From the IMG/VR virus record IMGVR_UViG_3300037088_000515, positions 1 to 44,097 of that record: 44,097 nt of DNA. The stretch is one strand, 5' to 3'. Positions within the stretch are counted from its first letter, which is position 1; every line of letters begins with the position of its first letter. Source of the stretch: a virus. Below the pieces are notes generated by a model. The model saw nothing but the letters and a program-made list of their open reading frames with translations, made no database searches and was not told the origin of the DNA. The translations under genes and the position numbers were made by a program. Shown piece after piece: positions 1 to 44,097 of the stretch.

Positions 1-1380
1 ATCCTCAATATCAATCGATGATTTCCTAGTCAACTCAATGTTGAGTTCCTCAGGAGTCTCTTTTTCATTGTATTCGATTGGGCTGTCTTCTCCGGTATTG
101 AGGAGGTCAAATTCAAACAAAACCTGCTTCCCATCCTTCACACCCTCGTGAGAGATGTGCTTGGAGGAGGCTCGATTCATCCCAGGGAAGCTCAGAAGAG
201 TCCCACCAGTCAAGCCACAGTGCATTCCATTCCGGTAAGAACAAGAAGCACACTTACTTTCACCAACAATAGCATTACCGGTCGCCAACTTATTCTTCAA
301 CAGGCTGCAATCCAAGGCAGCCAAAACAATCTTAGCCTTGCTCTGACGAAGTCCTGCGATATAACGTTTAATGGCACTTATAGCCGAAACCTTACCATAC
401 TGGGCCGCAGCGGTCTTGTAGACCTCTTTAATAGGAATGCCGGTCTGAACCATCTTGCCAATCTCTTCGACGCTGGCTTCCTTATGAACTAGAGCTTGTT
501 TATCACCAGCGGTGCGGATAGTATATTTCTCGGTATTTCGGTTGTAGGGCAGAGCCTGTGTCGTCTTTTCTCCACCATTGCGTAATTGAGTCAAAGCGGC
601 CTTTAACGTGGTGGTAACCTTGATACCTTTTTGATCCAACGCAGCGAGAACCACAGTCTTCAATTCGCTGGCTGAGGCAACGATGGGACGATTATAAAGG
701 TTACAACTACCACAATTATGATACTGGCAGCCCTCACAAGCTGCAATCTTTTTTACTGACAGAGCATGAAGATGCCCTTCCTTCTTAATTTTATCGAAGG
801 AGGCGGTGCATTTGTTCATAAAAAAGTTGGGTTCAATATAGGCAGAGCCCAACATTTCAAATTTATTTGGTTCCCAATAATCAGCATCTACATTTTCAGC
901 CATAGCTGCTGTTTCAGCCGTATTGGACTGAGAGGCTGGGACTTTAAGCGCATCACGCTGCACCCGCACTTCCCCGGCCAACTTCTTAACGTAACTGGCA
1001 ACCCGATTGGGACTATGCCCTAGACTCAGAAGAAATTTGACTCGATTTTCAATCTCCGCATCCGTTACGGCATCCATTTCGTTATGCTGGTCTACCGCTT
1101 CTAGAGTCCTAAATGCATCAGCCAGTGCAGAATCACCCGTAGTCGCATCTCTGATGGGTTTGGGCTCAAAGGCTCCAGCCGCAGTATGGGCTCCGCCAGG
1201 GATCAGGGTATGTTGGGACGATCCACCAAGCTCATTCAAAAAAGCCTTATCAATCTGAGAGGCCTCATTGGCAGCAAACTGCTCCTTCATGCCAACTGGC
1301 TTTTTCAGACCAATATTACCATAATCTGGCTCCACACCTTGCAGGAATGAATCAATAAGAGAAAATTGGTTGTCAGTCAT
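1..1380 (-). CDS. Unrecognised Cys-cluster phage protein, C-terminus cut by window edge
   Basis: A minus-strand frame starting at ATG 1380 (MTDNQFSLIDSFLQG...) stays open for all 460 codons to the left edge, so the stop lies outside the window. I checked every codon by eye. Two cysteine clusters are visible: CEGCQYHNCGSC near residue 212 and KCASCSYRNGMHC near residue 387. Their spacing suits zinc binding. Between them are Lys/Ala-rich helical stretches, including a YKTAAAKYG segment. I do not recognise the family. It is the last gene seen in the leftward structural transcription unit, 14 bp after the preceding small gene, so it is probably co-transcribed. A virion or packaging role is possible but only from context. 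Confidence 0.8.
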   Translation of the reverse strand, partial: MTDNQFSLIDSFLQGVEPDYGNIGLKKPVGMKEQFAANEASQIDKAFLNELGGSSQHTLIPGGAHTAAGAFEPKPIRDATTGDSALADAFRTLEAVDQHNEMDAVTDAEIENRVKFLLSLGHSPNRVASYVKKLAGEVRVQRDALKVPASQSNTAETAAMAENVDADYWEPNKFEMLGSAYIEPNFFMNKCTASFDKIKKEGHLHALSVKKIAACEGCQYHNCGSCNLYNRPIVASASELKTVVLAALDQKGIKVTTTLKAALTQLRNGGEKTTQALPYNRNTEKYTIRTAGDKQALVHKEASVEEIGKMVQTGIPIKEVYKTAAAQYGKVSAISAIKRYIAGLRQSKAKIVLAALDCSLLKNKLATGNAIVGESKCASCSYRNGMHCGLTGGTLLSFPGMNRASSKHISHEGVKDGKQVLFEFDLLNTGEDSPIEYNEKETPEELNIELTRKSSIDIED

Positions 1381-1394
1381 TAGGGTTACCCTTT

Positions 1395-1688
1395 TTAAAA
1401 ATCGAGTTGAGCAAGAATGTCCTTCAGATACCCATCCGGGTCTTCGGAACTGGCGGCACCCATCTTTTCATTGAAGTCCACCTCTATGGAAGAGACACGT
1501 TTCACTTTATCTCCTTCCACTTTCCACAAATCCTTACTGCTGGGACATTCAAAAAAGTTCCCAGCGACCCTGATGAGGCCCATTGATGCAGCCTTCTTTA
1601 AGCCCTTATCCGATACCTGTTTAGATGATGGAATCGACTGAGGTTTACCAGATAAATAATGAACTGACTGGTTTATGTTGGCCCGCAT
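1395..1688 (-). CDS. Small hypothetical phage protein (97 aa)
   Basis: I do not recognise this protein. I start it at ATG 1688 (MRANINQSVHYL) because GGAG lies 10 bases upstream. The ATG seven codons earlier at 1709 has no visible Shine-Dalgarno. The middle, around IRVAGNFFECPSSKDLWKV, looks like a small folded core with alternating hydrophobics, and the C-terminus is acidic. It sits between a HTH-like protein and a cysteine-cluster protein in the same leftward unit, with short gaps. No function can be assigned. Confidence 0.7.
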   Translation of the reverse strand: MRANINQSVHYLSGKPQSIPSSKQVSDKGLKKAASMGLIRVAGNFFECPSSKDLWKVEGDKVKRVSSIEVDFNEKMGAASSEDPDGYLKDILAQLDF

Positions 1689-1742
1689 AGGTGTATTACT
1701 CCACGTCATTAATGTAACGAGTAGTCACTTTTAGCGTCAGCC

Positions 1743-2492
1743 TTAATTGTTCGCACGAGATAAGAGGAAGTTGTCAAACTCCGGGGCCGCTACGTCAACT
1801 TCAAATTTGCCCAACATTTCCGGGTCTCTTCGATAGATGGGACATATCTTGGCACGTTCCCGTTGACTTAGACCACGTCCTTGCGCGGAAGCCTTGTCAA
1901 TCAAACCGAATACGTATGCTCCAAGAGCCAATGTGGGGGATTTCTTGGAGGCTAGGAGCGTCTTAGAGAGAAGGGAGAGGGCTCGTCTCACATCTGGTCG
2001 CTTCACTCCATAAGTCAGTGCAACGGTCTTAAAAGAACGAGTCTTAGCATAGAGGTCAATGATATCCGAATAAAGGATTGGGGCCACAGAGTCTCCTGGG
2101 TAGAAGTTAATCATATCAATGGTCTCTAACGTTTGATTTATCTTCTCTTTGGAAGGAATCCCCATAAGAATATAAGTGCCAAGTCGCTTCATGGCTAATC
2201 GCAGTTTGAAACTACAAATAGTCTGTGTTGACCCATGTAGTCTGGCTATTGACCATTGAGTTTTACTCAAGAGATAGTAGGATAGGAGCAGTTCTTGATC
2301 CTCATAACTGAGAAACTTCAAATACTCCATAAACTTCCCAAAATTGTCCTGAATGTATGATATGGTGCTTTGGGATACCATATCTGCTTGAGTTTCTAAT
2401 GATAAGGTGTGGTCCCCTTGGTAATCATCGGGATCTAACAACATCGCTCTTGATGCTACTATCGACTCGAAATAAGGTGAGTTTTCGGCCAA
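1743..2492 (-). CDS. Putative DNA-binding protein with two HTH-like segments
   Basis: The start is TTG 2492, chosen because AAAGGA lies about 8 bases upstream and the first ATG is 16 codons in. Two segments look like helix-turn-helix: residues about 61-108 (LSYEDQELLLSYYLLSKTQW, then a SIARLHGSTQ turn) and about 143-180 (TVALTYGVKRPDVRRAL). The first resembles sigma-70 region 4-type helices, and the pair could suggest a phage sigma-like regulator. A terminase-small-subunit-like role is the main alternative. It is the first gene after an intrinsic terminator and a 197-bp leader with a hairpin by the ribosome site, so it may be expressed separately from the genes before it. Confidence 0.65.
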   Translation of the reverse strand: MAENSPYFESIVASRAMLLDPDDYQGDHTLSLETQADMVSQSTISYIQDNFGKFMEYLKFLSYEDQELLLSYYLLSKTQWSIARLHGSTQTICSFKLRLAMKRLGTYILMGIPSKEKINQTLETIDMINFYPGDSVAPILYSDIIDLYAKTRSFKTVALTYGVKRPDVRRALSLLSKTLLASKKSPTLALGAYVFGLIDKASAQGRGLSQRERAKICPIYRRDPEMLGKFEVDVAAPEFDNFLLSRANN

Positions 2493-2507
2493 AGGTCCAA
2501 TCCTTTC

Positions 2508-2524
2508 AACACTTAGAAAGTGTT
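2508..2524 (-). promoter_or_regulatory. Leader hairpin beside the ribosome site of the HTH-like gene
   Basis: AACACTT and AAGTGTT form a perfect 7-bp stem with a 3-base loop. It lies directly upstream of the AAAGGA used by the TTG start at 2492, so it could expose or mask that site. This is seen in the sequence; the regulatory role is inference. Confidence 0.35.
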
Positions 2525-2629
2525 AGGTGAGTTTTTTAAATCTATTTTACGTCTGATTTCCCAACCTTTATATTTTCTTTTGGGTGGCAACTGCTCTTTT
2601 TACGTGTCTTTACAGTATAATACTCTAAA

Positions 2630-2673
2630 ATTAAAATGCGTGAAGGCATTTTTTACCTATCACGCATTTTAAT
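2630..2673 (-). terminator. Intrinsic terminator after the 163-aa acidic protein
   Basis: A 14-bp inverted repeat (2630-2643 with 2660-2673, core AAAATGCGTGA/TCACGCATTTT) lies 17 bp past the stop at 2690. On the minus-strand transcript the stem is AU-rich at its base and is followed by a short U tract (TTTTAG). It separates the genes above 2690 from the HTH-like gene and its downstream neighbours. Confidence 0.6.
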
Positions 2674-2689
2674 CGCATTTTTTTGATAC

Positions 2690-3181
2690 TTACCTCATGC
2701 AATTTTCAGATTCGACATCCTTGCTCTCAAACAGCTTTTCGGCAGTATCTGGGTCAGCGGTGCCTTCGAACTCCACCACTTCACCATTATCAACTGGCTC
2801 TTCAGAAACTTCCCCAAGGGTAAATCCTAGATTGCTAGAGAGATTCTCGATTGCAAGGGCGACCTCATCAACCGCATTATAGATCTCATTGAGGGCTTCC
2901 TCGACTCGTTCGGGATTCTCATTTGCCAACTTTTTTAGCATGGTAGCAAACTTCTTACGGGCGGCGACTTTCTCACGAAGAGAGGCTTCTTTTGGAGTGG
3001 GAGACAGGTCCAAATTTTCAATCAATGCCTCGGAGGCCTCAGCCATACTGGAGAATGCCTCTGACAACTCACAGAGTGCATCCGATAAGGCGGATGGATC
3101 CTCATTGGCAATTTGCTTGAACTGAGCAAATTTAATAGGCTGCTCAGCAACGGGGGTGGTTATTTCTCTTTTCTCACGCAT
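2690..3181 (-). CDS. Acidic helical phage protein, unknown function (163 aa)
   Basis: ATG 3181 has a strong GGAGGA site. The protein is almost wholly helical in appearance, with two similar heptad-rich halves: residues about 30-60 (LCELSEAFSSMAEASEALIE) and about 85-118 (VEEALNEIYNAVDEVALAIE). It ends in an acidic tail. The halves share an N-E-x-P plus helix pattern (NEDPSALSDAL, NENPERVEEAL), which suggests an internal duplication. No enzyme motif is visible. It is the last gene before an intrinsic terminator. A structural or assembly-factor role is possible from position only. Confidence 0.75.
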   Translation of the reverse strand: MREKREITTPVAEQPIKFAQFKQIANEDPSALSDALCELSEAFSSMAEASEALIENLDLSPTPKEASLREKVAARKKFATMLKKLANENPERVEEALNEIYNAVDEVALAIENLSSNLGFTLGEVSEEPVDNGEVVEFEGTADPDTAEKLFESKDVESENCMR

Positions 3182-3198
3182 GAGGATTCCTCCAAAAG

Positions 3199-4104
3199 TT
3201 AGGGATTTACGGGTGTTAATTCTGGTTCGGCGAGGGCTCGTTCGGCATCATGCTTTTCCCCCTCAATTTTAGTTCTGATACGCTTAGCCAAGTTGAAGCC
3301 CTTTCCTTCTGGCGAACCAGAGAAGAGGCGCAAGTATTTGGGTAGTTCGTGATAGAGAAGCTGAGCGGCCCAGGCCTTGCTTTTTCCAGATCGTGCTGCA
3401 AACTCGTTCAATAGTTCACCTTGACCGCCATCAAAAACAACAATCAGATCAAACAGTTGAAGAAGGAGCTTAGCGGTGGCTGGACGATGAGCGAGCTTAT
3501 TCATGCACCAATCATTGAATGCATGACGAAGCTTGCGAAGTTCTGTGTTCTGGACCAACTCCTCCTCTTCCTTATCCACAACCCCATGTTGAATTTTGTT
3601 CAAAATGCTAGGCACATTGGGATCTTCTGTTGTCAAGCCCATCACAACCTCTTGATTCGGGTAGGTCTTCATCAGATACTTGATCGCGTCCCCCATCATA
3701 AAGATGAAACACGTCTTCAAATATGAGGAAACTTGCTCGGCAAGAGGACGTTCTCGAATTTTCTCAGAGAGCTTTGATGGGTCAAAAAGTCGTAGGATGT
3801 CTGAGTCTTCTTCAAACAAGTGATGGATCAAGACTTCATGAATCGCTTCATCACGCATCTCCTCGTTGTTAGGAGCGACCTTGGTGCGATAAACAGCACT
3901 CAGCCACTTGGCCCAATCCATTTTAGGATCGTCAGGAAGGTCGTGTGCGACGAGGGCCGCATGGACGTAGGCGTTGAAATCAGGATTGAAGCTCATAATT
4001 CTCATCAGTTGGGCAAACACGGAACGATCAAGGGCGGATGTTTTTATCCGTCCTTGTTCTTGTGTTCCCAAACCTAAGAGAATCAGGTTAGCTTCAAGCT
4101 TCAT
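3199..4104 (-). CDS. Hypothetical helical protein with C-terminal HTH-like segment (301 aa)
   Basis: The start at ATG 4104 has GGAGCCCCT upstream, the same spacing style as the next gene upstream. The protein appears alpha-helical throughout and has no membrane segment. Residues about 230-262 (LLNEFAARSGKSKAWAAQLL...) have the pattern of a helix-turn-helix, so nucleic-acid binding is possible. It sits between a 67-aa acidic protein and the 163-aa acidic protein with 13-17 bp gaps, so the three are probably co-translated as an operon. I cannot name a family. Confidence 0.75.
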   Translation of the reverse strand: MKLEANLILLGLGTQEQGRIKTSALDRSVFAQLMRIMSFNPDFNAYVHAALVAHDLPDDPKMDWAKWLSAVYRTKVAPNNEEMRDEAIHEVLIHHLFEEDSDILRLFDPSKLSEKIRERPLAEQVSSYLKTCFIFMMGDAIKYLMKTYPNQEVVMGLTTEDPNVPSILNKIQHGVVDKEEEELVQNTELRKLRHAFNDWCMNKLAHRPATAKLLLQLFDLIVVFDGGQGELLNEFAARSGKSKAWAAQLLYHELPKYLRLFSGSPEGKGFNLAKRIRTKIEGEKHDAERALAEPELTPVNP

Positions 4105-4117
4105 CAGGGGCTCCGAT

Positions 4118-4321
4118 TTAGTCTAGAATCGGATCGTTTGGCTTCCAGGCATCGTTCTTGTCATCAGAAAGAACGGTTTCGAGAGTATCGACATAATCCT
4201 TATGATCGTCAAAGCACTGAAGCTTCTCTCCGGCAGCGACTTTAGAACCAGTCTTGGAGAGTTCCTCGGCGAATAGATTATTCATCGCCTCGTTATCATT
4301 GGCGGCAATTTTTGTAGTCAT
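4118..4321 (-). CDS. Small acidic protein (67 aa)
   Basis: ATG 4321 follows AGGAGCCCCT. The protein is acidic and polar, opens with MTTKIAANDNEAMNN, and ends in a proline/aspartate-rich tail. No motif is recognised. Its position 13 bp before the 301-aa gene suggests co-expression. Confidence 0.65.
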   Translation of the reverse strand: MTTKIAANDNEAMNNLFAEELSKTGSKVAAGEKLQCFDDHKDYVDTLETVLSDDKNDAWKPNDPILD

Positions 4322-4345
4322 AGGGGCTCCTAGTAAAAGTCTACA

Positions 4346-4360
4346 TCCTAAGAATTAGGA
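4346..4360. other. Short perfect hairpin between genes
   Basis: TCCTAA and TTAGGA form a 6-bp stem with a 3-base loop in the 64-bp gap between the EIQSD-motif gene and the 67-aa gene. On the minus-strand transcript TTTT follows eight bases later. It could be a weak terminator or an RNA-processing site; the stem is short. Confidence 0.35.
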
Positions 4361-4385
4361 AGTCCATTTGTGACTCTGACTTACC

Positions 4386-5369
4386 CTATCGGGCTGTTAG
4401 GTAGGACCGGAGTGAGGCTTTGCGAACCCAAAATACCCCGGAGATGCCCTCGGTGTTGATTTGTTCTTTTTTGAATCCAAAGGATTTGGCCAAGTTGTCG
4501 TAGTACATCTTAACCTTGGCTGGACTGACAGAGGGGTCACGTGCGACCATGCTTTCAATGCTGTTTACTGCCACATATTTAATGCTGTGAGATCTGGCAA
4601 TCTCCAGAATAGTGGCGAGTGCATACTCAGTCCAATCTTCAAATAATTTAGTAAGCTTGCTCTTAATTTCTTCTAGACTCTCAATTGTGTAACCGGCATA
4701 GGCTAGTTGCTGCTTTGAACTACTAAACCGCTGACTCGCCCCAGGAATCTGGTCCACTTGTGCCCTCACACCCTCATTCTGCTCGTTATACCACTCTTCA
4801 AAACTATTGCAACGGCAGAATGCCTGCGCCTGAGTCACCCCATTAACCAGATCTGACTGAATCTCATCAACAAACAAATAATCTTCATTTACAAAGTCTA
4901 CTCTGAGCCAACCGACCGTATTTCTTCCCGCTGGATGACCTGATAGCCCGCTAGCTTGTCCAATCATGTTGACAATCTGTGACAGGGAAGAATCCTCGGC
5001 TAAAATCTTATCCGCTTCAGCCCCACGATTAAGTTGTATGACCAATTGCTCCACATCTCGATAGGAATGCTCTGACTCATGATACTTATCATATGATACG
5101 CCGTAATTATTGCGGCGTAAATCTGCTTGCTGAGAAACCCATTTTTTCAAATGCTCTCTGGTTATAGTTGGTTGGTTATGACGAATCTCTGTGAACAACT
5201 GAGGATACTGTCTCACAGCTTGTTGAAATTTTTGCTGAAACTCTTTCCAACTTAAGGCTTGGATATTCTCATCCACCATAGTTTGATAGGTGCGGCGAAC
5301 CGCATCAAACTCCTTGGATACGGGCTGCTTAGGAAGTTTACTGGTGTCTGGAATCGCTGCCTGCTTCAT
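4386..5369 (-). CDS. Phage protein with EIQSD motif and C-terminal GNAT-like segment
   Basis: I start at ATG 5369, in a TGATG overlap with the previous gene, with GGGAG seven bases upstream. The diagnostic stretch is VGWLRVDFVNEDYLFVDEIQSD at residues about 153-174, which I give here as VGWLRVDF plus LFVDEIQSD. Similar 'EIQSD(W)' stretches occur in large polyvalent phage and MuF-linked proteins of unknown activity. The C-terminal 70 residues (SIKYVAVNS..., then KMYYDNLAKSFGFKK) have the look of the end of a GNAT acetyltransferase fold. So a transferase-like domain is plausible, but no catalytic set can be proven by eye. It is translationally coupled to the SWIM-domain gene. Confidence 0.6.
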   Translation of the reverse strand: MKQAAIPDTSKLPKQPVSKEFDAVRRTYQTMVDENIQALSWKEFQQKFQQAVRQYPQLFTEIRHNQPTITREHLKKWVSQQADLRRNNYGVSYDKYHESEHSYRDVEQLVIQLNRGAEADKILAEDSSLSQIVNMIGQASGLSGHPAGRNTVGWLRVDFVNEDYLFVDEIQSDLVNGVTQAQAFCRCNSFEEWYNEQNEGVRAQVDQIPGASQRFSSSKQQLAYAGYTIESLEEIKSKLTKLFEDWTEYALATILEIARSHSIKYVAVNSIESMVARDPSVSPAKVKMYYDNLAKSFGFKKEQINTEGISGVFWVRKASLRSYLTAR

Positions 5370-6295
5370 CAAATAACTCCCTTTCGTGTGCGAACTTTCT
5401 GACCGGGCTGAAGACCAAAATCTGTTCCACTTCGATCTGGTTTCTTGGTTATTACCGGTTTAGTGGGATTCTGCATTTCTTCCACCGTCTCAGTCTCTTC
5501 AATTGGCTTGAGAATCAGATCCATGAGACGATCTTCCTCTTTCTGAAGAAGGTCACGTCGGCGGTTAACTTCCTCCTGGCTGGGGCCTTGAAGCTGTAAC
5601 AGAGGTTTAGCGGGAGGACTTGGCCGATCCTTGAGCTTCTTCTCCTCTTGAACCAGCTTCTTCCCCTCATCCCTAATCTTGTCCTCTTGCTGCTTGATTT
5701 CCTGTTCTTTTACTTCTACAGTTATTGGAGCCTCTGTATCTTCCTCTTCCAAGGCCTTATTTTCTCTAACTGTTATATTACGAACAACATTCTTCACCAC
5801 TTTGCTGATGGAGGGAATGATACGATCCACCACCACTTTGACGTGCTTACAAATCAGGTAGCCGTTCCGTTTATCAAGCTGTTGCGTAGGGGCCTGAAGC
5901 AAGGGCCTTGCCTGCCCCTCCAAGCTGTCCTTCTCGTGAAGGTGCCACTGAGCACCCCAATAAAGGAATGCAGGGCACGTACAGGAACACTTGACCTGAA
6001 GATTGTTCAGGGTGGTCTCCTTGGTGACCTGGGAGATGTCAAATTTCACTCGGACTTCATGACCGGCTGGATCAGAGTCCTCTTTTTGACATTTTACGTT
6101 ATATTGCATCGACAATTCCTTCGGATAAGATCTAATCAGCGTAGGAATACAGCCAGCAACATATTTCAAGCTAAACTGGTTTGTCAGAGTTGTAAGCTCC
6201 TTGATGTTCAGTGCTATTTTATAACGGGAAACAGCCAAATAGGAGAGGGGGATACTTACCCACACTCCATCTGGCTGTTTTGGATTCTCGGACAT
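5369..6295 (-). CDS. SWIM-type zinc-finger phage protein
   Basis: I choose ATG 6295 (MSENPKQPDGVW). A TTG two codons earlier has no room for a ribosome site. The core is CSCTCPAF near residue 106, followed about 46 residues later by CKH. This CxC...CxH pattern is the SWIM zinc finger, a nucleic-acid or protein binding module. The region before it (residues about 15-100) looks like a beta-rich domain. The C-terminal third is a Glu/Lys-rich coiled coil followed by a basic, proline-rich tail. The gene overlaps the EIQSD-motif gene by one base in TGATG. Such proteins occur in phage late regions, but the role is not known. Confidence 0.65.
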   Translation of the reverse strand: MSENPKQPDGVWVSIPLSYLAVSRYKIALNIKELTTLTNQFSLKYVAGCIPTLIRSYPKELSMQYNVKCQKEDSDPAGHEVRVKFDISQVTKETTLNNLQVKCSCTCPAFLYWGAQWHLHEKDSLEGQARPLLQAPTQQLDKRNGYLICKHVKVVVDRIIPSISKVVKNVVRNITVRENKALEEEDTEAPITVEVKEQEIKQQEDKIRDEGKKLVQEEKKLKDRPSPPAKPLLQLQGPSQEEVNRRRDLLQKEEDRLMDLILKPIEETETVEEMQNPTKPVITKKPDRSGTDFGLQPGQKVRTRKGVI

Positions 6296-6308
6296 TGGCA
6301 ACTCTCAT

Positions 6309-6319
6309 AAAAGAGGCCG
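6309..6319 (-). promoter_or_regulatory. Leader element CGGCCTCTTTT, copy 1
   Basis: On the minus strand CGGCCTCTTTTATGAGAG lies just before the ribosome site and ATG of the SWIM-domain gene. A near match precedes the gene at 31993, and a hairpin version precedes 10593. The CCTC/GAG parts can pair weakly. A regulatory role is inferred from the recurrence alone. Confidence 0.3.
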
Positions 6320-6324
6320 GTAGT

Positions 6325-6801
6325 CTAAGATTTTTTGGGTTTGCGTGATTTAGGAATCGGAGAAGCCTTGACCAATCGTTCGTCAGGGGTGACTTGAGGG
6401 ATGACTTGGGGGGTGACACCTGGATAAAGCGGAAGCATCGTGTCGGGAATGCCCTTCACTTCCATTATATCCAAAATCTTAGTTTCTCCCTCTGGAGTTA
6501 CCTTTACTTCCATTATAATTGATTTGCCTTCTTCAAATCCAAAATCTGTTCCGATAAGAACTTCAACCTGAGGAGGGGTCGGTAACGAATTGACCTCCGT
6601 AGGTTTCTTGATCCATCCCAACTTGATGAATTCCTGCAATCCGCTCTTGGAGAAATGCACCGTGCCCATCAGAGTCGCATTACGATAGATGGACATTTGA
6701 AAATTGGAATCATTATACAGGAGCAAATCCCCAGGCTTGGTGTATTGCCGCTGGTCTGGGAATTTGATATCTCGAACGGACTGATACTGATGGTGCATCA
6801 T
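6325..6801 (-). CDS. Hypothetical protein, paralogue of the next gene upstream (158 aa)
   Basis: The start is ATG 6801 (or the adjacent ATG 6798), overlapping the upstream stop in TAATG. Residues 8-65 match the N-terminal domain of the 6801-7478 protein: both run SVRDIKFP or FTRDVNFP, then a PGD turn, a Tyr-rich beta pair, and end in a GW motif (KLGWIKK, GHGWLEE). This suggests a small beta-barrel or SH3-like fold, which is inference. The C-terminal half is proline-rich and basic, ending RKPKKS. Function unknown. Confidence 0.65.
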   Translation of the reverse strand: MMHHQYQSVRDIKFPDQRQYTKPGDLLLYNDSNFQMSIYRNATLMGTVHFSKSGLQEFIKLGWIKKPTEVNSLPTPPQVEVLIGTDFGFEEGKSIIMEVKVTPEGETKILDIMEVKGIPDTMLPLYPGVTPQVIPQVTPDERLVKASPIPKSRKPKKS

Positions 6802-7478
6802 TAACCCTTGGTCCCTACGGTTTCACGGGGACGAGTGACCCGCTTAACTCTTGATAAAACTGAATTAATGGCCTCTGCTTCAGAAAGTTGCCCAGGACCG
6901 GCACCAGTCGAGGGGTCGCCCAACGCAGATTCAAGGACAGGGGAAGTTCTCTCAGAGACGGCAGGGGCCACCACTTTCCCAATTGGCTTGAGAGCAGGTT
7001 TCGGTGTTGACTTAGGGGTGGGGGCCGGAACGACTGGTTTTGTCGGATGAGGAATTGGCTTAGGAGCCTGGGGAGTGGGAACCGGCTTAGGGGTAGGGGT
7101 ATTGGGACGAACCACTGGTCTCAGGGCCGCAGCCTTCTGGATGGCCGTGTTGGCGGTTACCTGATCGATAGTAGCCTGGGCAGCAGCAATCTGAGCCTGA
7201 GCCTGGGCAATAACTTCATAGGGATCCGTGAGGGGCTCCTCTTCCTCTTCCTCTGTGCCAATCTCTTCAAGCCACCCATGCCCTATCATGGTACTGATAC
7301 CCAAGTCCGACAATATGATCTCTCGCTCCTGATATCCGTCCGAAAACTGATAGGTGGTGTGGGTAATCTGGGTGAGTGTATCTCCAGGCTGAGCCACAAA
7401 GCCAGTAGGGGTTTTCCCGTCTGGTCCCTTCTGGGGAAAGTTTACGTCTCGGGTGAATTTGTAGCATTTTAGATCCAT
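6801..7478 (-). CDS. Hypothetical protein with beta domain and long proline-rich linker (225 aa)
   Basis: ATG 7478 has GGAG five bases upstream. The N-terminal 75 residues are the domain shared with the following gene. Next come a run of six Glu, an Ala/Gln-rich helix (residues about 90-115), and about 60 residues of Pro-Thr-Lys repeats (KPVPTPQAPKPIPHPTKP). The proline-rich part would act as an extended tether. A short helix closes the protein (EAINSVLSRVKRVTRP). It follows the capsid gene and its terminator. A virion-associated tethering role is possible but not shown. Confidence 0.65.
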   Translation of the reverse strand: MDLKCYKFTRDVNFPQKGPDGKTPTGFVAQPGDTLTQITHTTYQFSDGYQEREIILSDLGISTMIGHGWLEEIGTEEEEEEPLTDPYEVIAQAQAQIAAAQATIDQVTANTAIQKAAALRPVVRPNTPTPKPVPTPQAPKPIPHPTKPVVPAPTPKSTPKPALKPIGKVVAPAVSERTSPVLESALGDPSTGAGPGQLSEAEAINSVLSRVKRVTRPRETVGTKG

Positions 7479-7544
7479 GTGTTCTCCATAGATGAATTCC
7501 TTCTACTGAATAGAGGGAGATACTAAACTAATACTCACTTTACA

Positions 7545-7572
7545 AAAAGAAAACCCCAATTTCTTGGGGCTT
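7545..7572 (-). terminator. Intrinsic terminator after the major capsid gene
   Basis: CCCCAA (7554-7559) and TTGGGG (7564-7569) form a GC-rich stem that closes a GAAA (GNRA-type) loop on the minus transcript. A TTTTCTTTTT tract follows directly. This is a clear rho-independent terminator, 30 bp beyond the capsid stop, and probably ends the highly expressed capsid message. Confidence 0.85.
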
Positions 7573-7600
7573 TCTCATTTTTACCAGACGAATCTGGATT

Positions 7601-8536
7601 TTAAGAACGGGTAATTACGATTCTCTCTAATCCGGAAGGATTAAAAATCAAAAATCCGAGGATCTCAAACACTGAGAAGCCAATCTGACGAAGGTCAGGG
7701 CGGTCAGCGGAAAGCACGGTGAGAGGAACACGCTCAGGGATGACACCAAGGAACTCGGCATCAGCCATGACCCAAACGTCACCGTAGGAGACTTTTCTGG
7801 ACTGCAAGATCGTTGCACCCCACAGATAGCCCATAATACCGGTTTTCAGCAAGTGACGCTGAGTCTCACGGTCTACATTGCTATCAGTCCACTTCAGGAT
7901 GTCCACATAATCACGAGGATTCATGAAGATGTAGGCAACTGAGAGGTCGTGACGCTGCACCATACCGAAGGCATCTGCAAAAGGCTCAACAGTCAGGCCG
8001 AAAGTGGTTGAACCATTGACGGTGTAGGCAAGTGAACGATTATACACATAATCGGTATAGAGGGTGCTGGTGGTGGCGGCGGTGGCAGCGGTGTCAATCG
8101 TCTTGAAAAGATTGAACACATAGTTGTCTTCCGCAGCGCCGACTTCCGCCTTAGCCAAATTAAGGGCGCGAGAAACGATATCGAATCTACGCTCTTTGAT
8201 CTGGGTGATGGGGATCATCGGGTTAGCGACGATTTCAAATGTCGGAACCGTCACACGAATTGGGTTTGCAACGTTGACGATATCGCCACCCTGCTCACCA
8301 ACGACGAACGCCTGCACGAAGCTGCGTCCGGTTTCGTCAAATTCCTTGTCGTAGATGGGAAGTGCTCCATCAGGCAAAGTTTCGACCATGAGTGCTTTAC
8401 GAGCGATACTCATGTAATCGCGGCGGCGGCGGAGGGATGGTCCCAGAGCGGCGGCGAGTTTCTGACGGCCTGCTGCGGTCTTGAGAATCTGACCCAACTG
8501 TGCGGTCTGTGCTTGGGTACGGGATAGAATAGTCAT
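7601..8536 (-). CDS. Major capsid protein, HK97-fold (putative)
   Basis: ATG 8536 follows AAAGGGAG. At 311 aa it fits a compact HK97-fold capsid protein. The order fits: a helical N-arm (residues 1-50), a short beta-arm region (DGALPIYDKEFDE), a PTFEIVANP beta strand, then a long spine-like helix (ERRFDIVSRALNLAKAEVGA, residues about 120-140). A-domain-like strands follow (IFMNPRDY, VWVMADAEF). The N-arm carries KTA at residues 19-21, a tripeptide repeated in the neighbouring head and tail proteins, which may be a maturation cleavage site. Downstream of protease, scaffold candidate and decoration gene, and followed by a strong terminator, it is in the expected place. Confidence 0.75.
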   Translation of the reverse strand: MTILSRTQAQTAQLGQILKTAAGRQKLAAALGPSLRRRRDYMSIARKALMVETLPDGALPIYDKEFDETGRSFVQAFVVGEQGGDIVNVANPIRVTVPTFEIVANPMIPITQIKERRFDIVSRALNLAKAEVGAAEDNYVFNLFKTIDTAATAATTSTLYTDYVYNRSLAYTVNGSTTFGLTVEPFADAFGMVQRHDLSVAYIFMNPRDYVDILKWTDSNVDRETQRHLLKTGIMGYLWGATILQSRKVSYGDVWVMADAEFLGVIPERVPLTVLSADRPDLRQIGFSVFEILGFLIFNPSGLERIVITRS

Positions 8537-8551
8537 TGTATTTGTCTCCCT

Positions 8552-9028
8552 TTACAAGAATGACGCAACGCCAAGCCAAGGCTCGGTGGCAGAGATGGCG
8601 TGAGTGCAGATACCCACTGGGGTGACACCAGCAGTGTTCGCTGAACCTTTGGTTGCAGTGAACATACCAGGACCAACACCGCCTACACCGTTTACGTTAG
8701 CGCAATAAAGCAACTGACCGCAAACTGGAGTAGCACCAGTTACCTGAGCCGAAGGAACCTTGAACTTGGGGAAAGCACGGACCACAGGAGTCTTTCCAGA
8801 ACCCGAAGGGGTAATGGAAGAACTGAACTGGCCAGCACCCAAGAGCAAGAAGCCGTAAGGCTGCTCGGGGGAGGCTCCCGTCTGGGAGTTTGCTCCATCC
8901 AGAGGATGGACAATAAGGTTGAGGACGCCAGGGGTGGAAGCTCCACCGTACACGATACTGACAATGGCTCCAGAAGCGTAGCCAGCAGCAGTTAGTGCAG
9001 CGTTATCAACACCGGGGTCACCGGTCAT
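8552..9028 (-). CDS. Putative capsid decoration or head protein (intron-associated)
   Basis: The 158-aa frame from ATG 9028 (MTGDPGVDNAAL) is Gly/Ala/Thr-rich and beta-like, with no enzyme motif. It ends 15 bp before the capsid gene, which suits a head decoration protein. ATG 9028 has no convincing ribosome site. The same frame stays open upstream to a TGA at 9085-9083 and reads like protein (EYYGQNDGTCVPNLTM), so the true N-terminus may be joined from an upstream exon through the group I intron. Alternatively it starts at 9028 by reinitiation: a spliced leader frame would stop at 9033-9031, two bases before this ATG. Confidence 0.65.
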   Translation of the reverse strand: MTGDPGVDNAALTAAGYASGAIVSIVYGGASTPGVLNLIVHPLDGANSQTGASPEQPYGFLLLGAGQFSSSITPSGSGKTPVVRAFPKFKVPSAQVTGATPVCGQLLYCANVNGVGGVGPGMFTATKGSANTAGVTPVGICTHAISATEPWLGVASFL

Positions 9029-9074
9029 AGTCAGATTGGGGACGCAAGTTCCGTCATTCTGGCCGTAATATTCG

Positions 9075-9309
9075 CATTTGTTTCACTTGTGGTTTTCTTC
9101 CCACTAGGAAATTTTCTCTACCACTTCAGTTTTCACTGCCACTACCATTAGTGTTTGTGGTCTGGACTATGCCTTCATCTTGTTGAAATTGCTTCAAGTT
9201 AGATGGGTTATTATAGTCTCTACACGTTCAAATCTTAGCACCGTATGATTTGCTTCGCTCGGCGTTGGCATCAGGGATTACCTGGAAGCGTTCACCGAAT
9301 TTAAACCTT
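9075..9309 (-). ncRNA. Group I self-splicing intron, compact and ORF-less (about 235 nt)
   Basis: Read on the minus strand. The core signature is TAGAGACTAT (9222-9213) and, 43 bases on, GGCATAGTCC, which give a perfect P7 (GACTAT 9218-9213 with ATAGTC 9170-9165). AACGCCGAGCGAAGC upstream resembles the P4-P5 consensus of bacterial group I introns. At the 5' boundary, exon CGTTCGT (9316-9310) pairs with guide GTGAACG (9295-9289), leaving the required U.G at the splice site. The five guide bases just before it (ATTCG, 9300-9296) pair perfectly with CGAAT (9074-9070), a textbook P10, directly after a G at 9075. These fix the likely splice sites at 9310/9309 and 9075/9074. It has no internal ORF. 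Catalysis itself is not shown. Confidence 0.75.
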
Positions 9310-9364
9310 ACGAACGTAATGTTTCCATTGCGCCGACCCGATATACGTTAAGTTCGAGATACAT
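9310..9364 (-). CDS. Likely first exon upstream of the group I intron
   Basis: ATG 9364 has an excellent AGGAGAG site and encodes MYLELNVYRVGAMETLRS before meeting TAA inside the intron at 9310-9308. The last base, T9310, is the predicted 5' splice-site U. After splicing at the predicted sites this frame would run 15 more codons and stop at 9033-9031, two bases before ATG 9028. A different frame of the same exon (NGNITF...) would instead fuse to the decoration-protein frame. So either this is a short coupled leader peptide, or one base is missing or shifted in the exon. Confidence 0.5.
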
Positions 9365-9523
9365 TCTCTACTCTCCTATATGAGTTTTTCGCTTCCCCAT
9401 GGATCAGCCGAGATGGCGAGATCACTACAAGATGGAGTCGCTTGTGCAAATAAGGAAGAGATATTTACAAAACAAAGTTACTTATATAACATGGTTTTCC
9501 AGTATTAGATATAGAGGATAAAA
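9365..9523. promoter_or_regulatory. 159-bp divergent intergenic leader between exon 1 and the homing endonuclease
   Basis: This AT-rich gap must hold the start signals of both the minus-strand capsid-side exon and the plus-strand endonuclease. On the plus strand TTTACA (9464-9469) and TATAAC (9485-9490) are present but only 15 bp apart, which is short for a sigma-70 promoter. Both flanking genes have good ribosome sites (AGGAGAG on minus, AGAGGAT on plus). Nothing else was recognised. Confidence 0.3.
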
Positions 9524-10126
9524 ATGACTAGACCACTGGGGGTTTACCCGTTTCCATATGATACCAGAGCCGGAATTTACCGAATTGAAAATAAATTGAG
9601 CGGAATAGTGTACATCGGCTCTGCTGTTGATTTCTACAGAAGATGGAGAAGACATCATAACGAGCTAACTCGAAAGGTTCACAGTAATCAACATTTACAA
9701 CGAGCTTGGGACAAGTATGGAACAGATTCATTCATTTGGACAGTGATAGAGGAGACCAAACCTGCAAGAGAGGTGCTGCTTTCTCGTGAGCAATATTGGT
9801 TAGATAGGCTCAGAGACGAGGGAGCAGAACTTTACAATACCTGCATTACTGCTGGATCGCATCTGGGTGTGAAACGTTCTGAGAAAACTAAAAAATTAAT
9901 GTCTCAAATTGCCCAGAAACGAGGGGATAATGGCATGGTACGAGATAAAGAGTGGCGAAAACAGATATCTGAAGCAAACAAGAGTAATGTAAAGACTAGG
10001 TGTGGAGCAGAGATGAGAAAGAAGGTGTCGATAGCTCACTCCGGAAAGAGGTGGGTGACCAGAAGTGGAGTAAACAAACAGATTAATCCTGATGATTTAC
10101 AGACTTCCCTATCTGGGGGTTGGTGA
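9524..10126 (+). CDS. GIY-YIG homing endonuclease with NUMOD3-type repeats
   Basis: ATG 9524 has AGAGGAT upstream. Residues 17-100 form the GIY-YIG nuclease domain: GIYRIENKLSG, VYIGSA, the arginine in the DFYRRW segment, a conserved histidine region (HHNEL, HSNQHLQRAW), and YGTDSFIW. The C-terminus carries three NUMOD3-like modules (KTKKLMSQIAQKRG, EWRKQISEANKSN, EMRKKVSIAHSG) that would bind DNA. It is a free-standing gene, opposite in strand to everything around it, 160 bp from the exon that holds the group I intron. This suggests that it cuts an intron-less or endonuclease-less allele nearby, helping spread of the intron. Complete at 200 aa, with no internal stop. Confidence 0.9.
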   Translation: MTRPLGVYPFPYDTRAGIYRIENKLSGIVYIGSAVDFYRRWRRHHNELTRKVHSNQHLQRAWDKYGTDSFIWTVIEETKPAREVLLSREQYWLDRLRDEGAELYNTCITAGSHLGVKRSEKTKKLMSQIAQKRGDNGMVRDKEWRKQISEANKSNVKTRCGAEMRKKVSIAHSGKRWVTRSGVNKQINPDDLQTSLSGGW

Positions 10127-10143
10127 CTTGGATTCGTCAGGCA

Positions 10144-10593
10144 TTAATAGAGTAATTCTGCCAATTGACAAGAAAAAGTGGTCAGAGGGAACTCTCTGAG
10201 CATCTGTGGTTTAGTATCACTCTGATAGGAAAAGCTATCATAATTGCTGGAAAAAGACTCAAGATCATCAAGATTCAAACCTGTCACCTCTACCCACTTG
10301 CACTCTTCTGGGTGTAATACATCATCACGACTAACCTGGTACTTTATATTCATATGATTAGCATTAGGATTAGATTTTTTATTTTTAATTTGCTCGTAAA
10401 TCCACATCCAATTCGAAAGATACTGTGCGGTGTGTACCCTATTTCTAAAATAAGGGGTATAGCTGTCTACAAAATAATAAAATTTAGCAGTAGAAGTGCG
10501 TTGTTTAAGGGAGCCCCATATTTTTGAAGGCATAAGCCCTTTTTCTTTAAGGGTATGAATCAATTCCCACGTAGGGCTTTCATTTGTCCACAT
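10144..10593 (-). CDS. Unrecognised AT-rich gene beside the homing endonuclease (149 aa)
   Basis: The frame from ATG 10593 (MWTNESPTWELIHTL) is complete and aromatic-rich (FYYFVDSYTPYF, NWMWIYEQI), and it is richer in A+T than the flanking scaffold and capsid genes. The start has no ribosome site: it is preceded directly by a 9-bp hairpin. A later ATG at 10533 has AAAGGG before it and could be the real start. It sits convergent to the endonuclease, 17 bp apart, in the gap between scaffold candidate and intron. It may have arrived with the mobile element. No family recognised. Confidence 0.5.
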   Translation of the reverse strand: MWTNESPTWELIHTLKEKGLMPSKIWGSLKQRTSTAKFYYFVDSYTPYFRNRVHTAQYLSNWMWIYEQIKNKKSNPNANHMNIKYQVSRDDVLHPEECKWVEVTGLNLDDLESFSSNYDSFSYQSDTKPQMLREFPLTTFSCQLAELLY

Positions 10594-10598
10594 AAATC

Positions 10599-10622
10599 AG
10601 CGGCCTCATTTAAGAGGCCGCT
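10599..10622 (-). terminator. GC-rich hairpin between scaffold candidate and the 149-aa gene
   Basis: AGCGGCCTC and GAGGCCGCT form a perfect 9-bp stem with a six-base loop, 27 bp after the stop at 10649. There is only a weak U-rich trail (GATTTATG), so it may be a partial terminator or an mRNA-end stabiliser. The left arm contains the CGGCCTCTT string also seen before two other genes. Confidence 0.5.
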
Positions 10623-10648
10623 AGTTCAGAGAGCTATTCGCTTACTGT

Positions 10649-11893
10649 TTAGATATCGTCCGTGAAGACGAGGTTGGCAAGCATCTGCTGTTCAGACTTG
10701 GACTCGCTACCAGCGGTCTTGACATTGCCAAGACTGCGGAGCGATGCGGCCTTTGCCGGAGCCTTGCCAGCGACAGTTTTCTTCGGGGCTTCGAGCTTGG
10801 GCTCACCCTCGCGCTTTGCACCTGGATCGTATTTGTCGGTCTTGAGGGTCTTAAGGACTTCATAGAGAATGATGTCTTCATGATCCTCTTCCATATCTGG
10901 CACTCCACCCTCGTTCAAAAGGTCTTCGGCCATATCACCACGTTCCACGATGGGGTCATCCACACCCTGGACCTTGGCGGCTGTCTTCTGATCGGCAAGC
11001 AGAACGTCGAGAGAGGTCACGTCAAAACGGGAAGCATGATGGAAGAAATCTTCTGGGGATGCGGTTGCTCCACCCTCTTCGAGTTCATTGGGCTCGGATC
11101 CAAAGAATCCTGCACCACCATCGGCTTCGACGGGGAGACCGTCCTCACCAAATTCCTCGCCTTCGCCTTCGTCTTCATTGGCCAATGCGTCGGTCTTGTC
11201 GCCCAACTCATCTTCATTGAAGATCTTGCTGAAATCGAGTTCTTCCTCGCCTTCAATTGTCTCTTCCAGAGCCGTAACATCGGCTTCGAGGTTGTCAATC
11301 TTCTCCTGAAGCTCTTCCTTCTTTTCATCAGGAATGGGTTCACCGGAGGGGGCTCCAGCGTCTGCTGGGGGCATATCGTCCATTGGAGGAACATCACCTT
11401 CGGGTGCGGGAGGAATGTCGCCTTCTGCTGGGGGAACTTCATCCATCGGAGGAACTTCCTCAGTTGCTGGTGGCATATCGTCCTTGGGGGCCTCATCCTT
11501 GGGAGCTTCGTCATCATCAGCTTTCTTGGCCTTTGCTGACTTGGGTTCGCCCTTTAACTCGCCCTTGACTTCATTCTGCATCTTCTTAAGGAAAGACTCA
11601 TCTTCCAAGAATTCGTTGAGTTCAACCTTGTGAACCTGTTCAAACTTCTCCGCAACCTTGGTATAATGAGCATTGATGGCAGTCTGACGCAGCATTGCGG
11701 TCAGGGCCTTTGTGGTGTTTGCCAAGAGGGATGAGGCTAACTGGTACTGAACTTCATTTGGAGCGGTCGGGAGCAAAGACTTGGCAAGGGTCCAGGCAGA
11801 AGCTACACGAATTTTGGCTTCCTTGTGTGCGGACTGCTTTGTTTCTCGGACACTAGCGAGACGTTCTTTCAATGACTTGCGATCTTCGGCCAT
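10649..11893 (-). CDS. Acidic, low-complexity protein; prohead scaffold/core candidate (414 aa)
   Basis: ATG 11893 has GGAG eight bases upstream. Residues 1-120 are basic and helical. Residues about 135-200 are Pro/Asp/Glu repeats of the type PPMDEVPPAEGDIPP. Residues about 200-300 are very acidic coiled-coil-like sequence, and a mixed C-terminus ends in LVFTDDI. KTA occurs twice (DQKTAAKV, NVKTAGSES). Highly charged, low-complexity proteins between prohead protease and capsid gene are typical of phage scaffolds, and that is its position here. No sequence family was recognised, so the scaffold call rests on composition and gene order. Confidence 0.6.
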   Translation of the reverse strand: MAEDRKSLKERLASVRETKQSAHKEAKIRVASAWTLAKSLLPTAPNEVQYQLASSLLANTTKALTAMLRQTAINAHYTKVAEKFEQVHKVELNEFLEDESFLKKMQNEVKGELKGEPKSAKAKKADDDEAPKDEAPKDDMPPATEEVPPMDEVPPAEGDIPPAPEGDVPPMDDMPPADAGAPSGEPIPDEKKEELQEKIDNLEADVTALEETIEGEEELDFSKIFNEDELGDKTDALANEDEGEGEEFGEDGLPVEADGGAGFFGSEPNELEEGGATASPEDFFHHASRFDVTSLDVLLADQKTAAKVQGVDDPIVERGDMAEDLLNEGGVPDMEEDHEDIILYEVLKTLKTDKYDPGAKREGEPKLEAPKKTVAGKAPAKAASLRSLGNVKTAGSESKSEQQMLANLVFTDDI

Positions 11894-11940
11894 GGTTCTG
11901 ACTCCTTTTTTGGTAGTGAAATGGGCTCTCTATTCCTGGT

Positions 11941-11966
11941 ACTAGAAAGTTTGTAAACTCTCTAGT
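11941..11966 (-). other. Leader hairpin before the scaffold-candidate gene
   Basis: ACTAGAGAGTT and AACTTTCTAGT pair on the minus transcript (11 bp with one G.U, four-base loop). It lies in the 86-bp gap between protease stop and scaffold start. No U tract follows, so RNA processing or mRNA stabilisation is likelier than termination. Confidence 0.4.
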
Positions 11967-11979
11967 TTTACTAATGGTA

Positions 11980-12831
11980 TTACATCTTCAGGTGATTAAG
12001 CTCAGCCATAAGGGCTGAGGGTTTGGGTAGAATAAGCTGGGATGCGGCTTTGCCAACATACTCAGCATCTTTGGTAAAGGCAGTCTTGGGGCCTTCCCAT
12101 TCGTTGGAGACAATGCCCCTAAGAGAAGCTCCGGGGAAGGCGGGAATTGCCACCCAGGATGCTTCAATGAATTTGACTCCGCCGTTAGGCATTGACTTGT
12201 GTCCACACAACTCAGCAACACGACGAGGAATACCGTCATCATCAGGAAGGAATTGTCCTTTATTGTATTGAAGGTGGGAGCAGTAATTGCCATTGTCGGT
12301 GACATGCTGATTGCAATAACTGCATATGACAATGTCAGTCACACAACCCATTGAAAGATATTTGATTTTTTCAGTTCTAATCTTATGAACCAGATCTTCT
12401 TGAGCCAAATCAGTCGCAACCAACAGATCCACAAAATAGACCCACACATCTCCGCTAATTTTGATTTTTCTCAAAACCGCATCAAGAATGTGGCCCTTGG
12501 CCGCTTTAGAATTCTGATAGTGCTCCAAGAAGTTGAACGCACCAACGAAACTACGATAAGACATCTTTAAAACAGTATTTTCCCAGGCATCATCATTATT
12601 ATTCACAAAATAGCTACATTCCGGCTTAATGAGATAATCGTAAGGATCACCCTCTGTCATTACCGAAGCCATGATAGTTACATGAGATAGCAGGTACTTT
12701 GAGGTGTTGGATGCAATTTTAGAAAAAGAGGCTGTTTTGTGTCCAAACTGGTTTTTGTGCAACTTATCCCACATAGAGACTGATATGACAGGATCTGAAA
12801 TAAGCCCAGTAGCATGTTTGGTAAAGCTCAT
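11980..12831 (-). CDS. Prohead (capsid maturation) protease, putative
   Basis: ATG 12831 has GAGGAG upstream, overlapping the previous stop. The call rests on a pattern seen in phage prohead proteases of the herpesvirus-assemblin-like type: a GHILDAVLRKI segment with candidate catalytic His114, and an LSMGC segment with candidate catalytic Ser160 about 46 residues later. Next comes a zinc-binding insertion (CSYC, then CSHL, residues 170-187) and a final FIEASWVAIPAFPGA strand. Gene order agrees: directly upstream of the acidic scaffold candidate and the capsid gene. KTA occurs twice (HKTASFSK, PKTAFTKD), as expected if it also processes itself. An inactive core protein is the alternative. Confidence 0.65.
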   Translation of the reverse strand: MSFTKHATGLISDPVISVSMWDKLHKNQFGHKTASFSKIASNTSKYLLSHVTIMASVMTEGDPYDYLIKPECSYFVNNNDDAWENTVLKMSYRSFVGAFNFLEHYQNSKAAKGHILDAVLRKIKISGDVWVYFVDLLVATDLAQEDLVHKIRTEKIKYLSMGCVTDIVICSYCNQHVTDNGNYCSHLQYNKGQFLPDDDGIPRRVAELCGHKSMPNGGVKFIEASWVAIPAFPGASLRGIVSNEWEGPKTAFTKDAEYVGKAASQLILPKPSALMAELNHLKM

Positions 12832-12840
12832 TTTGACTCC

Positions 12841-13506
12841 TCAGACCAGCATGAACTCGAAGCTGACCCCATCGAAACCAGCATTAAGCACCACATGTGC
12901 ATATTTGGCACGTACATTTAAAGTTGACGAAAGTTCCTGCTCCATCCGCACCATAGCAGAAGGACCAAACTCCGCCTGGGCGACTTTTCCACGAGGAATA
13001 TTGACCATTAGAATATCGTCATTGGTTTTGACATTCTCAGCCGAAACAAATTGCTTGAAATAGCGATTTGCAGCAACTCGATTGGCAATTTTGCGATTGC
13101 GATCTGATTCAAAATCGTAAGCGTGAACCTTAGTAGTCAAGCTACTATGATGATGAATCCAATCCTCATCATTGTCCTTGCCAATTTCTTCTTCTGTCGT
13201 CTCCGACATAAGCTTCTTTTCCTTGGGGGGATAATGGCGCACATGCCCTGCTACCGACTCAGTCTGAAGCATTCTGGCGTTGGGATCGGAGGCTTCTTTA
13301 GGCTCTTCGAGAACCGGAACCGCATCAAAACGGGAATCCTCGAAGGGATTTTCATGTTGAGTCTGGTAATCCCGGTCATAAATAGTTCCCACTCCCGGTC
13401 GAGCCATTTCAGTCAACAACGCATCCACAGCTTTTTTATGAACAAGTAAAGAAGCATCCGCTGTCTTGACAGCTTTAGACAGATGCTTCTTTAGCAGATC
13501 ATTCAT
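12841..13506 (-). CDS. Hypothetical virion-region protein (221 aa)
   Basis: ATG 13506 overlaps the tube-protein stop in TAATG, so the two are translationally coupled. The N-terminus is a basic helix carrying KTA (KAVKTADASLLVHKK). The middle is acidic and apparently disordered (residues about 50-115). The C-terminal half (residues about 140-221) is a mixed alpha/beta domain ending in GVSFEFMLV. The position between tail tube and prohead protease suits a head or tail assembly role. No family recognised. Confidence 0.65.
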   Translation of the reverse strand: MNDLLKKHLSKAVKTADASLLVHKKAVDALLTEMARPGVGTIYDRDYQTQHENPFEDSRFDAVPVLEEPKEASDPNARMLQTESVAGHVRHYPPKEKKLMSETTEEEIGKDNDEDWIHHHSSLTTKVHAYDFESDRNRKIANRVAANRYFKQFVSAENVKTNDDILMVNIPRGKVAQAEFGPSAMVRMEQELSSTLNVRAKYAHVVLNAGFDGVSFEFMLV

Positions 13507-14189
13507 TAGGAAATAGAGGAAAAGAGGAGAGATGCTCCGGTCACATCAGAAGGAGACAGACCAGAATCAATGAAATCTCCATACACGGATCCGTTGACAT
13601 CAAACACGTCGGTGACGATAATAGTTGCGTCCTCGGTGACGGCTGCTTGTTCAATCTGGAAGTTGGAGGTGTAGGACTCCATCCAGCAGCCCTCATAGAT
13701 GGTGACTACAGCGTAGAGGCCAGGGTTACCATAGTTGTTGAGTCCACCCTCACCCGCCACATCAGCCAAGTCAGCCTGACCCACATTCTGGGCCAAGGAG
13801 GCGAGTTCACTGAATGCGATTTCGGTCTTGATGTCAAATGGCCATTTGTGATGCTTGAGCGAACGAACCAAGCCACTGACGCCCGCCTTGTAACCCAACA
13901 TCTGCATGATATTGGCAAGGTAGAGTGCGGTGCGGTTAATCGTCAGCGTCATCGGCTGGGTGATACCGGGCACAAGCTCGGCAACGATATCTCCATAGCC
14001 CAGACCACGAATTGCTTCGACATTCTTTGATTCTGAGATATTGAAGCTAGAGGTGACACCCATCTTCACAAACTTGCCAACTCCCACCGCATGGGTGAAG
14101 ATCTTAAATCTTGACGATATTACGGTTTTGGTTTGGGCGGTAGTACCTTGACGGTACAGATAGGAATCGGTGAAAGGTGAATTGGCCAT
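13506..14189 (-). CDS. Tail tube protein (T4 gp19-like, putative)
   Basis: ATG 14189 follows AGGGAG. The signature is residues about 48-100: FNISESKNVEAIRGLGYGD, then ELVPGITQPMTLTINRTALY and MQMLGYK. This 'ESRN.E.IRG.G.GD...ELVPG...M...RTALY' pattern is typical of contractile-tail tube subunits. The length (227 aa) is slightly above the usual 150-200. The rest is beta-rich with a VTIYEGCWMESYT strand. Sheath and tube are separated here by two large proteins, which is unusual, since the genes are often adjacent. Confidence 0.75.
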   Translation of the reverse strand: MANSPFTDSYLYRQGTTAQTKTVISSRFKIFTHAVGVGKFVKMGVTSSFNISESKNVEAIRGLGYGDIVAELVPGITQPMTLTINRTALYLANIMQMLGYKAGVSGLVRSLKHHKWPFDIKTEIAFSELASLAQNVGQADLADVAGEGGLNNYGNPGLYAVVTIYEGCWMESYTSNFQIEQAAVTEDATIIVTDVFDVNGSVYGDFIDSGLSPSDVTGASLLFSSIS

Positions 14190-14238
14190 GTTTTAATCTC
14201 CCTATTGGTAGAATTTGATAGATATAAATCTCATTTTA

Positions 14239-17200
14239 CTATTCGGCACTGGCCAAATTCAGTCCTTTAAACTTAGATTTAGAGCCATACTGCTTGATTG
14301 GAGACGGGTTAACCGGGCCATTCTGAGGCAGCTTGGGCACTGCTGGGGTAGTAGTTGACTGAGAGGTGCCTGGAACCTGTGTAGAGGGCTTATCGGCGCA
14401 ATTGGGGCAGAGCACACCATTTGTGTCCCTACCATTCTGCATTACCGTAGCTCCACAAACTGGGCAGGCTGCTGTCTTGGCCGAAGCAGTTGGGTGATTC
14501 TGATTAGTTAGCTGAAGTTTCTGAACATCAGCTTCAGCCGCACGACTAAGCCGTTCCGCTGCTCGTTGAACAATCTCTCTGCCCTGACCAGTAGAGGCGA
14601 ATGCTTTTAATGCCTCTTCCTCGGACATTTCAGGATGAGCTTGTTGGAAATCTTTAAGTTCCTTAAAAATAACAAGTAATGGGTAAAAGGCTGTCTTGGC
14701 CGAAGCTTCTTTTTTCTCGCCTTTTTCACAGTTGGGGCAAACAGGTTCCTTCTCTTCCTTACCATAAGGAGAGCAGCTAAAGTCCTTACCACACTTACTG
14801 CACTTTACGAAATTATCTGCACCAAGGAGAAATGATTTCTTGGCGTTGCTGTCCTTTTTATCTTGAATGGAAGATTCAGCGGTTTCGAGTAGCAGAAGCT
14901 GCTTAGATAGGATTTTTTCTACATCTTCAAGCTTGGTTTTCAGCGCAACAAAGGCCTCTCCTACATTCTTGACTAAGGAGGAGTCATTAGCTTCCTGAAC
15001 AACCTTCTTGAACTCAAAGAACTTGGTAGCGATATCGCCCTGAAGAGACTGGGTGAATTTAAGGGCTTTTCGAGTCTCCGTAGTTGTTACATCAGGAAGT
15101 TCTACTGCATTTTTAGCTGAAGCAATCTTGGGCGCATTCAGTTGTTCAACCCTGACGGCCCTGACTATCCGATCCTTACCGTCCACATCACCATGATTGA
15201 AGCCATGTCCAACATAATAAGCGTTGGCGTCATCCAGAGTACCATTAAAGCCAGTAACTAGACTGTTACCATCTTCAAAAGTGACTTTAAATTCATTGCG
15301 CTGTGGAAGAGCTTCAGAAGGAGGGAGGGGTGGAGTGTCTAGTCCAATTCCCCCTCTAAAGTCAGGAACTTGGTTCACATCGTCCAACCCAGCCCTCTTT
15401 TTTAGACCACCTGTTTTCGGAGCCTCCGAAAGGAGGGGCTCGTCGGCTTCATCCGCTGCGGTATTGAGGCCATCGGCTTCTGGAATTCCCTCGTCGCCCA
15501 TAGGCATCGCATCAGGAGCTTCCGTTTCAGGAGGAGCGATGTTAAGAGAATCGACCGAACTGCCACCACCCTCAAGACCCTCATCTACATTCTTACTGTA
15601 GAATTCACCTTCAACTAACTTGTCTTCAACCTTCTTAATGGCCGCAACAAGTTCATCATTGAGGCTAAGAAGGGCACGATCAATTTCTTTTGGCCATGTG
15701 GCTGGGTTGACTGGGTCACCCAAACTGGTCCACTCACTCTTGCAAGCCTCAAGAAGGCTGACAACCACTGAATCAACAGAAGTCTCTTCTTCAGACTCTG
15801 GTTCCTCTGCGGCTCCTCCTGCGGCTGCTGTCTTAGCAGAGGACTTTGTGGTATAATGGCCAGCTAACATTTGATCACAAGCTCTTTGAACAAGACCTGG
15901 AAGAGTGCCAGCGTGTAGCGGTTTATCATTAACGGGAAGAATAACTTCTCTGACACCAAAAGATTTTGATTTAATAATAAGAATGATTTCTGATGGTTCT
16001 CCAGCTAACTCAGAGCCGCCCCTTAGCCCTGCCGAGTATGGAGGGGGTAATAAGTCGGGGCCACGATGATCGGGGCCTCCGGGGCCGTCCATCGCCGTCT
16101 TAGCAGAAGGATTCAGGATTGATGCATACTTGTTGGTGGGTTTGGAGGACTGAGCATCAAACACATCACCAAACGCACTTACCACAGCAACAGCCTCACT
16201 GGCATTGATGATAAATGTTGGCATCTTGCCAGCAAATACACCCTTGTTGAGGCGTTCACCTACCCATGACCCTGATGCCTGAACAATGAAGTCAATCTCT
16301 TCGGCAGTTTTAGGAATAAAGACCTCTAAATTGCCGTTCTTTCGCTTCATTTCGTCCTGCTCTTCAGTCGTAAGCTCAGATAATTCATGACGTGTCTCAC
16401 GAGTGTTGTCGATTGACCACGCAGTGGGAGAGGGATCCACTTTAGCTGGAGTCTGCTTCGATGTATCAAAATTGCCCGCAGCCTTATGCTGAATCTCACG
16501 AGTATTGTCTACCGACCATGCGGAAGGAGCCGGATCAGCATCAGTGTGTGCATCCAACTCTACACGACGATGAGTGCCAGGAAGTTCTGGATTAACCACT
16601 TTTGGAGCGTTATCGGCAGATGGTTTAACCGGCTTTTCATCGGGAATGGGGCGTTTTGGATCAACAAACCCTTCGGGCTGTTCTCCTTCGGTCTTTTCTT
16701 TCTTTGGGGCATCAATTTCCACGGAGGACTCCTCAGCTTTCTTTTTATTTGCAAATGTTCGCTTGCCCTGAACGATGGTTTCAAGTTCATTAACTAAGGC
16801 GGAAGAATTTCCATCCTGAACAAACTGATTAACTGGATTTTGAAGGGCCGTTGGGCCAACCTTTCGAGCAAGTGGAAGAGATTGAACTTTTTGGTTTAAA
16901 TCGGGATCATTTCTATGCTGGGTTAAGTATTGAACCGTCTGTTTGATCAAATCACCAATCCAATCAGCAGTTTTAGCCTTACCATCATCAGAGGCAGCAG
17001 TGCTAGCTGTTGGAATGACTTTAATATTTAGCCTACGAATTAACTCTTGCATAGCTTCAACAAGATCTTTAGCGCGTATTTTAATCTGGGCTCCATCATT
17101 ATCTAAAAACAGAAAGGTTTTCATAGTATCTTCAACACTAGCAGCAGCTTTAGCCGCAGTTTCCTTACCCTTACCCTTACCACATCCTTCACAGCCTTCA

Positions 17201-17346
17201 TTACCACAGGGACAGGTTTTACTAGACTTGACCAATGCAACAGTCTTATTACCGGGAGCATCAATTTCTTCAGCTTCTTGCTGCAATGGCCAATCCTTTT
17301 TATCAGTCTGGTCAAGGGCTCTTTTGTTTAATCTGTTAGAACGCAT
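14239..17346 (-). CDS. Large modular protein with zinc ribbons and repeated KTA linkers (1035 aa)
   Basis: ATG 17346 has AGAGGT upstream. Three cysteine modules are visible: CPCGNEGCEGC near residue 45, CSKCG...CPNC near residue 850, and CPVCG...CPNC near residue 980. Near residues 270-320 a short unit is duplicated (AWSVDNTREIQH, AWSIDNTRETRH). Most of the rest is charged linker sequence with short helical domains. The tripeptide KTA occurs at least five times, often as SAKTA between domains. The protein lies between the collagen-bearing gene and the tail tube gene, so a tail or baseplate structural role is likely from context. No family was recognised. Confidence 0.7.
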   Translation of the reverse strand: MRSNRLNKRALDQTDKKDWPLQQEAEEIDAPGNKTVALVKSSKTCPCGNEGCEGCGKGKGKETAAKAAASVEDTMKTFLFLDNDGAQIKIRAKDLVEAMQELIRRLNIKVIPTASTAASDDGKAKTADWIGDLIKQTVQYLTQHRNDPDLNQKVQSLPLARKVGPTALQNPVNQFVQDGNSSALVNELETIVQGKRTFANKKKAEESSVEIDAPKKEKTEGEQPEGFVDPKRPIPDEKPVKPSADNAPKVVNPELPGTHRRVELDAHTDADPAPSAWSVDNTREIQHKAAGNFDTSKQTPAKVDPSPTAWSIDNTRETRHELSELTTEEQDEMKRKNGNLEVFIPKTAEEIDFIVQASGSWVGERLNKGVFAGKMPTFIINASEAVAVVSAFGDVFDAQSSKPTNKYASILNPSAKTAMDGPGGPDHRGPDLLPPPYSAGLRGGSELAGEPSEIILIIKSKSFGVREVILPVNDKPLHAGTLPGLVQRACDQMLAGHYTTKSSAKTAAAGGAAEEPESEEETSVDSVVVSLLEACKSEWTSLGDPVNPATWPKEIDRALLSLNDELVAAIKKVEDKLVEGEFYSKNVDEGLEGGGSSVDSLNIAPPETEAPDAMPMGDEGIPEADGLNTAADEADEPLLSEAPKTGGLKKRAGLDDVNQVPDFRGGIGLDTPPLPPSEALPQRNEFKVTFEDGNSLVTGFNGTLDDANAYYVGHGFNHGDVDGKDRIVRAVRVEQLNAPKIASAKNAVELPDVTTTETRKALKFTQSLQGDIATKFFEFKKVVQEANDSSLVKNVGEAFVALKTKLEDVEKILSKQLLLLETAESSIQDKKDSNAKKSFLLGADNFVKCSKCGKDFSCSPYGKEEKEPVCPNCEKGEKKEASAKTAFYPLLVIFKELKDFQQAHPEMSEEEALKAFASTGQGREIVQRAAERLSRAAEADVQKLQLTNQNHPTASAKTAACPVCGATVMQNGRDTNGVLCPNCADKPSTQVPGTSQSTTTPAVPKLPQNGPVNPSPIKQYGSKSKFKGLNLASAE

Positions 17347-17357
17347 ATTTTTACCTC

Positions 17358-22431
<5,074 letters not shown>

Positions 22432-22524
22432 GTTTATCTCTCCCTATGGTTGCAATTTTAGATCAAAAGCCCTTTTAATTTCTTCGATTCATTCTAGATT
22501 GGAGAAGTCTTTTCTTTTGCCACT

Positions 22525-22947
22525 TTAATTGGTGCCTAGAATCTTTTTGTCAGTAGGAGTGTCAGGATTGTGCTTAAATCCTTCCCTTGTAACGGCTTCA
22601 AGGGCCTCAGTCCTGCCTTTTTTCTCACTTTCGGGCAGAGGAGCAAATTCGTTGCGCCCCACCATTGACAAACCTACCGAGCCGGATTGTGTTCTGACTT
22701 TCTCCCGAAGCGCATTACGATCAGAAATATCCTGCCAACGGCGATTTGCATCTTTACCAATCGTAATATCAATTTTCTGCTCAGCGAAGTTCTCTGTGAG
22801 AAGACCAACGCTGGAAGGAATGGGTTGAAATTCAGCATCTGCCCCACATTTCGAGCAGGGGATGATTTGCTGAGGGGTTTGGACGGTGGGAATAATTTTT
22901 TCAATCATTACCCCACAAGATGAACACTTATATTCTCTGATGGCCAT
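22525..22947 (-). CDS. FmdB-type zinc-ribbon protein (140 aa)
   Basis: ATG 22947 follows AGGAGA. The N-terminus is a single zinc ribbon: YKCSSCG and PCSKCGADAEF, with CxxC pairs about 21 residues apart, as in FmdB-type regulatory or assembly proteins found in many phages. The rest is charged and helical (RRWQDISDRNALREKVR), with no further motif. It lies between the sheath and the 531-aa structural gene, 11 bp from the latter. The role is unknown; a structural zinc protein or small regulator are both possible. Confidence 0.7.
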   Translation of the reverse strand: MAIREYKCSSCGVMIEKIIPTVQTPQQIIPCSKCGADAEFQPIPSSVGLLTENFAEQKIDITIGKDANRRWQDISDRNALREKVRTQSGSVGLSMVGRNEFAPLPESEKKGRTEALEAVTREGFKHNPDTPTDKKILGTN

Positions 22948-22958
22948 TTAATCTCCTT

Positions 22959-24554
22959 TTAGGCGTAGTATGGAACAAACTGGGCGGCTCCCAGGGTAGT
23001 AAGACGAGGCATAATTACAGGTTTCCCTGGAAAATCGGTTGAGAGGGAATCGACTTCCCCGTAACTTATCTTTATATTGAAATATCCGATTCGGGTGATT
23101 AATGGTAAATAATATTCCCAATCAGCCGCAGCCAAAACATTTAGAGTGAAGGTTGTCGAGGGCGTCACCCCGCTCAAGTCCTTCTGTTCAGTCATTGAAG
23201 CTCTGGAAATCTCAAAAATTGTAAGTCCATTCGCTTCCATATTTTGTCTGCCTTGAACCAGCAGATGAGAACGAATCATGGAAGAAATATCGGAGGCGGT
23301 GAGTCGATCATTGGCCTTTACCCGGATTTCAAAGCTAACATTCTCTTTTGATCCATAAACCTCATAAGTCTCAGTCAAATTAGGAGACACCATAATGGCA
23401 CACTGGTCTCCTACATTGACCATATCCCCGATTCCGATAGTAAGACCATCTATGATATTTTTGTTTGCGGAAAGTTTCTTCGCAACCACACTACTCTGAC
23501 CAGAGTCAATCCGAACTTCCCAAATAATCTTTTCTCCAGGCTGTAGGAGATTTTTTAACCAAACAGAACCATCTCCAGCCACTACCAAGTTGGTTGCGGT
23601 ATAAACTGGTCCAAAAGAGGAACGAAGAACAACCTGACCCACTGCCACGGACTCATCCGCCGATAGGAGGGGGACGGGGAGTAAATTTTCACTAGCTACA
23701 ACCGGAGTGATAATCGGGTCTGCTGGGGCGGTAAATGTTCCAGTCAAGGTGGAGCCGATGGGAGCCCATTGTGAAAGCTGAATCAACGAGGGGGAGACAA
23801 ATTGAAAATCAATGTTATTGCGTAATTCATAACCATCTTGGTCAATAATACTAAACTTAGAGAAGTTTGACATTGGCAACGTAACAATCTGATTACCACC
23901 AATAGTAGATTGAGCTAAAATGCAAGAAGTTTGCCGAACATACCAAAAATCCACATTGGGGACAAGCAGGCCGCTAGAAGTTTTAAGTCTCAGAGGCTGT
24001 TCGGTGGTATAAGAGGTAATGTACATCACCGAACCTTGAATAACGAAGGAAATGGTAGGATCGACCGGAGCAACTGTTAGCGGATCAATTGTTGAAGAGA
24101 AATATATGCCCGAACCCGCCCCCACGGGGGTCTTTCCGGTTGCCCAAGTATAAGTCTGGACCGTCAGGCCTACTTCTCTGGTTCCCTCATCCACCGAATC
24201 CACATTAAGGTAATAGACACCGGGTTGAGGAGTAATTAGCACACTTTGAGAGGTGCGATTGTTGGTCAAAATCTTATTTTCCTGAACCCAGTCAATAAAA
24301 ACCCCATCAAAACCCTCTAATTTGGCCAAAACAGTGTGTCCATGCTCCGTACACATAAAATAATCAGGGCTAAGGCGGTTACCCGCTGCGGTTACGTTGC
24401 TTATTTGGACCTGGAGATCCCCCCACTGGATCAAATTGGAGGCCTGTACAAACACATCCCCACCCATGTTTTTAAAGCGGGGATTGCGATTTACGATACT
24501 CCGAAGTTCACGAAGGAGATAAGTGGAGAGGTTTTCGCCTGTGAGGTCTAACAA
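22959..24554 (-). CDS. Beta-rich virion structural protein (531 aa)
   Basis: The start is TTG 24554, with AGAGG about 7 bases upstream. There is no ATG near. After a short helical start (LLRELRSIVNRNPRF), the sequence is almost entirely beta-strand-like, with Ig-like stretches (residues about 40-330). A GDMVNVGDQCAIMVSP turn and a C-terminal domain with helices (TASDISSMIRSHLLVQGRQN) and a final strand region follow. No membrane or enzyme motif is visible. Its place between connector-like genes and the sheath suggests a neck, tail-completion or baseplate protein. I cannot name the family. Confidence 0.65.
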   Translation of the reverse strand: MLDLTGENLSTYLLRELRSIVNRNPRFKNMGGDVFVQASNLIQWGDLQVQISNVTAAGNRLSPDYFMCTEHGHTVLAKLEGFDGVFIDWVQENKILTNNRTSQSVLITPQPGVYYLNVDSVDEGTREVGLTVQTYTWATGKTPVGAGSGIYFSSTIDPLTVAPVDPTISFVIQGSVMYITSYTTEQPLRLKTSSGLLVPNVDFWYVRQTSCILAQSTIGGNQIVTLPMSNFSKFSIIDQDGYELRNNIDFQFVSPSLIQLSQWAPIGSTLTGTFTAPADPIITPVVASENLLPVPLLSADESVAVGQVVLRSSFGPVYTATNLVVAGDGSVWLKNLLQPGEKIIWEVRIDSGQSSVVAKKLSANKNIIDGLTIGIGDMVNVGDQCAIMVSPNLTETYEVYGSKENVSFEIRVKANDRLTASDISSMIRSHLLVQGRQNMEANGLTIFEISRASMTEQKDLSGVTPSTTFTLNVLAAADWEYYLPLITRIGYFNIKISYGEVDSLSTDFPGKPVIMPRLTTLGAAQFVPYYA

Positions 24555-24564
24555 ATTTCACCTC

Positions 24565-24948
24565 TTAGTTGTATACAACCCCAGGAATAGGTGCAGGCAC
24601 TTTTACGTTAACCGGCTCAACCCACATAGCGATGCTGCGTCTCACATCATTGGTAGTGATATTGGCAATTTGCCGAGGATACCAACGATTCTCGATTCCA
24701 ATTCGACCATCCCATTCATAATCAGTAATGAGCCACTGGGAACCGTCATGAGCCTCAAAAACGGCTCCTGGAATTAGATAAGTGAAGAAATCCGCATCTC
24801 CCTCAATGGGGCTGAGCGGATTTGGCATCTGAGTTTGAACACCGGGAGAAGACTGAGCAAATTGACTAGTTGCGTCCATTGCGGGTGCAGCCTCTTCACA
24901 GATATCAACTTTATCAGCTATAAGGGCGGCGAGTTTCTTTGAATCCAT
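24565..24948 (-). CDS. Hypothetical structural-region protein (127 aa)
   Basis: ATG 24948 has AGAGG upstream. The first 50 residues are helical and then disordered. Residues about 50-115 form a small beta domain with aromatic strands (DGSQWLITDYEWDGRIG, then MWVEPVNVKVP). It lies 10 bp before the 531-aa gene. The composition resembles small head-tail joining proteins, but no diagnostic motif is visible. Confidence 0.6.
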   Translation of the reverse strand: MDSKKLAALIADKVDICEEAAPAMDATSQFAQSSPGVQTQMPNPLSPIEGDADFFTYLIPGAVFEAHDGSQWLITDYEWDGRIGIENRWYPRQIANITTNDVRRSIAMWVEPVNVKVPAPIPGVVYN

Positions 24949-25000
24949 GGCTAACCTCTATGATAGGAGATGGAAAGTTATTTTTTAAGGCCGGTGCCGA

Positions 25001-25408
25001 TTATTTTCCCTCACTCCATTTCCTCGCTTGCGTTTTGTTTAGTTTCAGCACATCCTGAGCATACTCGTAGGCCCAATGTGGGCTCGTCCGAATCATAGGC
25101 TCCGCCTCCGGCCATCTCTGTTTCATCACATACAAAGCATAACCGTAGGCCCAATGTGGGCTCGTCCGAATCATAGGCTCCGCCTCCGGCCATCTCTGTT
25201 TCATCACATACAAAGCATAACCGTAGGCATACTGTGGATCAGTCCGAATCATAGGCTCCGCCTCCGGCCATCTTTGTTTCATTACCTTCACAGCATACAG
25301 ATAGGCCCGGTGTGGGTCAGTCATCACCCTTGATTCTAAAGCCCGCCAAAGTGGTTTAGAATGAAGCTTTGTGTCGGATAAACTTTCAATGATATTGGTT
25401 GTGAGCAC
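25001..25408 (-). CDS. Tandem-repeat protein, RWPEAEP type (135 aa)
   Basis: The start is GTG 25408 with AAGGA nine bases upstream. After about 28 residues the protein consists of four 26-residue units with the core AYxYAxxVMKQRWPEAEPMI. Units 2-4 are almost identical, and the last ends in a degenerate copy (AYEYAQDVLKLNKTQARKW). Similar YA...RWPEAE repeats occur in many phage and bacterial proteins of unknown function and probably form helical hairpins. It lies inside the structural block between two virion genes, which is an odd place for an accessory repeat protein. Confidence 0.75.
   Translation of the reverse strand: MLTTNIIESLSDTKLHSKPLWRALESRVMTDPHRAYLYAVKVMKQRWPEAEPMIRTDPQYAYGYALYVMKQRWPEAEPMIRTSPHWAYGYALYVMKQRWPEAEPMIRTSPHWAYEYAQDVLKLNKTQARKWSEGK
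25067..25316 (-). repeat. Tandem 78-bp repeat within the RWPEAEP gene
   Basis: The string GTAGGC recurs at 25067, 25145 and 25223, exactly 78 bp apart, and a diverged fourth copy follows. The first two copies are identical over essentially the whole unit, so they look like a recent duplication. This makes the locus prone to copy-number change. Confidence 0.85.
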
Positions 25409-25435
25409 TTGAATGATCCTTAGCGGGGATGAATA

Positions 25436-26785
25436 TTAGGTTTCAATGTTGCCGAAGACAATTGTGCGCCCCTTAGGCTTCTTCTCATTATCCCACTGCT
25501 TATCCGGATTATCGGTCGGATCGGTGAGCGGTTCCGCCGGAAGTTCACGTTTTTCAACAAAACGAGGATCATAAGTTTTGATTGGCAGAACTGGTGGCTG
25601 TGGCGATACTAAAGGAATCTGGTATCGGGTATCATTGGCACCCAAAAGGTTGACATTGAAGTCTTGCTGCACCAAAACCCCACGGGGAGATTTATAAACC
25701 GGATCAGAGATGACCAGACGCTCCCCATTGCGGCGAACAATGAAATCACCAGCCTGAATCATGGGGGTGGGTCCAAGGTAGGAGCGACTTGAACGTTCAA
25801 CTTTTACACCACCTTCATTTATGGTTCGGGTTGCCGCTACATCCGGATCAATGAATAACATCTCATAGGGGCCATAGTAACCTCCGATGATCCCGGTCTC
25901 GTAACACGCATCACATCCAGTCCTGGGCTCACCGTTGGCAACCAGACAGCCGCAGGGGGTTCCTTTTGTGCGTCTAATCATCAGATTAGCCGGTTCACCG
26001 GATTGCTCGAAAATAAAAGCATTTCTTCGAACCATTTCGGCAAGCATGTAGTCCATGCTATCAATTTCATAGGTGGTTTTCATCTCACTACCGAAGAACC
26101 CAGGTTTATGAGCCTCATATCCCCCGGCCATGACCGGAACCACCGTGTAGAATGTCCTCGTTCCTGCTGGCCCAGCCAAATAGATGTCCACATAGTTCAA
26201 CAAGGAATGATAAGTAATGGTTACGACCCTAGAAGTAATCTGATTGGGAATAAAATCAGTTGTGGGAAGAATCGTGACCGACCCTCCTCCGGTCACACCA
26301 TATTGCTGAATGTAAATCAACGCTTCCTGGCCATCCACCCTGGCAACCGGGACAAACTCACCATCTATAGTGAGTTGAACGTCAGCGGGGTTGTTTGCTA
26401 CGGTAGGATGTCGCTTGGGGACCGGGGTGGACCAGATGGGGGCAGTGGGAATCTTGAATACATATGAGCCATCCCCACCAAAACTTACCCAATCGGTGGG
26501 TTGAACCGTGTAAGTAACGGTCTGGTAGGTAGTCTGATCCCGATAAAAGGGAATTGGCAGAGGATCTGTAGAATTTAAGCGTGTCCATGCGGTAGGAAAA
26601 TCGAATGCTCTATATATATTGTAGCCGACTACATTTTTCTCGTCCAAATTGGTCCAACGGATGTCCCTGGAACCATTATAGCTGGAATTAAGGACAATCA
26701 GATTCTGAATCATTAAAGGATGCTCTGTATGCATATGCATAACAGGCCTGTGGTCTTCTGGATGATGGAAATGAAGTTCTGCCAT
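25436..26785 (-). CDS. Virion structural protein with zinc-like CxCx..CxxC site (449 aa)
   Basis: ATG 26785 has GGGA upstream. After a His-rich start, residues about 35-110 look like a fibronectin-III-type domain (DIRWTNLDEKNVVGYNIYR). A second beta domain follows (residues about 125-230). Near residue 280 TPCGCLVANGEPRTGCDACY, followed by ETGIIGGYYGP, gives four cysteines suited to one zinc, a pattern known in phage neck-like proteins. A beta domain with RRNGERLVIS and a charged tail end the protein. Its place beside the connector-like gene suggests a head-tail joining or neck role, inferred from context. Confidence 0.65.
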   Translation of the reverse strand: MAELHFHHPEDHRPVMHMHTEHPLMIQNLIVLNSSYNGSRDIRWTNLDEKNVVGYNIYRAFDFPTAWTRLNSTDPLPIPFYRDQTTYQTVTYTVQPTDWVSFGGDGSYVFKIPTAPIWSTPVPKRHPTVANNPADVQLTIDGEFVPVARVDGQEALIYIQQYGVTGGGSVTILPTTDFIPNQITSRVVTITYHSLLNYVDIYLAGPAGTRTFYTVVPVMAGGYEAHKPGFFGSEMKTTYEIDSMDYMLAEMVRRNAFIFEQSGEPANLMIRRTKGTPCGCLVANGEPRTGCDACYETGIIGGYYGPYEMLFIDPDVAATRTINEGGVKVERSSRSYLGPTPMIQAGDFIVRRNGERLVISDPVYKSPRGVLVQQDFNVNLLGANDTRYQIPLVSPQPPVLPIKTYDPRFVEKRELPAEPLTDPTDNPDKQWDNEKKPKGRTIVFGNIET

Positions 26786-26788
26786 GAA

Positions 26789-27652
26789 TTATCCCAGGAG
26801 CCAGCGGCTCTGACGAAGGCCAACGGATTGTGGACGATTGGCAGTAATGAGGGGAGCCCACACCTGGAACTCTGCGTCATAAGCTTGTGCCAAGTTTTGG
26901 TATGTTGCAGACTTATTAATATCTAATGAAACTCCATTAAGGCTGTAACCAAATTCCTCAGCGGCCCAACGAGCCCCTTCGGTAGATAAACATTTCGCTG
27001 CGGCCCCGAGAACGGCGGCTTCGCCCCAATCGGACCCGCCTCGTGTGACCGGCAAGGTGTCAATCGTATAGGAATACCAGTTCATGGGATTCCAGGTGTT
27101 CAATTGGGCAATAGACAATCTAAGCATCCTTATAATAGTGCTGTCCTCCCAGATAAATCCAACTCTTGAGGTGTAGCCTGCGACTGTCTTAGCCGGGGTG
27201 GGTGGTCTGAAATGGTAATTACGGTCTGGATTGGTATCGGAAAGAAGTTCCCGAACCTTCATGACCAACTCAGCGGTCTGGGGAGTCACGCCTGGACGCA
27301 TGGAAAGATAGACGGACATCGCTTCGACCGAATTGGTGGGAGGATTGAACTCCACAACCTCAAAATCCTCATAAATGGTAGTAAGAGGGTCAGCGATATT
27401 TTGAGCGACATACCAAACCAGCTTGAATCGGCCATTCCAGATAGTCGGAATGGCCATCTGAACATAATAAACCCCAACCCATCTCATCTGAGGAGTCTGG
27501 TTAGGCTGACTCATGAGCGTTTCGACATCGTTTACCAGACTGAAGATGCTGTAACTGATTGAAGCGGGGGTGAAAGGCACACCCCGTTCATCTCGGATAG
27601 TGATGCTGAGATCCCCAGCCCCTAATTGTTTTCCTGCGGCAATGGCCAACAT
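26789..27652 (-). CDS. Head-tail connector/neck-like protein (287 aa)
   Basis: ATG 27652 follows GAGGAT. Residues about 15-110 form a beta domain beginning DLSITIRDERGVPFTP. Residues about 120-280 are helical and carry the pattern of phage connector-type proteins: W-DSTI-RML-LSIAQLN, a GAAAKCLSTEGARW helix, and EFGYSLNGVSLDINKSATY. It is the first gene of the leftward structural unit and starts 52 bp from the divergent helicase gene. No precise homologue can be named by eye. Confidence 0.6.
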   Translation of the reverse strand: MLAIAAGKQLGAGDLSITIRDERGVPFTPASISYSIFSLVNDVETLMSQPNQTPQMRWVGVYYVQMAIPTIWNGRFKLVWYVAQNIADPLTTIYEDFEVVEFNPPTNSVEAMSVYLSMRPGVTPQTAELVMKVRELLSDTNPDRNYHFRPPTPAKTVAGYTSRVGFIWEDSTIIRMLRLSIAQLNTWNPMNWYSYTIDTLPVTRGGSDWGEAAVLGAAAKCLSTEGARWAAEEFGYSLNGVSLDINKSATYQNLAQAYDAEFQVWAPLITANRPQSVGLRQSRWLLG

Positions 27653-27704
27653 AATGAATCCTCACCAAAGACTTGGATAGACGAAATTTCGGGTAATATT
27701 CCAT

Positions 27705-29618
27705 ATGGACTTCTCTGCTCTGAATGACGAACAACGCTTAGCCGTATTACACCCCATCGGGTCTCCCGCCGCAGTCATAGCCGGGGCCGGATCGGGAAAA
27801 ACGACCGTACTGACTGCCCGAATCAAACACCTCATAGATGAAGAGGTCAACCCAAAGCGTATACTTGCTCTGACTTTTACGAACAAGGCTGCAAACGAAA
27901 TTCTAGAACGAGTTGGCATGGCTCAGGAGCCAAATCACCCCTGGATCAGCACCATCCACTCCCTGGCTCTCAGCGCAATCCGCAAATACCCGAAAGGATT
28001 CGGTTTAGGTGAAAAAGTCACTCCTCTGGACGAGTATGATCAGAAAGAGATGCTGAAAAAGCTGATCGAGGACCGAGAACTAGGAGAATTACTCAATCCA
28101 TACTTGCTCAAGGACAAGCTGGGCTATCATCGGGCCAGAGGGGTGGGGTTCCGGGTCGATTACACGCTGGAGGTGCATCAGAAGGCTCTGGTGGCCCATT
28201 CGGGCTATCATGTGATGTCAAATCAGGAGTTGGAAATCTGGTCTGCTTATGAAAAACAAAAAATTCATAATTCAGTCGTGGATTTTGATGATATGATTCA
28301 TTTATTTGTCCGCAGAGGCACAGCAGACGAGAAATGGCTAGCTAACTTGCAGAAACAATTCGACTTTGTGCTGATGGATGAGGCACAGGACACCAACGAA
28401 ATTCAGTGGTCCATGATAAACCTATTATTGCCTCCTGGAAACCTCAATATGTTATGTGTAGGGGATGTGAATCAGAGCATCTATGGCTTTAATGGGGCTA
28501 ATCCCAGCATTCTCATGAATTACACTAAGGAGTGGAGAGGTGTTCAACCGAAACTTTACAAGCTGGAGCGAAATCACCGCTCCGTTCCTGAAATTGTCAC
28601 TCTGGCAAACAAAATTCAGACCTTTATGACTGATACGATTCCTCTCCAGATGGAATCCCACCGTGGGGGCAAAGAAGAGCATGGACAAATCATTCTTCGT
28701 CAATCTCACACCCCCAGAGACTTAGCGGAGTCTATCAGTAACAGTATCCTTAACCGGAATAGTAAGGTTCAGTACAAAGATATCTCCATTCTGGTCAGGG
28801 CGGGTTCCCAGGTGCGGGATATTGAAACCGAACTGGTCAAAAACCGGGTTCCTTACATCGTCAGGGGTGCGATGGGTCTGCTCCAGGCTGAAGAAGTCAA
28901 GGATATCCTCTCTTATCTAAAAATTGCCTCAAATTCCCGCGATTTTTCGGCTCTGAGACGCTCCAGCGGGGTTCCGAAGCGAGGAGTCGGAGATGCAGCG
29001 TTGGAACGAGTCATGTTGAATGCCAATGAGCGGCACAATGGTGACCTGATGGCCAGTCTCAAAGCAGCTTCGCCTCAAAAACTACAAGGCTATGTCATGA
29101 TCATTGACGAATTGGAAAAAAGGTCGCATAATCCATCTGATGCGATTGATTATCTAGTCAAAGCGATTCATTATGAAGACTACTTGAAGAAGAAATATAC
29201 CAAGCATAGAGATAAACTTGAACAGAAGCTGGTCAACATCGAGCGACTGAAAGAAATGATCAATGCATTAATAGCCGAACGGGAGATGACAATTGATGAT
29301 GTGGTATTTCAGCTAACCATGCAAGACCAAAAAGACATCGGTGGCGACGGAAAAGTTATCATCAGCACCATCCATGCGGCCAAGGGGTTGGAGTGGAAGA
29401 CAGTCTATGTTGTAGGACTGTACGACGGAAGTATCCCCCACAAATTCTGTGTTTCAGATGAAGAGATATGTGAAGAGAGACGCCTATTTTACGTGGCTTG
29501 CACCAGAGCCAAAGACACACTAGTGCTTGGAGTGCCAGCAGCAATTGAATTTGCTTATAAAGAGCCACAGTGGGTAGCTCCAAGTAGATTTTTAACCGAA
29601 TTGGGGGTATGTAAATGA
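27705..29618 (+). CDS. UvrD/Rep/PcrA-type superfamily 1 DNA helicase
   Basis: All SF1A motifs are visible in order: Q motif LNDEQRLAV (residues 6-14), Walker A GAGSGKTT (27-34), Ia LTFTNKAANEI, Walker B VLMDEAQDTNE near 221-231, III GDVNQSIYGFNGA, IV LERNHRS, V STIHAAKGLEW near 554, and VI FYVACTRAKDT near 597. At 637 aa it is close to the usual 650-720. It would unwind DNA 3' to 5' in replication or repair. The start is ATG 27705, although no good ribosome site is seen, so a leader effect is possible. It is divergent to the structural block and overlaps the dNMP kinase start in ATGA. Confidence 0.9.
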   Translation: MDFSALNDEQRLAVLHPIGSPAAVIAGAGSGKTTVLTARIKHLIDEEVNPKRILALTFTNKAANEILERVGMAQEPNHPWISTIHSLALSAIRKYPKGFGLGEKVTPLDEYDQKEMLKKLIEDRELGELLNPYLLKDKLGYHRARGVGFRVDYTLEVHQKALVAHSGYHVMSNQELEIWSAYEKQKIHNSVVDFDDMIHLFVRRGTADEKWLANLQKQFDFVLMDEAQDTNEIQWSMINLLLPPGNLNMLCVGDVNQSIYGFNGANPSILMNYTKEWRGVQPKLYKLERNHRSVPEIVTLANKIQTFMTDTIPLQMESHRGGKEEHGQIILRQSHTPRDLAESISNSILNRNSKVQYKDISILVRAGSQVRDIETELVKNRVPYIVRGAMGLLQAEEVKDILSYLKIASNSRDFSALRRSSGVPKRGVGDAALERVMLNANERHNGDLMASLKAASPQKLQGYVMIIDELEKRSHNPSDAIDYLVKAIHYEDYLKKKYTKHRDKLEQKLVNIERLKEMINALIAEREMTIDDVVFQLTMQDQKDIGGDGKVIISTIHAAKGLEWKTVYVVGLYDGSIPHKFCVSDEEICEERRLFYVACTRAKDTLVLGVPAAIEFAYKEPQWVAPSRFLTELGVCK

Positions 29619-30265
29619 AGCAAATCAAGATCGCCTTCGCCGGATTGATGAGATCCGGAAAGGACACATGCGGTGAATACATCGTCAAGAAGCACGGAGG
29701 AGTAATAAAGAAGTTTGCTCAACCCCTCTATGACATCATGTATTATGCCCAAGATAGGTGTAATATACCTAGAGAGAAGTGGAGAGAGTTCCTTCAAGTC
29801 GTCGGCACCGAGCTATTTAGGGCAAAAGACCCCAACGTTTGGGTAAACCTGCTAATAAAAGAAGTGCATGACTTAGGTCCAAACACAAATATTATCATTA
29901 GCGATGCAAGATTTAACAACGAATTTGAAGCCCTCAAACAGGACGGATTCGTCCTAGTCAAAATAGTCAGATATGACGCCGAAAGAATGGCTGAAGAAAA
30001 AGTATCTGAGGAAGTGGCCCGTCATGCTTCAGAAATTGACATGTTATTCTACGAAGGATTTGACCATGTGATCATTAATTGTGGCACATTGGAAGACCTA
30101 TATCGTTCGGTAGACTATCTGATTGAAGATCAATTCGAAGAAGATGAAGCCCCAAACCCCAGTGACGAGTATGATCCCGTAGCCCCAGAAGGAGCAGAAG
30201 ATCTCTGGTCCTTCTTCAGAGGCATGTCAGACCCAGAAGTGTCAGACTTCGGTCATCCTATCTAA
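29615..30265 (+). CDS. Deoxynucleoside monophosphate kinase (T4 gp1-like)
   Basis: The P-loop AGLMRSGKDT lies at residues 9-18. The pattern FLQVVGTELFRAKDPNVWV (residues about 60-80) is typical of the T4 gp1 family, which phosphorylates dNMPs for DNA synthesis. IIISDARFNNEFEAL (residues about 93-107) is a Walker-B-like strand and NMP site. A C-terminal acidic tail (residues about 170-216) is an extension. The gene overlaps the helicase stop in ATGA, so the pair is a replication and nucleotide-supply unit. It ends convergent with the next minus-strand gene, overlapping by four bases. Confidence 0.8.
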   Translation: MKQIKIAFAGLMRSGKDTCGEYIVKKHGGVIKKFAQPLYDIMYYAQDRCNIPREKWREFLQVVGTELFRAKDPNVWVNLLIKEVHDLGPNTNIIISDARFNNEFEALKQDGFVLVKIVRYDAERMAEEKVSEEVARHASEIDMLFYEGFDHVIINCGTLEDLYRSVDYLIEDQFEEDEAPNPSDEYDPVAPEGAEDLWSFFRGMSDPEVSDFGHPI

Positions 30266-30687
30266 CTCGCACTCTTGAGTTGCTTCTTCAGCTTCTCTTT
30301 CTTGGTGAGGGTGGGACACCGGTCAACGGATCGCCCCACTAGTTGTTTATTACCAAGCGAGTCTTCCAGATTGTCATATTCATTGGGACTGATCCAGAAC
30401 ACTTCCATATCAGCATCCTCTGGCTTCAAAGGATCAATTTGATGGAACGGATTCTTCTTCCCCTTAAGGATCTCCTCCACCACACCTCTGAGGTTCAGGG
30501 TCAGAGACTTAGAAACATCATAGCCCTCCCACGGCTGCACATTTTTCATGCGTAACGCAATCTCCATAACTACATAGGCTGATGGGGCCAACTCACCGTC
30601 CCGCTTCCGTATTGAGTCAATTTCATTTCGAACCAAACAAACAATGTCAGAATAACTTTTCTTTGACATATACACCTTGTTGCCCAT
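30262..30687 (-). CDS. Hypothetical protein (141 aa or 135 aa)
   Basis: Two starts are possible: ATG 30687, or ATG 30669 (MSKKSYSDIVCLV), which has AAGGTG just upstream and seems more likely. The N-terminal half is helical (DIVCLVRNEIDSIRKRDGE, then SLTLNLRGVVEEIL) and the C-terminus is basic (TKKEKLKKQLK). No motif recognised. It converges on the dNMP kinase gene with a 4-base overlap and follows the metallopeptidase gene by 122 bp. Confidence 0.6.
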   Translation of the reverse strand: MGNKVYMSKKSYSDIVCLVRNEIDSIRKRDGELAPSAYVVMEIALRMKNVQPWEGYDVSKSLTLNLRGVVEEILKGKKNPFHQIDPLKPEDADMEVFWISPNEYDNLEDSLGNKQLVGRSVDRCPTLTKKEKLKKQLKSAS

Positions 30688-30809
30688 ATTATCATGGGGG
30701 TTAAGGCATCCGTAGCGGGTGAGACCACCTTGCGGAGGCGTGTGAACAGTATTGATACACTAAGTTGCAGCATCTATACCTTGATTTAGATATTCAAAAC
30801 AAACAGCAA

Positions 30810-31574
30810 TTACGATTGGAGAAATTTGGTTGGGAAACCGGCTTTCCATCTATGTCGCAACTGTGCCACCTTGGCCTGCCCAACCAGAGTTTTTATATCG
30901 TGTGGGCTGTCTTCATCTATTGGATACATTCTGAGAGCATTTTCCAGTTTTTCTGTAAGATTTTCAGGCATTTTTGTTAATCTCCCGACATGGGGTAATT
31001 TGCAGTTTGCTAACAATAATCTATCATCATTAGATTTAATAATGGTGACTGTAATGTTGGATATTACTGCATTGGAAATACGATAACGAAGTTGACGAGC
31101 TAAATTGTCAGTTACTCGGCTAAACCAAGCCCACCATAGGCCTCGCTGATTTCTTTCAACATACACCCAAAACAGCTTGTCGTTAACCCTAACGTAAGAC
31201 TCGTCAGAGAACTCCGTCACAAACTCTGAACCTTCGTGCTGATTAATCATCTGAGCGGCCTTGTACCAGCCCCCCATGGGGGAATGTCCCCGCTGCCATG
31301 GAGATTTTTCTTCCCCAATCCCCACCATCCAAAAGGCCCAAGCGTGACAAATCTCGTGGGCGACAATTCGACTCAGCGATATCTCGTCCCCAGTGATTCG
31401 CTTCTGTATTTTAACCACAATAGACCCAATATCACGGCCATTCCATATGGCTATTCCATCCCGTTTATCCGTAATAGCATTAAAAATGACAAGTTTAGGC
31501 ATCGGCATGGATTGACCGCCCCCGGACTTGGGGAGCATGGCAATATATTTCTTTGCTAGGGCTAGAAGTTCCAT
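30810..31574 (-). CDS. Putative zinc metallopeptidase (HEXXH)
   Basis: RIVAHEICHAW at residues about 70-80 is a HEXXH zinc site with the Glu catalyst. A further histidine in RGHSPMGGW about 20 residues on could be the third ligand. The N-terminal segment (MPKLVIFNAITDKRDGIAIW) and the following strands fit a small metzincin or SprT-like fold. The C-terminal half is beta-rich with basic patches. There is no signal peptide or membrane segment, so it would act in the cytoplasm or virion. The start overlaps the upstream stop in TAATG, so it is coupled to the 139-aa gene. Confidence 0.65.
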   Translation of the reverse strand: MELLALAKKYIAMLPKSGGGQSMPMPKLVIFNAITDKRDGIAIWNGRDIGSIVVKIQKRITGDEISLSRIVAHEICHAWAFWMVGIGEEKSPWQRGHSPMGGWYKAAQMINQHEGSEFVTEFSDESYVRVNDKLFWVYVERNQRGLWWAWFSRVTDNLARQLRYRISNAVISNITVTIIKSNDDRLLLANCKLPHVGRLTKMPENLTEKLENALRMYPIDEDSPHDIKTLVGQAKVAQLRHRWKAGFPTKFLQS

Positions 31575-31993
31575 TACCGCTCCAACAGATCAGAGCTTAC
31601 CCTGTGTTCCTGACTGGCTCGTTTCTGACCACATAGTTCATATAGCCAGTCAACACGGTTAGTGCCATGCTCTCCCTTAAAGGCTTGAATCTCGTTCTCC
31701 CTGAACTCTCCACCGTCCTTGGAGGCAGTCTCCTGAAGCCGAGCGGCGATGTCCCGCATCGCCCCCTTCACTACCGTGTCTTCAGACCTCATCAATTCAC
31801 CAATACCATATTTTTGAATCCATTGTTCGAGGATCACACCCTTGATCTTATATTGTTTTTTAAATTGACTGAACTGGTTAACTAGGCCGTTCCATACCCT
31901 CTTTGCTCCATAATGAGTATCCTGAAGGTGTATCCTATCATCCACCCCATCCCACACATCTGCGATTAGGAGTTTTGCAGAAAACTTGAACAT
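31574..31993 (-). CDS. Hypothetical partner of the metallopeptidase (139 aa)
   Basis: I start at ATG 31993 (MFKFSAKLLIADVWDGVDD), which has GAGG at good spacing. A longer frame begins 27 codons upstream without a ribosome site. The protein is helical and basic (QFKKQYKIKGVILEQWIQKY) and ends KRASQEHRVSSDLLER. No motif recognised. Coupling to the HEXXH gene (TAATG) suggests shared function, for example substrate or regulator, which is inference only. Confidence 0.6.
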   Translation of the reverse strand: MFKFSAKLLIADVWDGVDDRIHLQDTHYGAKRVWNGLVNQFSQFKKQYKIKGVILEQWIQKYGIGELMRSEDTVVKGAMRDIAARLQETASKDGGEFRENEIQAFKGEHGTNRVDWLYELCGQKRASQEHRVSSDLLER

Positions 31994-32006
31994 GTGACAC
32001 CTCACT

Positions 32007-32017
32007 AAAAGAGGCCG
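32007..32017 (-). promoter_or_regulatory. Leader element CGGCCTCTTTT, copy 2
   Basis: On the minus strand CGGCCTCTTTTAGTGAGG lies just before ATG 31993 and includes its ribosome site. CCTC and GAGG can pair around TTTTAGT, which would cover the Shine-Dalgarno. It matches the element at 6309-6319. The role is inference from repetition. Confidence 0.35.
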
Positions 32018-32066
32018 ATATTCAAAAAGACTGTTCGGTTTGGTCTTTCTCAGAGTAATATAGAGT

Positions 32067-33299
32067 ATGGACAAGGGTTATATGGACAAAAACTACAATT
32101 ATGTGGTAGTATCACGGGGCGGAGGAATCGGGGACTGGTTAATGATCGAACCGACCATCGAAGCCCTCTATTATGAATATGCTCCAGCCAGAATCATCAT
32201 CAGAACCCACGAACAATATGTTTGGGTATTGAAAGACAGTCCATATGTGTGGAAAGTTCTCCAAGAAAACGGAGATTTCAGTCGGTATGGAAGAATGGGG
32301 ACCGGACCCCTCATCACGGACATGAATGGCCTGTTTGACGAAGAAATTCCGATCAGCCACTTCTCCTTTAATGGAGCGATTGAACAACTTGGTGGACTTC
32401 ACGGTGTCGATGCATTCGCTGCGGTCGCAAATGTGAGGCCTTTGCGAAGAACCCCCTGCCTCAATTGCTATACACCCGAGTCAAACCACACAATTGTGGT
32501 GCAGTTGCGTGAGAATGGCAGAGATGACGGGAGGGATTTCACCGAGCAAGATCTCCCCATGGAACTCATGAAAAAATCTGGAAATCAGGTCATTTTGCTC
32601 AAATCTGGGATGTCCAACAAAGAGTTTATAGATGCAATCCGCACCTCCGATCTCTTCATTGGTCCTGACAGTGCGGGAGTCCATATTGCTCATGCGACCG
32701 GAGTGAGAAAGATTGTCGGATTCTACAATCCCCTCTACCCAGCCACCACTAGAGCTTACCCAGGAGTCCGAAGGGCTACGAGCAAGGAAGAATTGACATG
32801 GCAAATCGAATCGGCGCTACAAGAACCAAAATATCCGGATTACCTGAATGAGGGTAATGGGATGGATGGTATTCGACCTTTCGCTCTAATGCATTGTCGC
32901 GGCAACGGCCTTGATGTAGGTTCGAGCGAATGGCCATTACCGGGGGCATTCCCCATTCACAACCCGAGTGAACGAGATAAATTTGGCCTCGCTACGGCCC
33001 CATTTGACTACATCTTCTCCTCTCATTGCCTGGAGCACATTGCTAACTGGGAAGATGAACTGAGGCTATGGGATAAGTCTCTCCGAGTTGGAGGAACTTG
33101 CTTGATTTATCTTCCACATCCCTCCATGGAGATGTGGAAACCCGGAGGGACATGGGTTGGAGGAAACCATGTGTGGGCTCCTTCCCCTCTAACCCTGGCT
33201 AAATGGATCACCCAGAACACCAATTTAAGGGTAGAGGAGTATTCCTGTTATCCGGATGCATATTGGAGCTTCTATATTCTCGCAAGGAAGGTTGCATGA
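32067..33299 (+). CDS. GT9 glycosyltransferase fused to a SAM methyltransferase (410 aa)
   Basis: Residues 1-255 resemble GT9 (ADP-heptose type) transferases: SRGGGIGDWLMIEPTIEAL at the N-terminus and DLFIGPDSAGVHIAHATG followed by RKIVGFYNP at the nucleotide-sugar site. Residues about 265-410 are a class I methyltransferase of the type-11 kind: GNGLDVGSSEWPL as the SAM loop, then FDYIFSSHCLEHIANWEDEL and RVGGTCLIYLPHP. A second ATG at 32082 with AAGGG close upstream is an alternative start. It opens the plus-strand glycan island. Donor and acceptor cannot be read from sequence. Confidence 0.75.
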   Translation: MDKGYMDKNYNYVVVSRGGGIGDWLMIEPTIEALYYEYAPARIIIRTHEQYVWVLKDSPYVWKVLQENGDFSRYGRMGTGPLITDMNGLFDEEIPISHFSFNGAIEQLGGLHGVDAFAAVANVRPLRRTPCLNCYTPESNHTIVVQLRENGRDDGRDFTEQDLPMELMKKSGNQVILLKSGMSNKEFIDAIRTSDLFIGPDSAGVHIAHATGVRKIVGFYNPLYPATTRAYPGVRRATSKEELTWQIESALQEPKYPDYLNEGNGMDGIRPFALMHCRGNGLDVGSSEWPLPGAFPIHNPSERDKFGLATAPFDYIFSSHCLEHIANWEDELRLWDKSLRVGGTCLIYLPHPSMEMWKPGGTWVGGNHVWAPSPLTLAKWITQNTNLRVEEYSCYPDAYWSFYILARKVA

Positions 33300-34051
33300 A
33301 CTACAATGGAGTAGTGAAAAGCGATTATGGCCCAGTAATCGTAAATAGGTATGATGCAAATCAAACAGGAACTTTGCAACGAACCGGAAAAGCATTTGAT
33401 CACGAGGATATCATGTTCTTGTGTGATCTCGCTAAAAAATGTGGAGAAGGCGTAGTTTGTGTAGATATTGGAGCAAATTTTGGTCTATTCACTCTAGCCC
33501 TAGCCAAAGCCATAGAGCCGCTGGGCGGTCATGTCATCTCTTACGAGGGACAACGCATCTTGGCCTATATGATAGCTGGTACCATTTCCCTTAATTCATT
33601 ACAAAATGCTTATGTGTACAATTTTGTGATGGGAAAAGAGGAGGGCAGCATGGCCATCCCCCAATATGACTACAACCGGGCAGGGAACTTCGGAAGTTTT
33701 GAATTCAAGCCAAAATCGAATGATATCGGGCAAGAGAGGCTTCCGGACAACCCAGATGAACTGGTAAGGATAGAGTCAATTGATGCATTGAGTTGGAAAC
33801 GACTGGATCTGATAAAAATTGACGCCGAGGGCATGGAGGAAGAGATTCTTGCGGGTGGAATCGAAACTTTCACCAAGTTCAAACCCATCGCATGGGTAGA
33901 GTGGCTAAAATCAGACAAAGGTGCTCTAGTTCGCTACTTCAAGAAACTAGGCTATAACGTGTATGAACATGAGTATGACTTGTTCTGCATCCAGCCAAAT
34001 CAATTTCCAGAATTGCAGGAATCACTAACTTGGGCGAGGTTTAATTTATGA
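33296..34051 (+). CDS. FkbM-family methyltransferase (251 aa)
   Basis: ATG 33296 has AAGGAAGG upstream and overlaps the previous stop in ATGA. VVCVDIGANFGLFTLALAKA (residues about 56-75) is the SAM-binding loop, HVISYEGQR the acidic second strand, and LDLIKIDAEGMEEEIL the FkbM signature strand (residues about 170-185). This family O-methylates sugars and other small acceptors. The remaining length is normal for the domain. Context with glycosyltransferases supports a sugar substrate, for example glycans on virion proteins or secondary metabolites, which is inference. Confidence 0.8.
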   Translation: MNYNGVVKSDYGPVIVNRYDANQTGTLQRTGKAFDHEDIMFLCDLAKKCGEGVVCVDIGANFGLFTLALAKAIEPLGGHVISYEGQRILAYMIAGTISLNSLQNAYVYNFVMGKEEGSMAIPQYDYNRAGNFGSFEFKPKSNDIGQERLPDNPDELVRIESIDALSWKRLDLIKIDAEGMEEEILAGGIETFTKFKPIAWVEWLKSDKGALVRYFKKLGYNVYEHEYDLFCIQPNQFPELQESLTWARFNL

Positions 34052-34632
34052 CACATCTGACAGTCATCCCTATAAAACAGTATAGGGAACAATATGGACT
34101 AACTTTGTTTGTTGAAACAGGCTGCCAGGAAGGTGAGGGGATGACTTTTGCCAATCAATGTGGTTTTGACGAGCACTTTCTGTTTTCTTGCGATATCCGC
34201 CAGGAGGCGGTAGACGCTACCCACCAATTACTACCCGGTTCATTCATTATGAATTCAGATAGTCTTACCTTCTTGGAGACTATCCTTCCTCAGATTCCGG
34301 GGCCTACTTTGTTCTGGTTGGATGCTCATTTCCCTGCTTTTTACGCTGTAAAGGAGACTTCGGAGACCCGTTGGCCCTTATTTGCTGAACTAGAACTCAT
34401 TAAAACCCTGAAACCCAACATAGAGAAGGATGTAATTATCTGTGATGATATGCGAATGCTGATCAGCCCTCGTAATCCCAACTATACGTTGGACGAAGTA
34501 CCAGAAAATCGTGTGCAGTACATAGATGTAGATTGGGAAGAGTTTACCCAGACTTTTTCTGCCACACATACCGCACAGAGCATTAAAACAGATACCGGAA
34601 TACTGGTGTTTCTACCCAAAGGAGCCGTTTAA
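34048..34632 (+). CDS. Class I methyltransferase-like protein (194 aa)
   Basis: ATG 34048 overlaps the FkbM stop in ATGA, with GAGG upstream. FVETGCQEGEGMTFA (residues about 21-35) resembles a SAM loop, DIRQEAVDA the ribose-binding strand, and PTLFWLDAHFP with VIICDDMRM the later strands of a Rossmann fold. The TLFWLDAHF signature is typical of a widespread family of small putative sugar methyltransferases. No catalytic residue can be fixed by eye. It belongs to the same coupled island. Confidence 0.65.
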   Translation: MTHLTVIPIKQYREQYGLTLFVETGCQEGEGMTFANQCGFDEHFLFSCDIRQEAVDATHQLLPGSFIMNSDSLTFLETILPQIPGPTLFWLDAHFPAFYAVKETSETRWPLFAELELIKTLKPNIEKDVIICDDMRMLISPRNPNYTLDEVPENRVQYIDVDWEEFTQTFSATHTAQSIKTDTGILVFLPKGAV

Positions 34633-36512
34633 TGGCACATTGCCCCATCTGTAATACTCAAACCTCCCAAAAATACAAAGACTCCCCCTACTGGACATGC
34701 CCTTATTGCGATTGCTGGTTCCAGAACCCCATGCCGCCTAAAGTATATGAAGCAGACCATGAAAAAGGCGAAAACGGAGAGTTTATTGGAAATCTGATGT
34801 CAGACTATGAAAAAGGCATCAACATAGAGTTGGCACAACGTATATTCCAGAATTTCATGGGAAGCAAGCCCGGAAAGACCCTGGATGTTGGCTCAAAGTA
34901 CCCGTTCCTGTCCTATTGTCTCAAGAATCTTGGATGCGAGGCGTTTGGCCTTGATAACATCGAAGTAGTTCCAGAATACAGCAAAGAACTAGACGTACCG
35001 ATGCTAATGGCTGACTTTGAAGCCCTGACCGAAGAGCAAATCAGGGAATGGACCCACACGGAGAAATTCCAAGTCATCACCCTCATCCACACGTTCGAAC
35101 ATCTCTACGATCCACTCGCAGCCCTTAGAAAGATAAAACGACTGCTGGCTGATGACGGAATCCTGTGGCTGAGGCTGCCCGATCACGGAGTGAGTGGGTT
35201 CGAGCGGGATCTTTCCCCTGGTCATTACACCATTCATCCATTTTTCCACGCTCTACCAAGTCTGCTGGAACTTTTAGTCCAGGGAGAAGATCTCTTCACC
35301 ATCGATTGGACCCTTCCTCATGAAACCGGAGGGCAGCGAGATATAGTCCTACGCCCCATACAGAAAAAGCCAGAGGTGTGGTGTGGGATGATCGTCAAAA
35401 ACGAAGAACGCGACCTCCCACGAGTTCTCCAATCCATCGAGGGAGTGGTTGATGGTCTAGTCATCATTGATACCGGTTCCACTGATAGGACTGAAGAGGT
35501 AGCGAAGGCCGTTTGGACCAAACCTCTCTCCTTCGAGACCTACACGGGAGCTTCAAGACAAGATGAAGCTGGAGACTGGAAGCTTTGGGACTTCAGCAAG
35601 GCCCGAAATGTCTTTGTGGACAAGATTGATCAGATTCCAACCGCTGATTTGTTGATTTGGTTCGATGCAGACGATGAATTACTGACTCCGGCCAACCTGA
35701 AACGTGCCTTCTACTTGACCCAGTATCAGGTGTTTGGTATCATGATTGAGACTGAGGGTATGCAGTGGGTTCATCACCGGATGTGGAAGACCCGAGAGGG
35801 TATCCGCTTCGAGGGTCGGATTCATGAGTATCCCACCCATGGGGGCCACCCTGGAATCACCCTTAAGGATAACGTCATCAAGCATGATGCGGCTCCAGGA
35901 GCGGGGGAAAACTCCAACCAGCGCAATCTTCGCATTCTAGAGGCCGAGATTGTGGAAGATCCCAATCCCAGGACCGCTTTCTACCTCGCCAATACTCACA
36001 AGGATGGGGGGCGATACCTACCGGCTGTGCAGTACTATCAAATGCGTATGGATTTTGGAGATGCATTCAGGGACGAATACCTGTTTGCCTGCCTTTACAA
36101 GGGAAGATGCGAACGAGCGGCTGGAAAGCTGGCTGAGGCAGAGAAATCCCTCCTGTTCGGACTCTCCAAGGCCCCGGACTGGTCGGAATTCTGGATGGAG
36201 TTGGGCTACTTGGCCTACCAGACCGGTGATTGGAACAAGACCATCGGTTACTGCCTCGAAGCCTTCGGACGCAAGCAGGAGCCCTCTGAGCTATGGCGTG
36301 AGCCCAATAAATACACTGACCAGCCGACCCGGATGCTCAGTTTCTGCTATGAGCAGATGGGAGACAAGGAAGTGGCCTACAAATGGGCTGTGGAAGCGCA
36401 AAAACAGATCGGTTGCCCCGATAAGGAGTGGGAAGACCGAGTCAGTGTCCTCTCCCAAGCCCTGATGGCCCAAAATTACTTAAAAAAAAAATTAAACAGC
36501 CCCGACGAATAG
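34632..36512 (+). CDS. Zinc-ribbon / methyltransferase / GT2 glycosyltransferase / TPR protein (626 aa)
   Basis: ATG 34632 overlaps the previous stop in TAATG. Four modules are visible: a zinc ribbon (C4, C7, C23, C26), a SAM methyltransferase (KTLDVGSKYPFL near 83, LIHTFEHLYDPLAALRKI near 153), a GT2 transferase (MIVKNEERDLPRVLQSIEG near 250, IIDTGSTDRTEEVA, and DXD-type WFDADDE near 344), and TPR-like helices (residues about 440-600). Zinc-ribbon plus methyltransferase resembles sugar C-methyltransferases. So one chain may methylate and transfer sugars. The gene ends in an A10 run that would allow a -1 shift into the GT9 frame. Confidence 0.75.
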   Translation: MAHCPICNTQTSQKYKDSPYWTCPYCDCWFQNPMPPKVYEADHEKGENGEFIGNLMSDYEKGINIELAQRIFQNFMGSKPGKTLDVGSKYPFLSYCLKNLGCEAFGLDNIEVVPEYSKELDVPMLMADFEALTEEQIREWTHTEKFQVITLIHTFEHLYDPLAALRKIKRLLADDGILWLRLPDHGVSGFERDLSPGHYTIHPFFHALPSLLELLVQGEDLFTIDWTLPHETGGQRDIVLRPIQKKPEVWCGMIVKNEERDLPRVLQSIEGVVDGLVIIDTGSTDRTEEVAKAVWTKPLSFETYTGASRQDEAGDWKLWDFSKARNVFVDKIDQIPTADLLIWFDADDELLTPANLKRAFYLTQYQVFGIMIETEGMQWVHHRMWKTREGIRFEGRIHEYPTHGGHPGITLKDNVIKHDAAPGAGENSNQRNLRILEAEIVEDPNPRTAFYLANTHKDGGRYLPAVQYYQMRMDFGDAFRDEYLFACLYKGRCERAAGKLAEAEKSLLFGLSKAPDWSEFWMELGYLAYQTGDWNKTIGYCLEAFGRKQEPSELWREPNKYTDQPTRMLSFCYEQMGDKEVAYKWAVEAQKQIGCPDKEWEDRVSVLSQALMAQNYLKKKLNSPDE

Positions 36513-37396
36513 CTCTCAACCGTCCAGGAGCGATTGGGGACATCATCATGATCCTCAACCTCGTTCCTCAACTGGTAAGGCTGAACCCTGATTATGAAAT
36601 TCACTTTTTCTGTCATCCAGGCATCGGTCAGGAGCTTTCTCCACTATTTCCAACAGCGGGAATCACCGCATGGCATGATTTTAACACCCTCAACAGAGAT
36701 GCGAGTGAGTACAAGCATACTTACAACCTCATAGGATATCCTTTGAGGGAAGGTTACCCTGAAAAACCAATGCGACAGCATCTTTTACGGTTTTTTGCAG
36801 AAGAGATGGGACTTCCGGTCGAAAATGATCTACCCCAACTCTACTGTCCCGGTTGGCCAAGCCTTGGATTGAAGAATTTCTCTTATGCAACCATCCACCC
36901 ACAGGCCGGGTGGTCCGTTTACAAGAACTGGAGCATGAGTAGGTGGGAACAGGTTATCAAAGAGTGTCCCGAAATCCCATTTATTCAAATAGGGGCTAAA
37001 GAGGACTACCATCTGAAGGGTGCGGACCACTCATTCATGGGTAAACCGCTCATTCAATCGATCAGCTTGCTCTCAAACGCCAAATTTCATGCTGGAGTTG
37101 ACTCATTCACCAACCATCTGACCCACATCAAGTGGCAAGGAAGGCAGACTCCTGGACTCATCTTGTGGGGTTCGACTCAATGTGACGCCGCAGGCTACCC
37201 AGAAAACGTCAATATAAGCCTTGGACTCGAATGTCAGCCGTGCTTCAGAGAAGATCCTCGTGTTTCTTCAATGCCGAGAGGACTTTGCATCAATCCCCCA
37301 GGACAGGAGGATTATCTGCACCCCCGCCACGCCTGTATGACGGGGATTCCAGTAGAACGAGTGCTAGCAGAGGTCAAAAAACTTTGGAATTCATGA
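36428..37396 (+). CDS. GT9-type glycosyltransferase, start unclear (possible frameshift fusion)
   Basis: The GT9 fold runs from PRRIALNRPGAIGDIIMILN to the end: FCHPGIGQELSPLFP, YATIHPQAGWSVYKNWSM, and FHAGVDSFTNHLTHIKW near the donor site. The only NTG start before the domain is GTG 36428, with AAGGA touching it, which is a poor site. It overlaps the upstream gene by 85 bases. The frame is -1 relative to that gene and crosses the A10 run at 36482-36491. So the domain may be made by frameshifting as the C-terminus of the upstream protein, or the A10 length may be wrong. Similar GT9 sequence opens the first gene of the island. Confidence 0.65.
   Translation: MGRPSQCPLPSPDGPKLLKKKIKQPRRIALNRPGAIGDIIMILNLVPQLVRLNPDYEIHFFCHPGIGQELSPLFPTAGITAWHDFNTLNRDASEYKHTYNLIGYPLREGYPEKPMRQHLLRFFAEEMGLPVENDLPQLYCPGWPSLGLKNFSYATIHPQAGWSVYKNWSMSRWEQVIKECPEIPFIQIGAKEDYHLKGADHSFMGKPLIQSISLLSNAKFHAGVDSFTNHLTHIKWQGRQTPGLILWGSTQCDAAGYPENVNISLGLECQPCFREDPRVSSMPRGLCINPPGQEDYLHPRHACMTGIPVERVLAEVKKLWNS
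36482..36491 (+). other. A10 slippery run at end of the MTase-GT2-TPR gene
   Basis: In the upstream frame the codons read TTA AAA AAA AAA TTA, giving an A AAA AAA slippery heptamer. A -1 shift here continues directly into the GT9 frame. Just downstream CCCC and GGGG, with GCTC and GAGC inside, could form a stem that would stimulate pausing. A homopolymer sequencing error or polymerase slippage would give the same picture. Confidence 0.6.
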
Positions 37397-37442
37397 AGGC
37401 CATACTATGGCAAGCAACATCCCTAGAAAAGTTGGAAATAAA

Positions 37443-37820
37443 TTAAGTGCTACGTGGAGGAACAAGAGTTAAGCCAAGATTATGAATAGTTGTCTCAAGT
37501 GCAACTAGCTTAGCCCATCCTGGAATAGTAATAGCATTAGCTGGAGGATTTGCCAACATTATTTCACGCGCATGTCTTGCTTGACCACCACCATCTAAAG
37601 CATTCATTTTAGTAATGATTACAGCCCTAGCCTGAGCAGCTATCTGAGTAACATTAATAGCAGGGGCGGCAAAGATGTTGCCATCGTAGGTCCAGCCATC
37701 CTGAACAGAAGCATCACAGATCACCCGCACTAAGGGTGGAGCACAGGAAAGATCGTGGCCATCTTTGCAAACCCCTATTGCAATTACTTCTCCGTTGAAT
37801 ATTTCCGCATAATTTTTCAT
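37443..37820 (-). CDS. Tail-fibre-associated protein, possible fibre assembly factor (125 aa)
   Basis: The start ATG 37820 gives MKNYAEIFNGEVIAIGVC. Residues 1-50 resemble the N-termini of small phage fibre-linked proteins (YAEIFNGEVIAIG, then DGWTYDGNIFAAP). The C-terminal half is helical with an Ala-rich segment (QIAAQARAVIITKMNALDGG). It is the last gene of the leftward tail-fibre locus, three bases after the Gly-rich fibre end. A fibre chaperone is the best guess from position; no diagnostic motif is present. Confidence 0.55.
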   Translation of the reverse strand: MKNYAEIFNGEVIAIGVCKDGHDLSCAPPLVRVICDASVQDGWTYDGNIFAAPAINVTQIAAQARAVIITKMNALDGGGQARHAREIMLANPPANAITIPGWAKLVALETTIHNLGLTLVPPRST

Positions 37821-37823
37821 GAT

Positions 37824-38009
37824 TTATTCCATCCAATAGACATAGCAAATACCAGTTCCACCAGCACCACCCCCATAAGCGCCTCCAGTTGCGCCACCAC
37901 CTCCACCACCACCGCCTGTATTAGCGGCTGCGGCAGAACCGACAACACCGTATAGACCACCAAGACCTACGGTATCTTCCGTGCTACCAATCCAAAGGTG
38001 GTTATTGCC
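37824..38009 (-). pseudogene. Tail-fibre C-terminal fragment, Gly-rich end
   Basis: From about 38009 down the frame reads GNNHLWIGSTEDTVGLGGLY and ends in a glycine run (TGGGGGGGGATGG) followed by GICYVYWME and a stop. Gly-rich C-termini ending in a short aromatic tail are typical of phage fibres. Upstream of about 38010 the same frame runs antisense to the Kelch module and no longer looks like fibre sequence. So this is the 3' end of a fibre gene cut off from its body by the inverted Kelch segment. Confidence 0.6.
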
Positions 38010-38966
38010 AATCAGATTATGCAGCCCATGGTAGCAACTTCCGGCAACATGGTCGTGCCTCGATTTGGTCATTCTTCTACCCTGCTCCAAGATGGTCGGG
38101 TGCTGATCGCGGGTGGTCAGAGTAAAGCAGAGGATAGTATATTTCCAAATCAATCAACCTATCTATCCTCTTTGGAGATCTTTGATCCGGTCACCGAGAC
38201 TTTTACTTTGTCCAATGCAACCCTGACCTCGCCACGGTCTAATCAGGCTGCGGTTCTCATGGGAAATGGGCAAGTGCTATTCATTGGTGGAGGCGCCAGT
38301 GCCGACATGGAAACCTACGATCCCGTCACAGATGTTTGCACCTGGAGAAATACCATAGGAGGTATTCTTCTCTCCGGAACCATTGCCTATGACATTGGAA
38401 ACAATCAAGTTCTAATTTATGGTCGCAACAATGTGTGGCTAACCGAAGCTATTATTATTAACACTAGTAGTTGGACTGAGCTTCCCATTAGTTTTTACAC
38501 TCCCCTATATACCGCTGTTTCACAAGCATCCTGTATTCTTCAGGATGGACGAATTATGGTGAGTGGCGGTAGTCCAGTAGGTCCACCCAATTTTGATCCT
38601 GATGGGGCTGCCATTTTTACTGCGGGAGTTTCTCAGAATGTTATCAGCATTTTTGATCCGGCCACCCAGCAGTTCACAGTAGTGGGTCATATGCTCCAGG
38701 CCCGTACTGGCCATACCATGTTGGATCTTGGTAACGGTACAGTGGAAATTTATGGGGGTTACCTGGATACCCCTGGTGTTCAGACTGGTAGTGTTACTTT
38801 TATCCCTGGACCTGTGACCCCTCTCAGCAGCGTGGAAATCTTCAACTACGCTAGTACCGTCAGTTCCATCCCCCTTAATACTAGCATTCATATCGGCAAC
38901 CTGATCGGTGGCAAGTATTACATGAACTCCGCTATAAGAAAGAACATTCTGAATAGTGGCACTTGA
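37998..38966 (+). CDS. Kelch-repeat beta-propeller module in reverse orientation
   Basis: Five Kelch-type repeats are visible: PRFGHSSTLLQDGRVLIAGG, SPRSNQAAVLMGNGQVLFIGG, a weaker third, SQASCILQDGRIMVSGG and ARTGHTMLDLGNGTVEIYGG. Several end in an SLEIFDPVT-type strand. The run breaks off after SSVEIFNYAST, and neither GTG 37998 nor ATG 38019 has a ribosome site. Everything around it is minus-strand fibre sequence. It therefore looks like a fibre receptor-binding module flipped out of frame, perhaps silent. An independent plus-strand gene is possible but has no visible start signals. Confidence 0.6.
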   Translation: MVIANQIMQPMVATSGNMVVPRFGHSSTLLQDGRVLIAGGQSKAEDSIFPNQSTYLSSLEIFDPVTETFTLSNATLTSPRSNQAAVLMGNGQVLFIGGGASADMETYDPVTDVCTWRNTIGGILLSGTIAYDIGNNQVLIYGRNNVWLTEAIIINTSSWTELPISFYTPLYTAVSQASCILQDGRIMVSGGSPVGPPNFDPDGAAIFTAGVSQNVISIFDPATQQFTVVGHMLQARTGHTMLDLGNGTVEIYGGYLDTPGVQTGSVTFIPGPVTPLSSVEIFNYASTVSSIPLNTSIHIGNLIGGKYYMNSAIRKNILNSGT

Positions 38967-39122
38967 TTGAACAGCACCAGTAACCGATATACTACCTGTA
39001 CCTGGATTAAAACGGAAATTTGTAGAAGAAGTTTTATGAACTAATCCACCCGCAACCGTAGCAACTACTGGAAAATAAGTTGCATTGGTAGTAGTATCAT
39101 CAAAGGCGGATTGTTTGGCACG
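38901..39122 (-). pseudogene. Tail-fibre internal fragment (DDTTTNATYF type)
   Basis: The minus frame just after the TGA at 39125-39123 reads QSAFDDTTTNATYFPVVATV, then HKTSSTNFRFNPGTGSISV and TGAVQSS. This DDTTTNA...FNPSTG...VTG pattern is common in the shafts and base of phage fibres. It has no start of its own. On its 5' side it abuts an amidase fragment in another frame, and on its 3' side it runs antisense to the Kelch module. So it is a remnant of a once longer fibre gene. Confidence 0.6.
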
Positions 39123-39334
39123 TCAAACCGAATGCAAATTCGGTAACATCCAAAGATCCCTTGGGGTGATCCGGTCCATGGCTTCGACGCGAAAAAGGGG
39201 AGAGCCGCCCTGGGCAGAACGGCTTCCACGCATTCATCACCATTCACCAGTGCCGCGTGCGACCAGCTACTCCAGGTGAGAGCGCGGATCAGCCAGGAGC
39301 CGAGGGTGTCGGACCTGCAGAGAAGGACTTTCAC
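39065..39334 (-). pseudogene. Truncated papain-like (YiiX/NlpC-type) amidase fragment
   Basis: GTG 39334 overlaps the preceding stop in GTGA. The sequence VKVLLCRSDTLGSWLIRALT followed by WSSWSHAALVNGDECVEAVLP resembles the start of permuted papain-like phage peptidases. It would supply the catalytic His (WSHAAL) and Glu/Asp. The rest of the fold, including the expected nucleophilic Cys region further on, is missing: after RFDVPNN, near 39112, the sequence joins AT-rich fibre DNA in another frame and stops at 39065. It is probably inactive. It is GC-rich like the upstream genes, so it arrived with them. Confidence 0.55.
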
Positions 39335-39744
39335 GGCCACACCATGGCGGGAAGCGATGCCATGAAGGCAGCCACTGTCGGAGCGGGCGTCTTCCCCGCC
39401 TGGACCTCGGCAAGGAGGGCATAGCCTGCCGTCCAAACTTCATCCCTCCAGCTCATCCCGGCCAGGGCTTCTGTCCTGAACGTGGGGTTGGTGCTTGCGG
39501 CGTAGCTGGCGAGGCTCAGGATGCCGTCGTAGCCCCTGGTTCGCGCCGTGGTGTCCAGCAGAGCCTGGGCGGCCGCGACGTAGTCTGCCTCGACGGGCGC
39601 GGAAGCGGCAGCATAGCCGGGAAAGTGGGCTACAAGTTCTTCCACGGTGGGGATGTCGGGGAACAAGGCCTCTCCCTCCTGGACCTGGTAGTCAGGCCGG
39701 ACAAACTCCTGGGTCATCCCGTTGTTGTATGCTTTGTAGGTCAT
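39331..39744 (-). CDS. Tail-fibre-region protein, DUF4376-like C-terminus (137 aa)
   Basis: ATG 39744 has GAGG upstream. The C-terminal part TTARTRGYDGILSLASYAAS, then FRTEALAGMSWRDEVWTAGY and a final LPAMVWP, matches a domain common at the end of phage fibre-associated proteins (DUF4376-like). The N-terminal 40 residues are acidic, with TVEELVAHFPGY. The base composition is strikingly GC-rich (one 60-base line, 39361-39420, counts 42 G or C). It follows the giant fibre by 7 bp and overlaps the amidase fragment, as a coupled fibre-accessory gene. Confidence 0.7.
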   Translation of the reverse strand: MTYKAYNNGMTQEFVRPDYQVQEGEALFPDIPTVEELVAHFPGYAAASAPVEADYVAAAQALLDTTARTRGYDGILSLASYAASTNPTFRTEALAGMSWRDEVWTAGYALLAEVQAGKTPAPTVAAFMASLPAMVWP

Positions 39745-39751
39745 AGGTTCC

Positions 39752-44097
<4,346 letters not shown>

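Follow-up and report, generated by a model that had tools for sequence, protein, structure and literature searches.

How free-standing endonucleases and ORF-less introns came to share a target has been stated to be unclear (PMC10448857), and the head region of a soil phage raises that question in a readable form. The window, meaning the whole 44,097-nucleotide stretch analyzed (IMG/VR record IMGVR_UViG_3300037088_000515), is part of a large tailed soil phage whose head region is related to that of Tunturi_5. The latter is an isolated 309-kb jumbo phage (PMC11924767), and its allele of the locus is intronless and without an endonuclease. On the minus strand, the window's gene order is head protease, a gene in the scaffold position, a small decoration-like gene and, last, the major head protein; between the scaffold-position and decoration-like genes lie an orphan ORF on the minus strand and a GIY-YIG gene on the plus strand. 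The features of the locus are as follows.

7601–8536, minus strand: gene for the major head protein, a downstream marker of the backbone (phrog_2522, 8.5e-41)
8552–9074, minus strand: exon 2 of the decoration-like gene, opening CGAATATTACGGCC; spliced product 178 aa
9075–9350, minus strand: ORF-less group I intron, 276 nt (RF00028, covariation, restored junction MYLELEYYGQND)
9165–9170, minus strand: P7 3' strand AUAGUC of the intron core (structure alignment)
9213–9218, minus strand: P7 5' strand GACUAU of the intron core (structure alignment)
9351–9364, minus strand: exon 1 of the decoration-like gene, ATGTATCTCGAACT (P1 U.G at the 5' splice site; N-terminus of intronless relatives)
9365–9523, no strand: divergent intergenic stretch, in a recently transferred tract common to L009 (92–99% against ~80% for the backbone)
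9524–10126, plus strand: free-standing GIY-YIG homing endonuclease gene, 200 aa, ATG start (PF01541, TIGR01453, residues, pS/pN)
10144–10593, minus strand: orphan ORF, 149 aa, convergent (tail to tail) with the endonuclease gene; in the exchanged block of sister phages
10649–11893, minus strand: head-region gene upstream, in a scaffold-like position, bordering the exchanged block on its left

Elsewhere in the window, two minus-strand genes encode very long collagen-like Gly-X-X repeat proteins, probably fibers (39752–44097, which runs off the contig, and 17358–18575), and a third minus-strand gene (25001–25408) encodes a small protein of near-identical repeats (MKQRWPEAEPMIRTSPHWAYGYALYV).

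The first-pass annotation had proposed collaborative homing, in which a neighboring endonuclease cuts the intronless allele and both elements are copied together. We consider it probable, from comparison of sequences, that the locus does work in this way. Exchange of the block between sister phages and co-occurrence of intron and endonuclease in 13 of 13 clusters lend the proposal partial support; the cleavage it predicts, the cut site, protection by the intron and splicing in vivo are inferred.

The intron and its host gene

The long ORF of the window's decoration-like gene lacks the N-terminus that its relatives have, which in intronless members reads MYLELEYYGQNDG (L012, L019/L020) or M[AS]LKL.YYGQND. 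Joining the exons as ATGTATCTCGAACT/CGAATATTACGGCCAGAATGACGG gives an in-frame product that starts MYLELEYYGQNDG. The intervening segment, which starts after U and has G as its final base, matched RF00028 in a local search with 33.4 bits (E=2.7e-6), short of the gathering score of 50 bits, which is a database threshold and not a structural feature; a Rfam scan of the window at gathering thresholds accordingly gave no match. The four related introns of the window, L009, L004 and L011 share a structure of 67 pairs in which 98.9% of cells are paired, and 20 pairs have changed on both sides, compared to 8.1 in shuffles and at most 2 in slid controls. Compensatory change affects three of the four P3 pairs, with GGUU/AACC in some members replaced by GACG/CGUC in others, and one of the six P7 pairs. 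All four introns have a P1 U.G at the 5' splice site and end in ATG, TAG or GTG. In P10, the first exon-2 base and its IGS partner form G-C, G-U or A-U, depending on the member, and this covariation supports the splice junction itself. By comparative analysis, then, this is a group I intron, with its fold, P1, P3, P7, P10 and junction backed by covariation, and the structure suggests that it splices itself out of the mRNA.

The first-pass annotation had described the intron as free of ORFs, and none lies within 9350–9075. Its 3' border also stands, exon 2 running from 9074. The 5' border had been placed at 9310 and is corrected to 9350, because the former position would leave exon 1 out of frame and ignore P1. 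Splicing one base later, with exon 1 ending CTT, was likewise rejected because no in-frame 3' site would then end in G.

Introns at this site fall into two families, with ~40–45% mutual identity by rough alignment, and occupy four positions at −10, −4, 0 and +1 nt of the first Tyr of the Tyr-Tyr codons, all within 12 bp; introns at all four positions restore the same N-terminus. In the second family, 18 of 38 pairs of the consensus fold are compensated and a P7-like GACUA/UAGUC pair is present. At E<=0.01, RF00028 found no match in ten whole loci (L011 reached 16.2 bits, L076 nothing), so the family-2 introns rest on their own alignment, the P7-like pair and the consensus fold. The L023/L025 intron has A, not G, as its final base if exon 1 stops at the P1 U.

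The interrupted gene belongs to a conserved family, with 16 relatives in a single-sequence search. Its product is tentatively called decoration-like from its position and from weak matches of a protein model to the folds of capsid decoration proteins (best E 0.075). The 5' UTR of this gene (window 9401–9430, minus strand) contains a conserved structured element, present in nearly all relatives and in Tunturi_5, of the form YCY-UAUA-GUCC...GGAU-GGR with an inner hairpin, of which the window has a variant. Its outer helix is 99.3% paired, with five of eight pairs changed on both sides among 17 relatives, and the window search matched it to no Rfam family; it might act as an operator of the capsid genes.

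The GIY-YIG gene and the neighboring orphan ORF

A complete GIY-YIG gene on the strand opposite the exon, about 160 bp away and divergent from it, had been noted at first pass, and it is real. The 200-aa product of 9524–10126, which begins with ATG, matches PF01541 in Pfam (E=8.9e-13; 48.8 bits with a cut-off of 22.6), the 'homing endonuclease' family phrog_314 in PHROGs (2.1e-24) and the 'group I intron endonuclease' family TIGR01453 in NCBIfam (3.5e-28; 99.1 with a cut-off of 56.05), and the exon-1 and endonuclease ATG codons are 159 bp apart. As for the NUMOD3 part assigned to it earlier, Pfam calls NUMOD3 in some relatives and makes no such call in the window's copy. Residues G17, Y19, Y30, G32, R40, E89 and N105 are invariant in an alignment of the enzyme with four relatives. 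Comparison with the nearest relative, L009, gives a pS of 0.73 and a pN of 0.18, which indicates an intact gene under purifying selection. No second GIY-YIG gene occurs across the 44-kb window. All relatives found with at least 44% identity across most of its length adjoin the decoration-like gene, the closest GenBank phage proteins are ~35% identical, and intronless L019/L020 have an endonuclease in the same place with 37% identity to the window's enzyme.

GIY-YIG content varies among related large phages, with 10 matches in L006 (313 kb) and none in L017 (140 kb) or L032 (463 kb). In the intronless phage L015, a GIY-YIG remnant (5164–5300, coding strand), consisting of the first 24 residues and then broken off, sits between the scaffold-position and decoration-like genes.

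The adjacent AT-rich orphan gene, suggested earlier to be part of the same block, is a real ORF and lies within the tract that is identical in L004 and L008. Its G+C content is 37%, compared to 48% for the window; it is kept at 69–70% in sister phages, and its relatives were found only at this locus. In two sister pairs its pS is 0.01 and 0.86, compared to 0.17–0.34 for the flanks. It matches no family in Pfam or PHROGs, and its AlphaFold model was unusable (pLDDT 42).

Exchange of the block between sister phages

Insertion boundaries were expected to be visible by comparison with relatives that lack the intron and endonuclease, and exchange borders can indeed be read at or just past the insertion site. 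L004 and L008/L010, whose backbones are ~88–90% identical, have in common a tract of 1,546 identical bp that extends from −1463 to +83 relative to the GQN codon. The tract begins just inside the orphan ORF and takes in the endonuclease gene, the intergenic stretch, exon 1, the intron and 83 bp of exon 2; pS is 0.00–0.01 for the genes of the block and 0.18–0.34 for the flanking genes. L009 and L004 show the reverse pattern (pS of 0.84–0.86 for block genes, 0.17–0.28 for flanks), with identity rising from ~55% to 100% at the intron 3' end. Between L025 and L027, flanks that are 99.5% and 99.9% identical enclose an HNH gene plus intron in one phage and a GIY-YIG gene without an intron in the other, the right border lying 6 nt before GQN. 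L051 carries endonuclease and intron and L056 neither, the intervening 5' UTR being kept, and L132 and L078 differ likewise. The window and L009 are 97% identical in the intron, 92–99% in the intergenic stretch and ~80% in the backbone, and the similarity fades within the first part of the endonuclease gene; because this tract comprises the intron, the intergenic stretch and only the endonuclease 5' end, both elements need not move whole together. Relative to GQN, the borders in intron-bearing pairs fall at 0, −6, about +30 to +40, and +83. Both versions of the L004–L008/L010 and L025–L027 pairs occur in more than one metagenome each (for L004–L008/L010, in several contigs on either side), which speaks against assembly chimeras. 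Traces like these would result if a break at the insertion site were repaired by copying in the leftward direction.

Under collaborative homing, the GIY-YIG enzyme would act on a co-infecting relative, cutting the intron-free start of its decoration-like gene at or close to the conserved ...LEYYGQND codons. Donor-templated repair would then copy the intron, exon 1 and the intergenic stretch into the recipient, and a repair tract that reached far enough to the left would also copy the endonuclease gene and the orphan ORF. The carrier's own copy would be spared, because the intron interrupts the target, and the intron would remove itself from the mRNA. Tunturi_5, being intronless and endonuclease-free at the locus, indicates that a real recipient exists.

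Phage genomes recombine freely, and some sister phages have up to 10 GIY-YIG genes per genome. Ordinary recombination at a variable intergenic spot in endonuclease-rich phages, with no nuclease involved, could thus have brought the two elements together by coincidence. We regard this as extremely unlikely: intron and endonuclease are associated in 13 of 13 clusters, each of the two longest identical tracts of L004 and L008 includes an endonuclease gene, and the enzyme is under purifying selection.

L004 has a second endonuclease-like gene, of the HNH type, located after the major head protein gene (1661–2911 bases downstream of GQN) and absent there in the window; its start lies within a second tract of identity with L008/L010, 1,021 bp long. 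The L004 head genes are thus bracketed by endonucleases, like the 'HEG-islands' described previously (PMC10448857).

Co-occurrence of introns and endonucleases

Scanning IMG/VR with the head and decoration-like proteins yielded 88 unique versions of the locus. A divergent endonuclease gene, GIY-YIG or HNH, is in the same place in all 13 intron-bearing clusters; among the 54 intronless clusters it is present in 21 and absent in 33. The earlier concern, that endonucleases might be carried regardless of the intron, is borne out in part by these 21. Fisher's test for association gives p=3.7e-5, 1.5e-4 and 0.02 with clustering at 95%, 88% and 80%, respectively, for clusters that are not fully independent. 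Intron state changes eight times on the head-protein tree, and a phylogeny-corrected test, with five supported independent pairs of which 3.4 on average go the expected way and none the opposite way, is not significant alone because the independent pairs are too few. The HNH type (phrog_655) occurs only with introns (5 of 13 versus 0 of 21, p=0.005).

The 21 endonuclease-bearing intronless clusters, which include L019/L020 and L027, mean that the endonuclease does not need the intron, and it can persist without one and probably home alone. An explanation built on this property is that the endonuclease homes alone and cuts elsewhere in or near the gene, such as in exon 2 or the 5' UTR, with the intron a passive, non-protecting passenger in the co-conversion tract. 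The intronless pairs L064/L071 and L080/L071, which have also swapped endonuclease genes, fit such an account. It nevertheless seems unlikely to us, given that an endonuclease lies beside every intron, that the exchange borders fall at or just past the intron/exon-2 junction and that introns of two families all sit within the 12-bp stretch.

Alternatively, the locus could be the relic of a classical mobile intron that lost its own endonuclease, whose role then passed to a new free-standing gene close by. Endonuclease turnover has been proposed for ICP1 (PMC10448857), the window's enzyme belongs to a family named for group I intron endonucleases, and family-2 introns are paired with HNH genes in some phages and with GIY-YIG genes in others, which implies that turnover beside a resident intron also happens. 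As an account of the locus, a relic is very improbable, since none of the introns at the site (213–281 nt) contains an endonuclease gene and intronless endonuclease genes are commoner than introns. For collaborative homing, the order of events instead looks endonuclease-first, because intronless endonucleases are common, no intron was seen without an endonuclease and the introns have no ORF.

A finger-like module shared by unrelated nucleases

Several endonucleases of the locus have in their C-terminal part a CCHC finger-like module, ..VN..EN.KL.DY.CP.CG.EF.QVTKGVYGGHRR.CL, with an invariant C-x2-C-x14-H-x3-C. Its carriers include GIY-YIG (L027, L045, L061, L072, L076 and L163), HNH (L023, L044, L067 and L144) and EndoVII (L035) enzymes, and module identity across catalytic types is mostly 40–60%, with E down to 2e-37. 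Nuclease types were assigned by catalytic domain, as the HNH655 profile also matches GIY-YIG genes because of the shared module; no conclusion draws on the GIY tree, which for this reason includes a few non-GIY rows (L035, L044, L143–L147 and L193). The module occurs once in each of 6 of 14 long contigs, always in the endonuclease adjoining the decoration-like gene, although these 14 contigs have ~51 GIY-YIG matches in all. Across IMG/VR, a scan seeded by the conserved peptide, which could miss diverged copies elsewhere, found 37 module loci; all 36 testable ones adjoin the decoration-like gene, and the 37th is near a contig end. A search of 84,980 genomes of bacteria and archaea found no copy of the module. 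In the PDB, its sequence matches the CxxC half of classical zinc fingers, which suggests that it may bind DNA. The window's enzyme and its nearest kin (L009, L004, L011 and L019) are without the module.

Shared DNA-binding modules such as NUMODs are known generally. Domain swapping among phage endonucleases has been documented for T5orf172 genes (PMC10448857). As judged from these alignments, what is new is that one module at one locus is joined to three unrelated nuclease superfamilies. A tentative reading, to which we give slightly less than even weight, is that the 12-bp stretch serves as a shared address: the module would direct GIY-YIG, HNH and EndoVII enzymes there, and introns of two families would have settled at the stretch because an intron shields the target. 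On this address reading, the window's GIY-YIG enzyme would reach the same spot via a different C-terminal part.

Relation to known systems

Collaborative or trans homing has been described for psbA/F-CphI (PMC6083498), T7-like phages, T4 nrdB and ICP1 terL (PMC10448857), and phage examples have been reviewed (PMC3984707, PMC2988022). The closest parallels differ from the window in informative ways. In the cyanophage S-PM2 (Zeng, Bonocora & Shub 2009, as described in PMC6083498), as in the window, an ORF-less group I intron interrupts a conserved gene and a free-standing endonuclease adjoins it; the psbA intron prevents self-cleavage of the carrier's target, a likeness that extends to the window through the protection inferred there. 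F-CphI, however, has an EndoVII motif and was shown to cut the intronless allele, whereas the window pairs a GIY-YIG enzyme of predicted cutting activity with a capsid gene. In ICP1 terL (PMC10448857), a T5orf172 endonuclease likewise adjoins exon 1 of a head/packaging gene in an HEG-rich phage. The gene and nuclease subfamily are different, splicing was established by RNA-seq and RT-PCR, and, unlike at this locus, alternative nucleases occupying a single site were not described. In T4 nrdB, the free-standing MobE mobilizes an intron without a working endonuclease (PMC2988022), but that intron keeps a defunct I-TevIII, whereas the window's intron has no visible ORF. Finally, the catalytic domain and residues of the window's enzyme are those of the TIGR01453/I-TevI type, although its gene lies beyond the intron, on the opposite strand.

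Implications

The pairing of a free-standing cutter with an intron is known in only a few phages, and the window is a probable further member of this collaborative-homing group, in which the enzyme is of the GIY-YIG type and the interrupted gene is a capsid gene. What is new, to the extent that comparison of alleles can reveal it, is a whole locus in which nucleases and introns are interchangeable at a single 12-bp address. Within this single locus, close relatives have both elements, either nuclease type, the nuclease alone or neither, with readable exchange borders. The finger-like module is also a candidate ready-made, sequence-specific DNA-binding part. If the address reading is true, catalytic domains and introns come and go while the address stays, and collaborative homing would arise endonuclease-first, and repeatedly, instead of from intron-encoded endonucleases. 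The locus favors this endonuclease-first order, and its naturally occurring alleles make the question of how the two elements came to share a target testable.
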